Assembly (NCBI RefSeq): GCF_028712425.1 | Contig: NZ_JAQTQD010000007.1 | Coordinates: forward strand, 56,859-120,858 | Source: Methanoregula sp. | GTDB lineage: Archaea; Halobacteriota; Methanomicrobia; Methanomicrobiales; Methanospirillaceae | Direction of reading: 5' to 3' | DNA length: 64,000 nucleotides | Shown here: piece after piece, positions 1-64,000 of the stretch | Position numbering within the stretch: the stretch's first letter is position 1 | How the letters are laid out: each line of letters begins with the position of its first letter | Notes under the pieces: generated by a model | Seen by the model: the letters and a program-made list of their open reading frames with translations, nothing else | Databases searched by the model: none | What the model was told of the DNA's origin: nothing | Position numbers and translations under genes: made by a program

Positions 1-1150
<1,150 letters not shown>

Positions 1151-1997
1151 TCAGATCCTGATGAGCTCGTAGTTGCTGCTGCCCATCCCGATCTCCTCGC
1201 CGTACCGCACCTGCCGGTACCCGTCCGTCTGCTCATGGACGCCCGTGAACTTATCCTCGCCCGGGTGATGGTGTGCAGTGAGGAGCGAGTCCTTGTATCC
1301 CTGCTGCTGGTTCACGAGATCGAAACTCGCGGCATCGATTGCCACCGGGTCCTTCGATGCAAGGATCCCGATATCCGGCACGATCGGGGCGTCAGAAAAC
1401 GGGAAACAGTCGCAGTCCGGTGTGATCCGGATCAGGAAGTTCATGAACCCGACCTTCTTCTCTTTCCCCTTCACCGCCCCGTACGCGTACTCAACCATCC
1501 GCTCCATGAACTGCGGGATCTCGGTCTCCCAGTCAATGTCGATCGCATGCTCCGGGCAGGCGTGCATGCATTCGAAGCAGCCGATGCAGAGCTCGCGGTC
1601 GATCACGGACTTTTTCTTCTTCACGGTTATCGCGTCTTTCGGGCAGACCTTCAAGCACGAAGCGCAGCCCGTGCACTTCTCCGGAATGGTGAATGGCCGG
1701 GCATTGTGCTGTGCCCGCTTCCCTTCCGGTGGAGCACAGCCCATGGCCATATTCTTGATCGCTCCCCCGAACCCGGAGACGATGTGGCCCTTGAAGTGGG
1801 AGAGTACGATCATGCTGTCCGCTGCTGCAATATCTCCGGCAATTGTGACTTCTTCGAAATGCTTCTTGCCTATGGCTACCTTCCGGACATTCTTCCCGTT
1901 CAGCCCGTCCGCAATGATGACCGGTGCGCCCGCCACGGCAAAATCGAACCCGTGGGAGATCGCGGTGCCGATATGTTCGACAGCGTTCGACCGTGCC
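1151..1997 (-). pseudogene. DUF362 / 4Fe-4S protein, C-terminal part separated by the integrated element
   Basis: The C-terminal 281 codons of a DUF362-family iron-sulfur protein. The family block SHFKGHIVSGFGGAIKN is followed by two ferredoxin motifs, CTGCASCLKVCP and CIGCFECMHACP, so two 4Fe-4S clusters are expected. The frame is open only back to a TAA at 2030-2032 and has no ATG. The first residues, ARSNAVEHIGTAISHGF, match the interior of the family just after a TNTLYLG block. That missing block ends the separate N-terminal fragment at 8204-8456. Joining the two at the shared 7-bp core gives an unbroken 368-residue protein. The exact substrate of the family is unknown; an electron-transfer role is inferred. 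Confidence 0.9.
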
Positions 1998-2004
1998 CCC
2001 AGGT
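1998..2004. other. Left attachment core
   Basis: CCCAGGT on the plus strand (ACCTGGG on the coding strand of the DUF362 gene). The same 7-mer occurs at 8197-8203. Flanking bases differ, which places the crossover within this heptamer. Confidence 0.75.
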
Positions 2005-2058
2005 CGGGTGAACTTTTTCCGGGTTGGAATTATCCGTTTTCCAACCTTCTTTTGTCAA
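1999..2058 (-). pseudogene. Putative 5' end of the integrase gene, displaced by integration
   Basis: A TTG at 2056-2058 begins 20 open codons (MTKEGWKTDNSNPEKVHPTW) that reach the attachment core. In the present arrangement the frame enters the host gene out of register and soon stops. In a circle closed at the core it continues as AYSFRGRHPTDSQ and joins the integrase frame without a stop, adding 51 residues before the ATG at 8104. Seen directly: the open frames, the core and the start signals. Inferred: that this is the native start of the integrase. Confidence 0.6.
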
Positions 2059-2110
2059 AATCGAACCTCCTTGGGTTCTGATCAGTAGATCGGCGCGATC
2101 CGAAATAAAG
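2059..2110 (-). promoter_or_regulatory. Promoter and Shine-Dalgarno for the circular-form integrase
   Basis: On the minus strand AAGGAGG (2066-2072) lies 7 nt before the TTG at 2056-2058, an ideal spacing. A TATA-like CTTTATTT (2103-2110) lies about 48 nt before the TTG. In the integrated state these signals drive only a short dead frame; in the closed circle they would drive the full integrase. Confidence 0.55.
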
Positions 2111-2482
2111 TTATGTAAGCCGGGATGGGGAGTTTTGTAAATCCAGCATCAAAGGGAAAATGCGCGGGGCCGGGAAATGTCCTGTGGCACGGGATAAAAC
2201 AACATACTTCTATCGTGATATGAGGTGTTTCCTTATCCCAGATCCTCTTGGGATTACTGTTGATTTGATCAAAACAAAAAATATCTTGGGCGTATTGTTA
2301 GAAAAAACAGGAAATTTTTATGGTTTTTTTTGTCTAAGAATCGTGACAATTCTAATTCATGTTGTTACGGGGGAGACCTCCGTAGTTTTCCTTATTGTTC
2401 CACACGTATTTTACGGCATCATTTTTTGAAGAACAACAGGAAAAAGCGAGAACAATAGGCTCGATAATACGAAATGAAAAAG
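2111..2482. other. Left non-coding end of the element
   Basis: This stretch lies between the integrase start signals and the end of the endonuclease gene. It has AT-rich and poly-A/T runs. A plus-strand frame of 89 codons (2160-2429) has no recognisable motif and I do not call it a gene. Confidence 0.4.
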
Positions 2483-3316
2483 TTATTTTTTACGGGTTAA
2501 ATGATAGAGACGAATTTCCTTTATTCCATTTTCATTAATTTCTGTTGTATTCTTAAATTCAATCAAAAAAATACGATTTCTATCAATTGGTTTAGCACAT
2601 ATCGGGCGACAAATCAGATCGGGGAAGTTTTGTTTGGCGAATTCAACCATGCTCGTGATTTGTACCCATCCCAATTTATCACGTTCTTGAGGACTTTTGG
2701 CTTCAAGAGGGAAAATGTATTTTTTACCTTCTCGATCAATCCCTACATAGATTTCATCAATTTCAATTTGGCCCTTATTTTTTATCGTGGTTCTAATATG
2801 GGATTGCAGAGGAAAGCAAGTGACTTTAGTAAAAATATCAATTAGCCGGTTATACCTGATAGACGATAATAATCCTTGTTCATCTTCAGCTGAATAATCT
2901 TCAACAATTTCTGGAAGTGAATTTAGAATTTCAATTTCGGATAATCCATCCTGTATTGAGATAAAGGGAGATTTGTTGATTTTTACAAACGCATATTTTC
3001 CCTTACCTCTTGGTTCGATGATCCAATTTCCAGTTTTCAAGATTTTTTCAGGGAAATCGCCACGTGATCTATATGTGTAAATGATATCCGGAACATTTTT
3101 CGCCTTGATTCCTAGTGATTCACCAGACTCAACTAACTCTGTTTTTAAAAATGGAAATTCCGTAATTGTTTCAGAATTTGTTTTTGGATATTTTTTGAAA
3201 AAGAGATCTTCAATTACTTTATCGTATTGAGACAATTCTTCATGAGTAATTGTATCCGCGTTACTAGTGTCTTCATCTTCGAGTTCTTCATCGGTTTTAT
3301 TTCTCTTTTCTTTCAT
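2483..3316 (-). CDS. Putative restriction endonuclease (PD-(D/E)XK-like)
   Basis: A 277-residue protein encoded 13 bp after a DNA methyltransferase on the same strand. The C-terminal half has an acidic strand EIDEIYVGIDREGKKY followed by PLEAKS, which fits the D...ExK core of PD-(D/E)XK nucleases. A later Q in WVQITSMVEFAKQ is also typical. The N-terminus is very acidic and could be a linker. The ATG at 3314-3316 follows GAGGGG at a usable distance and is preferred to a TTG three codons upstream. The gene is much more AT-rich than the host genes, which fits recent transfer. The endonuclease role is inferred from the motif and the partner gene; the target site is unknown. Confidence 0.65.
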   Translation of the reverse strand: MKEKRNKTDEELEDEDTSNADTITHEELSQYDKVIEDLFFKKYPKTNSETITEFPFLKTELVESGESLGIKAKNVPDIIYTYRSRGDFPEKILKTGNWIIEPRGKGKYAFVKINKSPFISIQDGLSEIEILNSLPEIVEDYSAEDEQGLLSSIRYNRLIDIFTKVTCFPLQSHIRTTIKNKGQIEIDEIYVGIDREGKKYIFPLEAKSPQERDKLGWVQITSMVEFAKQNFPDLICRPICAKPIDRNRIFLIEFKNTTEINENGIKEIRLYHLTRKK

Positions 3317-3329
3317 AATTAACAACCCC

Positions 3330-4676
3330 TCATTGATTTTCGAGAATTATTACATTTTCATCAATTGAACGCGAAGTAGCAGTTGCATATCGGGTTCTCC
3401 ACAGTTCAATTTCAGATACCTTGTACCCTAATGACTCTGCAACTTCACCTAACAAATCCGCAGTCGGGATATACGTCTGGAAGAACGACATTTGATCCCC
3501 AACAACATACGCCAGCTTTGCATCGGGAGATAAAAACGGTTTCAAGGTTTTCAGGTGAAGTAACATGCCCCCAAAATAATGACGAACAATCTTATGGTAC
3601 TGTTTTTCAAATCCTGATGTTTTATTCATCCGAATCCTTTTTTCCTCAATTTCATCAGCAATTTTTTCAATACTCTCGAATTTTCTTACATATTCGCCAT
3701 CAGTATCATTTACGAATATATTGCGTGAGTTGCTTCTGAGTAGGTTTTCCTTCATTGATCGCAATTCCTGCTTATTTTGGATAAATCCAAGGAGCACACT
3801 CTCTAATCGTGTACTTCGTGTGTAATCTTTCTCATTTGGATACGGGGGTGATGTAATAACACAATCAATTTTTCCTTTTAAATCGGAATTTAAACAACTA
3901 TTTACGTCTCTTGAATCTCCATGAACTATATTTGAAATATTACGCCCATTTTTAAATAATTTTATATCTTGGATCATATGGTCCGTATTTACGCTGTAAT
4001 ACGACAATGCATCGATATCCACTTTTGCCTTTTTCCGATATATCTCAGGTCCAAACCCGATATTCCCTGCACGTTTAACAATCAAATTAGCTAATGACAA
4101 TGTGAAAAAGGCCCGAACCTCGTTATCTTCGATAGTGTCGATAATCGTTTTTAAAATTTGAACTTTGTACAGGGGTTTTTCACTAATGAATCCCGCTGGA
4201 ATTATTTTTTCTTGTTCTTCTGTCAATCTTGGAATTTCTTTGATTATGATTGGATCTTGTTGAGATTCCAAAGGAGTTAAAAAAGCAATTCCATCCGAGA
4301 TATGGTGATAATTGAACGAGTAATTCGCCGATTGAACAATGAATCCAAGGGTATCAGATAATTCCGATGGATCTAGTGCAAGGTTGGTTTTCACGGTTGA
4401 GGCAAAATAAGCCATATTATTCGCTTCGATACCCCAATTAGCAATCCCACACTTCATACATTCAACGGGGGTGGTACCAGTCCCACAAAATGGATCCAAA
4501 ACGAGATTACCACGGTGAATGTTGAATTTTGATAAATAATATTTTACTAAGTGGGGTGGATATCCTAAAACAAATTGATACCATGAATGGATGGGGGTAT
4601 CTACGAGTTGCAGCTTATTTTTCTTTCCATTATCGATGTCGGTGTGGATAAAGGAAGCTTCTTTCGATCCAATCAT
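3330..4676 (-). CDS. DNA methyltransferase (N4-cytosine/N6-adenine type)
   Basis: A 448-residue S-adenosylmethionine-dependent DNA methylase. The SAM-binding motif DPFCGTGTTPVECM lies near residue 60 and the catalytic motif TSPPYPNEKDY near 285. The SPPY form favours N4-cytosine methylation, but N6-adenine cannot be excluded. Motif I comes before motif IV with a long insert between them that could hold the target-recognition domain. It precedes the putative endonuclease by 13 bp, so the two form a type II-like restriction-modification operon. AT-rich composition sets it apart from the chromosome. Confidence 0.88.
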   Translation of the reverse strand: MIGSKEASFIHTDIDNGKKNKLQLVDTPIHSWYQFVLGYPPHLVKYYLSKFNIHRGNLVLDPFCGTGTTPVECMKCGIANWGIEANNMAYFASTVKTNLALDPSELSDTLGFIVQSANYSFNYHHISDGIAFLTPLESQQDPIIIKEIPRLTEEQEKIIPAGFISEKPLYKVQILKTIIDTIEDNEVRAFFTLSLANLIVKRAGNIGFGPEIYRKKAKVDIDALSYYSVNTDHMIQDIKLFKNGRNISNIVHGDSRDVNSCLNSDLKGKIDCVITSPPYPNEKDYTRSTRLESVLLGFIQNKQELRSMKENLLRSNSRNIFVNDTDGEYVRKFESIEKIADEIEEKRIRMNKTSGFEKQYHKIVRHYFGGMLLHLKTLKPFLSPDAKLAYVVGDQMSFFQTYIPTADLLGEVAESLGYKVSEIELWRTRYATATSRSIDENVIILENQ

Positions 4677-4775
4677 TTCCGTAATCTCTGATGAATAATA
4701 TGTGGCATAGATAATTTAATACTCTGTTAAGGTCTGTGAAAAGAACTAAACGTGGACTGATATAAGCATAATATA

Positions 4776-5441
4776 ATGAGTGTATTGATAATCACAGAGG
4801 ACACTGCGACAAAACTACCTCAAGTCGATAAATGGACCACCCCAATACGAAAAGGGCAAGATATCGAAAAAAATATTGAGTTAGTTCAATTATTAAAGAC
4901 ACATAATTCAACAATTCCATCAGATGACCTCAAAAAAGAAAAGGCATATAAAACCATTTTAAAAAAATACATTCGACCTGCAAAGTACATGTTTTCCGCC
5001 GTGTTTTCCGAAGTCCGTGATTTTTCGGATGAATCAGCGGAACTCACAAGAACCGACCTATATATTATATCTGGACGATATGGATTAATTAATGGAAATG
5101 ATGAGATTATCCCGTATTCAAAAACTGTGAAAACAAGTATCGAATTGGCAGAGCTCGATAGAAAAACTGATTTTGTAAAAAATATTCAGACGCTCTTAAA
5201 CCAATACTCAATAATTATTTTTTTACTACCGAGTGAATTCATAAAATTTTTTTTAATTGTAGGTTTTTTTGATTCTATCCCAAAAAAACAAACAGTGATA
5301 ATTGTCACCAGTACACAAAATAATACAATTTTAGGAAAATATCCGAATTTTATAACCTTATCTCGAAAAGGATTGGCACGACTTGGTGCGATCAACCGGG
5401 AAAAAATTATTGATCTAATTAAAAAAAAGAATACCTCATAA
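4776..5441 (+). CDS. YaaA/DUF6884-like protein of the element
   Basis: A 221-residue protein transcribed divergently from the methyltransferase. The central segment DLYIISGRYGLINGNDEIIPYS resembles the 'sakhgl...d.ei.pYd' block of YaaA/DUF6884 proteins, which often sit beside restriction and DNA-modification genes. The C-terminal segment LSRKGLARLGAINREKIIDLI could be a small helical domain. No membrane segment or signal peptide is seen. The biochemical role is unknown; the family link is a motif-level judgement. Confidence 0.6.
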   Translation: MSVLIITEDTATKLPQVDKWTTPIRKGQDIEKNIELVQLLKTHNSTIPSDDLKKEKAYKTILKKYIRPAKYMFSAVFSEVRDFSDESAELTRTDLYIISGRYGLINGNDEIIPYSKTVKTSIELAELDRKTDFVKNIQTLLNQYSIIIFLLPSEFIKFFLIVGFFDSIPKKQTVIIVTSTQNNTILGKYPNFITLSRKGLARLGAINREKIIDLIKKKNTS

Positions 5442-5490
5442 CTTCCCCAATTAAAAAATGAGGGTTTTTATAATTATCTGCTAAAATCCT

Positions 5491-5856
5491 TCAGAGATTT
5501 TGTTTGTTCAACCGTTTCTTCAACCGCTGCTTAATATTGCAGGTTGTCGCTGTACACCCATCATCCGTTGTTGTCTTATCAGGTTCACTTACTGTTCCTT
5601 CAGAAGTCTCACCCGGATCCTCGGCCACCTTTGCTCGAAGGGATTCATCGTAGATAGGAATCCGCCGACACTGCTTAGTTTCACCGGTAATAACATCTAC
5701 ATCACATTCCAAAAGGGACAGCGTCTTTCTTGTACCTGATGCGGATGTTTCCGTCTGCGATACCTTCATCTGCCCTGCGGTAGATGAAATTTCCTTGGGG
5801 GTGCTCTGTTCAGATTGTACCCTGGAACGAGACTCCCCCAGATCTTCTTTTGTCAT
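5491..5856 (-). CDS. Unknown acidic/polar element protein
   Basis: A 121-residue protein starting MTKEDLGESRSR, with AGGA 7 nt before the ATG at 5854-5856. It is rich in Ser, Thr, Glu and Gln. It has one CDVDVITGETKQCRR segment, a C-terminal DDGCTATTC segment and a basic tail IKQRLKKRLNKQ. It looks largely disordered. I do not recognise a family. It lies downstream of the small winged-helix gene on the same strand and may be in its operon. Confidence 0.5.
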   Translation of the reverse strand: MTKEDLGESRSRVQSEQSTPKEISSTAGQMKVSQTETSASGTRKTLSLLECDVDVITGETKQCRRIPIYDESLRAKVAEDPGETSEGTVSEPDKTTTDDGCTATTCNIKQRLKKRLNKQNL

Positions 5857-5956
5857 GTTTTTTCCTATGTGATTGAACACATTGCAACTGATTTACGCAA
5901 CAGCTGGCGAATTCTTATATCGATAATGATCTGTTACCTGTCAAGTTCCTTATTCA

Positions 5957-6286
5957 CTACACAATATCGCCCCCCAATTGAGAGTATTCCCCGTTGGTAG
6001 TCGGAGAGTTTCGAAAAGGAGGCTGTCCTATGGGTGTGGGTATAGATGCCATCACGGCACCCCGCACCCTCTTGGAATAGCGTGTAGCAAGACGGTAGCG
6101 TATCGGAGTATCTCCTGATGCCCGGAGGATCATTTTGTCCCCATACAACCGGAAGAAGATTGCACGGTCGAAGCCCGGTATCTCGCTGGCCTGTTGGAAT
6201 GTGAAGTGGCGGTACCCGAACCTGTTATGGATATCCCTGAACAGATCGCCCTTATGGCTGCCCATGCCGCGAAGGGTCATGCTCAT
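5957..6286 (-). CDS. Small winged-helix-like element protein
   Basis: About 109 residues from the ATG at 6284-6286, which has GGAGG 8 nt upstream. The segment GYRHFTFQQASEIPGFDRAI looks like a helix-turn-helix. The following KMILRASGDTPIRYRLAT could be the wing of a winged helix. The start overlaps the TGA of the upstream 58-residue gene (ATGA), so the two are translationally coupled. Its position downstream of the palindrome array at 6559-6722 makes it a candidate DNA-binding, excision or copy-control protein; that role is inferred. Confidence 0.65.
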   Translation of the reverse strand: MSMTLRGMGSHKGDLFRDIHNRFGYRHFTFQQASEIPGFDRAIFFRLYGDKMILRASGDTPIRYRLATRYSKRVRGAVMASIPTPIGQPPFRNSPTTNGEYSQLGGDIV

Positions 6287-6459
6287 AAGCGGTCCTCCGC
6301 TGGTTTGGTCGGGTTTTCGACAACGATTCTCTTCTCTTTCAGAACGCATTCGCCACGGCCCACGAGTATGTCAACTGTCAGCTTGTGAAGAGGGCTGGGA
6401 AGATTGTCATACTGTGCACGGGTCAAAACAAATTTGTCACAGTTGTTGATTTCTTTCAT
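6283..6459 (-). CDS. 58-residue element protein
   Basis: A short frame begins MKEINNCDKFVLTRAQYDNL and ends EDRL, with its TGA overlapping the ATG of the winged-helix gene. The overlap and the charged, coding-like composition support a real gene. The start is uncertain because no Shine-Dalgarno precedes the ATG at 6457-6459. Family unknown. The upstream region holds the element's palindrome array, so it may be the first gene of a regulated operon. Confidence 0.55.
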   Translation of the reverse strand: MKEINNCDKFVLTRAQYDNLPSPLHKLTVDILVGRGECVLKEKRIVVENPTKPAEDRL

Positions 6460-6498
6460 AAAAAGAAGTGGAAATCCAGCTTACATAAGCATTTTGGG

Positions 6499-6538
6499 CA
6501 TTATTTGAGCGTTAAATTGAAATTGCGCTTAAATAATG
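6499..6538. repeat. 13-bp inverted repeat
   Basis: CATTATTTGAGCG (6499-6511) is followed by CGCTTAAATAATG (6526-6538); 12 of 13 positions pair. It lies between the palindrome array and the small operon, so an operator or transcript hairpin is possible. Confidence 0.6.
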
Positions 6539-6558
6539 TCTCAAAAATGGAATTCAAC

Positions 6559-6722
6559 TGTCCATGGACGGACAATTTTTCATTTTCCGGAAAATTTTCT
6601 TGTCCATGGCAGGACAGTTTGTCAAGGCACCTGATCGGTTTTTGTCATTGCAATGACAAGTAAGTGTCATTCCATGGACATTTTTGACAACAGGACGTGA
6701 TTTTGCTGTCAGTATGCTGACA
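6559..6722. promoter_or_regulatory. Array of five 16-bp TGTC...GACA palindromes
   Basis: Five boxes share the plan TGTCM-N6-KGACA: 6559-6574, 6601-6616, 6643-6658, 6665-6680 and 6707-6722. Start-to-start distances are 42, 42, 22 and 42 bp, close to whole helical turns (four, four, two, four). The third box is part of a perfect 18-bp palindrome, TTGTCATTGCAATGACAA. Regular phasing fits cooperative binding by a dimeric protein on one DNA face. Operator, iteron-type origin and recombinase or excision-factor sites are all possible. Confidence 0.8.
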
Positions 6723-6865
6723 CAATTATTTTTTAATTTTATGATAAATTTTCAAATCTTTGGATTTATCGACGATAAAAACTAAAACTCACATTTGTCA
6801 GTGCGGATCGATAGCGCAGACGCGCGGAAAAATGTTGAAAAAAGAAATGATGATATCGGGAACAG

Positions 6866-8104
6866 CTACGGTGCCGCTTCTTCCATCTGGGCTGCCTTCA
6901 TGGTCAGCTCCGCGACAAGTGACTTAAACACCGGGTTCTGCTCGATCTTCTTCACTACCTGCTCCATCGTTCGTTCCTCCGTTTCAGACAGGGGCATGCC
7001 GCACGTTCCACAATACTTCACACCGGGCTCACATATTGCCTGACAGTTCCGGCACTGGGTAGCCACCATCAGGGACTTCTCCGAGTTCTTCGGACACGAG
7101 ATACCGTTCAGCCGGAGTATTTCGGCATCGACATCGGAACTGGATAGATGCGTGTAATTCCCGAGCATCTTCGTTGACTGCGATCCCCAGCACATCTGTT
7201 TCACAACGGCTTCGCTGCATCCCTGCTGGAGCAGGTGGGTGACTCTGCTGTGTCTGAAAAGATGGGGATGCATTCGCTTGGTTATGCCTGCACGAATGGC
7301 GATTTTCTTGAGCTGAACGTTGACCTGCCCGTGTTCGAGCGGCTTGTGCTGGTATGTGATGAACACAAGGTTTTCCCCACTGGATTCGTACGGGTAATCC
7401 TTCCGCCACGCGGCCAGATGCGGAACCGAGTTGACCAGCCGGACGTACCGCGGCTTTTCCGTCTTCTGGTTCGTATTGATCACGACACCGAGGTGATCGA
7501 ACTTCACCTGTTGCCATTCAAGACGGGCCATCTCGACGATACGGAAGCCGCCTTCGTACATGACACTGATCAGCGCACGGTCACGAGAGTTCCGGCATGC
7601 CGCTATCATGTCCAAGACTTCCTGCTCGGTGAGCAGGTCTTCAGCGGTCGTGCTCATGGTATCGGCACCCGGAGGTTTGATCTCCTTGATCTTGTCCCAC
7701 GGCAGAGTCGAATACTTGTTCCTGATCAGCCAGTGGTAAAACCGTTTCAGGAATGTGATGTAATCGCGGAGCGTGTTCTGCTTGATGGGCCGGCCAATGA
7801 AAAGGGTTGCTTTCCTCTTGGCAATTCCCTGATAGATGGAATCTACCGTGTTCTGGTCAAATGGCCCGATGAAACTACGCCAGTTCACGAGAACGGACAT
7901 GATCTTGAATGCCCGGGCCTCCCCGATATTGGCGATTACCCGGCGTTCATCAATGTACCGGGTGATCAGGGTGCGGTCGTTCTGCGTGAGCGAGCCGTGT
8001 TGCATCTTCCAATCAAGATGATCCTCAAGTGCATTCGGTTTCAGGATGTGAAATTCCCGGTCCTTGCGGGTCGGGGCATGCTGAATGTTCTTTTTTGCAT
8101 TCAT
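6866..8104 (-). CDS. int: Tyrosine recombinase/integrase with C-terminal zinc ribbon
   Basis: A 412-residue site-specific recombinase counted from the ATG at 8102-8104. Catalytic motifs include the first Arg in YEGGFRIVEMARLEW, HPHLFRHSRVTHLL (H-x-x-R) and the nucleophile in GNYTHLS. The N-terminal part holds a SAM-like core-binding domain. The C-terminus adds CRNCQAICEPGVKYCGTCG, a zinc-ribbon-type segment. No Shine-Dalgarno fits well at the ATG. The frame stays open upstream through 8131 to the attachment core at 8203, and in a closed circle continues to a TTG with a perfect Shine-Dalgarno at 2058. It probably catalyses integration and excision of this element. In the integrated state it may be read from the DUF362 promoter. 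Confidence 0.92.
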   Translation of the reverse strand: MNAKKNIQHAPTRKDREFHILKPNALEDHLDWKMQHGSLTQNDRTLITRYIDERRVIANIGEARAFKIMSVLVNWRSFIGPFDQNTVDSIYQGIAKRKATLFIGRPIKQNTLRDYITFLKRFYHWLIRNKYSTLPWDKIKEIKPPGADTMSTTAEDLLTEQEVLDMIAACRNSRDRALISVMYEGGFRIVEMARLEWQQVKFDHLGVVINTNQKTEKPRYVRLVNSVPHLAAWRKDYPYESSGENLVFITYQHKPLEHGQVNVQLKKIAIRAGITKRMHPHLFRHSRVTHLLQQGCSEAVVKQMCWGSQSTKMLGNYTHLSSSDVDAEILRLNGISCPKNSEKSLMVATQCRNCQAICEPGVKYCGTCGMPLSETEERTMEQVVKKIEQNPVFKSLVAELTMKAAQMEEAAP

Positions 8105-8177
8105 GCCGGGTGCGTCCCCGCTCGTAATCAAAAACCTAGCGGGTGCTCTGGACGGTTTTTGAGAGTCTGTCGGGTGT

Positions 8178-8456
8178 CTACCCCGAAAAGAGTACGCCCA
8201 GGTAGAGTGTATTGGTGTCGGTCAGAAATGGCAGGGCCTTGCATTCCTTCACCTTTTCAACAACCTGCCGCACGAACACCGGGCTGATGAACCCGTCGCT
8301 GCCTACCTCGCCGAAATGGAGCTTGATGGCAGTCTTGTCCTGCGGTGCAATGAGCTCGGAAAATCCGGCCTCGTCAAACAGCCGTCGCACTTTCTCCGTG
8401 GTGGCTTCCTTGTCGGAGAACGCACGGAGGCTGGAAAAATATACGGGACTCTTCAT
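8178..8456 (-). pseudogene. DUF362 protein, N-terminal part cut by the element
   Basis: The frame starts MKSPVYFSSLRAFSDKEATT, with GGGGAG 8-9 nt before the ATG at 8454-8456. It contains the family segments AIKLHFGEVGSDGFISP and LPFLTDTNTLYLG. The last native codon falls at the attachment core (8197-8203); the final VLFSG and stop come from element DNA. The remaining 281 codons lie at 1151-1997. The promoter and start are intact, so a truncated peptide and a transcript running into the integrase are likely. Confidence 0.9.
8197..8203. other. Right attachment core
   Basis: The second copy of CCCAGGT, in direct orientation to 1998-2004 and 6199 bp away. It sits at the last native codons of the N-terminal DUF362 fragment, about 93 bp upstream of the integrase ATG. 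Confidence 0.75.
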
Positions 8457-8578
8457 GGCGAATACTCCCCTGCGGGGAATGTTGACACCCATACCGTATA
8501 ATCCCGCCGGTTACTTCCGGAAATACTGTGGTGCTGCATCCTGCAGGAAACACCGGAATATGAACGAAAAAAAGGGGA

Positions 8579-9067
8579 TTATTCCCGCTTGCCCAGCTCG
8601 TGGTCGAGCCAGAAGAGGTGGCCGACAACATCGCCGAGCATGTTGATCTGGGAGAGGATCCCGCTTGCCTGCTCCTCTTCTTCAACCTGCTCTTTGACAA
8701 ACCACTGGAGCATCTCGAACGTTGCATGGTCCTTCTCCTTAATGGCGAGGTCCACGAGGTTGTTGATCATGCCGGTGACTTTCTGCTCGTGAGAATAGAC
8801 CTCTTCAAAGACTTTCCCGGCCGAGGTCCACTTCGCCTTCGGGGCCTCGATTGCTTCCAGAGAGGCTTTCCCGCCGCGTGCAATGATGTAATCGTAGATC
8901 TTCATCGCGTGGCTCTGCTCCTCTTTTGCCTGGAGCCGCATCCATTTTGCAAAGCCCTTCATGCTTGCGGTCTCGAAATACGCAGACATTGCCAGGTACA
9001 GGTACGCAGAATAGAGCTCGCGGTTGACCTGACGGTTTAACGCACTTTCCATAGACTTTGATAACAT
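8579..9067 (-). CDS. ftnA: Non-heme ferritin
   Basis: A 162-residue ferritin that stores iron by oxidising Fe(II) in a 24-subunit shell. The four-helix-bundle ligands are visible: Glu17 in NRELYSAYLY, Glu49/Glu50 and His53 in KEEQSHAMK, and further Glu residues in FVKEQVEEEEQ. Length is normal for bacterial-type ferritins, which are widespread in anaerobes. It is a single gene; the neighbouring TPR gene is 89 bp upstream on the same strand. Confidence 0.95.
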   Translation of the reverse strand: MLSKSMESALNRQVNRELYSAYLYLAMSAYFETASMKGFAKWMRLQAKEEQSHAMKIYDYIIARGGKASLEAIEAPKAKWTSAGKVFEEVYSHEQKVTGMINNLVDLAIKEKDHATFEMLQWFVKEQVEEEEQASGILSQINMLGDVVGHLFWLDHELGKRE

Positions 9068-9155
9068 GCGGATTCCTCCGTCTGAATGTGAAATTGATTT
9101 TTCCTTTCATAATGGTTTCTATAGCCGCAAAAAAAGGAGAGGAAAAATGTCCGGG

Positions 9156-9620
9156 TTACCACTGCTTCTTCATCCGCCTTGCTTCCGCGTGCATGTCAAG
9201 GATGATCTCCAGTTCGAGCGACCGGCCATAGGCCTCCTGTGCCTCATCGCTCCTGCCCATCTCGTCAAGGCAGACGCCCCTGATATACCAGGCCGTGACA
9301 TCGTTTGCATTCAGGGTCGATGCCCGGGTGCTCGCAGCGAGTGCGTCCTCGATCCGCTCAAGGTAGAAGAGGGCGAGCGATTTCTTGGACCAGGCTTCGG
9401 AAAGGTTCTGGTTGATGGCAATAGCCTTGTCGCAGTCAACGAGCCCTTCCTTGTACTTGCCGGACTCGATCAGCGCCGCAGCCCGGAGGAAGAGCCCCTC
9501 CGCGTAATTCGGATCAAGGGTGAGCGCCTTGTTGTAATAGGCAAGCGCCTCCTTGTACTTTGTCCGCTTGGCATACGACAGGCCTTTCTTTGCCAGTTCC
9601 ACGGCTTCCTTCAGTGCCAT
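9156..9620 (-). CDS. TPR-repeat protein
   Basis: A 154-residue protein made of about four tetratricopeptide repeats. Canonical units include EALAYYNKALTLDPNYAEGL and EGLVDCDKAIAINQNLSEAW. No signal peptide or membrane helix. TPR proteins act as protein-protein scaffolds; the partner is unknown. It is preceded 35 bp upstream by an unknown gene on the same strand and may be co-transcribed with it. Confidence 0.88.
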   Translation of the reverse strand: MALKEAVELAKKGLSYAKRTKYKEALAYYNKALTLDPNYAEGLFLRAAALIESGKYKEGLVDCDKAIAINQNLSEAWSKKSLALFYLERIEDALAASTRASTLNANDVTAWYIRGVCLDEMGRSDEAQEAYGRSLELEIILDMHAEARRMKKQW

Positions 9621-9654
9621 ACGATCCCTCCCGACGGGTCTCTCTTCTTCATCC

Positions 9655-10668
9655 TCATGATCCCTCCAGCGTATCGGTGATGAGGTCCCCGAAGATCTTC
9701 TTTAACGCCTCTTTCTCGTACTCTGCCTTGTGCTCGTGGGCGTCGAGCAGGTGCTTGGGCGGCTCCCACACAAACCAGTCCCGCATGGTCATGTACCCGA
9801 TCAGGTTATCGGTCAACAGTTTCCCGACCTTGTACAAGTCATAATAGTAATCGATTGTTGGCTCCTCCTTCCAGTTCACCGGCCCGAGTGGTTTTTCGAT
9901 GATCGAGAGCATGTTGTCGCCAAAGACCTTGGACTGGTACCAGGCCGTGTGCGTCCACCGGGTGGTCAGCATCTCCTTGACCTCGAGGTGGTTGAATTTC
10001 TTCATCTGCGGGATGTTTAAGACCGGCATCAGCTCGTCCGCCGGCAGGGTCTTTGCAAGATACATGTCGCGGGCATAGAACATCGCTTTGTTCAGTACGA
10101 AATACCGGCGCGGGACAATAGACTCCTGCTCCATCATCTCGTCCATGTCGTTCTTGCTCTCCTTCATGATGTGGTAGAGCTGGGTTTTCCTTATCTTCGG
10201 CATCCGGTGGTAGACATCGGCATTGATGATCGCGTTCCACGGGATCTCGTTGATGTCGTCGTTGAAATGCGAGAAGAGGATAAAGAGCATCTGGATGAGT
10301 TTCTGGACCGGGAGCTTGTTCTCCTTCTTGGCCTCGTCTTTTAAAGCATCGATATAGATCTGCCTCATCCCGGCGTAAACGCCATCAGCATTATAGGAAC
10401 AGACCTTATACTCGCCCTTCTTTGCCGCAGCGCCCTTGATCAAAAGGTGCGTACAGTGCTTTGCGATGATGAAGTCTTTCAAGAGCCCGACATACTGCGC
10501 CGGAAAGATGATGACGTTTGAGTCGATGTCGTAGGTGAACTTGTCGACAAGTGTGCCCCCGGGCTCGGCTTCCGGCTGGCGCAGGAGCGAGATTTTGGTA
10601 TCGAGCATCTCTTCGGTATGGACAAGGATCCGCCGGATTGGCTTGGATAAGGGCATCTCGGTTCTCAT
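9655..10668 (-). CDS. Conserved hypothetical protein, 337 residues
   Basis: A soluble, helix-rich protein without signal peptide or clear catalytic motif. I prefer the ATG at 10666-10668, which follows GGTGA at normal spacing, to an upstream frame extension of 29 codons. Segments such as LLIKGAAAKKGEYKVCSYNADG and a C-terminal WFVWEPPKHLL are distinctive, but I do not recognise a family. It is probably co-transcribed with the TPR gene. Confidence 0.75.
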   Translation of the reverse strand: MRTEMPLSKPIRRILVHTEEMLDTKISLLRQPEAEPGGTLVDKFTYDIDSNVIIFPAQYVGLLKDFIIAKHCTHLLIKGAAAKKGEYKVCSYNADGVYAGMRQIYIDALKDEAKKENKLPVQKLIQMLFILFSHFNDDINEIPWNAIINADVYHRMPKIRKTQLYHIMKESKNDMDEMMEQESIVPRRYFVLNKAMFYARDMYLAKTLPADELMPVLNIPQMKKFNHLEVKEMLTTRWTHTAWYQSKVFGDNMLSIIEKPLGPVNWKEEPTIDYYYDLYKVGKLLTDNLIGYMTMRDWFVWEPPKHLLDAHEHKAEYEKEALKKIFGDLITDTLEGS

Positions 10669-10893
10669 GGGAAAATCACCGGGGCGGATCCGAACACCGT
10701 CCCAAGGATCTGTGGGTAATACAATTGTTCGTACCAGTGCATTTATAACATACACATTCTTTGGCGGATACCCAAGAGAAAATGTGTCTCGTTCTGGTTA
10801 TTGCCCGATACTCCCCTGCCAGGATTCTTCGGCACCGGTAAAAAAGAGTATGATCACGGTTTATCCACGAAAATCTGGACAAACCTGCCCGGA

Positions 10894-11037
10894 TTATTCT
10901 GCGTATTTCGCCGGGTCCGAGTCGAACTTCTTCTTGCAGCCCGGGGCACAGAAGTAATACTTCTTCCCCTTGTACTCGCTCGTGAACTTCGCGGTCTTCT
11001 CGTCAACAGTCATCTTACAGATAGGGTCGATTGCCAT
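10894..11037 (-). CDS. YHS-domain protein (47 residues)
   Basis: Starts MAIDPICKMTVDEKTAKFTS and ends CKKKFDSDPAKYAE. It has the YHS pattern DPICKMTV ... YYFCAPGCKKKF, with three cysteines that could bind a metal. The start lies 8 bp after the stop of copA on the same strand, so the two form an operon. YHS domains are often fused to or encoded beside copper/heavy-metal ATPases, and a metal-handling accessory role is inferred. Confidence 0.9.
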   Translation of the reverse strand: MAIDPICKMTVDEKTAKFTSEYKGKKYYFCAPGCKKKFDSDPAKYAE

Positions 11038-11045
11038 AGAACACC

Positions 11046-13481
11046 TCAGTTCCTCCCTTTCCTTGCATCGGGTATATACTTTTTTAAGAGCAGCGAGAGC
11101 GAGACCACGGTGACGGAACTCGCTGCCATCGCGAGTGCGGCAAGTTCCGGCCGGAACATGATCCCGAATGACGGGTAAAGCACCCCCGCGGCAACCGGGA
11201 TGAGCGCAACATTGTACGCAAACGCCCAGAAGATGTTGCCCCGGATCCGGCCCATCACTTTCTTTGAGAGCTGGATTGCCGCAACCGCATCCACAAGATC
11301 GTCCCGGACAAGCACGATGTCCCCGCTCTCAATGGCAACGTCCGTGCCGCTGCCGATTGCGATTCCCACATCGGCCTGCGCAAGCGCCGGGGCATCGTTG
11401 ATCCCATCCCCGACAAAGGCGACAACCCCGCCCTTCTCCTGCAGCCGCCGGACTTCCGCGGCCTTGTCCTGGGGCATCACTTCCGCGATCACCGTGTCGA
11501 TCCCGGCCTCGCGGGCAACCGCGTCTGCGGTCCTCCGGTTGTCGCCCGTGATCATCGCGACCTCTTTGCCCATGGCACGGAGCTGCGCAATCGCCTCGCG
11601 GGTTGTTGGCTTGATACTGTCGGCAATGGCGATCAGGCCCGCGATCGCGCCCCCGGCAGCAACAAGCACGACCGTCTTTCCTTCCTGTTCGAGTGAAACG
11701 ATCCGCGACTCGATTTCACCAGGAATGGCCACGGCCTTTTCGTTCAGGAACGCACGGTTCCCGACCAGCACGGTCTCGGAGAGGACAGTTGCTGCAACGC
11801 CACGCCCGCCGAACGTGTCAAAGCCTGTTGCCGCCTCAGCCATCATGCCCCGTCCTTCTGCCGCACGCACAACCGCGTCGGCCAGCGGGTGCTGCGAGTT
11901 CTTCTCGACCGCTGCAGCAAGGGAGAGAAGCGTCTGTTCGGTGACTCCGACCGGGACTATATCCGTGACCTCGGGTTTCCCTTTCGTCAGCGTCCCGGTC
12001 TTGTCAAAGACAACGGTCGTCACCCGTTCGGCAACTTCCAGCGCCTCGCCGTTCCGGATCAGGATGCCGAGTTCCGCACCCCGGCCCACGCCCACGGTCA
12101 CGGCCGTCGGCGTTGCGAGCCCCAGCGCACAGGGACAGGCAACGACAAGCACGGAGATGAACGCTGTCAGGGAAAAGAGCGCGGTCTCGTGGAAGATAAA
12201 GAACCAGAGCAGGAACGATGCGGTTGCGATGATCAGCACGGCCGGGATAAAGTACGTCACCGCCACATCGGCAATCCGCTGGACCGGCGGTTTCGAGCCC
12301 TGTGCGTCCTCGACCAGCCGGATGATCTGGGCAAGCACGGTCTCCTTCCCGACTTTTTCTGCACGGACCTTCAGTACGCTGTTCGTGTTCAGGGTCCCGC
12401 CCACGACATGGCTCCCGCTCTTCTTCAGCGGGGGGACCGGCTCGCCGGTGATCATCGCTTCGTTGACGTAACTCTCCCCTTCGACAACCACGCCATCAAC
12501 AGGGATACTCGCCCCGGGCTTCACCACCACGACATCGCCCGGCACAACCTCTTCTACCGCCATCTCGCGTTCGGTCCCGTCGCTGACGACAATCGCGACT
12601 TTTGCCCGCAGCCCCGCGAGTTTTTTGATCGCATCGGAGGTCCGGCCCTTAGCCCGTGCCTCCAGGAACCGCCCCAGCATCAGGAACGCGGCGAGCATGA
12701 TGGCAGTATCGTAGAACATGTATTCGTGCGTAAGGACGATCGAGAACGTCCCCATCACGCTCGCGACATACGAGACCCCGGTGCCCATCGCGTACATGAC
12801 GTCCATCGAGAGCTTCTTGTTCTTCAGCGAGACCCACGCGGCCCGGAAGATCGGGGCTGCGACAAAGACGAAGACCGGCGTTGCGATGACGAGCATCACG
12901 TACGAGAGCGTGTGCATCGGGATGGGGAGCGGCACGAACATCGCGATCATCAGCGGGATACTGACGGCAAACCCGACCATGAAGCGGACGAACTTATCGT
13001 GCAGGTCGGCGTCGCGGGCTTTCTTCTCCGCCTCTTCGCTCACCTCGCCGGAAATCCCGAGGTACTGGTATCCCGCATCCTCGATCGCCTTCTTCATGTC
13101 GGAGAGGTCCGAGAGCGACGGGTTGTAGGTCACGTATGCTTTTTCCGTACCAAGGTTCACCGACACGGTTGCAACGCCCGGCAGCGCCCGGAGCGCGGCC
13201 TCAATGGTCTCGACGCAGGTAGCGCACATCATGCCGCCGACCTTGATCGTTGCCTCGCTGTTCACCACATCATAACCGGCGTCCTTCACCGCCTTCTCCA
13301 GCGTGAACAGCGTGACCTTTGCCGGATCGAACTCGACATGCGCCTTTTCCGTACCCAGGTTCACCTGCGCTTTTGTCACATCTTTGAGCTGCGACAGCGA
13401 TTCTTCGATGTTAACGGCGCACGTGGCGCAGGTCATTCCCGTGATCTTCAGTTCGGCCTTCTTCTTCTCCGGCTCCGGCAT
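11046..13481 (-). CDS. copA: Copper-exporting P1B-type ATPase
   Basis: An 811-residue heavy-metal ATPase. Two N-terminal metal-binding domains carry GMTCATC (Cys18, Cys21) and GGMMCATC. The membrane CPC motif is ACPCALGLATP. The phosphorylation site is DKTGTLTKG, the actuator motif MITGEPVP, and the hinge GDGINDAPALAQ. CPC plus CxxC domains point to Cu(I) export across the cytoplasmic membrane. The small YHS gene follows within the same operon. Confidence 0.95.
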   Translation of the reverse strand: MPEPEKKKAELKITGMTCATCAVNIEESLSQLKDVTKAQVNLGTEKAHVEFDPAKVTLFTLEKAVKDAGYDVVNSEATIKVGGMMCATCVETIEAALRALPGVATVSVNLGTEKAYVTYNPSLSDLSDMKKAIEDAGYQYLGISGEVSEEAEKKARDADLHDKFVRFMVGFAVSIPLMIAMFVPLPIPMHTLSYVMLVIATPVFVFVAAPIFRAAWVSLKNKKLSMDVMYAMGTGVSYVASVMGTFSIVLTHEYMFYDTAIMLAAFLMLGRFLEARAKGRTSDAIKKLAGLRAKVAIVVSDGTEREMAVEEVVPGDVVVVKPGASIPVDGVVVEGESYVNEAMITGEPVPPLKKSGSHVVGGTLNTNSVLKVRAEKVGKETVLAQIIRLVEDAQGSKPPVQRIADVAVTYFIPAVLIIATASFLLWFFIFHETALFSLTAFISVLVVACPCALGLATPTAVTVGVGRGAELGILIRNGEALEVAERVTTVVFDKTGTLTKGKPEVTDIVPVGVTEQTLLSLAAAVEKNSQHPLADAVVRAAEGRGMMAEAATGFDTFGGRGVAATVLSETVLVGNRAFLNEKAVAIPGEIESRIVSLEQEGKTVVLVAAGGAIAGLIAIADSIKPTTREAIAQLRAMGKEVAMITGDNRRTADAVAREAGIDTVIAEVMPQDKAAEVRRLQEKGGVVAFVGDGINDAPALAQADVGIAIGSGTDVAIESGDIVLVRDDLVDAVAAIQLSKKVMGRIRGNIFWAFAYNVALIPVAAGVLYPSFGIMFRPELAALAMAASSVTVVSLSLLLKKYIPDARKGRN

Positions 13482-13597
13482 GCTTGCCTCCCTGTGTGGT
13501 GTCTTTGTTATGGGGATATAATCGTTGTGAACGGGGCAGGCGCCCGGTGGAATACAGATTCACGCTGCTCTCCGCTCATTAATAACGCCAGCGGGTG

Positions 13598-13906
13598 ATG
13601 GTATCGCGAGGAAAACCATTGGGAGTCTTTCGCTTCGAGAGCAAATATGCCGCACCGACAAAGGAGCAGCGGGAGCGGTACATGCGTGGGGAATCTGAAG
13701 AGCACACGTTCGGGAACGATGGGGAGATCGTCCTTATCCTGTACGATGAAGCCGCGTATCTCAAGGATGACCGCGAGGGTGTCCGCATCCTGTTCACGGG
13801 TGTTTCGGACAAGCAGAAAGTCAATGACGAGGTGCGCCGGCTGCTTGAGGAGCATGGGCAGAAGGAGCAGCGGCCGGACGAATTTGAAAATGGAAAACGG
13901 CGCTGA
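13598..13906 (+). CDS. Conserved hypothetical protein, 102 residues
   Basis: A small charged protein, MVSRGKPLGVFRFESKYAAP at the start, divergent from copA. It alternates strands and helices with many Glu and Lys residues and ends in a polar tail. No cysteine motif or membrane segment. The ATG at 13598 follows GGTG; a GTG one codon earlier is possible. Function unknown. Confidence 0.65.
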   Translation: MVSRGKPLGVFRFESKYAAPTKEQRERYMRGESEEHTFGNDGEIVLILYDEAAYLKDDREGVRILFTGVSDKQKVNDEVRRLLEEHGQKEQRPDEFENGKRR

Positions 13907-13955
13907 CCCGGCCGGGCCGGATTATTTTTTAGTGAAAGCCACCAACACCTTCAGC

Positions 13956-14165
13956 ATGGGCCTTGTCGCAACCATTCGTCGCTTCTTCTCGCGGCTGTTC
14001 GAGAAGAAGGAGTACCCAGTACACGGGACCTGCGCCGTCTGCGGCGAGCGCGTCTATCTCCCGTTCCACTGCGAGTACTGCAACAAGTACTACTGCGACA
14101 AACACCGGCTCCCGTTCGATCACGATTGTAAGAACATCGGACAGTGGAAGAGGAAACCGAAGTAA
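13956..14165 (+). CDS. AN1-type zinc finger protein
   Basis: About 69 residues from the ATG at 13956. It has a conserved Cys/His array: CAVCGERVYLPFHCEYCNKY, then YCDKHRLPFDHDC. This is the AN1 zinc-finger layout, coordinating two zinc ions. A short basic/hydrophobic N-terminus precedes it. The frame is open further upstream, and an ATG at 13890 overlapping the previous gene is an alternative start. Archaeal AN1 proteins have no settled function. Confidence 0.85.
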   Translation: MGLVATIRRFFSRLFEKKEYPVHGTCAVCGERVYLPFHCEYCNKYYCDKHRLPFDHDCKNIGQWKRKPK

Positions 14166-14257
14166 TCCTTTCCGGATCCGCTTGCAAGTTTCCTGATGGA
14201 AGCCTTTTGTAGTTTCATTCCTAAAGAATGGTAATTGAATCAGATTTGGTGATATCC

Positions 14258-14584
14258 ATGACTGAACAGGAAGGGCATTTCGAGAAGGGGGTCTGGGTGA
14301 AGGAAGCCGCCGCAGCCCCTGCCGCACAAATGGAGAACAAGATCGAAGAGCGCCTGACAACCGCGACAAAGAACGTCATCTCCGCTGTCGACGAGCTGGC
14401 AAAAGCAACGCACGACCTCCTTGCGACCGAGGAGGGCAAGAAGCATATCGAGAAGACCGTGAAGGAGACAACGGACCAGGTCCAGAAGTCCTTCGACGAC
14501 ATTCTCAGCAAGGCCCGTGCCGAGATGGACAAGGCAAAGGCCGATATCAAGGCTGAAGCGGAAAAAGCAAAACAGAAAAAATAA
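14258..14584 (+). CDS. Helical coiled-coil hypothetical protein
   Basis: A 108-residue protein from the ATG at 14258, which is preceded by GGTGAT. After MTEQEGHFEKGVWVKE it is almost wholly helical and Glu/Lys/Ala-rich, like a coiled coil. The tail is KAEAEKAKQKK. A frame extension upstream lacks a ribosome site. Function unknown. Confidence 0.75.
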   Translation: MTEQEGHFEKGVWVKEAAAAPAAQMENKIEERLTTATKNVISAVDELAKATHDLLATEEGKKHIEKTVKETTDQVQKSFDDILSKARAEMDKAKADIKAEAEKAKQKK

Positions 14585-14586
14585 TT

Positions 14587-14874
14587 TTATTCGTTTTTCG
14601 CCAGCGATTCCTTGTACGCAGCAAGGAGCCCGGCCGCGTACTCGGCCTTCTTCTTCGTGGGCACGTAATTGAACTGCTGCACCCGGATGAGGATCTCCTC
14701 CGCGAGCCGGGAATCGTTTTCGGTCCCGAGCTTCTTCACTTCAGAAAAGATCCAGTCCAGGTGGTCGATCCCGGTTGCCTTGCCATCGATGAGGACCTGT
14801 TTTGTGGTGATCCTGTCCGGGGGAACGCCGCCGCAGATCGTGCAGTAGTACCCGTCCGCATCATTTCCGCCCAT
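14587..14874 (-). CDS. Small CxxC protein of the hcp/cupin cluster
   Basis: A 95-residue protein. Its N-terminus DADGYYCTICGGVPPDR contains a CxxC that may bind metal. The rest is helical, with a conserved-looking QQFNYVPTKKKAEYAAGLL. Its start overlaps the end of the upstream cupin gene by 14 bp, showing operon coupling. No family recognised. Confidence 0.7.
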   Translation of the reverse strand: MGGNDADGYYCTICGGVPPDRITTKQVLIDGKATGIDHLDWIFSEVKKLGTENDSRLAEEILIRVQQFNYVPTKKKAEYAAGLLAAYKESLAKNE

Positions 14875-15244
14875 CGTCCCCCTCCTTGATCATCACAAGC
14901 GACATCTTGAACTTCGTGATGGCCGAGAGGGCGTGGGGGACCCCGGCCGGGAAGATGATCGTCTCCCCGGTCTTCATCTGGTACGTTGTCCCGGCAACCC
15001 AGACCTCGCACTCCCCGTCCAGGATCGTGACGACGGCATCGAAAGGTGCCGTGTGCTCACTGAGCCCCTCGTCCTCGTCAAACGAGAAGATCGTGATGCT
15101 CCCGCACTTCCGGTTGATCACCATCCGGCTTGCAACCGTCCCGTCCGCGTACTCCACGAGGTCCGAAAGGCGTATCACTTTGCCTTTGAGTTCCTCGCGT
15201 TTCTTGTCCGGTTTTCCCGGCTCATCCTGCTTCCATTCAACCAT
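14861..15244 (-). CDS. Cupin-domain protein (copy 1)
   Basis: A 127-residue single-domain beta-barrel cupin. It shows the HTAPFDAVVTILDGE first motif and the GETIIFPAGVPHAL second motif with likely metal-ligand histidines. The ATG at 15242-15244 is preferred to one three codons upstream. It is closely similar to the next cupin (DGTVASRMV ... GEGLSEHSAP-type blocks in both), so the pair arose by tandem duplication. Substrate unknown. Confidence 0.88.
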   Translation of the reverse strand: MVEWKQDEPGKPDKKREELKGKVIRLSDLVEYADGTVASRMVINRKCGSITIFSFDEDEGLSEHTAPFDAVVTILDGECEVWVAGTTYQMKTGETIIFPAGVPHALSAITKFKMSLVMIKEGDDGRK

Positions 15245-15249
15245 TGCAT

Positions 15250-15612
15250 TCACTCCCGGATCATCGTCAGCGTCATCTTGAACCGCTTCTTTGCCTGGAC
15301 GCCGTGCGGCCGGTTTGCCGGCAGGATGATCATCTCGCCGGCCCGCACCGTGAACGGTTCTCCCTCAATCGTCACGTCCGCCTCCCCGTCCGTGACCGTG
15401 AGGATCGCATCGTACGGGGCCGAGTGTTCGGAGAGCCCCTCGCCTGCATCGAACGCAAAGAGCGTGATGGTGCCGGCCTTCTTGAACACGATCATCCGGC
15501 TTGCAACGGTCCCGTCCTGGTACTGGAGGAGATCGTTTGTCGCAAGGACTTTGCCGATGAGTTCCTCGCGCTTTTTGTCCGATGAGGTGAGTTCTTCCCG
15601 CGGGTCGGTCAT
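15250..15612 (-). CDS. Cupin-domain protein (copy 2)
   Basis: A 120-residue cupin, paralogous to the preceding-numbered gene and 5 bp from it. Motifs are GEGLSEHSAPYDAILTVTDG and GEMIILPANRPHGV. Start MTDPREELTSSDKKREELIG. It lies 60 bp downstream of hcp on the same strand and is probably in its operon. The cluster suggests a role under nitrosative or redox stress, which is an inference from position. Confidence 0.88.
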   Translation of the reverse strand: MTDPREELTSSDKKREELIGKVLATNDLLQYQDGTVASRMIVFKKAGTITLFAFDAGEGLSEHSAPYDAILTVTDGEADVTIEGEPFTVRAGEMIILPANRPHGVQAKKRFKMTLTMIRE

Positions 15613-15672
15613 GGTGTTCCTCGCTGCTCTGTACGCGTAAAGAAAATTAAATGCTATTGTTCCATGCAGCGG

Positions 15673-17289
15673 TTATGCCGGTACCATCCGCTTCATGTCC
15701 TCTTCGACCGTGCTGTTCTTGCCGATGTTGAAATTCCTGACGAGCACATCGAGCACGCCAGGCGAGACGAAGGCCGGGAGTTTTGGCCCGAGCGCGATGT
15801 TCTTTACGCCAAGGTTCAGCAGTGCAAGGAGCACGAGTGCAGCCTTCTGTTCGTACCACGCAATGTTGTATGAGACCGGCAGCTCGTTGATCCCAACGTT
15901 GAATGCCTTTGCAAGCGCCTGCGCGATCACCACGAGCGAGTAGCAGTCATTGCACTGCCCGGCATCGATGACCCGGGGAATCCCGCCGATTGCGCCAAGG
16001 TCAAGGCCGTTGTAGCGGTACTTTGCGCAGCCGGCCGTGAGGATCACGGTGTTCTCCGGCAGGGCCTTTGCGAATTCCGTGTAGTAGGCCCGTTCGGTCT
16101 GCCGGCCGTCGCAGCCGGCCATGACAACGAAGCGCTTGATGTCGCCTTTCTTCACGGCCTCGACTACTGTTCCCGCAAGCGCGAGCACGGCATTGTGCGC
16201 ACAGCCGGTGATAAGGTCACGGCCCGGAGCCGGCAGTGCAGTCGGGGGTTGGCACTTCTTTGCATGCGCGATGACCGCCGAGAAATCTTTCTTCCCGTCT
16301 TTTCCGGCAGCGATGTGTTTCACGCCCGGGTATCCTGTGGGGCCTGTGGTGTAGATCCGGTCCTTGTACGTGTCCTTCGGCGGCACGATGCAGTTGGTGG
16401 TGACGAGCACCGGGCCGTTGAACGACTCGAACTCCTCCTTCTGGTGCCACCACGAGCTGCCGTAGTTCCCGTACAGGTGACCGTACTTCTTCAGCGCCGG
16501 GTACGCATTGGCCGGCAGCATCTCGCCGTGCGTGTAGATGTCAACACCGCTGTCCTTTGACTGCTCCAGCAGCTGCTCGAGATCCTTAAGATCATGGCCC
16601 GTGATTAAAATGCCGGGGCGCTTCCCGGCCGAGGTCTTAACACTCGTGATCTCCGGGTTGCCGTAGGTCTTCGTATTTGCGGTGTCGAGCAGGGCGAGCG
16701 TGGATACGCCAACGCCCCCGCATTCGAGCACGAGCGCCGTCATCTGGTCGGCCGGGAGATCGTGGAGCATGGACGCGAGCCCCTTCTGCATGAAGTCCGT
16801 GATCTTCTCGTCCTCATACCCGAGCATGGCCGCGTGGTGGTAATACGCGGCAACGCCCTTGAGCCCGAACAGCAGGAGCGCCCGGAGCGAGTGGACGTCA
16901 TCGTTGTTCGCAGCGTCCTTTGCGATCTGCTCCGCCTTTGCCGCCATCGTTGCGTCGCTGGCCGGTTTCCACGTGCAGGCCTCCGGCTCGTTTGCACCAG
17001 CGGGCGGCAGTGCGTCGCGGATGGATACGGCCTGCGTGATGAGCGATTTGAGCCGGCCGTCATCGAAGTTCGTGTTGGTCAGTGTTGCAAACAGTGATTC
17101 GGCAATGAACATCCCGGCATCCTTGTTCGCCTTCCCGGCTTTTGCAGCGGCGATGTTCCTCTCGGAGATTCCCTTGCAGAGCCAGATCAAAACATCCATC
17201 AGCCCGGCTGTTGCTCCTTCCTTTCCACAGACTCCTTTCACGGTACACCCGGTGCCCCGGGCCGTCTCTTCGCACTGGTAACAGAACAT
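15673..17289 (-). CDS. hcp: Hybrid-cluster protein (hydroxylamine reductase)
   Basis: A 538-residue cytoplasmic enzyme that reduces hydroxylamine and, in bacteria, acts on nitric oxide. The N-terminal cluster ligands are in [15 protein letters not shown] ... GVCGKEG. Hybrid-cluster ligands are seen in [33 protein letters not shown] and [18 protein letters not shown]. It is divergent from an HxlR-type regulator, with only 88 bp between, and precedes two cupin genes. Regulation by that neighbour is likely. Confidence 0.95.
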
Positions 17290-17304
17290 AACTCACTCCA
17301 ACTC

Positions 17305-17380
17305 CTTTTGTATTCTTTTACTACATGGTATCTTTTGTATACTAGGTTAAATAGAAAAGAGTTTCAGAAACTATACCATG
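17305..17380. promoter_or_regulatory. Shared hcp/HxlR promoter with repeats
   Basis: CTTTTGTAT occurs twice in direct order, at 17305-17313 and 17332-17340, 27 bp apart. An inverted pair CATGGTAT (17324-17331) and ATACCATG (17373-17380) also spans the region; the second arm includes the ATG of the regulator. These are candidate operators for the divergent pair. Confidence 0.45.
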
Positions 17381-17737
17381 GACGAAGCCTGCACGGTCAA
17401 CATGACGGTCAAATACTTAACAAAAAAATGGACGCTCCTGATCATCCTCGAACTCTACAAGGGGCAGAACCACACGCGTCGTTTTTCCGATCTCAAGGAT
17501 TCCCTGAAAGATATCACACAGAAGATTTTGTCGGAGCGGTTGAAGGAGCTGGAGGACGAGGGCGTCATCACGAAACATGTCGATGCAACGACCTTTCCCG
17601 TACGGAGCGAGTACACGCTGACAAAGAGCGGGCTCGAACTTGTGGATGTGATCCGCGGGATCAAGATGTGGGCGCTGAAGTGGAAGATTGACAATATTCC
17701 GTGCGGGAAGCAGGACTGCAGCAAGTGCGTGCTGTGA
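17378..17737 (+). CDS. HxlR-family winged-helix regulator
   Basis: A 119-residue MarR/HxlR-type repressor or activator. The core TQKILSERLKELEDEGVITK is the recognition helix region and TTFPVRSEYTLTKSG the wing. A Cys at residue 5 and a C-terminal CGKQDCSKC could sense redox or bind a metal. It is divergent from hcp, so control of hcp is the simplest role. Confidence 0.9.
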   Translation: MDEACTVNMTVKYLTKKWTLLIILELYKGQNHTRRFSDLKDSLKDITQKILSERLKELEDEGVITKHVDATTFPVRSEYTLTKSGLELVDVIRGIKMWALKWKIDNIPCGKQDCSKCVL

Positions 17738-17871
17738 GAAAGATAGGAGATAGAGGAATCAGTTTCACCCTGCGCATGGCGTCAATATATATTCAACTTT
17801 CTCGACAGTGTTAAATCGAAACATATCGATATTCACTATCATATTCTTCGTAATGCTCGATGGAATAAACA

Positions 17872-19659
17872 ATGCAAAACAATCCGCTAAAAATTGAATT
17901 CAATCGATTGAAAGTGTTATTAACAGCGGAAGCGGAAAAAATCAAAAACCCGGAAAACAGGAATAAATTCGCTCGCTCTATTTGTCAATTAGTATTAAAG
18001 GAATTCTGGTCGGAAACTTGCACGAAGAATGGTTGTAACTGGAAGATATGCAAGTCATTTGTTCAGTTTGATAAACCAGAATCAACAGGTGAGTCGGAAG
18101 CCTGTGATGTTGGATCTATCCTAGCTCAACTTCCATTTTCTGAGAGCAGTTATCTTATCGGCACATTATACACTGCTTTATTACCTCAAGAAACTCAAGC
18201 GGATTTTGGTGCATATTATACTCCGCCCGCACTTGTCGATCGCTTAGTCGGTATGGTGACTGACCAAGGGTTTGATTGGAAAAATGGTACGGTAATGGAT
18301 TTGTCCTGCGGTGGTGGTGCGTTTCTCTCCCCAGTTGCTCTTCGGATGTTAGAGTCGTATTCTGTGAAAGATCGGGGTAATCCTTCCCGCATCATCGAGT
18401 TGATCTCCAAGAGGTTGCAGGGATTTGAAATTGATCCTTTTGCAGCATGGATGTCGCAGGTTCTTGTAGAGATTGTTTTGTTAGAAATCTGCATCAATGC
18501 ATCTACTCGACTTCCTATTATTGTGAATGTATGCGATACGCTCGAAACATTGCCAAATAATGGAGAAGAAGTCGATCTCGTAATTGGGAATCCACCATAT
18601 CGGAAGATTACACTTCCTCCGCATCAGAGAAGAATATTTTCCCGTTCGCTTTATGGACACGCAAACTTGTATGGTGTTTTTACTGACATCGCAATCCGTT
18701 GGACGAAGCCAGCTGGACTTATTGCTTATGTAACCCCAACTTCATTCCTTGGTGGGCAATACTTCAAATTCCTTCGTGCCCTCCTTTCCCAATATGCTCC
18801 ACCAGTGCTAATGGATTTTATTTCTGATAGGAAAGGCGTTTTTGAGGATGTCCTTCAGGAAACAATGCTTGTGGTGTACAAGCGTACAGAAAATGAAAAA
18901 GAAATCTCCCGCGATCAGTGGGTTACCGTTCATGATCTAAAATCAAATGGTCCTGAAAAACCTGTGGTGAGTGAAAGAATTGGCACATTTTTATTGCCAA
19001 ATAGTGGTGAGGAGCCATGGATCATACCGAAAGCACCAGATCAGGTTAAACTTATCGATAACCTCAAACGGATGCGGAATAGAATCGTCCACTTTGGATT
19101 TGAAGTCAATACTGGCCCGCTTGTTTGGAACCGACATAAAAATCAGATGAGTACTGAAAAACAGGAGGGAAATTATCCTCTTATTTGGGCTGAATCCATT
19201 CATCCAGATGGACGGTTCCTGTTTAGCGCGAAGAAACGAAATCATCGGCCATACTTAACGCTAAAGAGGAATCAAGAGTTTCTAGTAACGAAAAAACCAT
19301 GTATCCTTATTCAACGAACCACTGCGAAGGAGCAGAAAAAACGGATTGTTGCTACAACACTCCCAAAGGAATTTCTCCATATGCATGGTGGAGTAGTAAT
19401 TGAAAATCATGTGAATATTATCAAGCAGACGAAGAGTCCTTCCCTAGCCTCGCTTGAAACATTGGCTGTTTTATTGAATTCAAAAATGATAGACAAAATT
19501 TTTCGTCTGATTAACGGAAGTGTTGCGGTTTCGGCTTTTGAATTAAAAGCATTGCCATTACCAAACAAATCTGACATTAGACATCTCGAACAATTAATCC
19601 AAAGTGGCGTTTCGAATAGTGAGATTGAATTAGCTATAAAAATGATGTACGAGCGATAG
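17872..19659 (+). CDS. BsuBI/PstI-type DNA adenine methyltransferase
   Basis: A 595-residue gamma-class N6-adenine methylase. Before the SAM site comes GAYYTPPALVDRLV, then VMDLSCGGGAFL (motif I) and VIGNPPYRK (motif IV, NPPY). A C-terminal target-recognition region follows. It is AT-rich against GC-rich neighbours, a sign of transfer. The endonuclease gene starts 4 bp downstream. Partner identity suggests the PstI-like site CTGCAG, which is an inference. Confidence 0.9.
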   Translation: MQNNPLKIEFNRLKVLLTAEAEKIKNPENRNKFARSICQLVLKEFWSETCTKNGCNWKICKSFVQFDKPESTGESEACDVGSILAQLPFSESSYLIGTLYTALLPQETQADFGAYYTPPALVDRLVGMVTDQGFDWKNGTVMDLSCGGGAFLSPVALRMLESYSVKDRGNPSRIIELISKRLQGFEIDPFAAWMSQVLVEIVLLEICINASTRLPIIVNVCDTLETLPNNGEEVDLVIGNPPYRKITLPPHQRRIFSRSLYGHANLYGVFTDIAIRWTKPAGLIAYVTPTSFLGGQYFKFLRALLSQYAPPVLMDFISDRKGVFEDVLQETMLVVYKRTENEKEISRDQWVTVHDLKSNGPEKPVVSERIGTFLLPNSGEEPWIIPKAPDQVKLIDNLKRMRNRIVHFGFEVNTGPLVWNRHKNQMSTEKQEGNYPLIWAESIHPDGRFLFSAKKRNHRPYLTLKRNQEFLVTKKPCILIQRTTAKEQKKRIVATTLPKEFLHMHGGVVIENHVNIIKQTKSPSLASLETLAVLLNSKMIDKIFRLINGSVAVSAFELKALPLPNKSDIRHLEQLIQSGVSNSEIELAIKMMYER

Positions 19660-19663
19660 CATC

Positions 19664-20776
19664 ATGTCTGATATACAATCACCATCTTTACCGTCATTAC
19701 CTTCGATAGATGTGATCAATCAAAGGCTTCCTTTAATTTTCCCGATGGATACTGAACACCGAAGCCAAATTATTGGGAAAATGGCAGTTAGGACAATTTT
19801 TGTAATGTTTTATATTGGTGCAATAGAGGGAAGAAATGAATGGTTTCAACCGGCACACGTGCTCAATATGGATGATGCACGAGCATCAAGAACAAATGAA
19901 GAATCTCGTCGATCATGGGCCAAAAGGCGAGAATTTTCATCAGATCGGAGTCTTCATAAATGGTATGCTGACACCACAAAAGAATCAGTTCGAAAACAAG
20001 TGATCCTCTTCGGTCTAATCCCATTAGGAGCAGCAGTCAAAATCGATCTCGGCCAAGAAAATGAGCCGCGATATGCATTAGCACATGATTTTTCTATATT
20101 ATTTGATCAGGACCTTTCTGGAGAAGAGTTAACAAGAAAAATTTCTGAATGGCAACGGTCACATCTTACAAGAGCTGCATTGGGAGCGACCGCTTTAAGG
20201 GGATCGGATTCTGGTACTCGCCTTAAGGTCAAGATCCCAAACCACCAAATAATTAGTGAGATGAAATTACCTCCGGGAAAGAGTTCTCTCATTATCAAAG
20301 AAGTAATTGAAAAATTTTCAGAGAATTTTCTTCATGAACCTCATGTAATCGCTATCAGTACTTCTGAAGCACCATTTCAGCCTATTGATGATCAAGTTAT
20401 CCAAATTCTCAATTTAGATTTTTCAAGCGTTGTGCAGAAAAAAATTTTACCAGATATTATCCTGTGGGATAAATACCTAGATCACGGCCGTTCTGAGAAT
20501 TTATTAATATTCATCGAAGTTGTTGCATCAACAGGATCGATGATTCAAGAAAGAAAAGAGAATATAATGGCCTTTTTACGAACCAGAGAATATAATGCTA
20601 AAGTTGCATTCGGGACAGCATTTCTGAGCAGAACCGATGAGGCTTACAATAAAAAGAATATTGCTGAAATATCTTGGGGATCTTTTGTTTGGTTTGCTGC
20701 CGAACCCACGAATATCGTTATACTAAACCAAATGGATGCTGAAAATAATAAAAAATTGTCAGATCTAATCTTCTGA
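19664..20776 (+). CDS. BsuBI/PstI-family restriction endonuclease
   Basis: A 370-residue type II nuclease. The C-terminal half has the family blocks LPDIILWDKYLDHG, LLIFIEVVASTGSMIQERKE and VAFGTAFLSRTDEA, then ISWGSFVWFAAEPTNI. The D...EV(V/A)AS..G pattern is the PD-(D/E)XK-like catalytic centre. It lies 4 bp after the methylase, so the two form an operon. The family cuts CTGCAG; specificity here is inferred. Confidence 0.9.
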   Translation: MSDIQSPSLPSLPSIDVINQRLPLIFPMDTEHRSQIIGKMAVRTIFVMFYIGAIEGRNEWFQPAHVLNMDDARASRTNEESRRSWAKRREFSSDRSLHKWYADTTKESVRKQVILFGLIPLGAAVKIDLGQENEPRYALAHDFSILFDQDLSGEELTRKISEWQRSHLTRAALGATALRGSDSGTRLKVKIPNHQIISEMKLPPGKSSLIIKEVIEKFSENFLHEPHVIAISTSEAPFQPIDDQVIQILNLDFSSVVQKKILPDIILWDKYLDHGRSENLLIFIEVVASTGSMIQERKENIMAFLRTREYNAKVAFGTAFLSRTDEAYNKKNIAEISWGSFVWFAAEPTNIVILNQMDAENNKKLSDLIF

Positions 20777-20817
20777 TATTTTACGATGCCCACGCGCAAA
20801 ACGCCTCGCGGGTTTTC

Positions 20818-21061
20818 GAAGAACGCTTATGCGTTCTTCTCGTGTCTCGACTCTGATGAGTCTGGACATTGCGCTACGCACTTACCTGTACGAGAATCTG
20901 CGTACAGTCTCTTGCCCAGCGAGGGGACGAGAGAATCGACCGTCACATCAGTGAGGGTCGATTGGAGAAGACGTTAGTCTTCGACTGCGCCCGAGCGACT
21001 CCCCGCACCGCGGAATCGACCGTTGCATCAGCAAGGGTCGATTGGAGAAGGCGAAGCCTTC
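20818..21061. repeat. Hairpin array with two covarying 80-bp units
   Basis: This convergent intergenic region holds several stem-loops. GAAGAACGC/GCGTTCTTC pairs at 20818-20839, and GACTC-TGAT-GAGTC at 20849-20862. Two units 80 bp apart (20934-20982 and 21014-21061) each have an outer stem AATCGACC/GGTCGATT and an inner stem with ATCA loop: TCAC/GTGA in the first, TTGC/GCAA in the second. A second hairpin is GAAGAC/GTCTTC in one and GAAGGC/GCCTTC in the other. The paired changes show the structure is kept. Related copies occur at 30.4 and 53 kb. Confidence 0.85.
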
Positions 21062-21128
21062 GATTGGAGGGGGGCTTCGCATCAGATCTAATTAAGACGG
21101 GATCAAATCGAATTCAAAAAAAATTTCA

Positions 21129-22445
21129 TTAATTTTCAATCCACGTATCCAGCGAAACCTTCGGCTTCTTCGGGAGAACATACCGTACCGGCTTCACCAG
21201 TTTCTGAACGTCACCTTTCTCAACAGCCGATAAAAGCCATGCCCGCATCTGTTTTACTTCAACATTGAAGCATTCGGCAAGTTCCTTCTCGGTCTTGGGT
21301 GTCGCGAGTTGTTTCTCAATGCAGGGCCAGACGATAGGGAAGAGATCGTTGGGTTTCTGTCCGGTATTTATCTCCATTGAAATGTTCTGAGTACTGTTTG
21401 GGATCTCAACGGGCATTGCTGCAATATCATTCGTAACCGGAGTTTCATCCGATGTAGAATATGTGCTCGTGAGGTCGCACACGATGCAGGGTTTGCCCGC
21501 CATTGCCTGTGAGTGTTTAAGAATGGTCAGGAATGTATCGGGATCCGAAAAGGAATCCGGCCGGATGGCTGTCGCCCCCCGATCGATTAACCGGTAGTTT
21601 CCTTCCGGGACATCCACATCCTCCCTCACGAACAGCGGCACCCACTTATTCTTCAGGTTCTCCGTGGCACCGGCCCAGGTCCCGCCTTCGTTATAGGAGG
21701 AGGCTATCACAAGGGTCCAGTCGCTCAGGCAGTACACGAATTTGTTCCGGGCCATCGCGTTCCCGACACTGAACGGGGTCTTTGGATCGTTCGATGTCAC
21801 GAGCACTAACCGCTGATCCCGGAGAGCCTGACGGTATTTGCCGTTCACCGACATTTTCAGGAGACTGTCTGCGATAAACCCGATGACCAGTCCCCCCTCA
21901 TCGAGTACCGTCTGCATAGCTTCGGAATCAACACCACGGGCGCCCCCGGAGATCAGCGGGATCCGGTTCTGAACACAGAGACTACCGATCTTGTGCGTGG
22001 CAAGTTTTGCCCGTTCACTGATATCCCGCGACCCGACAACCGCAAGGCCGCCTTTCGATAACAGTTGGGGATTACCGACACCAAATAACAACGGCGGAGC
22101 TTTGTTCGAAAGACGCTCCGTCAATCTTCGGGGATAATGTTCATCGGTTGGAGAAAGGATCCAGATCCCCTTATTGTTCCAGTCTTCGACCGCAAGGGCA
22201 AGTGCCCCGCCCCGGTTTAGTAATTCCGGTAATCGCTTTGCATCGAGCCGGGAAATTTTACTGTAGTGATCGACAACATTTGAATCAAAAAGGTCCGGCA
22301 GGGTTTTCGATTCGTTTCTCAGCCACTGGCATAAGGAAAAAAATTCGTTGGCATTCAGCGGGGTTACGGACGGTTCATTCAGTCCGAATCTTCCACACAA
22401 CAGGAGTGCCACCTGAGTATCCGGTGTTATCGAATCCGGTATCAT
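21129..22445 (-). CDS. DprA/Smf-like DNA-processing protein
   Basis: A 438-residue DprA-type protein from the ATG at 22443-22445, which overlaps the recQ TGA (ATGA). The Rossmann-like core shows VVGSRDISERAKL, LISGGARGVDSEAM and VIASSYNEGGTWAGA, close to the Smf motifs. The C-terminus (EKELAECFNVEVKQMRAWLL) looks like a winged helix. DprA binds single-stranded DNA and loads recombinase in competent bacteria. Here coupling to a RecQ-PRTase helicase suggests a DNA-handling or defence role, which is inference. Confidence 0.85.
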   Translation of the reverse strand: MIPDSITPDTQVALLLCGRFGLNEPSVTPLNANEFFSLCQWLRNESKTLPDLFDSNVVDHYSKISRLDAKRLPELLNRGGALALAVEDWNNKGIWILSPTDEHYPRRLTERLSNKAPPLLFGVGNPQLLSKGGLAVVGSRDISERAKLATHKIGSLCVQNRIPLISGGARGVDSEAMQTVLDEGGLVIGFIADSLLKMSVNGKYRQALRDQRLVLVTSNDPKTPFSVGNAMARNKFVYCLSDWTLVIASSYNEGGTWAGATENLKNKWVPLFVREDVDVPEGNYRLIDRGATAIRPDSFSDPDTFLTILKHSQAMAGKPCIVCDLTSTYSTSDETPVTNDIAAMPVEIPNSTQNISMEINTGQKPNDLFPIVWPCIEKQLATPKTEKELAECFNVEVKQMRAWLLSAVEKGDVQKLVKPVRYVLPKKPKVSLDTWIEN

Positions 22446-24541
22446 AGGACATCCTTGCCTTGCGTATCGGTCAGAGCACAGGGATAGACCGGGCCGCTTC
22501 CGGCAGATTGCAGCATGGCCGAAAGAATCGTGAAGGTCCACCGGGAATCGACCATATCATCAATTAAGAGGACCGGGCCTTCCATGACAGAGTCCCGATC
22601 GATCTCAAAGGCGCCGTCAAGATTGGATACCTGCATAAAGCTGTTCTTCATCATTTTCTGTGGGTCAGTTTCTTTGATTTTCCGGATACAGTCCACGAAA
22701 GGGATTTTGAGCGTCCCGGCGAGTGCCATCGCGAAATTTTTTACGAGAGTCTTTTTCCTGAGTGACGGGACACAGGTTATCCATGTCGGCATGGGATTGG
22801 GTTTCCACTGGTTAACGATCAGATCACGCATTGCATCTACAAGTTTATTATCGAAATGATTTGCGTGTTTTCCGGCTTTGACAACTTCTCCCCAGCCCCC
22901 GTCACCCCATGAAGAGAGTGCCCGCCCGGGGTTTGCCTGTAATTCCTCCGGAATCCGCCCCTGCCAGTTCTCTCCGGAAAAAGATATTCCGGGTGGCCAC
23001 TTGAGGCGCGGGGAGATGACGTGCTGATTTGTGTAGAGAAACTGTCGTGCCTTTGCGATCAGTTCTTCCGGAGGATCTTCCGGAAATAACGGATGCCCGA
23101 CACAAACGGAACATCTCCCGCAGGAGGTTGCGTCATCGTCTTCCAGCTCGCGCTGGAGGAACATCATCAGGCATGAACGGCTTTTCAGGTAATCATTGAT
23201 CTTCCGCCACTCATCATGACGAAGGGAAGTCAGTCGTTTGATTTTTTCTGTGTCGATCGCGTACGCCATTGAAGTTGCATAATAGCGGTGCCCCTCTTTG
23301 ACAATTGGGGACGGTGTATCGACAGAAATCAGGTTGAAAACTTTTTCAATCTGGGATCTCGAAAGATTTGTCCGAGATTCAATCATAGGGACTGACAATC
23401 CGTCATCAGATTTCTCCAGTTCCTCAAGGATTGTAACAACCTGTTCTTCTTTTGGAAATGCGGTCTGGATAAAATATTCGACGATATCCTGATCTTCTTC
23501 ACCTGCAAATAAAATCCCGTATGCCTTGGAGAGGGATCGACCGGCACGGCCTACCTGCTGGTAGTAGTGAACGATGGACATTGGACGCTGGTAATGGATA
23601 ACAAACCCGAGATCCGGCTTGTCGAAACCCATACCCAGAGCGCTGGTTGCTACGAGGACTTTGATCTTATTGTCAAGGAGATCCTGCTCCATCTCTTCGC
23701 GGGAAGAAGATTCGGATTCACCCGAATATGCCCGGGCGTCGATTCCCTGGGATTGCAGCCACTGGGCAACACGATCGGAATCTTTTACTGTCATTGTGTA
23801 AATGATCCCGCTGCCGGGCATCTTCGGGACATATTCTGCCAGCCACGCCAACCGTTCGGCCCGTTGGGGTAAGACAATATTCTGCAGGCTGAGTGACGCC
23901 CGGGCAAGCGGTCCCCTGAACAGGCCTAATTTGTTTCCCATCTGCGAGCGAATATCGGTGATAACCCGGTTATTCGCTGTTGCGGTTGTTGCAAGGAGTG
24001 GGATATTTTCTGGGAGAACCTGGAGAATCCGCAGGATCCGCTGATAATCCGGACGAAAATCATGCCCCCAATCACTGATGCAATGCGCCTCATCAATGAC
24101 AAAAAGGCCAACGGTATTGGCAATAGGAATTAATTTTTCCCGGAACCCTTCATTTCCCAAACGTTCCGGAGAGATGATGAGGAGATCGATTTGCCCTTTT
24201 TCAAGATCTGAAAAAGTCTGATTCCACTCATTGCGATTGCTTGAATTTATTGTCCTCGCAAAGAGGCCTATTCGCTCGGCCGCGGCGATCTGGTTTCGCA
24301 TCAAAGCGAGTAAGGGAGATATGAGGATTGTCGGGCCGGTACCCCGATCACGCAGTAGTTTTGTCGCGATAAAATAAACGATGCTTTTCCCCCATCCGGT
24401 TCGCTGAACTACGAGAAGATGTGCATTCTCATTCACAAGCTGTTCAATAACTTCCCACTGGCCTGCCCGGAATTCTGCATGGGGATCCTGTAATGCTATT
24501 CTGAGAAGATCAAGAGATTTTTGGTTTAAAGGATCACTCAT
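22442..24541 (-). CDS. RecQ-type helicase fused to a phosphoribosyltransferase-like domain
   Basis: A 699-residue SF2 helicase. RecQ motifs: TGWGKSIVYF (Walker A), FVIDEAHCISDWGHDFRPDY, LLATTATAN, VATSALGMGFDKPDL and YYQQVGRAGRS. A RecQ zinc-binding region CLMM ... CGRCSVC follows. The last 110 residues (GPVLLIDDMVDSRWTFTIL) match the PRPP-binding motif of type I phosphoribosyltransferases, as in ComFC. RecQ proteins usually end in an HRDC domain, so this tail is unusual. It is translationally coupled to the DprA gene. Confidence 0.9.
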   Translation of the reverse strand: MSDPLNQKSLDLLRIALQDPHAEFRAGQWEVIEQLVNENAHLLVVQRTGWGKSIVYFIATKLLRDRGTGPTILISPLLALMRNQIAAAERIGLFARTINSSNRNEWNQTFSDLEKGQIDLLIISPERLGNEGFREKLIPIANTVGLFVIDEAHCISDWGHDFRPDYQRILRILQVLPENIPLLATTATANNRVITDIRSQMGNKLGLFRGPLARASLSLQNIVLPQRAERLAWLAEYVPKMPGSGIIYTMTVKDSDRVAQWLQSQGIDARAYSGESESSSREEMEQDLLDNKIKVLVATSALGMGFDKPDLGFVIHYQRPMSIVHYYQQVGRAGRSLSKAYGILFAGEEDQDIVEYFIQTAFPKEEQVVTILEELEKSDDGLSVPMIESRTNLSRSQIEKVFNLISVDTPSPIVKEGHRYYATSMAYAIDTEKIKRLTSLRHDEWRKINDYLKSRSCLMMFLQRELEDDDATSCGRCSVCVGHPLFPEDPPEELIAKARQFLYTNQHVISPRLKWPPGISFSGENWQGRIPEELQANPGRALSSWGDGGWGEVVKAGKHANHFDNKLVDAMRDLIVNQWKPNPMPTWITCVPSLRKKTLVKNFAMALAGTLKIPFVDCIRKIKETDPQKMMKNSFMQVSNLDGAFEIDRDSVMEGPVLLIDDMVDSRWTFTILSAMLQSAGSGPVYPCALTDTQGKDVL

Positions 24542-25762
24542 GTCACTTTCTCCGGCACAGGATTCCGGCTGTTTTACACCCTACGATCGATTGAGGGGAT
24601 CCCATTGATGATGTGGTCAAAGACCGGATATCAAGATAAATTATTTTTTATGATTTCTTTAATCGCAACTTATATTATGTGGTGTGCACCGGGAAAGTGT
24701 TACAAACTGCGGTCGCTGTCCTTAACTTGCAGGCTGAATTTTTTTACAGGAAAATTTTCTCTGTCCGGAAAAATTTTCCCACAATATTTTCAAAACAGTT
24801 TCACGGAATATTTAACGATTTCAAGATAACAACCCTGAAAAAAATAAATGGTTCTGCTGCAAAAAATCCATATCCCCAGTGAGATTTCGGCGTCATCCCA
24901 AACCCGTCGAATTGGACGGGATTAAAAAAAATAATCCCCCCGCGGAATTTTCCGGTTCCCTTTTGTCACATGCAATACTACCGGAATAAAAAATTCGTAA
25001 ATCGAAAAATCTTTCTCGCGTTTCAAAATTTTTTATTTTCAAAAATAATTTCCGCAAAAATTTCCAGAATTTTTTTTCATCGCACAAAAAATTTTAAAAT
25101 TTTTCCGGCTCGTGCTCCTGTAAAATAATTCCCAAATTTCACCATCATATCACGCCAGGGCACCCCTTGGAAGCCCCACCCGGACACCCCATTTTCCAGT
25201 ACCAGACCAATGCCAATCCGGCCCCTATACGGGCTCCGATGTACGACTTTTCCTGAACGGAGCCCAATACAGCCCCTGATTGCGATCCGCCGACCCCCTG
25301 TTTGATCGAAAACTCCTGGAAGTTTTTCACAAACAGGGGGTCCGGAGGAGATACTCCGACGGAGACTACCCATTACCGACGTGAAAGCCCTCTGTTCAGG
25401 GAGTGCCTTGGAGCATGGAACCCTGTGAAAATTATCTCCCCGTAAATCGCTCCTTTTTCGGATCCGGGCCCATTTTGAAAAACCGGTTTCCGGAAACTCG
25501 CACTTTTTTACGAATTACCGTATACTGTTTTTGAAATATCATCAAATTATCGATATTTCTCCTAACGGGGTTCATTTTTGGCTTGAAAAATCAACTAAAT
25601 AGTGCCCTTCCAGCAGCCGATCGTTCTTTTTTCGCATGGGGAGCACGTGAAATGAAAAGAACCCCCCTTTTCCGGCCCCCTCTCACGACGGAGAAGGGGA
25701 TATCTCCGACGGTGGAAATAGCCCGGATACCTTCCCCCTCAGAGATATCCGGAAGGATATCC
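24542..25762. other. Long intergenic region between RecQ and RsgA genes
   Basis: About 1.2 kb without a supportable gene. It includes very AT-rich tracts near 24,640-24,860 and 24,990-25,120 and GC-rich stretches near 25,150-25,450. Short frames up to about 98 codons lack motifs and overlap each other. It may be decayed DNA at the edge of the defence island. A TATA-like A/T run could serve the recQ promoter. Confidence 0.45.
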
Positions 25763-26857
25763 CTACTCTCTCCTCGCCTTCTGGATCTCCTTTCCGAATT
25801 TCGCGATCCCTTTCCAGCGTTTTCTCTCAGAACGGACAAGTCCGATCTCCGCTTTGTCCTGCTCAAATGCAAGCTCGCGGCTGAGCCGGTGGAAATTCTC
25901 AAGCCGGGCCGCTGAGAGTTTTCCGGCCTTCACGGCTTCCTGCACGGCACAGCCCGGTTCCCGCTCGTGCCGGCAATCGGAAAACCGGCAGCTCTTGGCC
26001 AGTTCATGAATGTCCGGGAACGCGTCACTCAAACCGGTCGAAGCGGTCCCGATGCCCACTTCGCGGATCCCGGGATTATCGATCATGAGCGCACCGCTGT
26101 TCAGGACAAAGAGCTGGCGAACGGTTGTTGTGTGCCGGCCTTTCCCGTCATCCTCGCGGATACCCGATGTTTTCTGCATCTCCTCGCCAAGGAGCCGGTT
26201 GATCAACGTGGACTTGCCGACACCCGATGAACCGATCAGCACGATTGTTTTGCCGGGCTCAAGATACGGGTCGAGCAGATCCATCCCCTCGCCGCTCATG
26301 GCACTCACGGGAATGACCGGAATGCCGGACGAGACCGGAATAATTGTTCCGGTAAGCGATGCGGGATCCTCCGCAAGATCGGATTTGTTGATGACGATCA
26401 CCGGCCGGGCCCCGGATGCGTGGACGATCGCAAGATACCGTTCGATCCGGCGGGCGTTCAGCTCAGGGCCGGCTGCGGTCACAATAAAGATCGTGTCGAT
26501 GTTTGCCGCAATGACCTGGTCCGTTCCTTCCCGCCCGGTGGCTCCACGCGTGAACACCGTTTTTTGCGGGAGGATTGCAACGATTGTGGTGGACCCGGCC
26601 TCCGGCTGGTTGAGAATGACGACAAAATCCCCCACGGCCGGAAACCGCCCGAGTTTTTTTAAGGCCCCGGAGATCCCGGCTATGACCGGTCCGCTTCCCG
26701 TAAAAACTTCAAAGACAGTCTTCTGCCGGCACGCAACGCGCCCCGGGATGTACGGTCCCGGATATTTTCTGAATGCTTCCTTGTGTTCTTCTGTCCAGCC
26801 GAGCTGTTCCAGGGTATAAGGATGCGGTTCCCCGCATCCGGAAATGGATGGGTTCAT
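25763..26857 (-). CDS. rsgA: Ribosome small-subunit-dependent GTPase RsgA
   Basis: A 364-residue circularly permuted GTPase that aids late assembly of the 30S subunit. The order is an OB-fold, then NKSD, then GSSGVGKSTLINRLLG (P-loop) and DNPGIRE (G3), ending with the zinc motif CRFSDCRHEREPGC. The gene is typical of bacteria and patchy in archaea, so an old transfer is likely (inference). Confidence 0.95.
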   Translation of the reverse strand: MNPSISGCGEPHPYTLEQLGWTEEHKEAFRKYPGPYIPGRVACRQKTVFEVFTGSGPVIAGISGALKKLGRFPAVGDFVVILNQPEAGSTTIVAILPQKTVFTRGATGREGTDQVIAANIDTIFIVTAAGPELNARRIERYLAIVHASGARPVIVINKSDLAEDPASLTGTIIPVSSGIPVIPVSAMSGEGMDLLDPYLEPGKTIVLIGSSGVGKSTLINRLLGEEMQKTSGIREDDGKGRHTTTVRQLFVLNSGALMIDNPGIREVGIGTASTGLSDAFPDIHELAKSCRFSDCRHEREPGCAVQEAVKAGKLSAARLENFHRLSRELAFEQDKAEIGLVRSERKRWKGIAKFGKEIQKARRE

Positions 26858-27042
26858 AAAAAAACCTGAACGTTTGTATTGACAGGTGATTTTTGGCGGT
26901 CCAAGTGCTTTGTGGTCACGCTCTATGGATGCAGTTTTTTGGTTACGACAAGACTTGTCTGATCCGTACGACTTTTATGAATTCGAAGAGCGTGATAGTC
27001 TGCCCCTGCTCACGTTCGTGTTTCTTGGAGGAGACTCTCTAT

Positions 27043-27468
27043 TCAGTCAGGTTCATGATCTTCAAGAATAGTATCGATCTTCCGGATAAGATCCTCTGCA
27101 TGGCGGATTGCAGATTCCGCTTCCGTTTCTGATACGGTACCCGCTTGATCGTAGACCGAACTGTGCCGTTTACGTCGCATTCGGTCGAAGACAATTGCAT
27201 CACTGTTGTCAAGGAAAAGTTCTGCAAATTTTACAACGGAGATGTGCTGGTTCGCGCCATCGGGACGATAGCCTTTTGAGAACATCAGCGCCCTCCCTGC
27301 TTGCAGAACCGCGTTGTAGGCTATCGTGTATGCCCAGTCCCGGTCTGAAGGAAGAATCGTGCGAGCCGTTGCGAGATCCCGCTGTGCGTGGGCCATCGCA
27401 TCATCCACCTTCTTCCGATCATATGGGAGTACCCGTATCAGGCCGTCGCGTTCGAGATCGTCAATCAT
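27043..27468 (-). CDS. HEPN-domain protein (toxin-like partner of MNT)
   Basis: A 141-residue helical HEPN protein. The motif region FDRMRRKRHSSVYDQAG holds Arg and His residues of the HEPN ribonuclease type. Its start overlaps the end of the nucleotidyltransferase gene by 8 bp, which is typical of MNT/HEPN toxin-antitoxin pairs. In that system HEPN cleaves RNA and MNT neutralises it by AMPylation in some cases. Direction of toxicity here is inferred. Confidence 0.82.
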   Translation of the reverse strand: MIDDLERDGLIRVLPYDRKKVDDAMAHAQRDLATARTILPSDRDWAYTIAYNAVLQAGRALMFSKGYRPDGANQHISVVKFAELFLDNSDAIVFDRMRRKRHSSVYDQAGTVSETEAESAIRHAEDLIRKIDTILEDHEPD

Positions 27469-28024
27469 CACAGTTTCCGCTGATCAGGATCTTCTCTTCA
27501 TGCATTACATTCTTAACGAATGGATCGTTCTCCTGTTTTCTTTTCCGGAATTCCCTCTTTGTCATAAGAGTGTAATTGATCTCCCGGCCGGTGGCCTGTT
27601 CGCAGGAATGAATGACGGGGATAAGCCGATCCTCGTCAATATTCCCTACAATAAAGAGATCGATGTCACTGCCCGATCCCGCGCTTCCCTTTGCAAATGA
27701 TCCGTAGATGAACATGCACTCAATGGGCTCTTCAGATAGTGCAGTACGGATGATGCCGACTGCGCCTTCGGTTTTCAACAGGACTTTCTGGAGATCTGGA
27801 TACAGGAAATGATCGGTCCTTACTGTGTAGTACTGCTGGTTTCCTTTTCTCTGGCCGGCAATGATGCCGAAAGATTCGAGGTTTGCCAGCTCGCGGCGCA
27901 CTGCATTGATATTCTCACCAGTTATCCTGACGATCTCGCGGATATAGAATTCACGTCCCGGGTTGAGCAGGAAGAGCGCAAGAAGTTTCACCCGGGTCTT
28001 CGAGGAGATGAGAGCTTCCAGCAT
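27461..28024 (-). CDS. wHTH-MNT nucleotidyltransferase (antitoxin-like)
   Basis: A 187-residue protein with an N-terminal winged helix (YIREIVRITGENINAVRRELANLESFG) and a minimal nucleotidyltransferase domain, FIYGSFAKGSAGSGSDIDLF. The GS...SDxD pattern is the catalytic motif. The fused helix suggests autoregulation of the pair. It precedes and overlaps the HEPN gene. Confidence 0.88.
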   Translation of the reverse strand: MLEALISSKTRVKLLALFLLNPGREFYIREIVRITGENINAVRRELANLESFGIIAGQRKGNQQYYTVRTDHFLYPDLQKVLLKTEGAVGIIRTALSEEPIECMFIYGSFAKGSAGSGSDIDLFIVGNIDEDRLIPVIHSCEQATGREINYTLMTKREFRKRKQENDPFVKNVMHEEKILISGNCDD

Positions 28025-28152
28025 GAATACATAATGTATTCAATTGAGTAAAAAATGTATTCATTGTTCTGTTTATCCAGAGCAACCATTTCGGTTTTTC
28101 CCTGTGCGCTATCATTGAATGGGATTATTACAGGGATTCATGCATCCTCGGA

Positions 28153-28908
28153 TTATACCCGCCCCTGCCCCGGCTCCCCTTCCTTCTCCCCCTTCTTCAG
28201 CATGTGCTTGTACCACACGAACCACGGGTTGTCGATGAACCCGATGATGTTCTTGATCACGACCTGGCCGAGCATCAGCGGGAGGATTGGGAGCACGCCT
28301 AAGAACGCGATGGTCACAAAGATGATCGAGTCGAGCGTGAGGGAAACGGCATCGCTCACGCTGGACCGGAGCCAGACGTACGGGTTGAGCATGGTGTGGT
28401 GCCGGAACGCAAGCTCGCGTTGTAAAAATCTCTGCTTCAGCGCGGAGAAGATATGGGCGTCGATGGTTGAGCAGACAAGGAACGCGACCCAGCTGGCGAG
28501 CGTGATCCGGATGCTCATGGAAAAGATGTCCTGCCACGCCTCTTCGTGCGTGAAGACCGCTGCGGGCGAGAGCGAGTTTACCATCAGGAAAAAGATCACG
28601 AGGAGTACCTGGCTGATAAAGACGATGGCGATTGCGGCATGGGTCATCGCCTTGCCGTACACTTCGTTGATCATGTCGATGACCTGCGCGATGAACGGGT
28701 AGAGCAGGACGGAGGCCGGGGCGGTAAAAACATAAATGCCGAGATCGAAGTCCACGACCCGTGCCGCAATGACCTGGGACGCCGCAAGGTACACAACATA
28801 AAACCCGGTCAGGGCCGCAAATCCGTACTGCGGGTAGCGCCGCACGATCTGGACCGAGGCGTAGGTAACTATCGTGAGGCTCAGAAGCCAGCAGATCCAG
28901 ACAAGCAT
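28153..28908 (-). CDS. Queuosine/archaeosine-precursor transporter (YhhQ/VUT family)
   Basis: A 251-residue membrane protein with about six helices, of the YhhQ/DUF165 family. Family signatures include ASQVIAARVVDFDLGIYVFTA and IIFVTIAFLG near the C-terminus. In bacteria YhhQ imports preQ0/preQ1; in archaea an archaeosine precursor is the natural guess. The start MLVWICWLLS is hydrophobic. Confidence 0.85.
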   Translation of the reverse strand: MLVWICWLLSLTIVTYASVQIVRRYPQYGFAALTGFYVVYLAASQVIAARVVDFDLGIYVFTAPASVLLYPFIAQVIDMINEVYGKAMTHAAIAIVFISQVLLVIFFLMVNSLSPAAVFTHEEAWQDIFSMSIRITLASWVAFLVCSTIDAHIFSALKQRFLQRELAFRHHTMLNPYVWLRSSVSDAVSLTLDSIIFVTIAFLGVLPILPLMLGQVVIKNIIGFIDNPWFVWYKHMLKKGEKEGEPGQGRV

Positions 28909-28963
28909 TCCCGGAACTTTGTCGCGGGAAGTAATGGAATTTGCGGCGGGGTTTGCAGCGTGC

Positions 28964-30205
28964 TCATCCCACTACCACAAGCCATCCCCAGTACACGATC
29001 ACCTGCAGCACCGTGAGCGGCACACCGACCTTCATAAATTCAAAAAAGGTCAGGGTCTCGCCCTGCTTCTCCGCGTTCTGGATGATGATGACATTGCTTG
29101 CGGCCCCGAGGATCGTGAGGTTTCCGGCAATCGTGCTCCCCGCTGCAAGCGCCATCAGCTGGGCTGTGCCGGCACCGGCCTCTGTCACGAGCGGCTGGAA
29201 GAGCGCAACGAACGGGACATTGGAGATGAACTGGCTGATGACAACACTCGTTGCGAGCAGCGCCGGGATGGATGCGAGCATCCCGCCGCCGACCAGCGAC
29301 TGGAAGACGCCGGTCTGCCAGACGCTCTCCATGAGGATGAACATCGCGGCAAAGAAGACGAGCGTGCACCAGTCGATCGATCTCACGATCTCAACGCGGC
29401 GGTGCGAGAAAAGTATGATGGGGAGTGCTGCGCCGATCGCGATCAGCGGGAGAGTCACGAACATGGAGCCGGTGATGAGCGATGCGACAATATTGACAGC
29501 CGCGAGCAGCAGGATGATCGCGAGCGAGATTTTCGAGAGGAGCATCAGCCGGTCATCGCAGGCCGGGACCGGGATTTCTCCAAAATTATTCCGGGTGAAT
29601 TCATCGCGGTACATCCACCGCAGAACGCCCCACGAGACTGCGAGGCAGATGAGCGTCGGGATGCCGAGCCAGACCACAAACGTAAGAAACGGGGACGCCA
29701 TACCAGAGTTCAGCGCAACGAGCAGGTTCTGCGGATTGCCGATCGGGCTCATCACGCTGCCGGTCGTGATAGCGATGGCGAGCGCGAGGAGCAGGAGTTT
29801 TGGCGAGATCTTCCGGCTCGCTGCAAGCCCGAGTACGAGCGGTGTGCCGATCACGGCGAGGGTGTCGTTCATCAGGAGCGCCGAGAGGATGCCCATACCA
29901 AAGAGGATGAAGAGCACGACCTGGTCCGGTTTTTTTGCCCGGGCAAAAAAGCGGTGGGCGATGCAGGAAAGGTACCCGCTTGCGACCATCGCCTCGCCGA
30001 CTACGAACATGCCGAACAGGAATAGCATCACGCTCGGGTCGATGGCGAAGAGCGCATCGGAGGGGGAGATCTGGCCGGTGACGAGAACCGCAACGGCGCC
30101 ACCGAGCATGATCTGCCAGATCTTGAGATTGAACCGGCCGACCTGCCGGATTGCGATGAGCAGGAAGACTGCGGCAAGGACGAGGATGGGGAGGTAGGAG
30201 GTCAT
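28964..30205 (-). CDS. SLC13/ArsB-NhaD-type anion permease
   Basis: A 413-residue permease with about 10-12 membrane helices. The segments LLMNDTLAVIGTPLVL and TGSVMSPIGNPQN are the paired re-entrant motifs of the ion-transporter superfamily; GSTIAGNLTILGAASNVIII is the second copy. Substrate (anion, arsenite or citrate) cannot be told from sequence. It is 55 bp upstream of the transporter above, on the same strand. Confidence 0.85.
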   Translation of the reverse strand: MTSYLPILVLAAVFLLIAIRQVGRFNLKIWQIMLGGAVAVLVTGQISPSDALFAIDPSVMLFLFGMFVVGEAMVASGYLSCIAHRFFARAKKPDQVVLFILFGMGILSALLMNDTLAVIGTPLVLGLAASRKISPKLLLLALAIAITTGSVMSPIGNPQNLLVALNSGMASPFLTFVVWLGIPTLICLAVSWGVLRWMYRDEFTRNNFGEIPVPACDDRLMLLSKISLAIILLLAAVNIVASLITGSMFVTLPLIAIGAALPIILFSHRRVEIVRSIDWCTLVFFAAMFILMESVWQTGVFQSLVGGGMLASIPALLATSVVISQFISNVPFVALFQPLVTEAGAGTAQLMALAAGSTIAGNLTILGAASNVIIIQNAEKQGETLTFFEFMKVGVPLTVLQVIVYWGWLVVVG

Positions 30206-30436
30206 TCATTGCTCCAAGTGGTTGAGAAGAGTTGGGGTGCGGGGGAATAATTATTGTGCGGATTGTTGGGTTCAGTGTTGTCGGGAAATTGTGTGTATCA
30301 AGCGTATATGAGCGGTTGGATCGTCAAACATTCGATGGTATTGTGAGCCATCCCACCGCCTGATGGGGGTCGCTCGGGGGGCTCGTCGCTCCCTTGCTGG
30401 GCAGGTCGGTTTATGCATGAATTATACTGTATTGAG

Positions 30437-30562
30437 GCCGCCGCGGGGCGCCCCGGCGGGGAGGCTATCGTCGCATCAGCGAGGATTGCCTGGAGAAGGC
30501 ATCAGCCTTCGACTGTGGCGGCACCAATCATAATTGGGGGTATGGGGGCATCAGCCCCCATA
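30437..30562. repeat. Hairpin cluster with ATCA loops
   Basis: Within the 397-bp gap between the permease and riboflavin genes. It holds the 17-mer GCCGCCGCGGGGCGCCC (30437-30453), also at 53689-53705. Then a stem GGCtATC/GATtGCC enclosing TCGC-ATCA-GCGA (30463-30490), GAAGGC-ATCA-GCCTTC (30495-30510), and TATGGGGGC-ATCA-GCCCCCATA (30541-30562). The first two match the layout at 20.9-21.1 kb with different but still paired bases. I see no gene in this gap. Confidence 0.8.
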
Positions 30563-30602
30563 ATTTGATAAAAAAAGGTTCCTTGAAACGATATTTCATC
30601 AA

Positions 30603-31280
30603 TTATTTCTCAACCTTCCAGTGCAGCAATATCCCGTCCTCGATCCTCCGGGCCTCAAGCAGCACAAGCCGGCAGAACTCTGCCTCCTTCACAAACCCCG
30701 GGCCGTCCGCGAGCGTGGGTGCATCCTTTCCGCCGATGATGATGTTGCCGATAAACGTGTAGATCTCGTCCACGAGCCCGGCCGCGATAAGGCCGGCGAT
30801 GAGCGTTCCTCCACCTTCGACTATGATCCGCCGGATATTCATCCGGCCGAGTTCCTCCATCATCGCGGTAAGGTCGACGTGATCGTCCCCGGCAACAATC
30901 ACGGTCGCAAGCTTCTCCAGCTCGCGGACTTTTGCCGGGTCCGCCCGTTTCGAGACCGCGATGACCCGCTTGCCCTCCTCTTTGTGGAGGATTTTTGCAT
31001 CGGTGGGTGTACGGGCCTGGCTGTCCACCACGATCCGGACCGGGTGCAGGCTCGTCCCCCTCGCGAGCCGGTTGTTACGGCACTCCTCGGATTTTACGGT
31101 GAGGGATGGGTTGTCTGCAAGCACGGTGCCGATACCGACCATCACCGCGTCGCTCCCGGCCTTGAGCCGGTCCACCCGGTTGAAATCCTGCGCGCCCGAG
31201 ATCTTCACCTGACGGCGTTCGCGCGTTGAGAGCTTGCCGTCTGCACTCATGGCAGTATTGACGATCACGTAAGGGCGCAT
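30603..31280 (-). CDS. 2,5-diamino-6-ribosylamino-pyrimidinone 5'-phosphate reductase (riboflavin/F420 pathway)
   Basis: A 225-residue RIB7/RibD-C-type reductase. MRPYVIVNTAMSADGKLSTR and GSDAVMVGIGTVLADNPSLT are the family N-terminal blocks; IIVEGGGTLIAGLIAAGLVDE is the C-terminal one. It reduces the ribosyl side chain with NADPH in archaeal riboflavin synthesis, which also feeds F420. No deaminase domain is present, as in archaea. Confidence 0.92.
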   Translation of the reverse strand: MRPYVIVNTAMSADGKLSTRERRQVKISGAQDFNRVDRLKAGSDAVMVGIGTVLADNPSLTVKSEECRNNRLARGTSLHPVRIVVDSQARTPTDAKILHKEEGKRVIAVSKRADPAKVRELEKLATVIVAGDDHVDLTAMMEELGRMNIRRIIVEGGGTLIAGLIAAGLVDEIYTFIGNIIIGGKDAPTLADGPGFVKEAEFCRLVLLEARRIEDGILLHWKVEK

Positions 31281-31484
31281 AATCCATCGTTGGTTGCCCT
31301 GCCTGTTATATCAAACCACTGATCCCGCTGTAGACGCCTGACACTGCCCGGCTATCGTGTGGGCGTGGATGATCCTCTTCGGGAGTGGTGAGCCGATCCC
31401 GGGAAACAGCCTTCCCTGGACAGATTGTGTTTTTTATCCTGTCTGCAATCTTCAAATAACAAGAGAACCAAACTGGCAGATATC

Positions 31485-33281
31485 ATGCGGGTGAATGAAG
31501 TCCGGACTGGCAGTCTTTCCCTTCCCGGAACCGATCTCGTGCGGCTGGTCATTATTGCCGTGCTTGCCATTCTCTGCATCGCCACCTCTGCGGCGTCATT
31601 TGCATCGGGTATTCTTGCCATCATCACCTCCCAGCTCTTCTTTATCCCGATCATCTATGCCGCGTACGTGTCCCCGAGAAAGGGCCTGTATGTTGCTGCT
31701 ACCTGCAGCCTTGCGTACCAGACCATCGGGTATTTCTACAGTTTCCCCAGTCCCGTGTCGCTTGTCAGCATCACGGGAGAAGCGATTCTTTTCATCGTGA
31801 TTGCCGCCATTATCGCGTATTTCATGGAGCGGATCCAATCCGGGGAACTCAAGTACCGCACGGTGTTTGAGAACTCCCAGCTCGGTATCCTCCTCTTTAA
31901 CGACGCGGACTTCTCCATAAAGCAGAGCAACGAGAAGTTTGCCGCAATGCTGAACTACACGGTCGATGAAGTCATGACAAAGTTCCTGCTTGACATGTTC
32001 CTCTCGCCCCGCGAGAAGAGCCGGTTCCTTGAACGGTTTGGAAAGGAGAAGACGACCTCTGATTTTGAGACACGCTTAGCCGCAAAGGATGGCTCCTCCT
32101 GCTGGGTCAACCTCTCGTGGGGCCAGATCAGCGTTGGCACGGTCAGCTGCTCGGTTGTCAACATCAATGCACGCAAGCTCGCCGAGAAGCTCAACAACGA
32201 CAACATGATGAAGTACCGGCAGCTCACCGAAGGCTCCCCGACAAGCATCCTGATCGTCCAGAACGGATTTATCCGGTTTGCCAACCCCTCCTTTGTCGCG
32301 TTCGTGGAGTATTCTCCTGCGGAGATCACCGGAAAGAGCCTTTCCGCATTCATCGAGCCGGGCAATCTTGACGATTTTAACAAGTTCTCGGAAAAGTGGG
32401 CCCAGAAATACCCGGCAAAGCATGCAAAGGAGTTCCGGTTCGTCTCAAAGACCGGGGAAGTAAAGGTTGGCTCGCTCTTCACGAACCAGGTCATCCACAT
32501 GGGAAACCCGGCTACCCTCGTCAACATCGTCGACATTACGGAGAAACAGCGCCTCGAAGACCAGATCCACAAGGACAATGAGCGGCGCCGGGGGGTTATC
32601 GTGACCGTTGCCCACGAGCTGCGGACTCCGCTCCAGCCGATCCTCGGGTACCTCAACCTCCTGCTCTCCGATGCGGATGGGTTCGGGATCAAGGAAGACA
32701 CAAAGAAGATCCTCGAACGCTGCCTTACCAGCGTTGACCGTGAGCGGCAGATCATCAACCAGATGCTCGACCTTTCCGTCCTTGAGAGCGGGAAGCTCCA
32801 GCTGACTACCTCAACCTTCCCCCTGGCCCCGCTGGTAAGAAACGTGCTGGATGCCGGGGAATTTGCGGCCAAAGCAGAGCTCACGGTCAACATCGAGGAC
32901 TCAATCCAGGTCACGGGGGACAAGGAAAGGCTCTTCTCGGTCCTTGACTCGCTCCTCTCGAATGCGGTCAACTTCTCCAAGCCCCCGCGGAAGATCGGGA
33001 TCTTCTACCGCTCGGCTGTCGGGGACCGGCAGCACCATATCTCGATCCGGGACAATGGCGTTGGCATCCCGCAGGACCAGTTCAGTTCGATCTTCGAACC
33101 GTTCCAGCTGGCCGATGGCACGGTTCTCTCGCGGAAGTACGAGCGCCTCGGCCTGTCACTCTCGATAGCAAAGAATATCGTACAAATGCATGGCGGGAGC
33201 ATCTCGGTTGAGAGTGTGGTGAATGCCGGAAGCACATTTACCATACACCTGCCCAAGGAGGAAATACACCATGACGCGTAA
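31485..33281 (+). CDS. PAS-domain sensor histidine kinase
   Basis: A 598-residue kinase. Four N-terminal membrane helices (residues about 15-125) are followed by two PAS domains (YRTVFENSQLGILLF; YRQLTEGSPTSILIV). The dimerisation helix has VTVAHELRTPLQPIL with the phospho-His near residue 377. ATP-binding motifs are LLSNAVNFSK and IRDNGVGIPQDQFSSIFEPF. I use the ATG at 31485 because it lies just before the first membrane helix. It overlaps the response regulator by 11 bp. The signal is unknown. Confidence 0.92.
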   Translation: MRVNEVRTGSLSLPGTDLVRLVIIAVLAILCIATSAASFASGILAIITSQLFFIPIIYAAYVSPRKGLYVAATCSLAYQTIGYFYSFPSPVSLVSITGEAILFIVIAAIIAYFMERIQSGELKYRTVFENSQLGILLFNDADFSIKQSNEKFAAMLNYTVDEVMTKFLLDMFLSPREKSRFLERFGKEKTTSDFETRLAAKDGSSCWVNLSWGQISVGTVSCSVVNINARKLAEKLNNDNMMKYRQLTEGSPTSILIVQNGFIRFANPSFVAFVEYSPAEITGKSLSAFIEPGNLDDFNKFSEKWAQKYPAKHAKEFRFVSKTGEVKVGSLFTNQVIHMGNPATLVNIVDITEKQRLEDQIHKDNERRRGVIVTVAHELRTPLQPILGYLNLLLSDADGFGIKEDTKKILERCLTSVDRERQIINQMLDLSVLESGKLQLTTSTFPLAPLVRNVLDAGEFAAKAELTVNIEDSIQVTGDKERLFSVLDSLLSNAVNFSKPPRKIGIFYRSAVGDRQHHISIRDNGVGIPQDQFSSIFEPFQLADGTVLSRKYERLGLSLSIAKNIVQMHGGSISVESVVNAGSTFTIHLPKEEIHHDA

Positions 33282-33645
33282 GATTATGCTTGTTGAGGAT
33301 GACCAGCCCATTCTCGACATGATGGATATCCTGCTGCGCAGGATCGGCTACGAGCCGGTGCTCGTGCCGGATGTGCTGGATGCGCTGGAACGCGTGAAAA
33401 GCGATCCACCGGCTCTTATCCTGCTCGACATCATGATGACGCCGATGAACGGCTGGGAGTTTTTAGAGAAACTCCGTACCGAGTACAATATCCGTGACCT
33501 GCCCGTGATCCTCTTCACCGCATCCCCCTCGGTGGAGGAGCGGATCGCCCTGATGAAGGACCCGTATCTCGGGGTGCTCCAGAAACCGGTCTCCATTCCG
33601 GAACTGAAGGCGGGACTCGAAAAATTCCTCGGGAAACCGGAATGA
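33271..33645 (+). CDS. Single-domain response regulator
   Basis: A 124-residue CheY-like receiver. The acidic pair is VEDD, the phospho-Asp lies in LILLDIMMTPMNG, and LFTAS and LQKPVS supply the Thr and Lys. No output domain. It overlaps the kinase gene and is surely its partner; the downstream target is not encoded nearby. Confidence 0.95.
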   Translation: MTRKIMLVEDDQPILDMMDILLRRIGYEPVLVPDVLDALERVKSDPPALILLDIMMTPMNGWEFLEKLRTEYNIRDLPVILFTASPSVEERIALMKDPYLGVLQKPVSIPELKAGLEKFLGKPE

Positions 33646-33693
33646 TCTCTCCCGCTGGTTCCCGGCGGGATGTGCATTTCTATAAAAAAACTG

Positions 33694-33924
33694 TTACTCT
33701 GGTGTGTTTTCAGGTGAAGGCCCGGATCCGGTGTCCATTGCTTTTTTGATCTCTTCCGAGACCACATGGCCTGCCCGGTTGATCTCCGCTGAAAGATCAT
33801 GGGTCTGGGTTTCCAGGTCCAGTCTGTGGTGTTCCCTCTTGTTTTTCTTCATTTCGTTGTCAAGCTCTTCGGACAGCTCCATGGGGATCGCCAGTTCTGT
33901 TCTCAAATTTTTCGTCCGGGGCAT
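33694..33924 (-). CDS. Small polar coiled-coil protein
   Basis: A 76-residue highly charged protein (MPRTKNLRTELAIPMELSEE). It is predicted helical with Glu/Lys heptads and a disordered tail. No family recognised. It lies between a response regulator and the Kef-type antiporter on the minus strand. Confidence 0.55.
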   Translation of the reverse strand: MPRTKNLRTELAIPMELSEELDNEMKKNKREHHRLDLETQTHDLSAEINRAGHVVSEEIKKAMDTGSGPSPENTPE

Positions 33925-33998
33925 AAAAATGATTCTTTTTCCTGCCCGTCCCCGAAGAACTTTTTTCGCCGCAGGTTGCCGGCCGCACTTCCCCCGTC

Positions 33999-36005
33999 TT
34001 ACAAAACCGGAGGCTCGCCTTTCCGGAAGAGGGGACGGATCTCCGCCGCCACCTGGTCGGTGCAGAAGACTAACAGGGCATCGCCGGCAGCGAGGACTTC
34101 TGTGTCATCGGCAACCGTCATCATGGTGTTGTTCCGCCGCAGGCCAAAGTCAGCGACACCATACCGCTCCCTTAAGGCCAGGTCGCGGATCGCCCTGCCC
34201 TCCGCAGAAGAGCCCGGTTCAACCGTGAGCACGTGGATGCGCAGGGAGAGGAGGACGGTGTCCATTCCCGTGGAAGGCGGGCTCATGTTCCCATTCTTGA
34301 TGAACTTGGCATAGCCCCAGTTCTGGATCTTGCTGACAATCTTTTGGATCTCGGAGTCCGGCAGCTGGTATTTCTTCAGTGCACGGGTGAAGATCTCGCG
34401 GGCGGCCTCGAACTCTTCCGAGATGACCTCATCGGCACCAAGGTCCAGCAGGTACTGGGCGTGCCGGACATGCTCGGTGCGGGCGATGATGTAAATATCC
34501 GGCGACATGCGGCGGGCCCGGTGGACGATCCGGGGAACCGCTTCCTGGTCGGAGACCGCGACAACGAGTGTCCGCGCATCGCGGATCCCTGCATGCTCCA
34601 GCACCTCCTCCTGTGCGGCATCGCCGAAGATGAAATACTGTTTCCGCGCTGCCCTCTCCTGCCTGATAATCTCCGGTTTCATCTCGATAACCATGTAGGG
34701 GATACCGGTGATCTCTGCAGCCCGGGCAACGCTCTTTCCCGTGATGCCATAGCCCGCGATGACCATGTGGTCTTTCGGGGCAGACGGGGCGGTGTCGTTC
34801 TCCTGAGCAAACGGTGCATCAATCTTAGCCCGGTAGGGGACGACCCTGTACCAGAGGTCCGTGAACCGGGGCGCAGCACCCATCATGATCGGGGTCAGCG
34901 CCATGGAGATGATGGCTGAGGAGAGGAAGAGCTGGTAGATCATGTCCGGGATGAACCCGGACGAGAGGCCGGTCTGGGCCAGCACGAACGAGAACTCCCC
35001 CACCTGGCAGAGGGCAAACCCGGTGAAGATGCAGACCCGCGCCGGCATGCCGAGCGCTGCGGCCGCAAACGCACCGGTTAAGATCTTGATGCCGATGATG
35101 AGCGTGACGACCACGAGAATGAGGAGGACAAAGGATGGATCGGAGATGATAGAGCCCGTGTTGAGGAGCATCCCTATCGAGAGGAAGAAGATGCTTGCGA
35201 AAACATCGCGGAAGGGGATGATGTGGCTGAGTGCATCGATATTGTAATCGGACTCGCCGATGATGAGACCGGCAACGAATGCCCCCAATGTATAGGAGAG
35301 TCCCACCTGGTTCGTGAGCCAGGCAACGATAATACAGATTGCCGCTATCGTGATGAAGAAGAGCTCGCGGCTCCGCTGGGAGGCAACCCGGAACAGGAGG
35401 CCGGGGATGATCCAGCGGGCAAGGATGACTATCATGACCAGGATGATGACGGTCTTTATGATCTCGAGCGGGAGGTTCGTGAGGGTCATGCCCCCGGTTC
35501 CCATGATGACCGGCAGGATGAGCATCATCGGGATGATGGCGAGGTCCTGGAAGAGCAGGATCCCAAAGAGCGTGCGCCCCTGCAGGGTATCCACCTCGTG
35601 GCGCTCCTGGAGGATCTTCATCACAATGGCCGTGCTGGAGAGCGAGATGATGAACCCGAAGACGAGTGCCTCGTTGAACGGGACACCGAGGGTTTCCGTG
35701 ACCAGGGTGACGGCGACAATGGTTGTTACGATCTGCAACAGTCCGCCGATGACGATAGTTTTCCAGGATTTTAAGAGTCTCTCGAACGAGAACTCAAGGC
35801 CGATCGTGAAGAGCAGGAGGATGATGCCGATCTCGCCAACGGTCTCGACCGCTGCCTGGTCGGCAATGATCCGGAACCCGTATGGGCCGGCAAGCATGCC
35901 GATGATGAGGAATGCCACGATGCTCGGGAGCCGGAACATCTGGCCCACGTAGAGAAGGAGGATGGCGATGATCGCGATGCTGACAAAGCCGAGCATGAAC
36001 TCCAT
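33999..36005 (-). CDS. Kef/CPA2-type cation:proton antiporter with TrkA domains
   Basis: A 668-residue protein. Residues 1-390 form about 12 membrane helices of the Na+/H+ exchanger fold, with LLFTIGLEFSFE and GAFVAGLIIGESDYN. A TrkA-N Rossmann domain (HMVIAGYGITGKSVARAAE) and a TrkA-C domain near the C-terminus follow. The NAD/nucleotide-binding tail gates K+ or Na+ flux in this family. Ion choice is not clear from sequence. Confidence 0.9.
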   Translation of the reverse strand: MEFMLGFVSIAIIAILLLYVGQMFRLPSIVAFLIIGMLAGPYGFRIIADQAAVETVGEIGIILLLFTIGLEFSFERLLKSWKTIVIGGLLQIVTTIVAVTLVTETLGVPFNEALVFGFIISLSSTAIVMKILQERHEVDTLQGRTLFGILLFQDLAIIPMMLILPVIMGTGGMTLTNLPLEIIKTVIILVMIVILARWIIPGLLFRVASQRSRELFFITIAAICIIVAWLTNQVGLSYTLGAFVAGLIIGESDYNIDALSHIIPFRDVFASIFFLSIGMLLNTGSIISDPSFVLLILVVVTLIIGIKILTGAFAAAALGMPARVCIFTGFALCQVGEFSFVLAQTGLSSGFIPDMIYQLFLSSAIISMALTPIMMGAAPRFTDLWYRVVPYRAKIDAPFAQENDTAPSAPKDHMVIAGYGITGKSVARAAEITGIPYMVIEMKPEIIRQERAARKQYFIFGDAAQEEVLEHAGIRDARTLVVAVSDQEAVPRIVHRARRMSPDIYIIARTEHVRHAQYLLDLGADEVISEEFEAAREIFTRALKKYQLPDSEIQKIVSKIQNWGYAKFIKNGNMSPPSTGMDTVLLSLRIHVLTVEPGSSAEGRAIRDLALRERYGVADFGLRRNNTMMTVADDTEVLAAGDALLVFCTDQVAAEIRPLFRKGEPPVL

Positions 36006-36154
36006 TATCCAGTCTACCCCGTTTCAGTTATGCCAGAAGAATCGTTTGTCAGGGATAGTATGTGAAATTATAGGATATTCGGGTTCATGATAATCCCGGA
36101 TATGTTCTCTGCACAGGGCGTAAGCTCCTTATAGCGGAGTCGGGAAAAGAATAG

Positions 36155-36228
36155 TGCCCCAGGCCTGATTTGAACAGGCGACAACCAGATCTTCAGTCTG
36201 GCGCTCTCCCGGGCTGAGCTACTAGGGC
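36155..36228 (-). tRNA. tRNA-Phe (GAA)
   Basis: A 74-nt cloverleaf on the minus strand. The acceptor stem is GCCCTAG/CTGGGGC with discriminator A. The D-arm holds TAGCTCAGCCCGGGAGAGC. The anticodon stem-loop CCAGACTGAAGATCTGG presents GAA for phenylalanine. The T-arm is GCCTGTTCAAATCAGGC. CCA is not encoded, and no intron is seen. Confidence 0.96.
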
Positions 36229-36253
36229 AGGGATACAAATGTTGTTCCTGTTG

Positions 36254-36263
36254 ACTAATAAAT
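36254..36263 (-). promoter_or_regulatory. Candidate TATA box for tRNA-Phe
   Basis: ATTTATTAGT on the minus strand lies about 26-35 nt upstream of the mature tRNA 5' end, the usual place for an archaeal TATA box. Confidence 0.4.
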
Positions 36264-36337
36264 GATCTGTTCCCCGTTGCTTTATGACCCGCGCACCGGA
36301 GGTTCATTTTTATAGGCCCAAAGGAGAGTAATAACCC

Positions 36338-37300
36338 ATGGCATCGCCGAACCGCAGTGAAGACTCCGGCCTTTCAAACGCGATCAGGAGCCGCGCAGGG
36401 CATGTTGTCCACCTGACGCACAATGACCTCGATGCGGTGGGTGCTGACGCGGTGCACCGGATGAAGTTCGGGAAAGACGGTGTCTTTACCATCTGGAGCT
36501 CGGTGGGAAAGTTCGCCCAGCTCTTTTCCCTTGCCGCCTCCTGCGATGGAAAGGGAGACCTCCTCTCGATCTCCGACCTCGGGTTCCACAAGGATGCGGA
36601 GTTCATCGCGGCAAAGGCGAAGAAGAACGGGTGGATCGTGGAGTGGCGCGATCACCACCGCTGGCGGGAGGAGGAGATCGGGAAGATCGGGCGTGCGGTT
36701 TCCCTCCTCCGGGTCGACACATCGACCTGCGGCACGGGGATTGTAGCCCGCGATCTCATGCCCGGCGATCCGGTGGCGTCTGAGGTTGCCCGCGTTGTCT
36801 GCGATTACGATCTCTGGAAGCATGCTGATCCCCGCTCGGCCGTGCTCGGCCAGGTGCTCCAGCGAAAGGAGAACCGGGACCATGTCCGCGACTGCCTTGT
36901 TAAGGGGGTCTTCACGGACGAGCTGATCGAGCGCGAATACGCGGATATCAAGAACGAGATAACCCTGATGATGAGGCACAGCCTCCGGCAGGCAACGTTC
37001 ACCGGGACGAAATACCGGATCGCCTTCGCGCCGCTGTACGGGTACCCGAGCGAGACCGCTCATTTCATCCGCGATGAGAAGAAGACCGAGATCGAGGTGA
37101 TCATCGGGAAGGACGGCAGGTTCTCGATCCGGTCGGTCCCGCCCGTCAGCCATCTCATTGCCCGCGAGTTCGGCGGCGGCGGGCACCCGAACGCGGCCGG
37201 CGGCTCGTTCAACTTCACGGTTGTCGAGCGCTTTACCTGGTGGCTCTTCAGGAAGAGCAGGCATTTCGATGAGCTGGTGAAAGTAGCCGAGAAGTACTGA
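36338..37300 (+). CDS. DHH/DHHA1-family phosphoesterase
   Basis: A 320-residue protein of the RecJ/NrnA-like superfamily. THNDLDAVGADAVHR is motif I, WRDHHRWREEE carries the DHH motif, and EFGGGGHPNAAGG is the DHHA1 motif. It needs Mn2+ or Co2+ and likely acts on oligonucleotides or cyclic dinucleotides. The exact substrate is unknown. The start codon fits the family N-terminus. Confidence 0.9.
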   Translation: MASPNRSEDSGLSNAIRSRAGHVVHLTHNDLDAVGADAVHRMKFGKDGVFTIWSSVGKFAQLFSLAASCDGKGDLLSISDLGFHKDAEFIAAKAKKNGWIVEWRDHHRWREEEIGKIGRAVSLLRVDTSTCGTGIVARDLMPGDPVASEVARVVCDYDLWKHADPRSAVLGQVLQRKENRDHVRDCLVKGVFTDELIEREYADIKNEITLMMRHSLRQATFTGTKYRIAFAPLYGYPSETAHFIRDEKKTEIEVIIGKDGRFSIRSVPPVSHLIAREFGGGGHPNAAGGSFNFTVVERFTWWLFRKSRHFDELVKVAEKY

Positions 37301-37407
37301 CCTTTACCGTTCTCCGCCTCATAGGTGCAGTGTCTGAGCCAATCCGGTAATAAGTATCACTCCGGCCATCCGCTGTTTTTATCATCCCCCCTGTCCAAGG
37401 GATTCTC

Positions 37408-37908
37408 ATGAAGAAATTCATCCTTCCCATCACCCTCATCTGCCTCATGACCTTTGTAGTCATGCCGGTGCAGGCATTCACCATGCATTCGCTCTCCATC
37501 GACCTTGATCCAGCCGGCACCGCACAGGTCGACCTGAACTATGAGCTCACGTTCATCGAGCAGGGGGCGGTCTTCTTAAAGATTGCCGACCCTGCAAGCG
37601 AACTCCAGAAAGCCTTTGACAGCGGATCAGCTGCAAAGACAACCGTGATCTCGGCAGGCCCGTCTTCCGCCCGTGTTCTCGTGCCCGCCTTTGCGTCGAT
37701 CTCGACAAAAGATGGCGTAACCGTTATGACAACGCCGGCCGTCTCATTCGAGCGTGCGGAGAAGGTTTTGAAGAACTACTGGTTTGCGCCGCTTATTGCT
37801 GCGGATTTCTCTCCCTCGGTGACTACGATAACATTCCCGGACGGGCAGCAGGAATATTTCTACAACCGGGTCAGTATCCCGTCAGTGAAGCACGTGATGA
37901 GCGGGTAA
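37408..37908 (+). CDS. Exported hypothetical protein
   Basis: A 166-residue protein with a signal peptide (MKKFILPITLICLMTFVVMP) and an Ala-rich cleavage region at QAF. The mature part is beta-rich (ALTVDLDPAGTAQ-like strands). No cysteine and no membrane anchor. Function unknown; it resembles other small secreted methanogen proteins. Confidence 0.75.
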   Translation: MKKFILPITLICLMTFVVMPVQAFTMHSLSIDLDPAGTAQVDLNYELTFIEQGAVFLKIADPASELQKAFDSGSAAKTTVISAGPSSARVLVPAFASISTKDGVTVMTTPAVSFERAEKVLKNYWFAPLIAADFSPSVTTITFPDGQQEYFYNRVSIPSVKHVMSG

Positions 37909-37988
37909 AATTTTTCTTTCTATTTTTATCAGGTAATCTTTTTTGTTTGTCATGTGATGACCTGATTGCCCCCCAACCCCCTCCCCTC

Positions 37989-38016
37989 ACAACTGCCGCC
38001 ACAGGCAGGCAGTTGT
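37989..38016. terminator. Stem-loop between convergent genes
   Basis: ACAACTGCC (37989-37997) pairs with GGCAGTTGT (38008-38016), a 9-bp stem with a 10-nt loop, flanked by C-rich and G-rich runs. It lies between the convergent genes ending at 37908 and 38099. Confidence 0.5.
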
Positions 38017-38098
38017 TCGGGCGGGGGAGTTACGCTGTAAAACATCCCGCACCAAATTAATGACGGCAGGCTGGGATCAATGTTCTGGATTCCCAGAA

Positions 38099-38890
38099 TT
38101 ACCGCACGTACACCGACCGCTCAACAACACCCTTCCAGTACGCGTCACACTCTTCCGTGCAATATCCCGCCCCGAAAATCTGGTCCGGGTCGAAGTGGGT
38201 GCGGGCGAGTCTGATTGCGCTATCATTTGGATCGAGCAGGAAAATCCTCCTGACCGTATACTCGTTCATGAGATCGAAGAGCGTCTCCAGCCGGCCTTGC
38301 GTGATTGCAACCTGCTGCTGGTGTTCGAGGATACCCGCAAGGGTTTCGCGGTCCGGTTTGGGAGCAAAGAAGAAGACATTCTGCCCGGCAAGCGCGAGGA
38401 GTTCCGGGTCGTTCGCCTGCTCACAGATCAGGACGTGACCAGTTACTCCCGTGTCCCGCATGGCCCGCATCAGCGTGCGGTAGATCCCGCAGATCGCATC
38501 GTTCCATTCATCGGCGTCGCCATAATACTCGTCCCGTATGCCGAGCGTGTGCGGCGCAGGCATCGCGCACCACGCGTCTTTCTTCTGCACCACGATTGCC
38601 GCTGCGTCCTCGATAATGTCAGGAGTATCGGCATGTAGTTCCCCGGTGGCCCGGTTTTCCGTGATCCCCTCGATGCACCCGCAGATACGGTCCGCGTAGA
38701 ATCTTCCCCCGGCACAGGGAGTGCCGATCCCGGCAGGGATCTGTGGTGCAAGGGACTGGTCGAGACGGTACGTGATGATGTCAGCAAGCCTGCCCCGGTG
38801 CTCCGCGATCCAATTCGCGAGCACAGCACGGTCCGGGACCGGGGGTTCTGCCCCGAATGCCCGCGTAGGGAGGTCCAGCTGTTTTGCCAT
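38099..38890 (-). CDS. Conserved hypothetical protein, 263 residues
   Basis: A cytoplasmic protein with several cysteines (GIGTPCAGGRFYADRICGC; YCTEECDAYW). The middle holds AAAIVVQKKDAWCAMPAPH. No known family is recognised. It is divergent from metG by about 40 bp. The Cys and Tyr pattern could bind a metal, but I cannot support a function. Confidence 0.65.
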   Translation of the reverse strand: MAKQLDLPTRAFGAEPPVPDRAVLANWIAEHRGRLADIITYRLDQSLAPQIPAGIGTPCAGGRFYADRICGCIEGITENRATGELHADTPDIIEDAAAIVVQKKDAWCAMPAPHTLGIRDEYYGDADEWNDAICGIYRTLMRAMRDTGVTGHVLICEQANDPELLALAGQNVFFFAPKPDRETLAGILEHQQQVAITQGRLETLFDLMNEYTVRRIFLLDPNDSAIRLARTHFDPDQIFGAGYCTEECDAYWKGVVERSVYVR

Positions 38891-38929
38891 CTACAGATCT
38901 TATTACGCAGAACCATCTAAAACATAGTG

Positions 38930-40918
38930 ATGAATCAAACGCCGCTGCTCGTCACCTGCGGGCTGCCGTACACGAACGGCCCCTGCCATCTTGGCCATTT
39001 GCGAACATACGTACCTGCCGATGCGTATGTCCGCTACCTGCGGCGGGCAGGCGAGGAGGTTGTCTTCGTCTGCGGTTCGGACAACCACGGGACGCCCATC
39101 GTGGTCTCGGCCGAGGAGGCCGGTACAACGCCCCGGGCGCTCTCGGAGAAGTATCACAAGCACTTCGACGAGACGTTCAAGCGGATGGGTGTCGTCTTCG
39201 ACCGGTTCGGCATGACAGACGATCCGGCCAACCACCACCGGACGCAGGACATCGTCTCCCGGCTCCAGGAGAACGGCTACATCTACAAGCAGGTCGTCCA
39301 CCAGGCTTACTGCACGAAATGTAAGCGGTTCCTTCCCGACCGCTATGTCGAGGGGATCTGCCCGCACTGCGGCAAGCCGGCCCGGGGCGATGAATGCGAC
39401 CAGGGGTGCGGAAAGCATCTTGAGCCCGGCGAGATCAAGGACCCGGTCTGCAAGGTCTGCGGCACGAAGGCGGAGTTCCGGGACCAGGAACATTTCTTTT
39501 TCAAACTCTCGGAGTTTAAGGACTTCCTCCTCCCGCATCTCGACCAGCTCCGGGGCACGACCAATGCAAAGAACTATGCCATCGGCTGGATCAAGGACGA
39601 GCTCCATGACTGGTGCATCACGCGGACACTCGACTGGGGCGTGAAGTTCCCGGGCCGCGACGACCTCGTGGTTTATGTCTGGGTCGATGCCCCGATTGGT
39701 TACATTGCATTCACCGAGGAATGGGCGAAGGCAAACGGCAAGGACTGGAAGCGGTACTGGTGCGGCGACAACCGCGTCACGCACTTCATCGGCGGTGATA
39801 TCATCTACCACCACTCGATCTTCTGGCCGGCGCTCCTCAAAGGCGCTGGTTATGGCGTGCCGCACGCCGTCGTAGCAAGCGGGATGGTCAAGGTCGACGA
39901 CCATAAGTTCTCGAAGTCCCGGGGGTACGTGGTCTGGACCAACGACGATTACCTGGACAAGGGCCTGCCCGTGGACTACCTGCGGTACTATCTCCTGTCG
40001 TACACAAGCCATACCAAGGAGCTGAACTTCGCCTGGCCGCTCTTTGCGGAACGGATCAATAACGAGGTAGTCAACATCTTTGGCAACTTCGTGTACCGCA
40101 CGCTCTTCTTTGCCCAGAAAGAGTTCGAGGGCGTGCCGGGTGGGACTGTCGACCCGGCAATCATGGCCGAGATCGAAAAGACTCTCGCGAATGTTGACCA
40201 GCTGATGCGGGACTACGAGTTCAAGGGAGCCGTCGATTCCGTGATGGGCCTTGCAGCGTTCGGGAACACCTACATCCAGACCAATGCGCCGTGGAAGCTC
40301 GTCAAGACTGACAAAACGGCAGCGGCGCAGGTGATCAAGAACGCCTGCCAGATCGTCAAAGCCCTCGCCCTCCTCATACAGCCGGTGATGCCGGATGCAG
40401 CGGAGCGGTGCTGGAAGGAGCTCGGGTTCTATGACGAGGTGGCAAAACACCCGGTCAGCGATGCGCTGCATCCGGTGCCCGAAGCCTGCCTCAAGCCCCC
40501 GACACCTCTCTTTGTGAAGATGGAGGAGGCGCTGGTGAAGGAGCTCGATTCAGTCCTGCAAAAACGCGTTGCCGATGCAAACAAGAAAGCGGAGAAGATC
40601 CCTGTGGTTACGTTCGAAGAATTCCAGAAACTCGACCTGCGGACCGGAAAAGTCCTGTCCGCGGAGCCCGTGCCGAAGTCGAACAAGCTCTTAAAACTGA
40701 TGGTGGATATCGGCAGCGAGAAGCGCCAGATTGTTGCCGGCATGCAGCAGTTCTACAAGCCCGAGGAGATTGTCGGGAAGGATGTGGTTGTTGTCACGAA
40801 CCTGGCCCCAGCGAAGATCTTCGGTGTCGAGAGCAACGGCATGGTTCTTGCCGCCGGAGATGCGGCCTCGCTCCTCGTGCCGCTCAAGCCGGTGGAGCCG
40901 GGCACGAAGATCCGGTAA
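38930..40918 (+). CDS. metG: Methionyl-tRNA synthetase with C-terminal tRNA-binding domain
   Basis: A 662-residue class I synthetase. HIGH-like: [20 protein letters not shown]-like: [13 protein letters not shown] zinc knuckle (CTKCKR ... CPHCGK ... CDQGCGK ... CKVCG) follows the catalytic core. The last 110 residues are an EMAP/tRNA-binding OB-fold ([20 protein letters not shown]). I choose the ATG at 38930 over the GTG one codon earlier. Confidence 0.95.
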
Positions 40919-40958
40919 TCACACTGCCTTTTCCCAGTGCACCACAGGTTCCCGGTTT

Positions 40959-41807
40959 TCAGGCGCCCTGTTTTGCTGCCGAAATGATCTCCTGCCAGCG
41001 GGGATGACTGAAGTTCGGGTACACACTGTTTGAGGAACCATACATCCCCTCTGCCCGCTGCCATCCGTGGGATTCGCCGGTAGCAGTCCACATATAGGAA
41101 TCCTGGTACTCATTCCCTCCTCCATCAATACCGGTACTCACCGTATTGGGTTTTATTGGTTCCATCCATACGTTGAATCCGAGCAGGTGGGATCGGATCT
41201 GTACCCGGGCTGTCGGAGAGGACGAGTAGTCAACAAGGATAACCGTGGTCTGGTGTGTTCTTGCTGGCGCGTATTCGATCCATTCCGTTGAACGAGGGGT
41301 AATTTGCTGACGGTATGGGGGGAAAAAATCAAGTTTTGGCAGGATAACAGACACATTACCAAGGGGATATAACGTGTTTATGAAGACAGCCGGTGAGAGT
41401 GAATCCGTTGAGTTCACCAGTTCGACCGAATATTCAGGTACTTCGGAAGGATTAGGATCGATCCTGTCGGTACTCACTTTCAGGAACCAAGGCTTGCTGC
41501 CTGGTACCAGATAGGCGTCACTTGTGTTGAGTCCGGGTGGTGACTGGACAAGATCAATGGTAAAATTTTGCCGGGCAAACTGTGTTTTGTCCAGAGGAAC
41601 CGGCCCCATCATGGGCTTTCCGGCTTTTACCGGGACCGGGAGATATACTGTCACGTTCCTGATTGTCTCGTTTGTGTCGATGGAGATATCGTAGGAATTG
41701 TGGGAGAGGCAGAGGCGGGGCTCAGAATGTGTAGCACATCCTCCTGTCAGGATCAGGAATACAATGACAAGAAAAAAACAAGATGTACTCCGGAATAGTG
41801 ACGCCAT
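40959..41807 (-). CDS. Putative lipoprotein
   Basis: A 282-residue exported protein. The signal sequence ends in a lipobox LTGGC (Cys near residue 24), so it may be lipid-anchored on the cell surface. Mature part is beta-rich with many Tyr and Pro residues and ends HPRWQEIISAAKQGA. Function unknown. Confidence 0.78.
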   Translation of the reverse strand: MASLFRSTSCFFLVIVFLILTGGCATHSEPRLCLSHNSYDISIDTNETIRNVTVYLPVPVKAGKPMMGPVPLDKTQFARQNFTIDLVQSPPGLNTSDAYLVPGSKPWFLKVSTDRIDPNPSEVPEYSVELVNSTDSLSPAVFINTLYPLGNVSVILPKLDFFPPYRQQITPRSTEWIEYAPARTHQTTVILVDYSSSPTARVQIRSHLLGFNVWMEPIKPNTVSTGIDGGGNEYQDSYMWTATGESHGWQRAEGMYGSSNSVYPNFSHPRWQEIISAAKQGA

Positions 41808-42057
41808 ATTGGATCTGAATATCTGATCGAAATGTAATAAGTGTAATTATGTATAAATTTGCCGAATACATCAAATTTCCTTTTATTTGCTGATATTTTC
41901 ATTTTTGACTTTTCCGGTAAATTAAAAAAAAAATATATTATTAATAAGGTAATTGTCAATTTTACATAAAAAATCTAAAAATATTCTTTAAAAATTCAAT
42001 TAAATTGCAAATTCACCTTAGTTAATAATAGTTAAATTTAAATTAGGGAGTTGTAAA

Positions 42058-43722
42058 ATGAAAAAGACTGTATTCGTAACGGGAATTATCTTAGGATTAT
42101 TTCTGATTGCAAGTGTTTCAGCAACGAGTTTCGGGCCATGGACAACCGAAACCGTGGATTCTCTCGGAAATGTCGGGGAATATACCTCCCTTGCGCTGAA
42201 CGTTTCCGATTGCCCCCGGATCAGTTATTACGATCAAACAAACCACGATCTAAAATATGCAGCGTGGGATGGTATAACATGGACGATTGAAACTGTCGAC
42301 GGAAAAACGAAAGCCCTTAATTCCCACGCCAAAAAAGGAAAAAAATTCAACCGTGGGGATGTCGGGCAGTATTCTTCCCTGTCTCTTGATGTAAACGGCA
42401 ACCCCAGAATCAGCTACCTGGATAAGCAACACAGCGATCTCAAGTATGCTTCATGGGATGGCACATCATGGGTGATTGAAATTGTTGATGGGGTATCAAA
42501 AACACCTGTAGTCAGCACGAAGGGAAAAAAACCTGAAAAATCGCTTGAAATCGGTGAATACTCCTCGCTAGTACTTAATTCTGACGGCAATCCCCGTATC
42601 AGTTATTTCGATAAAACGCACGGCAACCTGAAATATGCATCATGGGATGGAACCGCATGGAAGATCGAGACCGTTGACGGGACTTCGAAGGCCCCAAAGA
42701 TTAATCCACGGGAAAGAAACCATGACAGGTTCGTTGAAGTCGGTGAATATTCCTCACTGGCTTTGAATTCAGATGGCAATCCCTGTATCAGCTACTATGA
42801 TAAAACCCACGGGGACCTGAGATATGCAGCGTGGAATGGCACATCGTGGGAGACCGAGACGGTTGACAGCAGTGGCAGGGTTGGGGAATTCACTTCGCTC
42901 AAGCTGGATGACAATGGGGATCCGAGGATCAGTTATTATGATCGGACAAATAAAGTCCTGAAATTTGCCGTATGGACTGGTGCCAGATGGCAGATCGAAA
43001 CTGCAGACAACTCAAAGAAAGTCGGAACCTTTGTCTCCCTTGCGCTGGATTCGGCGGGTGATGCCAGGATCTCTTATTTCGATCAGGCAAACCGGAATCT
43101 GAGGTATGTACGATCCACGGGACATGCACAGAAGAATCAGATTGCCCTTCAGCTCTACGGAAAGGACATCACCCAGGGCGAGTATCTTCAAAATGTATCC
43201 CCGGAATTTCTGGTTAATTTATCGCCGGATGCCTTGCAGCGACTGTACGCAACCAAGATGGACTGGCATAATACCTTTGACAAAGTATCTTCTGGGTCAA
43301 CCGAAAAAGCAACAGAAAGTACATCACAGCTTCTGAAAACCGGGATTTCCGCTAAGGCTTCGGCGAGCCAGGGAATCCCCGTTCTTCTCGTAAACTCCAG
43401 ATTTTCCCAGTTATCAAAAAATGTGCTGAGATCCTGGTCGCGATCGGATGCAAGAACGGAGATTTTACTAACCCCTTATACCGCTGAAATAATAGGAGTG
43501 GAAACGCATCTGCAGCGCGCGGATAATCCGCCGGGTCTTTTTACAACATGGGAGGATGTCGCTGTTAAAGTCGTTGCAAAAGAACTTGCCAGTTCAGCTG
43601 AAGCACAGGTGGATGTTCCTATAACGAAAAGCGGGTATTACCGGGTATTTGGTTTCCATACTCTTAAATGGGACAATCTCGGGGTATGCAGTACTCCTAC
43701 ATGTGCCAATCCTCTGACCTAA
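42058..43722 (+). CDS. Secreted repeat protein, 5' part of an interrupted frame
   Basis: A 554-residue exported protein with a signal peptide (MKKTVFVTGIILGLFLIASVSA). It has about seven repeats of the form GEYSSLALNSDGNPRISYYD ... LKYASWDGTSW, likely a beta-propeller. A helix-rich region follows from about residue 360. GGGAG 9 nt before the ATG is a good ribosome site, with a very AT-rich leader upstream. The frame ends at TAA 43720-43722, but the next codons continue in frame into a recognisable domain (see 43723-44505). Confidence 0.85.
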   Translation: MKKTVFVTGIILGLFLIASVSATSFGPWTTETVDSLGNVGEYTSLALNVSDCPRISYYDQTNHDLKYAAWDGITWTIETVDGKTKALNSHAKKGKKFNRGDVGQYSSLSLDVNGNPRISYLDKQHSDLKYASWDGTSWVIEIVDGVSKTPVVSTKGKKPEKSLEIGEYSSLVLNSDGNPRISYFDKTHGNLKYASWDGTAWKIETVDGTSKAPKINPRERNHDRFVEVGEYSSLALNSDGNPCISYYDKTHGDLRYAAWNGTSWETETVDSSGRVGEFTSLKLDDNGDPRISYYDRTNKVLKFAVWTGARWQIETADNSKKVGTFVSLALDSAGDARISYFDQANRNLRYVRSTGHAQKNQIALQLYGKDITQGEYLQNVSPEFLVNLSPDALQRLYATKMDWHNTFDKVSSGSTEKATESTSQLLKTGISAKASASQGIPVLLVNSRFSQLSKNVLRSWSRSDARTEILLTPYTAEIIGVETHLQRADNPPGLFTTWEDVAVKVVAKELASSAEAQVDVPITKSGYYRVFGFHTLKWDNLGVCSTPTCANPLT

Positions 43723-44505
43723 GTATCGATTGCCGGTGAATATTATATCAATCCGACCTCAGCGCCGTTAGTCATAGCGTCCATCCAGAATCCGGGAGGA
43801 TCGGTTAATCCATCAGGATCCATGTCGGTACCTGTAGGTGAAAGCCGGACATTCACGATCACGCCGAATTCAGGATATAAAATTGAGGATGTACTGGTTG
43901 ACGGCGTATCCCAGGGTGCGATTTCATCCTATACTTTCTCTAATGTCAGAGCCGACCATACTATCTGGGCAACCTTCAAACAGCAGAGCCTCCCCCCCAT
44001 CGTCGCTCTCTGCCCTGCCGGGACTGCATTTGATGCAACGAAGTACCCCCAGAACTGGCCGCAATCGGACCCGATGACATCGCAGTGCTACTGGGATGGT
44101 AATGGCAAGGTGTATATCTCCGGCGACCCGGCTTCGCTGACCGGCGTCCGGGCTGATGATGGATTTATTGTCCAGATCCAGCCAAGCGGTGCACAGTACG
44201 ATGCCCAGCCGCATTACGCAACAGTGCATAATATCATCGACCTGACCAGTGGCATGACACCGGGCCAGAATACCATAACCATCATTGTGAAAAACTGGTG
44301 TGGGCTGTCGATGAGCTACGGATCAGCAACTGGTATTGGTACAACACAGACTCCCTTCATCATCCAGGTAAACACACAGACCATGAGCTTATCCGCAACG
44401 GAGAAACAGTCAGCAGATGAAATGCCTTCGTTCATTACCGAGGAGAAAGATGGCCTTGTGGTCAACGGGACATTGATTAAAATTACCAATGAGTCTGTCG
44501 GGTAA
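43723..44505 (+). pseudogene. Continuation of the surface protein after an in-frame TAA
   Basis: Same frame as the upstream gene. The first codons read VSIAGEYYINPTSAPLVIAS, then SVNPSGSMSVPVGESRTFTI and SYTFSNVRADHTIWATFKQ, the layout of an InlB B-repeat-type domain (a bacterial/archaeal surface beta-repeat). This domain begins before the first ATG (43822), so it is not a separate gene by design. The stop is TAA, not the pyrrolysine codon UAG, so recoding is unlikely. A nonsense mutation or a sequencing error explains it best. About 230 residues are affected. Confidence 0.7.
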
Positions 44506-45197
44506 ATTCTCCCTTTTTTATCTGCTCATTTCGCAGTCTCTGTTTCAGGTGCTCTTGAGAAGAGGAGCGACCGCGCCGGGCTGGTCTTCCGGCACGGTCT
44601 TTGGAACAGGTGACTGATGGCGGTCCCGTGTGCAAAAGGACTGCCCGATTACACTGTGCGTGTCATTGCCGAATCGCGGTGACGCCCGACAATGGTTGTC
44701 GTGCGCCAGTCTTCGTTCGGAACGATCTCCCGGATCCATCCCATGGCCGGCATCCGGTGAGGTCGTGCACGGTTGCCGGTCAGGGACCCTTCGCAGGCGT
44801 GCTGTTTCGCCCGCAGGAAGGTTGGTTCCGGGTTGTCTGGTGAGGTCATGGCATGGTCTCCTGGCTGCCCGTGACAGGACAGATCATGTCCCGCAGGTGC
44901 AGCCCGCAGGTCGTCAGTGCTATCCATCCCCGACATCTGAAAGCCCGGGAAATCGTTCCGGGGAAAGTGTGCCGGAAGCGATTCTCCCAGGCCTCATGCG
45001 GGTACTGGATACGAGTGCTTCCCCGTCCGCTCGTGACGAACGAAACACTCTGATCAGAACATCGGGTGCGGCTGCACATATATTGGTAAAATGGCAAAGG
45101 TAGGGAGGTCAAACCGCGCGGTTATATCAAAGAACGCGGAGATTGGTCCGCGTATATCGCAGATCGCAACCGGTATCCGGCGGTGGGGTGCGGCGCC
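44506..45197. other. Intergenic region between convergent genes
   Basis: About 690 bp between the surface-protein pseudogene and msrA. Several frames of 60-157 codons overlap on both strands, but none has a motif, signal peptide or ribosome site. The composition is GC-rich. I see no repeat with the other regions. Confidence 0.4.
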
Positions 45198-45704
45198 TCA
45201 TTCCCAGATCTGCCTGCTCGTGCAGTATGACTGGCCGCATTTGGCATAGAACTGCTGGTGGCACTCCTCGGCAGGCCAGAATGTCGTGGCAGGGAGGATC
45301 TCCGTCCTGATGGACCGGTCTCCGTACCGCTTTTCTGCCGCCAGCCGGTCGCGGGAGCCACTTGCTGCCACTCTCTGTTCTTCGTCATGGTAAAAGATCA
45401 CGGACCGGTACTGTGGGCCGGTGTAATCCCCCTGCCCCCCATCCTGCGTCGGGTTGTGCATCTCCCAGAACGCATCGAGGAGCGCCTCGTAGGAGATGAC
45501 CGTTGGATCAAAAACAATGCCCACCGCTTCGGCATGGCCGGTGGTGCCCGCAGCCACCTGCTCGTAGGTTGGTTCCGGCACAGAACCTCCGGTATACCCC
45601 GCGACTGTTTCCAGCACCCCGTCGATGTTGTGGAATGCGGCCTCAACATCCCAGAAACAGCCGGCGGCAAACGTCGCTTTCCGGTATACCGGGTCACCTG
45701 TCAT
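45198..45704 (-). CDS. msrA: Peptide-methionine (S)-S-oxide reductase
   Basis: A 168-residue repair enzyme. The catalytic AAGCFWDVEAAF (Cys16) and the block YTGPQYRSVIFYHDEEQ are conserved. It reduces oxidised methionine in proteins using thioredoxin. Length is close to the bacterial family norm. Confidence 0.95.
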   Translation of the reverse strand: MTGDPVYRKATFAAGCFWDVEAAFHNIDGVLETVAGYTGGSVPEPTYEQVAAGTTGHAEAVGIVFDPTVISYEALLDAFWEMHNPTQDGGQGDYTGPQYRSVIFYHDEEQRVAASGSRDRLAAEKRYGDRSIRTEILPATTFWPAEECHQQFYAKCGQSYCTSRQIWE

Positions 45705-45764
45705 GGATCTATCGTTGGCGCCTGATATTTTTGGGTGTTGCGATAGAATGCGGAAGCGTTTCTC

Positions 45765-46259
45765 TCACTTCCGCGGGGTCATCTGCTTTGCCGTGAGGAG
45801 CCAGTGGAGCTCCCCTGACGGGCGCTGGGTGAAGGAGACGTCGCGGATCTTTGCGAGCCCTCCCTTGGTCATCGCGATCCCTGCCTCTTCGTTTCCCGCA
45901 ATGATCCTGCTGATGAGCGAGGAGAGGAGCGGCTCGTGGCCTACGAGAAGAATGGCAGAGGGTTTCCCGTGACGGCTGATCTCGTGGCAGACGGCATCCG
46001 GTTCGCCGCCCGGCACAAGCACGTTCCATGATGCAGGCTTCTTTTTGTATTTCAGGACGCCGGCAATGATCGCGGCAGTCTCCTGCGCCCGGGCAAGCGG
46101 GCTTGCAGCGATGAGATCGAACTCCAGATCCTGCGCGGCCAAAAAGAGCCCGACACTGAGGATCTCTTCGGATCCCTTTGTTGTCAGCCGGCGCGCAGCA
46201 TCGCCACCTTCCGGTGTGCTCTCCTCCGCTTTCCCGTGCCGCAGAATGTAGATATCCAC
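45765..46259 (-). CDS. sixA: SixA-type phosphohistidine phosphatase
   Basis: A 164-residue histidine phosphatase. YILRHGKAEE holds the catalytic His8, and LLVGHEPLLSSLI the second His. LARAQETA supplies an Arg. It removes phosphate from phosphohistidine proteins; in this organism it may act on the kinase/regulator network, which is a guess. Confidence 0.88.
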   Translation of the reverse strand: MDIYILRHGKAEESTPEGGDAARRLTTKGSEEILSVGLFLAAQDLEFDLIAASPLARAQETAAIIAGVLKYKKKPASWNVLVPGGEPDAVCHEISRHGKPSAILLVGHEPLLSSLISRIIAGNEEAGIAMTKGGLAKIRDVSFTQRPSGELHWLLTAKQMTPRK

Positions 46260-46322
46260 ATCCTGTCTGGTGTGCTGTCAGGGGATAAGCATTGTGAAAA
46301 AAAAGATGCCTGGTTCCGAAAG

Positions 46323-47417
46323 TTACGAATCCCTCTTCCGGCAGGAGAGGACGATGAGAACCAGGCTCACTGCAGCAAGGGCAGCAAGGGTTTCAAACCC
46401 GGGGACTGTTTTCCGCGTGGATAGCCCGGTGACAAATTCCGAGGTCGATCCGGCAGCGATCTCTGTTGTGGTCTCGAAGTCCTGGTACCCGTCCAGGACC
46501 AGCCGGATCTTGTGCGGCCCGGGAGCAAGCCCGGGAATGGTTGCCGGGCTGATGCCTTTCATCTGGCCATCGATAAACACGAGCGCACCGGGCGGGGTTG
46601 TCGTGATCGAGAGGGAACCGGTTGTTGCCGCTGCCGGCTGTGGTGCGGGGGTGCCCGGGGTCTCCTGCACTGTGGTGGCGGGAACTGACGGGGAAGCCGT
46701 TGCCGGAGTGGACGATTGCCGGACAAGGGATGCAATGATCTGCGGGGAATCCGCGGTAACGGTCACTTCCCGGGCCACATCCTCGTATCCCTCAAGCCTC
46801 AGTGTCACGGTATGCCGGCCATTGGACACGGCTTTGAGGGTAACGGGAGTAATCCCCCGCAGGGTGTTGTCCAGGAAGACGTTTGCCCCCTCCGGTTCCG
46901 AAGTGATGACAATCTGGCCGTATTCCGGGGTTGGCGTGGGGGTGGGTTTGCCGATGAGGTGCCTGATCTCGGTAACTGACGATGTGATCACCCTGCTCCG
47001 CGCATCCAGTTCCTGCACCGTGATAAGGGGGAGCTCTGTCCCCTCAGGAGTAGCCGCAGGGACCTGGCCTTTCAGTGCGATATCGACAACAACCTCCTCG
47101 TTTGCAGGATAAGAGAGCTCGTATCCCCCGATAGTCAGGATCTTCCCGCGGTCGGCAGGCCGGGTGTTCTCTACGCCCCCGATGATCACCGTATAAACCC
47201 AGACCGGATCATCGAGCGTTGTTACGAACTGGAGGTCGTCAAAGGCAGAGAACGGGGTGCCCGAGGCAACATACACCTTCGTGGTCACGTTCACGGAATC
47301 ACCGGGATCGAGGATGGCGGGATCCACGGTCGTTGAGGAGACAGAGAACGCCGTCACGCAGGGTACGAGGAGGAGCAGGACAAGAAATGCGCACCATTTC
47401 AGCGAGGATGTATGCAT
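46323..47417 (-). CDS. PEGA-domain surface protein
   Basis: A 364-residue exported protein. Signal peptide at residues 1-23, then an N-terminal beta domain and two PEGA repeats (VITSEPEGANVFLDNTLRGI and TTTPPGALVFIDGQMKGISP). The linker is Pro/Thr/Ala-rich. One C-terminal membrane helix ends in CRKRDS. Typical of Methanomicrobiales S-layer-associated proteins. Confidence 0.88.
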   Translation of the reverse strand: MHTSSLKWCAFLVLLLLVPCVTAFSVSSTTVDPAILDPGDSVNVTTKVYVASGTPFSAFDDLQFVTTLDDPVWVYTVIIGGVENTRPADRGKILTIGGYELSYPANEEVVVDIALKGQVPAATPEGTELPLITVQELDARSRVITSSVTEIRHLIGKPTPTPTPEYGQIVITSEPEGANVFLDNTLRGITPVTLKAVSNGRHTVTLRLEGYEDVAREVTVTADSPQIIASLVRQSSTPATASPSVPATTVQETPGTPAPQPAAATTGSLSITTTPPGALVFIDGQMKGISPATIPGLAPGPHKIRLVLDGYQDFETTTEIAAGSTSEFVTGLSTRKTVPGFETLAALAAVSLVLIVLSCRKRDS

Positions 47418-47483
47418 AGGATCACGTCAGGATACAGTAAACCGCCGGATCTTATTATCCTGCCGGAGAACGCGGGCAAAAAA

Positions 47484-48953
47484 TTACTCGAAGAGCCGGT
47501 AATTCGGCGCTTCGTCAGTGATCATGATGTTGTGCGGGTGGCTCTCGGTCATGCCGGCATTGGTGATCCGGACGAACCGTGCCTTCGTGTGCATGTCGCC
47601 GATGGTTTTTGCACCGGAATATCCCATCGCGGACTTGAGCCCGCCAACGAGCTGGTAGATGACCTCGCCCACGTGGCCGACATAGGGGGTGACTCCCTCG
47701 ACGCCTTCAGGAACGAATTTCGTGCTGCCGATCTCCTTCTTCTGGAAGTACCGGTCGCTTGACTGCCCGCTGCTCATCACACCGAGGGAGCCCATGCCAC
47801 GATACTGCTTGTAGCGCCGGCCTTTCATCGTGATGACCTTGCCGGGCGACTCGTCAGTTCCCGCAAACATGCTCCCCATCATAACGGTGTCTGCCCCGGC
47901 CGCGATGGCTTTTGCAACATCGCCGCTGAACCGCACTCCCCCATCGGAGATAATCGGGACTTCTGCCTCATGGGCAACTTCCGCCACCTGCGCAACGGCC
48001 GTGATCTGCGGGACGCCAGTGCCGGCGACGATACGTGTCGTGCAGATGGAGCCCGGCCCGATACCCACCTTGATACCGTCAACGCCGGCATCGAGCAGTG
48101 CCTCTGCCGCTTCCTTTGTTGCGATGTTCCCGGCAACCACATCTGCTTTCACGCTCCCCTTGATCTCTTTGACGGCTGCGACAACTTTCATGTTATGGCC
48201 GTGGGCGCAGTCAACAACAAGAGCATCCGCCCCGTTCTGGTCCAGGAGCTCGGCGCGGGCAAAGTCGAACGGGCCAACGGCAGCAGCCACGCGGAGGTTG
48301 CCCCTTGCGTCCCGGCTGGCGAGCGGGTACTGGCGTTTTTCCAGAATGTCCTGCATGGTGACGATGCCGATCAGTCTGCCTTGTTCATTGACGATGGGGA
48401 GCCGCTCCACCTTGTTGGTGTACATGATCTCAAGGGCCTTTTCGGCAGTGATGTCATCTCCGCCAACGATCGGTTTCCGGGTCATGATGGTGGTGATATT
48501 CTCGCTGCCGCTCTTCTGCACGATAGCCCTCACATCGCGCCGGCTCACGATCCCGATAATCTTCTCTTTGGCAACAACCGGGACCCCGCTGATATTATAC
48601 TGGTGCATGAGGTTTTCGGCGTCAGAGACCGTTGCCGTGTCCTCAACATAGAGCACGTCGCGTTCGATGAGCTCCTCTGCCTGCTTGACAGCAACGACTT
48701 CCTGCATCTCGTGCTCGGGGGTCATGTTCCGGTGGATGACGCCGATGCCCCCAAGGCGGGCGAGCGTGATGGCCATCTGTGCTTCGGTCACGGTATCCAT
48801 TGCGGCGGAGACGAGCGGGATATTGACCCGGATTTTTTTCGAGAACCGCGACCGTGTGTCAGTGTCGGAGGGTTCGACCCATGATGCCTGCGGCTCCAGC
48901 AGGACATCGTCGAAGGTTAAGGAGAGTGGAACATCCAGTTTTTCAACAAACAT
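47484..48953 (-). CDS. guaB: IMP dehydrogenase
   Basis: A 489-residue enzyme that makes XMP from IMP. Start MFVEKLDVPLSLTFDDVLLE from the ATG at 48951-48953. Two CBS domains interrupt the barrel (YNISGVPVVAKEKI; NKVERLPIVNEQGR). The catalytic Cys is in GIGPGSICTTRIVAGTG. The flap YRGMGSLGVMSSGQ follows. It lies 5 bp after mfnB and is probably co-transcribed. Confidence 0.96.
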   Translation of the reverse strand: MFVEKLDVPLSLTFDDVLLEPQASWVEPSDTDTRSRFSKKIRVNIPLVSAAMDTVTEAQMAITLARLGGIGVIHRNMTPEHEMQEVVAVKQAEELIERDVLYVEDTATVSDAENLMHQYNISGVPVVAKEKIIGIVSRRDVRAIVQKSGSENITTIMTRKPIVGGDDITAEKALEIMYTNKVERLPIVNEQGRLIGIVTMQDILEKRQYPLASRDARGNLRVAAAVGPFDFARAELLDQNGADALVVDCAHGHNMKVVAAVKEIKGSVKADVVAGNIATKEAAEALLDAGVDGIKVGIGPGSICTTRIVAGTGVPQITAVAQVAEVAHEAEVPIISDGGVRFSGDVAKAIAAGADTVMMGSMFAGTDESPGKVITMKGRRYKQYRGMGSLGVMSSGQSSDRYFQKKEIGSTKFVPEGVEGVTPYVGHVGEVIYQLVGGLKSAMGYSGAKTIGDMHTKARFVRITNAGMTESHPHNIMITDEAPNYRLFE

Positions 48954-48958
48954 GATCA

Positions 48959-49645
48959 TCACCGGATCAGCGCAAGCGCTTTGTTGATCAGGTCTTCACG
49001 TACCGTTGCGTTCCGGTCGCCGCCGCAGACCATGCCGCGGACGCCGATGATCTCGGGGTTGATCCGTTTGAGGGCATCCATGTCCTCGAACTTCAGGGCA
49101 CCGGCAAGGGCGGTGCCAAGGCCGAGCTTCCGGTTTCCTTCCGTGAACGAGAGGAGTGCTTTCTCGTCCATGAAGGCAAAGGTGCTCTGGCGGTCCTTGA
49201 TGCCGGTATCGATCATGGCAAAGTCAGCCCCGCACTCAGCGGCGATGGGGGCCATATCGAACGGGGAGATGGTATGCATCCGTTTGTAGTCGGAGTACGC
49301 GGCGATGACAACGTACTTCTTCGGGAACGGTTCCTTGACCGCCCGGACAACCCCGGCGATAACCTCCCGGGCTTGTTCTTTTCCCTCGAACGCGAGCCCG
49401 ATCTTGACATAGTCAGCCCCGGCACAGGCAGCGCCGTACGCAGCAAGGGCAGCCCCGCCGGGTCTGAACTCGAAATCCCCGATGGCAGCGCTCACCGGTT
49501 TTTGGGCGAATTCCTTGATCTCACGGATCACCCAGGGAAAATTGGCACCGAGCGAGCCTTCGGATGGTTTCTTGACGTCGATGATGTCAGCGGCGACGGA
49601 GTGTCTTGCTTCGTCGATTGAGCTGGGGCTGACCAACAATTGCAT
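48959..49645 (-). CDS. mfnB: (5-formylfuran-3-yl)methyl phosphate synthase
   Basis: A 228-residue methanofuran biosynthesis enzyme that condenses two glyceraldehyde-3-phosphate molecules. MQLLVSPSSIDEARHSVAAD, ADIIDVKKPSEGSLGA and AAIGDFEFRPGG are the family blocks. The ATG at 49643-49645 is the family start; a longer frame upstream is not used. The gene supports assignment to a methanogen. Confidence 0.93.
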   Translation of the reverse strand: MQLLVSPSSIDEARHSVAADIIDVKKPSEGSLGANFPWVIREIKEFAQKPVSAAIGDFEFRPGGAALAAYGAACAGADYVKIGLAFEGKEQAREVIAGVVRAVKEPFPKKYVVIAAYSDYKRMHTISPFDMAPIAAECGADFAMIDTGIKDRQSTFAFMDEKALLSFTEGNRKLGLGTALAGALKFEDMDALKRINPEIIGVRGMVCGGDRNATVREDLINKALALIR

Positions 49646-49690
49646 AAGATTTAATGATCTTTTGACATAATAGTGGTTTTGGGTTCGTCT

Positions 49691-50362
49691 ATGGAACTGG
49701 TACTTGCGATGGATTTGAAGAACAATCTGGTCGTGCACGGCAAATCCGGTCAGCGGGAGAGTTACAAACCGCTTGACTGGGGCTGTTCTCCGACGGCGGA
49801 ACCCGTGGGTTTTGTTAAAGCGATCCAGCCCAGATCTATCTACATCGCTGATCTCGACCGCATTGAACGTACCGGTTCCCATGACACGATTGTCCGGCAG
49901 TGCGCACAGCAGGTCTCTGCGTGTTACGTGGACCGGGGCTGCCGGTCTCCGGATGACCTGCTCGAAGGGTATCATATCAGAAATATTGTCGGCACCGAGA
50001 CCGGGGGAAGCGACCTCTCGCAGTACCAGGGAGGATTCCTCAGTCTTGACCTGAAAGATGGCAGGGTCATTCCATCGGGTCGCAACCCGGTCGACTTCCT
50101 GCGGCAGGCAAATGGATGGAAATTCGACGGGTGCATCATTCTCAATATCAGCGCCGTGGGAACGGAGTCTGGCCTCGACCAGAACCTGCTCGAAATGATG
50201 CGGGCCGCGTATCACCGGAAATTATTCTGGGGCGGCGGGATTGCAACGCGGGGCGACCTCGCGATGCTCTGCGATGCGGGGTTCGACGGGGCGATTATCG
50301 CTACGGCCTTACATCACGGAAAAATCCCGGTTGACTGGATACGGAGGGGACGGGTATGCTGA
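49691..50362 (+). CDS. HisA/proFAR-isomerase-related protein
   Basis: A 223-residue TIM-barrel protein of the HisA-related COG1411 type. The glycine-rich LFWGGGIATRGDLAML phosphate-binding motif is present. It lacks the usual catalytic Asp pair of HisA in standard positions, so it is probably not a histidine enzyme. It starts divergent from mfnB and overlaps tmk by 7 bp. Its role is unproven; a cofactor-related role is suggested by location. Confidence 0.75.
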   Translation: MELVLAMDLKNNLVVHGKSGQRESYKPLDWGCSPTAEPVGFVKAIQPRSIYIADLDRIERTGSHDTIVRQCAQQVSACYVDRGCRSPDDLLEGYHIRNIVGTETGGSDLSQYQGGFLSLDLKDGRVIPSGRNPVDFLRQANGWKFDGCIILNISAVGTESGLDQNLLEMMRAAYHRKLFWGGGIATRGDLAMLCDAGFDGAIIATALHHGKIPVDWIRRGRVC

Positions 50363-50982
50363 TCACGCTGGAGGGTATTGACGGGAGTGGGAAGAGCACG
50401 CTTCACGCGAGCCTCAAAGACCTGCTCTCGGACCTCAACCCGCTGATGACCCGTGAGCCCGGGGCAACGTGGGTGGGCGACCAGGTGCGACGTGCGATCA
50501 AGGAGCAGATCGATCCCATAACCGAGGCAACCCTCTTTGTCGCCGATCACGCAGCCCATCTTGCAAAGGTCGTCCGCCCGGCGCTTGCAGAAGGAAGACT
50601 TGTCATCTCCGACCGGTACAGCGACAGCCGGTATGCGTACCAGTCCGTGACCCTGCAGGGCATTGTGCCGGAACCGGAGACGTGGCTGCGGGCGATGCAC
50701 GATGGCTGGACGATCATCCCCGACAAGACATTCCTCTGCGTGCTCCCCATTGACGAGGCGCTGACCCGGCTGAAACCGGACAGCCAGCGCGAGCATTTCG
50801 AGAAGCGGGAGACGCTGGAGAACGTGCAGAACAATTATCTTTCCTACGCGAAGGCCGAGCCGGGGCGGTTTGTGATCGTGGATGCAATGCTTTCTCCTGA
50901 GATTGTTGCGAAGTTTGTTGCGGATGCGATCCGGGTGGAGTGGGAGACCGGGAAGAAGAAGCGGAAGGGTCGGAAGAAGTGA
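50356..50982 (+). CDS. tmk: Thymidylate kinase
   Basis: A 208-residue kinase that phosphorylates dTMP. The P-loop is EGIDGSGKSTL, the DRY-type motif SDRYSDSRYAYQ, and the lid region EREHFEKRETLEN. The basic tail KKKRKGRKK is unusual. It overlaps the HisA-like gene by 7 bp, so it is the second gene of an operon. Confidence 0.95.
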   Translation: MLITLEGIDGSGKSTLHASLKDLLSDLNPLMTREPGATWVGDQVRRAIKEQIDPITEATLFVADHAAHLAKVVRPALAEGRLVISDRYSDSRYAYQSVTLQGIVPEPETWLRAMHDGWTIIPDKTFLCVLPIDEALTRLKPDSQREHFEKRETLENVQNNYLSYAKAEPGRFVIVDAMLSPEIVAKFVADAIRVEWETGKKKRKGRKK

Positions 50983-51067
50983 GCTGGGTTTATCCGGATT
51001 TTTTTGCAGCAGATCGCGATGAAAAATTTTCCATCGCGCTTTTTGGTTGTCAGTAAGTGAACCGATT

Positions 51068-51085
51068 GTCGGTTAATTAACCGAC
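51068..51085. promoter_or_regulatory. 18-bp perfect palindrome
   Basis: GTCGGTTAATTAACCGAC is a perfect 18-bp palindrome in the gap between tmk and the Fic gene. It may be an operator for the Fic gene or a recombination/termination site. Confidence 0.5.
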
Positions 51086-51198
51086 CATCAAGGTGTACAA
51101 CCTACTATTTTTTTGTCGGTCCGGCGGGAGGGATCAGATCGGTGCACCAGATCCTGATGAAAATTTTCCCGGCAGGGTCTGAAGGAGTAATCGAAAAG

Positions 51199-51246
51199 GC
51201 TGAAACTGGTTAGCAGTTTCAGCTGCCGCTTGGGAGCGGCATTTTT
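51199..51246 (+). terminator. Double stem-loop with T-run
   Basis: GCTGAAACT pairs with AGTTTCAGC (51199-51223). TGCCGCT pairs with AGCGGCA (51224-51241) and is followed by five T residues. It lies 217 bp after tmk. The rest of the 50983-51540 gap holds no gene that I can support. Confidence 0.55.
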
Positions 51247-51540
51247 CAGCGGATTTCAATTGGATCTAAAAAATTTGAGAATACGAATAAGCCGCATTTG
51301 AAACATGCGGGAATTTTCCCAAAGGCAGAAAACAGGGTAATTCCCGTGACCAGGATACAATTATTAAATATACCGCAGTGTCCGGGCCGCCGGAAGACGG
51401 CGGGTTCATCGTAGGGCACGCTGATTAACCGGTCTGATCGTTATTAAGGAACCGCTATAATTTTATGGATAGGAAAATCACCCGCAATAACCGCAATGAC
51501 CAATAGGTCAGGGATGCAACAGACAATAGGTTGTGATATT

Positions 51541-52593
51541 ATGGAGGATCCCCGTATTTTTTCGCCGGAGTTTTCCTATACCCATGCGATGGTGAAGCGT
51601 CTTTCTGATATTGCCGCTTCACGGGAAGTGATCCTTCACGCCCATCTTATCCCCAAGTGGGAAGTTTCGATAAGGAGAGAGCAACTTGTCCGGGCAGCGC
51701 ATGCATCTACGGCAATAGAGGGAAACCCCCTCTCCCTTGAAGAGGTGAGCCGTCTTGCGGAAGGCCGTGATGTGATGGTAGCGCGACGGGCAAAAGCCGA
51801 GGTGCTCAACTATCTCCGGGTGCTGGAACATATTGACCTCTACGGGAAAGATGGCAGGATATCGGCCGAGGGCCTCCTTTACCTTCACCGGGATGTTACC
51901 CGGGATACGCTGGATGATCCGTCAGCGGAAGGGGCGTTCCGGAAGGTGCAGGTTGTGGTGGGGAACCGGATTACGAAGGAGGTCGTGTACTCACCTCCGA
52001 AGGCAAAAGAGGTTGTCCCCCAAATGAACGCGCTTATCGACTGGCTGAATTCCGATGCAGCTCACCAGATGCACCCGGTGCTGGTTGCCGGGATTGCGCA
52101 TTACGAGCTCGTGCGGATCCACCCGTTTATTGACGGGAACGGGCGGACTGCCCGGGCTCTTGCAACACTTATTCTTGCGATCCGAAAATTCGATATCAAG
52201 CGTTTCTTTACGTTGGACGATTACTATGACAGCGACCGGCCTGCATACTACCGTGTGCTTAAGGAAGTAAACCTGACCTGGCCGGATTGCACGGTGTGGC
52301 TGGAATATTTCACGGAGGGTGTGGAGATCTCGCTATCCCGGGTGAAAGAGCGGGTCCTGCGCCTCTCGTCCAATGAGCACCGGGCCGTGGCAGACGGGCA
52401 GGTGGCTCTTACGGGGCGGCAGATGAAGATTATCGAGTACATCCATGCCCATGGTTCGGTGAAGAGCGGCGATCTGATGCGATTGCACGGGATTTCCCGG
52501 CAGGCCGCAGGCAAGGAACTTATGCAGATGGTTGAGAACAACGTGATCCGGGTCGAGGGAAAAGGACGTGCGACACGGTACGTGATGGCATAA
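51541..52593 (+). CDS. Fic-family protein with winged helix
   Basis: A 350-residue Fic protein. The motif HPFIDGNGRTARALATL is the AMP-transfer site. An N-terminal STAIEGN matches the inhibitory (S/T)xxxE(G/N) segment of autoinhibited Fic proteins. The C-terminus holds a winged helix (HGSVKSGDLMRLHGISRQAAGKEL). The ATG at 51541 follows a GGTTGTGAT site and fits the domain start better than one upstream. It likely transfers AMP to a protein and binds DNA; the target is unknown. Confidence 0.88.
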   Translation: MEDPRIFSPEFSYTHAMVKRLSDIAASREVILHAHLIPKWEVSIRREQLVRAAHASTAIEGNPLSLEEVSRLAEGRDVMVARRAKAEVLNYLRVLEHIDLYGKDGRISAEGLLYLHRDVTRDTLDDPSAEGAFRKVQVVVGNRITKEVVYSPPKAKEVVPQMNALIDWLNSDAAHQMHPVLVAGIAHYELVRIHPFIDGNGRTARALATLILAIRKFDIKRFFTLDDYYDSDRPAYYRVLKEVNLTWPDCTVWLEYFTEGVEISLSRVKERVLRLSSNEHRAVADGQVALTGRQMKIIEYIHAHGSVKSGDLMRLHGISRQAAGKELMQMVENNVIRVEGKGRATRYVMA

Positions 52594-52596
52594 GCG

Positions 52597-52631
52597 GGTT
52601 GTCGATTCGGTTGTCGATTCGGTTGTCGATT
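52597..52631. repeat. Three tandem copies of a 12-bp unit
   Basis: GGTTGTCGATTC occurs three times head-to-tail just after the Fic stop codon (52597, 52609, 52621); the third copy is one base short of perfect. A related GATTGGTTCGAC segment follows. Confidence 0.8.
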
Positions 52632-52800
52632 TCCGGACTGTGAGGATGTACCGGAATTTGAAAATTTTTTCGACACGTTCGGAGGATGTGTCGATTGGTT
52701 CGACAGGTCAATTTATCTTTCTGCGGTGGGGTCGGTTGAAAATCCCCCGTGGCCGGTCCCTGCCACATCGCAAACCCCCTCCTCCCTTGTTTTCAGTCCT

Positions 52801-53357
52801 TGTAACGCTGCTAAATATGACCTCATTTGTTCCCGCCGGATATCGCCCGATTATTCCGGCCCGGTTCCGCGTTTTTCTGAATTATGACCTCTGAAATTGG
52901 GGGTATGAGGGAAAAGAGGTACAACCGGGCCCGTGGCGGGCTGCGTTGCACCAGAATTACCACGGGGGTTTTGAGGGCAATAATCAGCGTTCGCCCGAGG
53001 ATACTATTCTGTTGCATCAATAGTGTTACGATAGCTCCCCACCCCGGGGCCTTCAAAGAACCTGATGATTCTTCTCTCATCTCATCCCATTGGGATTCGA
53101 TGAGATGGATTTTTCAAATCCCTCTGCTTTATTCCTGCTGAATGAAGCACCTCACGGGGCACGGCGGGGCAACGGCCTGCATTGGTAGTGCGATTCTTCC
53201 TGCTTATGGGCCCTGTAGCGTTGCTGCATATTACCTCATGTATTCCCGTCGGAAAATAGCGGTTTGTTCCGGGAGAATGACTGCATTTTCCGGAATCATT
53301 ACCTCTACGAAAAAGGGGGGTGAGGCAAAAGTCGTACAACCGGGCACGATGCGGGGC
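52801..53357. repeat. Tandem divergent duplication of a 145-bp unit
   Basis: The stretch at 52801-52945 is repeated, with divergence, at 53214-53357. Shared blocks include TGTA(A/G)CG(C/T)TGCT near the start, CCTCAT(T/G)T then TTCCCG in the first half, and GTACAACCGGGC near the end. There is no coding frame with support. Copies are in direct orientation about 412 bp apart. Confidence 0.7.
53056..53167. repeat. Stem-loop repeat, copy 1
   Basis: A stem AAGAA/TTCTT around a TGAT loop (53056-53073) is followed by CTCTCATCTCA, TGGGATTCGATG and, at 53150-53167, the 18-mer CCTCACGGGGCACGGCGG. The same modules recur in the same order at 53588-53652. Confidence 0.75.
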
Positions 53358-53587
53358 CGGATTTCTCACGGGAAAAAGAAGCGATTTTTGATGTGGGGTT
53401 TGTTATGGGTAAGGTGAGGCTGAAGACCGGGGAATCGGCCTTGTGCCGGATATGAAATTCTCTCTACCGGGTTTTTTTCAGAAATTATTTGATCTGGAAA
53501 TTTTGTATTTTTTCTGAACGGAAAAAAGTGAGAAATCATTCTGCTTCCGGAACATTTGTTGCGATGGCCCCCCGCCTCAGGGCCTGC

Positions 53588-53705
53588 GAAGAACCTGACG
53601 GTTCTTCTCTCATCTCACACTTTGGGATTCGATGCCTCACGGGGCACGGCGGAACAATTATCTGCACCGTACATGAATCCGACCTGAAGCCGCCGCGGGG
53701 CGCCC
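53588..53705. repeat. Stem-loop repeat, copy 2
   Basis: GAAGAACC-TGAC-GGTTCTTC (53588-53607) is a perfect 8-bp stem, then CTCATCTCA, TGGGATTCGATG, CCTCACGGGGCACGGCGG (53635-53652) and the 17-mer GCCGCCGCGGGGCGCCC (53689-53705), also found at 30437. The arrangement matches copy 1 with a deletion of about 60 bp. Confidence 0.78.
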
Positions 53706-53872
53706 TTCGGGGCGGCGGCATGCATCGTCACTAGTGAGTATAAAGAAAAAGAGTGGAAAGATTACACGAAAAACCAAAATTTGATTTCATATTTAATAAG
53801 TAGTTCGAAGAAATTACATCGAAGCGTAGTTATTGGTTATCCATTTTTCTCAATATAACAAAAAAATAAATT

Positions 53873-53965
53873 TTATTCTTTCTTCGCAATCGTCACAATC
53901 ACATCGCCAACCGTCAGCACGTCCACTTTCGCGCCCTCTTCCAGGAAGGAAATGGAATATTTCAT
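53873..53965 (-). pseudogene. Duplicated 3' end of valS
   Basis: A 30-codon frame reads [20 protein letters not shown] then [10 protein letters not shown]. Codons for [19 protein letters not shown] match the end of valS at 55900 almost exactly. In the 62 bp from 53882 to 53943 only three positions differ from 55906-55967. Upstream, protein similarity fades. It is a displaced, slightly diverged copy of the valS tail, marking the left side of a 2-kb insert. Confidence 0.85.
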
Positions 53966-54110
53966 CAACCGTTACTTGAATCAGTTATGTTGGGAAATAA
54001 TACACCGTTCGGTTTTTTCCGAACAATCATATCCGATTTTATATATTTTTATTCTGAATTAGATATGACCTCAATGTATTCTGGTCTTGGATACTTCTGG
54101 GGGGATGTCA

Positions 54111-54395
54111 ATGAATAGGTACTTACTAATATTGATAACCGGTTGCCTGCTGATTGCTCTGTCAGGTCTGGTGAGTGCACTGCCCTCAGCACATACCTAT
54201 GATTGTTCGGATACCACTCCGACCGCCTCCGATGCACAGGCTGAGCAGTCTATAGAATATACAAAGCCAGGTATTCAGTCCCTGACATGGGTGATTACCC
54301 TGAAAGGTGAACCTGATGATCATGTTCTCCAGGGAGGGCTGGTTGTAATCGATGCATTGACCGGTAAGGTACTAGTGACCTCCCCATATCTCTAA
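54111..54395 (+). CDS. Small exported protein
   Basis: A 94-residue protein with a signal peptide (MNRYLLILITGCLLIALSG LVSA type). Ribosome site GGGG lies about 8 nt before the ATG at 54111. The mature part has CSDTTPTASDAQAEQ and a short beta segment. Function unknown; it opens a three-gene cluster between the two valS tails. Confidence 0.6.
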   Translation: MNRYLLILITGCLLIALSGLVSALPSAHTYDCSDTTPTASDAQAEQSIEYTKPGIQSLTWVITLKGEPDDHVLQGGLVVIDALTGKVLVTSPYL

Positions 54396-54418
54396 ATCGC
54401 CACGCACTCTAACGAGAT

Positions 54419-55150
54419 ATGATGCGCTCAGGGATTTGGGTATGGATAGCTATCATTGCTTCCATAATTCTTCTTTTTTCAGTAAATTATTACATACTCG
54501 TTCTCTCACCTTCAGGACATGAACATCAGAAGGAACCCATTCACATGACATCTTGGATACTGGCGTCCGGTTTGGAACGAGGGCCTTATGAATATGTGGA
54601 TCCTGTCATCATTTATAACAAAGAGAATGGCGAAACCTGGCAAATCCGGGATAAGGATCGGTTGAACAATGCGATAGTAATCGAAGATCGCAATAGTAAT
54701 AATCAGTCCTCCCCGGTTGACACCTTGTATACACCGAATGTAACAATTGAAGGAAATAATATCAGCCTTGATTTTTTAGTCTGGAATGGTGCCGGTGAGG
54801 ACTGTGCCAGTGCTGGTCTCAATATGACGACCAGTTATGAGAACCTGAACCCGGAAACCGGTTCATCAGATGGCCCCACCTATAACGGTGCCGCAACCCG
54901 GGTGTATATATACAATCTGTCGGTCGGGGAATCTGCGGAAGTCCGGGTAACCACTGAGATTCCGGAACCTGCACCGGGAAAAACTATCCGGTTAAGGATC
55001 ACGCTTATGTCTCCGGATGCGTTTATGACCAAGACGGGAACTTTGCGCACGTATGACCCCCACAGGCTTCCACGGGGAGAAGCCACATTTATAATAAAAG
55101 CAAAGGATGCACCGGAATTGGTACCGTTGCCTACAATCCGTGCAGGATGA
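54419..55150 (+). CDS. Membrane-anchored beta-sandwich protein
   Basis: A 243-residue protein with one N-terminal membrane helix (IWVWIAIIASIILLFSVNYY) and an outer domain. The pattern NISLDFLVWNGAGEDCASAG and YIYNLSVGESAEVRVTTE resembles a CARDB-like beta-sandwich. No enzyme motif. It is 23 bp after the small exported protein. Confidence 0.65.
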   Translation: MMRSGIWVWIAIIASIILLFSVNYYILVLSPSGHEHQKEPIHMTSWILASGLERGPYEYVDPVIIYNKENGETWQIRDKDRLNNAIVIEDRNSNNQSSPVDTLYTPNVTIEGNNISLDFLVWNGAGEDCASAGLNMTTSYENLNPETGSSDGPTYNGAATRVYIYNLSVGESAEVRVTTEIPEPAPGKTIRLRITLMSPDAFMTKTGTLRTYDPHRLPRGEATFIIKAKDAPELVPLPTIRAG

Positions 55151-55293
55151 GAGAGACTGCACCTCCCGTTTTGCAGGGGAATTGTACAATAAATCCTGAT
55201 TGAAACAACCGGTTTCTGATTTTTTACGAATTCTCCTCAACGTCCGATAGTATTACGGTTATACCCCCGAAAATCTCATGAAGGAGATATTTT

Positions 55294-55770
55294 TTGGGTA
55301 TGGTTGATATTCCTCTTAACCGGAAAGATATCGGTGCTTTATCATCCAATGTCCGTGTCACTATCCTGAAAACAATTGATTGTCGTGCAGCAACTGTAAG
55401 CGGACTTGCCAAAGAGCTTGGTCTTGCGAAATCAACCGTTCACGAGCATCTGATCATTCTGGCCGGCAATGGGTTCGTAACTGCAGATGACAGCAGGAAA
55501 TGGCGGACATATACTCTTACCCAAAAGTCCTACCGAATCCTTCATCCGGAAAACGGGTACCGGATTATATTATTACTTGGAACCTCTCTCTTCACACTCG
55601 TCACAGGAGTATATTTTATTTTCTCATTTGTGAGAGGGTATACCCTTCAGGGAAAGAGCATTATTCATGATCCGATTATATTTATTCTGGGTGAGTTGCT
55701 TCTTATTCTGACTATTGTATTTTGGTATATTATCATTACGTCACGTTCATGTGAAACACCGCTTTTTTAA
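55294..55770 (+). CDS. Membrane-bound winged-helix regulator
   Basis: A 158-residue ArsR-like regulator. The helix-turn-helix AATVSGLAKELGLAKSTVHE is followed by two C-terminal membrane helices (LLLGTSLFTLVTGVYFIFSF; FILGELLLILTIVFWYIII). The TTG at 55294 has AAGGAG 7 nt upstream and is the better start; an ATG two codons later is possible. Such anchored regulators are common in methanogens. Confidence 0.82.
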   Translation: MGMVDIPLNRKDIGALSSNVRVTILKTIDCRAATVSGLAKELGLAKSTVHEHLIILAGNGFVTADDSRKWRTYTLTQKSYRILHPENGYRIILLLGTSLFTLVTGVYFIFSFVRGYTLQGKSIIHDPIIFILGELLLILTIVFWYIIITSRSCETPLF

Positions 55771-55899
55771 TTCACACCTTTGGAAATTGTACAAAACTCG
55801 TTTGGATACTTATCATGAATGGGGGATTATCATTCCTCTCCCAATAGCATGAATAAAAATATGAGAAATATGTACTGGAAGAAAATCTGAAAAAATTGA

Positions 55900-58494
55900 C
55901 TACTTCTTCGCAATCGTCACAATGACATCCCCAACCGTCAGCACATCCACTTTCGCGCCCTCTTCCATGTAGGAGAACTTGGGCGTGAACGCATCGGCAG
56001 GGATCTCAGTCTCGACACCATTGATCCTGATCGTCTTTGGCGGTTTCTCAAGTTCAGCCGGTGAGAGAGCCTTCACCGCGTCCATGAATGCCTGCGCATC
56101 CTTCCGGAATGTCTTGCCCACGACCGAGCGGTTGAACTCGATGTCGGTGATGGCACGGTCGAGCTTTGCCACATCGGTGCGCCAGTGGACATTGGCATTG
56201 ATGGTGCGGCCGGTGTCGCCCTCGTCATTGACCGAATGCGGGGCATAGATCGTGACCTTGCCAAGCGGGGCATTGAGAGCCATGTTGTTGTCGTGCTTGT
56301 ACTTCCGCACTTCTGCTACGACCTGTACGAGCGTGTTGCCTTCTTTTCTTGCTGCATCGTCATCGTACGTGAAGGAAACCCACGGCTGCTTGTGCACGCT
56401 CTGGCCCGGGTTGAGGTAGGAGTAGCACTCTTCGGCAAAGTAGGGGATGAACGGGGCGAGCATCCGGCAGAGGGAGTCGAACGCGGTGTGGAGGGCGAGG
56501 CAGGCGCCGGCCCGGGAGCCGTCCTGCTGGTAGAGGCGTCCCTTGACGAGCTCGATGTAATTGTCGGCCAGCACGTCCCACGCAAACTCGCGGATGGCCT
56601 TGAGCGCGACATCGAACTGGTACTCTTCCATCGCCTTACTGACTGCCTCGATGGTGTCCGAGAGCCGGACCAAGAGCCAGCGGTCGGCGAGTGCCGTAAC
56701 CTCGGTGTTCTTGTCAAAGCCGCCCTTTTCGAGCTGGATGAGCGCGAACTTCGTGATGTTCCACATCTTGGTCTGGAACCGGGACGCGGCGACCACATCG
56801 TTCCAGTTGAACATGATGTCGGAGCCGGTCGCGGCTCCCATCGCACCCCACTGGCGGAGAGCGTCGGCACCATACTTGACGAGAATCTCCTCCGGGACGA
56901 TGATATTGCCCCGGCTCTTTGACATCTTGAACCCGTCCTCGCCCAGCACCATGCCGTTCACCAGGATCTGGTCCCAGGGCTTGCTTCCCGTGATTGCAAC
57001 GGAGCGCAGGATCGTGTAAAACGCCCACGTGCGGATGATGTCGTGCCCCTGCGGGCGGATCTGGGCCGGGAAGTATGGCGGGTTTCCATTTCCGTCCCAG
57101 CCGGTGACGTTTAAGACCGAGATGGATGAGTCCATCCATGTGTCAAGGACGTCGACCTCTCCTTCAAATTCCGTGCTGCCGCACTTCCTGCACGGGTGCT
57201 TCGGTTTTGTCAGCGTCGGGTCGCACGGGAGGTCCTTCTCGTCCGGCACGGCCATCTCGCCGCATTTCCTGCAGAACCAGACCGGGATCGGGGTGGCGAA
57301 GATCCGCTGCCGGGAGATGCACCAGTCCCATTCCATCTGGTCCACCCAGTTTTCCATCCGGCGAAGCATGTGCTCGGGGTACCAGGTTATCTGGTGGGCG
57401 GCCTTCTGGATCTCGTCGGGCTTGATCTTCACGAACCACTGGCGCTCGGAGAGGATCTCGATGGGTGTCTTGCAGCGCCAGCAGGTGCCCACGCGCTGGG
57501 CGAGTTTCTCCTGCCGGTGCAGGATGCCCTGTGCCTTCATGTCATCGAGGATTGCCTTCCTGCAGGCCGTGGTGTCGAGGCCCTGGTATTTCCCGGCAAT
57601 CGCGGTCATCTTGCCCTGGCGGTCGATCGCTTTTCTCAGGTCAAGGTTGTGCTGCTTCCACCAGTGGACATCCTGCTTGTCACCGAAGGTACAGATCATA
57701 ACAGCGCCGGAGCCGAACGCGGGATCGACTGCCTCGTCCTGCACGACCGGGACATCGTGGCCGAAGAGCGGGACCTTCATGGTCCGGCCTTTCAGCTTGT
57801 GGTACCGGTCGTCACCCGGGTGGACGGCAACGGCAACGCAGGCGGCGAGGAGCTCAGGCCGGGTGGTCGCGATCTCTACGCCATCGAAATCGAAGTAGTT
57901 AAGCTGGGTCTCCCGGTCATCGTAGGAGACTTCGGCAAACGCAATCGCGGTCTCGCACCGGGTGCAGTAGTTCACCGGGTGCTCGCTCTGGTAGATGTAG
58001 CCCGAAGCCAGCATGCGCAAAAAAGAGAGCTGCGTCTTGCTGTAGTACTTCGGTGTCATCGTGATGTACTCATTGGACCAGTCCGTGGAGAAGGCCATCT
58101 TACGCAGAGTGATGCGCATGGCCGCGATGTTCTTCTCGGTCAGTTCGCGGCACATCTTCCGGAACTCTTCGCGGGAGACATCGTTCTTGGTGATATTGTG
58201 AAGCTCTTCGACCTTCACTTCCGTGGGCAGGCCGTGGCAGTCCCAGCCCTGCGGGAACATCACGTTGAAGCCTTTCATGCGCTTGTAGCGGGCAAAGAAG
58301 TCGATATAACACCAGTTCAGCGCATTGCCGATATGGAAGTTCCCGGTCGGGTAGGGCGGAGGGGTATCGATGACGAACTGCGGTTTCTTCGAGTTCGGAT
58401 CAAAAAAGTTGTCTTCGTCCCGCCAGGTATTTCTCCAGCGCTCCTCTACTTCGGAAAAATCATAGTTTTTTGGTAGTTGATCAGATGACACCAT
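55900..58494 (-). CDS. valS: Valyl-tRNA synthetase
   Basis: An 864-residue archaeal-type class I synthetase. [20 protein letters not shown] is the HIGH region; [15 protein letters not shown] the KMSKS loop. The editing domain contains [34 protein letters not shown] and [10 protein letters not shown] favour Val over Ile. The start [20 protein letters not shown] (ATG 58492-58494) is preferred; the frame is open upstream without reason. The last 20 codons also occur as a separate copy at 53873. Confidence 0.93.
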
Positions 58495-58583
58495 TTGAGG
58501 TGAAGGTTGATCGTTGAAAGAAATATACTGATCGCATTTTTGTGAATTTCTGCACCCCTGTTGCACAATAAAACTCTTTGTGT

Positions 58584-59807
58584 ATGAAGACAAATGACTG
58601 GTTAATGCAGCGACAACGGGGCCTTGGCTATGCGGCAGCACTGGTCGGGGCTGCCACGCTTCTCGGACCGTACCTGGAACCGGCATGGCTGATGGCGCTT
58701 GTCGTCATCCTCTTCTCGCTTATCCTCTGGCGGTTTTTTGCCACAAAATACCTGACCTACACGATGTGTGCCCTTGCCGCGCTCTACGGGGTTGGGCTCC
58801 TCCCGTTCTTCGTCTTTGCCACAACGCTTGCCATGATCGTTCTGGGCGAGCTGGTCTTCCAGCGCAGCGCTGACGACCTGAACACCTACCTGTATTACAT
58901 CATCTCAACCGCATGGGCCGGCGTGCTCGTCATGGTGTATCTCAAAGAGTCCGCAATCCTGACTATCATCTTCGGGATCATCGCCGCCGTTCTTCTCAAG
59001 GTCATCCTCCTGAAGTACGAGGACTCGCTGGTCATTGAAGGGGTGGGCACCGCCATGACCATGCTCCTGATCCAGGAGCTCAACTACCAGGCCGACCTCC
59101 AGATCGTGGTGATGGCGGTCATCGCCGCGTTCACGTTTGCCTATTTTGCCTACCGGTCGAAGACCGCGGACCTCTCGGGCCTCTTCTCCATCGCGCTTGT
59201 CGGCATCATCCTCCTTGTCTTCACCACGCCCCGCTGGCTCATCATCATGATTGTGTTCTTCATCCTGGGCTCGATTGCAACGAAGTACAAGTTCGAGTAC
59301 AAGAAGCGGATCGGCGTTGAGCAGGGCCACAGCGGTGCACGGGGCTATAAGAATGTCTTTGCAAACGGGATGGCGGCAACTGCTGCGGCAGTCCTGTTCG
59401 GCGTCTTCCAGGAGCCCCTTTTTATTGTCCTGTACGTGGGTTGCGTGGCAACGGCAGCTGCCGATACGCTGGCAAGTGAGATCGGCATGACCGGCGGCAC
59501 TCCCCGCATGATCACAACGCTGAAATTCGTTCCTGTCGGGACAAATGGCGGTGTCACGCTCGTGGGCGAGCTGGTTGCACTGGCCGGGGGTATCGTTGTT
59601 GCAGTTGTTGCGTTCCTCCTTGGGATTATCACGCTCCCGATGCTGGTTGCCTGTTCACTGGCCGCCTTCATCGGAACAAACGTGGACAGCCTGGTCGGGG
59701 CAACGCTCGAGAACAAGGGATTTTTAGGCAATGCGGGAACGAACTTTGCTGCCACCATCAGCGGCGGGATTGTTGCTGTCGCGCTGTATCTCGTAATTCC
59801 TTTGTAA
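58584..59807 (+). CDS. DUF92-family membrane protein
   Basis: A 407-residue protein with about 10-11 membrane helices. The DUF92 signature [20 protein letters not shown] is present, with [12 protein letters not shown] before it. Related plant and cyanobacterial proteins phosphorylate phytyl phosphate; the archaeal substrate (an isoprenoid, possibly for lipids) is an inference. ATG at 58584 preferred. Confidence 0.85.
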
Positions 59808-59850
59808 AAAAAGACGATTTGTTTGTATTATTAGCTCTGTTCAGTCCAGG

Positions 59851-60693
59851 CTAATACTTGTACCAGCGTCCCTTGCTGTCATACTCGCCGGTCACCTGTT
59901 GGATCATGACAGTGCTGCCGGCAGCAAGCTTGCGGAAGAAACATGCCTTATAACTCATGAGCAGCGGGATGAGGATGAGCCCGGCAAGGAAGATGACCCC
60001 TGCCGTCACCCAGGTTCCGTCGCTCCCGATCATGGTGAGGAGCTGGTCGGGCGTGAATGTTCGGAGTTGTTCCTCGGTATAGTGGGTGAGGGGTTCGAGC
60101 TTGTCGAAGAGAAGGGCTTCCCAGACGATCATCAGCGAGAAGAGGATGGCTGCGCTGGCCAGTGCCGAGATGAGGACAAAGGAGATGACCTTACCGGTGT
60201 TCTGGCTTACGATATCGACACTTCTCTGGATCGATTCAAACACCTTCCGGTTCTCAAAGACCGCAGCCGTGTCGGAAAAGAGCGTCATGAGGATGCTCGG
60301 TATTGCAACCCCAAACGAGAGGAAGACCAGCAGGGCAGGGTCGGACGGGATCCCGATAAGGGTGAGCGTGAGCATGACGAGGATATAGACCAGCAGGATC
60401 ATGAAGAGCACCACGAGCAGAGGAAGCAGTACGCGGAAGAAGTACTGGCGCGCACCTCCTGTAAGCGTCCCCATGCTCCCCTCGTTCTGCCGGATCACTG
60501 CAAGCATCCCGGCAATGAAGAAGAGCACGATAAGGCCGGTGATCACCACGAACCTGCCGGCAAAGAACGCCCCGGACAGGATGAAGAGCAGCCAGATAAA
60601 GGCAGCGCACAGGCCCCCGACAACCCCCGGTATCCAGAGGACCGGCATCCGGAGAAGAAGTCCGCAGGCCTCCCTGAACTCCGCCACCGGCAT
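59851..60693 (-). CDS. Multi-pass membrane protein
   Basis: A 280-residue protein with about six to seven hydrophobic helices and a short soluble tail (GEYDSKGRWYKY). It resembles DUF4013-type methanogen membrane proteins. The start lies 2 bp after the PK-C-like gene on the same strand, so they form an operon. Function unknown. Confidence 0.72.
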   Translation of the reverse strand: MPVAEFREACGLLLRMPVLWIPGVVGGLCAAFIWLLFILSGAFFAGRFVVITGLIVLFFIAGMLAVIRQNEGSMGTLTGGARQYFFRVLLPLLVVLFMILLVYILVMLTLTLIGIPSDPALLVFLSFGVAIPSILMTLFSDTAAVFENRKVFESIQRSVDIVSQNTGKVISFVLISALASAAILFSLMIVWEALLFDKLEPLTHYTEEQLRTFTPDQLLTMIGSDGTWVTAGVIFLAGLILIPLLMSYKACFFRKLAAGSTVMIQQVTGEYDSKGRWYKY

Positions 60694-60695
60694 GG

Positions 60696-61286
60696 TTACC
60701 GGACCCTCGGCATGGCAACGATCTCCCGCACCTGGAGATCAAAGAAGTTTGCGGTGTGCGCCGGGCGGATGACGCAGACCGTGTCGGCACCGCTTGCAGT
60801 CCCGCCAACAGCGATCACTTCGTCAGAGATACCAATTGTTCCCTGGTCGGCAGCGATGAGCACACATTCCACGGCAACCTTGAGGCCGATAGCCACTGTC
60901 CGGCGGAGCGCTTCGGCAATCGCCTCGGTCCGGGACCCGCCGCCCACTTTCGGCGACCGTGAGAGTGCCCGTTCAAGACCGGAGAGGGCATGGGTTCCGG
61001 TTACGATTTTTACACCCTCTTTCTGCAACTGCGCGGCAATATCCTTTGAGAACTCCCACTCGCCGGGTTTGGTGAATCCGATAACGTGCGTGACGACCAC
61101 CAGCTGGATCCCTGATCCTTTCAGGATACCGGAGAAGACCTGCGCAGTCTTTCCGGAGGTGCTGGCGACAACGACGGTTTTTATCCCGAGTTCCTTTGCC
61201 CGTTCAAGGGAAAACCGGGCAGCGTCTTCCGTATTTGCCGGGCCCGGCGAATCAAAATAGTAACTTCTCTTCTGGACAAACGACAT
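60696..61286 (-). CDS. Pyruvate-kinase-C-terminal-like protein
   Basis: A 196-residue protein of the COG1751/PK-C type. ANTEDAARFSLERAKELGIK and VVASTSGKTAQVFSGILKG, then THVIGFTKPGEWEF, match that stand-alone family. It has no kinase domain. Role unknown; perhaps nucleotide or metabolite sensing. Confidence 0.82.
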   Translation of the reverse strand: MSFVQKRSYYFDSPGPANTEDAARFSLERAKELGIKTVVVASTSGKTAQVFSGILKGSGIQLVVVTHVIGFTKPGEWEFSKDIAAQLQKEGVKIVTGTHALSGLERALSRSPKVGGGSRTEAIAEALRRTVAIGLKVAVECVLIAADQGTIGISDEVIAVGGTASGADTVCVIRPAHTANFFDLQVREIVAMPRVR

Positions 61287-61377
61287 AAGTACCTTTTAAT
61301 AAGCCACAGGGAAAAACTTTGTCAGATTCCGTCCGGAACCTCCGGATCCGTAATTCTGCTATTTACGAGGACAGACC

Positions 61378-62547
61378 ATGCTCACGCTTGCACTTGCCGG
61401 AAAACCGAACTGCGGGAAAACCACCTTTTTCAAGGCCGCCACCATGGCAAACGCCGAGATCGCGAACTATCCGTTCACCACCATCAACCCGAACTTTGGG
61501 GTCGCCTATGTGCGGACGAAGTGTGCCTGCACCGAGCTCAAGGTAAAGTGCAGCCACTGTGTCGACGGCGTCCGGTTCGTTCCCGTGAACCTGATCGATG
61601 TGGCGGGCCTCGTTCCCGATGCGCACAAGGGTAAAGGCCTCGGAAACCAGTTCCTCGACAACCTCCGGCAGGCTGATGCGATCCTGCATATCATCGATGC
61701 AAGCGGAGGGACCGACAGCGAGGGGAACCCGGTAGGGGTGGGCAACCACGACCCGGCTGAGGACGTGAAGTTCCTTGGTTTCGAGATGACCATGTGGGTC
61801 CACGGGATCCTTGCCAAGCACTGGTCCCATATCAGCCGCCAGTCGCAGGGGAAGGGAAACGCCCTTGAGCAGGGCATTGCCGAGACCTTCACCGGTCTTG
61901 GCATCACGTATGAGGATGTGCGCGACATCGAACTGAACCTGAAAATCGATCTTGTCCACGCGACTGTTGACGACCTCATCCCGTTCTGCGCGGAGGTCGT
62001 GAAGATCTCAAAGCCGATGCTCGTTGTCGGAAACAAGTTTGACGAGGCCCCCGAGGCGCTCCGGGCAAAACTTGCAGAGGCAAAGGTGGCCTTTGTGAGT
62101 GCGGCATCCGAGCTTGCGCTGCGTAATGCGGTGGCCGCAAATGTGATCAAGTACCTGCCGGGCGATGAGACGTTTGCGGTTGCAAACGAAGCGACCCTCT
62201 CTCCCGCCCAGAAAGCAGGCCTTACAAAGATCGCAGAAGTGATGAAACAGTGCAAGGGTACGGGCGTCCAGCAGGCGATCAACCGGGCCGTCTTCGAACT
62301 GCTGGACATGATTGTCGTATACCCTGTGGAAGACGAGAACCACTACTGCAACAAGCAGGGAGACGTGCTGCCCGATGCCTTCCTGATGAAGAAGGGCTCG
62401 ACCCCCCACGATCTCGCATTCCAGGTGCACACGGATATCGGCAAGGGGTTCCTCTATGCTGTCGATGCAAAGACCAAGATGCGCATCAAGGAGAACCACG
62501 AGCTGAAGAACGGGGATGTTATCAAGATCGTGAGTGCCGCAAAGTAA
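61378..62547 (+). CDS. ychF: YchF/OLA1-type GTP/ATP-binding protein
   Basis: A 389-residue TRAFAC P-loop protein. GKPNCGKTTFFKAATMANA is the P-loop; DVAGLVPDAHKGKGLGNQFL is G3; NKFD is G4. An insert CACTELKVKCSHC is typical of archaeal members. A C-terminal TGS domain (LKNGDVIKIVSAAK) ends it. It binds ribosomes and prefers ATP in many species. Confidence 0.95.
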   Translation: MLTLALAGKPNCGKTTFFKAATMANAEIANYPFTTINPNFGVAYVRTKCACTELKVKCSHCVDGVRFVPVNLIDVAGLVPDAHKGKGLGNQFLDNLRQADAILHIIDASGGTDSEGNPVGVGNHDPAEDVKFLGFEMTMWVHGILAKHWSHISRQSQGKGNALEQGIAETFTGLGITYEDVRDIELNLKIDLVHATVDDLIPFCAEVVKISKPMLVVGNKFDEAPEALRAKLAEAKVAFVSAASELALRNAVAANVIKYLPGDETFAVANEATLSPAQKAGLTKIAEVMKQCKGTGVQQAINRAVFELLDMIVVYPVEDENHYCNKQGDVLPDAFLMKKGSTPHDLAFQVHTDIGKGFLYAVDAKTKMRIKENHELKNGDVIKIVSAAK

Positions 62548-62582
62548 CTCCAAGTGCGGCGGGTTCCGGGGACAGTATGACG

Positions 62583-62686
62583 ATTGTCATACAATTGTCA
62601 GACAATCTGGCCGCACTTTCCAAAAATCCCCGTGTTTTGCTGGTTTTTTTGCGCAAAAACGACTCTTTTCCCATAATGTTTAAATA
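62583..62686 (+). promoter_or_regulatory. Promoter region with 11-bp direct repeat
   Basis: ATTGTCATACA (62583-62593) and ATTGTCAGACA (62594-62604) are adjacent direct repeats; the second lies in the palindrome ATTGTCAGACAAT. The TATA box TTTAAATA (62679-62686) follows. A transcript would start near 62709, downstream of a GTG at 62695, which supports the later start chosen below. Confidence 0.5.
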
Positions 62687-62727
62687 GGGATGATGTGAAC
62701 AGTCCATTTACCGCGAGAAGGAAGGAG

Positions 62728-63057
62728 GTGGAGAAGATAGGAGGAGAGATATTCCAGGCCCAGGTGATCAGGAACTTCTTTGACTGTATCACCGGCACTG
62801 ACCGGAACCTGACCCGGATCTACATGTGTGTCATGAGCCTTGCAAAACTCCGCATGGAGTCTCCCGAGAAGATGGCCTCCCTGGTCGACCAGCTTAAAAA
62901 GAGCAAGATCCAAAAGGAGCTCTCGGTCGATATCCTGGATTACATCTGCGATGCAGCAAACCAGCTCGAACTCGACAAGGTCCAGACCGCGTTCGGTGTC
63001 AGGGACATCAAGGCGGTTGCACAGGACTTCACCGGCATCAGCATGGACAGCCTGTAA
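62728..63057 (+). CDS. Conserved hypothetical protein, 109 residues
   Basis: A helical protein with the segment IRNFFDCITGTDRNLTRIYM and a C-terminal GVRDIKAVAQDFTGISMDSL. The GTG at 62728 follows AAGGAAGGAG and lies downstream of the predicted transcript start; a GTG at 62695 would sit just 9 bp after the TATA box, too close for a leadered message. Function unknown. Confidence 0.6.
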   Translation: MEKIGGEIFQAQVIRNFFDCITGTDRNLTRIYMCVMSLAKLRMESPEKMASLVDQLKKSKIQKELSVDILDYICDAANQLELDKVQTAFGVRDIKAVAQDFTGISMDSL

Positions 63058-63225
63058 GCAGGCACCAATACTGTTTTTTGGTAATTACTCAGTACAAAGC
63101 CACCCTTTGAGCTTGACCGCATAGCAGGGGAAGTAGGTTCGATGTGGCATACAATATCGCTACTATTTTTTGCTTGCATACGGCCAGGATCCGCGGTCCG
63201 AATGGTCGTCAGACTGTGAGGATGA

Positions 63226-63246
63226 GAAGAATCTGAAGGATTCTTC
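63226..63246. repeat. GAAGAATC hairpin
   Basis: GAAGAATC (63226-63233) pairs with GATTCTTC (63239-63246). It resembles the GAAGAANN stems at 20818, 53056 and 53588 and has a TGAAG loop. Confidence 0.6.
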
Positions 63247-63362
63247 GCGGGGCGAGGGTCGGCAGACCCCGGGCGCCCGTGGCCCCACCCCATTCTAACA
63301 CGATCCCACACAGGTTTTCTCCAGAGCCCCAAAGTTCTCTTTGATTCCGGCTCCTCCATCAA

Positions 63363-63585
63363 TTTGTACCCACGCGACCCCCACACCCCTCAAAGTCTTA
63401 TTAACAATAACTCGACGAAGTGAAAACAACCGGTTTTCCCAAAAATCCGGAAGAGGTAAAGGGGGGTCGCATGGGTACAAATGTTTTTTCCCGCCTCATC
63501 GCTTAAAACAAAGCCAGAAAATTATGCCGTGAAATCTCAGGATCATACGGGATCCGGCCCGGCATTTTGTACCCATGCGACCCCC
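63363..63585. repeat. Three copies of a 20-bp repeat in alternating orientation
   Basis: TTTGTACCCACGCGACCCCC (63363-63382), its inverse GGGGGTCGCATGGGTACAAA (63462-63481), and TTTGTACCCATGCGACCCCC (63566-63585). Only one base differs between the first and third. They sit in the gap between convergent genes at 63057 and 63663. The alternation rules out a CRISPR array. Confidence 0.85.
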
Positions 63586-63662
63586 TCGCCGGAGAGTTTG
63601 GCGCATATGACCAATCGTGCCGGAGTTCCCTGTCTTATCCCCCGCCCGGAGAAAAAAGAGGA

Positions 63663-64000
63663 TTACTCATTCCGGAACAGATTTGGATTCATCCTCCGGT
63701 TCCGCCGGCGCTTCAGGATGACAGCGCCCATGACAACAACGACAATCCCCGCAGCCGCCAGAATGAGGGCGGGCAGGGGGAGGGCCGGGGAGGTGCCTGT
63801 CAGGGGGGCCGGTACAGCGGAGGTCTCGGCGGGGGTACCCTGCCCAGTCGCTGAGGGCGATGCGGCTGCTGCACCGGTACCGGAAGCGGGTCTGACTGCG
63901 AGGAGAATGAACGTGCAGAGGCCGTCCGGGGACTCGGCCCGGAAGGTCAGGTACCCGGTCTCGTGGTCGTACCCGCTGAAGGCGGTGGAGAGGAGTCCTG
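63663..64000 (-). CDS. Surface protein C-terminus (5' end outside window)
   Basis: About 112 codons of a longer protein. It shows a beta domain (GYDHETGYLTFRAESPDGLC), a Thr/Pro/Ala-rich linker, then one membrane helix (LILAAAGIVVVVMGAVI) and KRRRNRR. This is the usual C-terminal anchor of Methanomicrobiales surface proteins. The start lies beyond the right edge. Confidence 0.75.
   Translation of the reverse strand, partial: GLLSTAFSGYDHETGYLTFRAESPDGLCTFILLAVRPASGTGAAAASPSATGQGTPAETSAVPAPLTGTSPALPLPALILAAAGIVVVVMGAVILKRRRNRRMNPNLFRNE

Follow-up and report, generated by a model that had tools for sequence, protein, structure and literature searches.

Integration into a protein gene raises the question of what exactly is switched off by the event, and this is posed sharply by a locus of Methanoregula sp., likely a methane producer, in which an integrative element interrupts a DUF362 gene. 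An earlier note on the window (the whole stretch of 64,000 nucleotides analysed here) had placed attP within the coding sequence of the element's own integrase, so that a single recombination event would turn integrase and DUF362 on or off together, and had contrasted this arrangement with elements that use tRNA genes. Using a combination of junction analysis, orthologue comparison and a survey of related integrases, we arrive at a different reading, which we consider very probable as a whole: a tRNA-Asp-type element occupies a secondary site in DUF362, and its integrase, read from the ATG at 8104, is not split.

The element and its target gene

Two copies of the heptamer ACCTGGG on the minus strand flank an element of 6,199 bp (Table 1), and they are the only copies on either strand between 1901 and 8300; the core named in the earlier note is thus confirmed, as is the cut that a tyrosine-integrase element makes in DUF362 at this 7-bp sequence. 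We infer that ACCTGGG would be the strand-exchange overlap across which the element's own integrase would have recombined attP into the DUF362 site, and that the same enzyme could still excise the element and restore the gene. The 8-bp repeat CACCCGAC, also close to the ends, was rejected as the core, since it lies within the element at its integrase end and would not restore DUF362. From its adjacent endonuclease and methyltransferase genes, the element is predicted to carry a type II restriction-modification pair; the endonuclease gave no Pfam match and no PDB sequence match.

Table 1. Features of the element and its flanks, in window coordinates
Feature	Position	Strand	Remarks
DUF362 3' part, residues 98-380, two 4Fe-4S motifs	1151..2004	-	
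att core ACCTGGG, far end	1998..2004	-	CACCCG just before core
Far arm of attP	2005..2125	-	Inverted repeat GGTTGGAA-N8-TTCCAACC (by eye); TTG 2058, AAGGAGG, TATA-like box
Predicted type II restriction endonuclease	2483..3325	-	PADLOC REase_II 4.5e-65
Predicted type II DNA methyltransferase	3330..4676	-	PADLOC MTase_II 3e-32
YaaA/DpdC-like protein, 221 aa	4776..5441	+	Weak matches, below Pfam and NCBIfam cut-offs
ORF, 129 aa	5491..5880	-	No family match
ORF, 130 aa	5957..6349	-	No family match
Tyrosine integrase, 412 aa from ATG 8104	6866..8104	-	PF00589
Leader, core to integrase start, 92 bp	8105..8196	-	Most likely non-coding
att core ACCTGGG, integrase side	8197..8203	-	Inwards then CGTACTCTTTTCGGG, as behind host tRNA-Asp
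DUF362 5' part	8197..8492	-	PF04015 match

When the flanks are rejoined they form an in-frame DUF362 gene, in agreement with the earlier proposal that one recombination event would restore it; its length is 380 aa from the ATG at 8492, and the 368 aa given before are the count from the ATG at 8456. With the element present, the 5' part encodes 99 residues of its own and five foreign residues before a stop ending at 8178, and DUF362 is expected to be inactive. We compared 30 DUF362 loci, namely 29 that span the site and the window's own. The gene is uninterrupted in all 29, and the closest orthologue (G035, 93%) is empty at the corresponding codons, where it reads TACCTGGGGGCACG. This agreement between the G035 site and the restored DUF362 site, together with junctions that fit a single recombination event to the base, makes it extremely unlikely that the locus is an assembly chimera with the element not truly within DUF362, draft of 56 contigs though the source assembly is. 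Intact relatives lacking the core had been named in the earlier note as evidence that would count against it; intactness is universal here, and the core is without counterpart in 26 of the 29 orthologues, an absence that fits a secondary site.

A tRNA-Asp-type attachment site

The rejoined attP is identical to the genome's own tRNA-Asp over 25 contiguous bp, CCGACCTGGGCGTACTCTTTTCGGG, a block that includes the core, whereas its match to DUF362 is limited to the 7 bp of ACCTGGG. The contrast with tRNA-using elements therefore fails. The match to tRNA-Asp extends 13 bp past the tRNA, and among 73 loci with a tRNA-Asp end these 13 bp occur only in this genome and in G041, as does CGTACTCTTTTCGGG behind the tRNA-Asp end. 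The host tRNA-Asp is complete (ARAGORN), is the sole match in the genome to the search pattern with up to three mismatches allowed, has no integrase domain near it, and is empty. Of 46 loci outside the element itself, the one with the best DNA match (73% over 486 nt) is a decayed relative in G048, which starts exactly where the 3' end of tRNA-Asp lies. We also considered, and rejected, that an older element had left a scar behind the host's tRNA-Asp, since similarity beyond the shared block is not significant (own-genome shuffle fraction 0.16); in G041 the corresponding similarity to the element is marginal (shuffle fraction 0.02).

The family has the same habit. Across 39 distinct tRNA-integrase pairs (duplicates removed, one tRNA, L196, being without assigned identity) the integrase sits 34-87 nt behind the tRNA, and 13 of 16 integrases at further order-level loci are paired with a tRNA. 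A wider survey of 111 entries, some integrases appearing twice, gave 50 with a tRNA on the same strand, three with one antisense, 48 with none (a group that takes in the window and numerous weaker matches) and 10 that were too short. Copies of the tRNA end were found at the far side of five of the 12 elements examined. A scan of genome contigs returned 31 stretches at two loci, both from one MAG; a scan of viral contigs with P0001 gave six pattern stretches and no relative, and tblastn against phage and plasmid records (65 and 334 records) gave only matches below 60% identity.

Because attP matches tRNA-Asp over 25 bp, because that tRNA is empty, and given the starting point of the G048 copy and the family habit, DUF362 is most likely a secondary site of an element whose attP matches tRNA-Asp: the cognate attB is free, and the site in use shares just part of it. 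It is improbable that DUF362 has instead become the regular site of this lineage after a completed change of specificity, with the match to tRNA-Asp left over from an ancestor. The closest relative, G035, does have the 7-bp core at DUF362, and the 95% identical P0002 is present on other contigs, but none of the 29 spanning orthologues is occupied and attP retains its full match, including the 13 bp beyond the tRNA.

Where the integrase begins

Rejoining the element's ends creates an open frame that begins at the TTG at 2058, crosses the core and continues into the integrase, with AAGGAGG 7 nt before the TTG, both as the earlier note had described. The self-splitting integrase that it proposed would be translated from this TTG through attP, so that integration would cut integrase and DUF362 alike, and the rejoined frame with its AAGGAGG and TTG speaks for it. 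Nevertheless, we regard this as quite unlikely, first on the evidence of the proteins. We compared 19 homologues, from 120 listed of 533; none of the six close ones inspected (71-95% identity) has the 51-residue extension that such a start would add. P0002, P0004, P0005, P0006 and P0008 (410-412 aa) begin at the position of the ATG at 8104 and P0003 seven residues ahead of it. Homologues of this kind had been named in the earlier note as evidence that would refute it, and they go against an attP placed within the coding sequence. The only family match is to PF00589 (E about 1e-28), and a profile search gave no match to Phage_integr_3 (PF16795). Invariant in the alignment are R221, K247, H314, R317, W339 and Y350 (P0001 numbering), an HxxR arrangement of residues that we take to be catalytic. 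Two other homologues count against a start at the ATG at 8104: P0007 (78%) starts further inward and sits on a contig of 1,320 nt, and P0040 (490 aa) is extended at its N-terminus by a long stretch that includes IPIAAS, on our reading the translated 3' end of tRNA-Glu.

The leader itself leads to the same view. Between the window and G048, substitutions by codon phase number 7/26, 6/26 and 6/27 in the leader and 29/118, 21/118 and 49/118 in the integrase body, and the leader shows no codon periodicity. Although the window's leader is open in frame 0 (that of the integrase) only, and frame 0 is open in all three relatives seen with leaders of at least 75 nt, the family as a whole shows no enrichment of this frame: leaders are open in frames 0, 1 and 2 in 17, 21 and 22 of the 39 pairs, and in 4, 6 and 7 of 13 further order-level loci. 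In the same genome, the tRNA-Glu element and the tandem also have an open leader frame, but of the two elements for which junction frames across attP were computed, the tRNA-Glu element and that of G016, the latter has its frame closed within the core. The G048 copy points both ways. It keeps the window's core-to-body length (123 nt, with indels of +1, -3, +1 and +1 that cancel) and with it the frame, and the ATG it carries is shifted by one base from the frame of the integrase body, which favours a start across attP; against this it carries an in-frame TAG, and such a decayed copy is no clean witness for either start. Finally, the far-end peptide of the tRNA-Glu element resembles that of the window, but we read this DSN/NSN resemblance as a common DNA motif of GATT..AAC type, seen by eye in four of five far arms, and do not accept it as proof of coding. 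The locus is a warning that, for a self-splitting integrase, a frame left open through a short attP is weak evidence.

We find the integrase most likely to start at the ATG at 8104, inside the element, and so integration probably cuts DUF362 and spares the integrase. The 412-aa frame, of the same length as in close homologues, stays open after integration, and the idea that both genes are switched together is not supported. Translation would begin at this ATG, perhaps with a promoter in the leader. A broader version of the self-splitting reading, in which a small clade of long-leader methanogen integrases has independently come to be read through attP in the direction of the tRNA, forming a second, unrelated self-splitting kind, one member of which would here turn itself and a conserved Fe-S gene on or off in concert, appears to us less probable again.

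Promoters at the two arms

A promoter-like box in the leader, TTTTTGATTA, begins 30 nt before the ATG at 8104 and is weak: with a score trained on 25 of 30 leaders, it scores 0.44, a value attained by 5.1% of 2,177 ATGs, where the median of the training set is 9.6. This weakness lends some weight to a state-dependent promoter switch by analogy with ICEKp1, in which the integrase would stay whole, driven from the far end in the circle and from a host promoter (tRNA-Asp or DUF362) in the chromosome. In the circle the far arm, with its TATA-like box and AAGGAGG, points to the integrase, and in the chromosome DUF362 lies upstream of it and in line. The ICEKp1 precedent, as given in the available part of PMC13023037, likewise places the integrase immediately within the end of the element, behind the promoter of the target gene, but it is a bacterial ICE in tRNA-Asn, unlike this archaeal element. 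Against such a switch, a T-rich box sits at constant spacing from the ATG in the family's own near arms, at -30 to -26 in 30 relatives with an ATG, where the window reads TTTTT; the box also speaks for an integrase start at the ATG at 8104. We hold it to be unlikely, if a more serious candidate than a split integrase, and it is compatible with an unsplit integrase in a secondary site.

Comparison with known systems

Among the closest parallels are the classical intact-gene archaeal elements, as characterised in the available sections of PMC8371274: they too have a tyrosine integrase beside the att site, its gene open after integration, a short shared att and a likely cognate site at the 3' end of a tRNA. 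Our element has the intact integrase and the attP block shared with a tRNA 3' end; unlike them, this copy is seated not in that tRNA but in a protein gene, which it disrupts. The same sections define the SSV-type (suicidal) integrase by a coding sequence that contains attP and is split by integration, with Phage_integr_3 (PF16795) and an R...KxxR...Y motif, and the pNOB8 type by R...YxxR...Y. Recombination at the 3' part of a tRNA next to the integrase 5' end, and an open frame across attP, are shared with the SSV type described there; in contrast to it, a split is not supported here, PF16795 is unmatched, the motif is HxxR and not KxxR, and the integrase has the orientation of the tRNA. Nor does HxxR agree with the YxxR of the pNOB8 type as given in those sections.

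Literature searches on Methanoregula proviruses, leaderless integrases and DUF362 integration sites gave nothing on point among the matches listed. Target switching by integrases is thought to proceed via secondary sites, and the archaeal data named for this in the available part of PMC8371274 are from two fuselloviruses only. The locus described here looks like a natural snapshot of this kind, with the cognate tRNA empty, an internal protein-gene site with a 7-bp match, and empty orthologues for comparison. Thaumarchaeal elements in protein genes (PMC6563490) share the short att, the protein-gene target and the empty site in relatives, but their 14 cases are reported from 3'-distal gene regions, whereas the cut here falls at codon 98-99 of 380 and leaves the gene broken.

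Interruption of the DUF362 gene

Joining the flanks of the 6,199-bp element, which is bounded by two ACCTGGG copies, gives a 380-residue DUF362 protein with 4Fe-4S motifs, and the gene is uninterrupted at the junction in 29/29 relatives' loci that span it (30 were fetched, one being the window's own fragment), bearing out the earlier note's proposal that the element interrupts DUF362 at this core. In the integrated state the 5' part keeps 99 residues, followed by five foreign ones before it ends. Intact relatives lacking the 7-bp core had been named as evidence against that note's reading, and here the outcome is mixed: all are intact, with ACCTGGG kept in three of the 29, including G035, the genome with the nearest DUF362 (93%), whose site differs by one base over 27 from TACCTGGG onward. 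Among the matches listed there was no second high-scoring DUF362 copy in the own genome, and the open-licence papers listed included none that treats this element or integration into DUF362.

The site formed on joining the element ends (attP) matches the own tRNA-Asp and the sequence that follows it over 25 contiguous bp, CCGACCTGGGCGTACTCTTTTCGGG. With attP, as with the tRNA-Asp region, the DUF362 site has no more than ACCTGGG in common. An integrase-domain search found no integrase near this tRNA-Asp. Among 73 loci with such a tRNA-Asp end, CGTACTCTTTTCGGG follows it in three (two in the own genome, one in G041), and in G048 a decayed related integrase copy begins exactly at the tRNA-Asp 3' end. 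Paired tRNA-Asp ends in G057 are perhaps a remnant insertion.

Positions of the element's features and of related loci (window positions unless a locus is named)
Feature	Position	Remark
ACCTGGG copies	1998-2004; 8197-8203	minus strand
Tyrosine integrase	6866-8104 (-)	within element
Leader	8105-8196	92 bp
Type II restriction-modification pair (endonuclease plus methyltransferase), predicted	2483-4676	element cargo
Weakly YaaA/DpdC-like protein		within element
Two small ORFs, no family match		within element
Own tRNA-Asp	about 13,421-13,495	same contig as element; complete
Two tRNA-Asp 3' end copies, G057	L106:4297 and 4909 (-)	separated by 612 bp; 2 mismatches in one copy
Tandem elements of the window's integrase family, own tRNA-Glu	G000:C1:17-1105 and 19527-20714 (L036)	
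Element between two tRNA-Asp 3' copies, G058	L102:4024-9495	5.4 kb
Element between two tRNA-Asp 3' copies, G069	L103:4121-14245	10.1 kb

Start of the integrase

The earlier note's start upstream of ATG 8104 is not borne out: six close homologues (71-95%) begin at that residue, one of them seven residues earlier, and leader substitutions between the window and G048 are even by codon phase (7/26, 6/26, 6/27), against 29, 21 and 49 of 118 in the integrase body, a third-position excess typical of coding DNA. A seventh homologue, on a 1,320-nt contig, starts further in. Of the 39 tRNA-integrase pairs, 17 have an open leader frame 0, and 21 and 22 have the other frames open; in the order-level sample the counts are 4, 6 and 7 of 13. 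Thirty ATG-start relatives carry a T-rich box 30-26 nt before the ATG (T at -29 in 93%), where the promoter of a leaderless archaeal transcript is expected. From -30 the window leader reads TTTTTGATTA, a weak match to the promoter model (0.44 vs a median of 9.6); TTG 2058 scores -4.17 under this model, which is not suited to starts with a leader and Shine-Dalgarno site.

That the integrase is instead read from TTG 2058 through attP, and so split on integration together with DUF362, we consider improbable; with few cases counted, and these from related sequences, we grant it a slim chance. The open frame itself stands in the window (the two other frames are closed), in 3/3 relatives with leaders of at least 75 nt, and also in the element at the own tRNA-Glu and the one in tandem with it. 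Indels between the window and G048 (+1, -3, +1, +1) cancel, leaving 123 nt from core to body in both; in G048 the ATG is shifted by one base against the frame of the integrase body, and the 490-residue homologue P0040 may read through such a junction. In G048, whose gene is truncated, an in-frame TAG lies within the core-to-body stretch.

Targets of the integrase family

The integrase, which most likely starts at ATG 8104, has relatives in 87 of the 108 family genomes, counting the own one. After removal of duplicates, 39 tRNA-integrase pairs were counted, the integrase lying 34-87 nt behind the tRNA and in line with it, and the order-level sample has this arrangement in 13/16. Five of the 12 elements examined showed a far copy of the tRNA end, 6.3-30.1 kb off (own tRNA-Glu, G016, G033, G040 and G042). 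The far end of the own tRNA-Glu element leads into the second, tandem element, and their junction resembles a circle junction. By eye, family integrases in G002 and G003 (L187, L188) adjoin the 3' end of a protein gene whose product ends in NLLSSIRP; protein targets are therefore not unknown in the family. Among thaumarchaeal elements, PMC6563490 places 14/68 in 3'-distal parts of protein genes, with short att sites.

PMC8371274 defines suicidal integrases by a split gene plus PF16795 and reports a secondary site for SSV1 and none for SSV2; PMC13023037 reports a promoter switch for ICEKp1. The G058 and G069 elements have at one end an ORF that runs antisense across the tRNA, and at the other a 308-residue integrase-like ORF; these may be methanogen cases of SSV-type split integrases. 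Pfam matched neither the L102 integrase-like ORF nor the antisense ORFs, and gave L103 weak support (PF00589, E 0.0046, below cut-off).

Host and cargo

The window is a portion of contig C32 in a 2.67-Mb draft assembly. We infer from sequence that the host is probably a methanogen of the Methanomicrobiales, because the named integrase homologues come from that order (Methanoregula, Methanolinea, Methanofollis and further members in the homologue list). The endonuclease has a relative in one other family genome, G043 (67%; 2/108 counting own).
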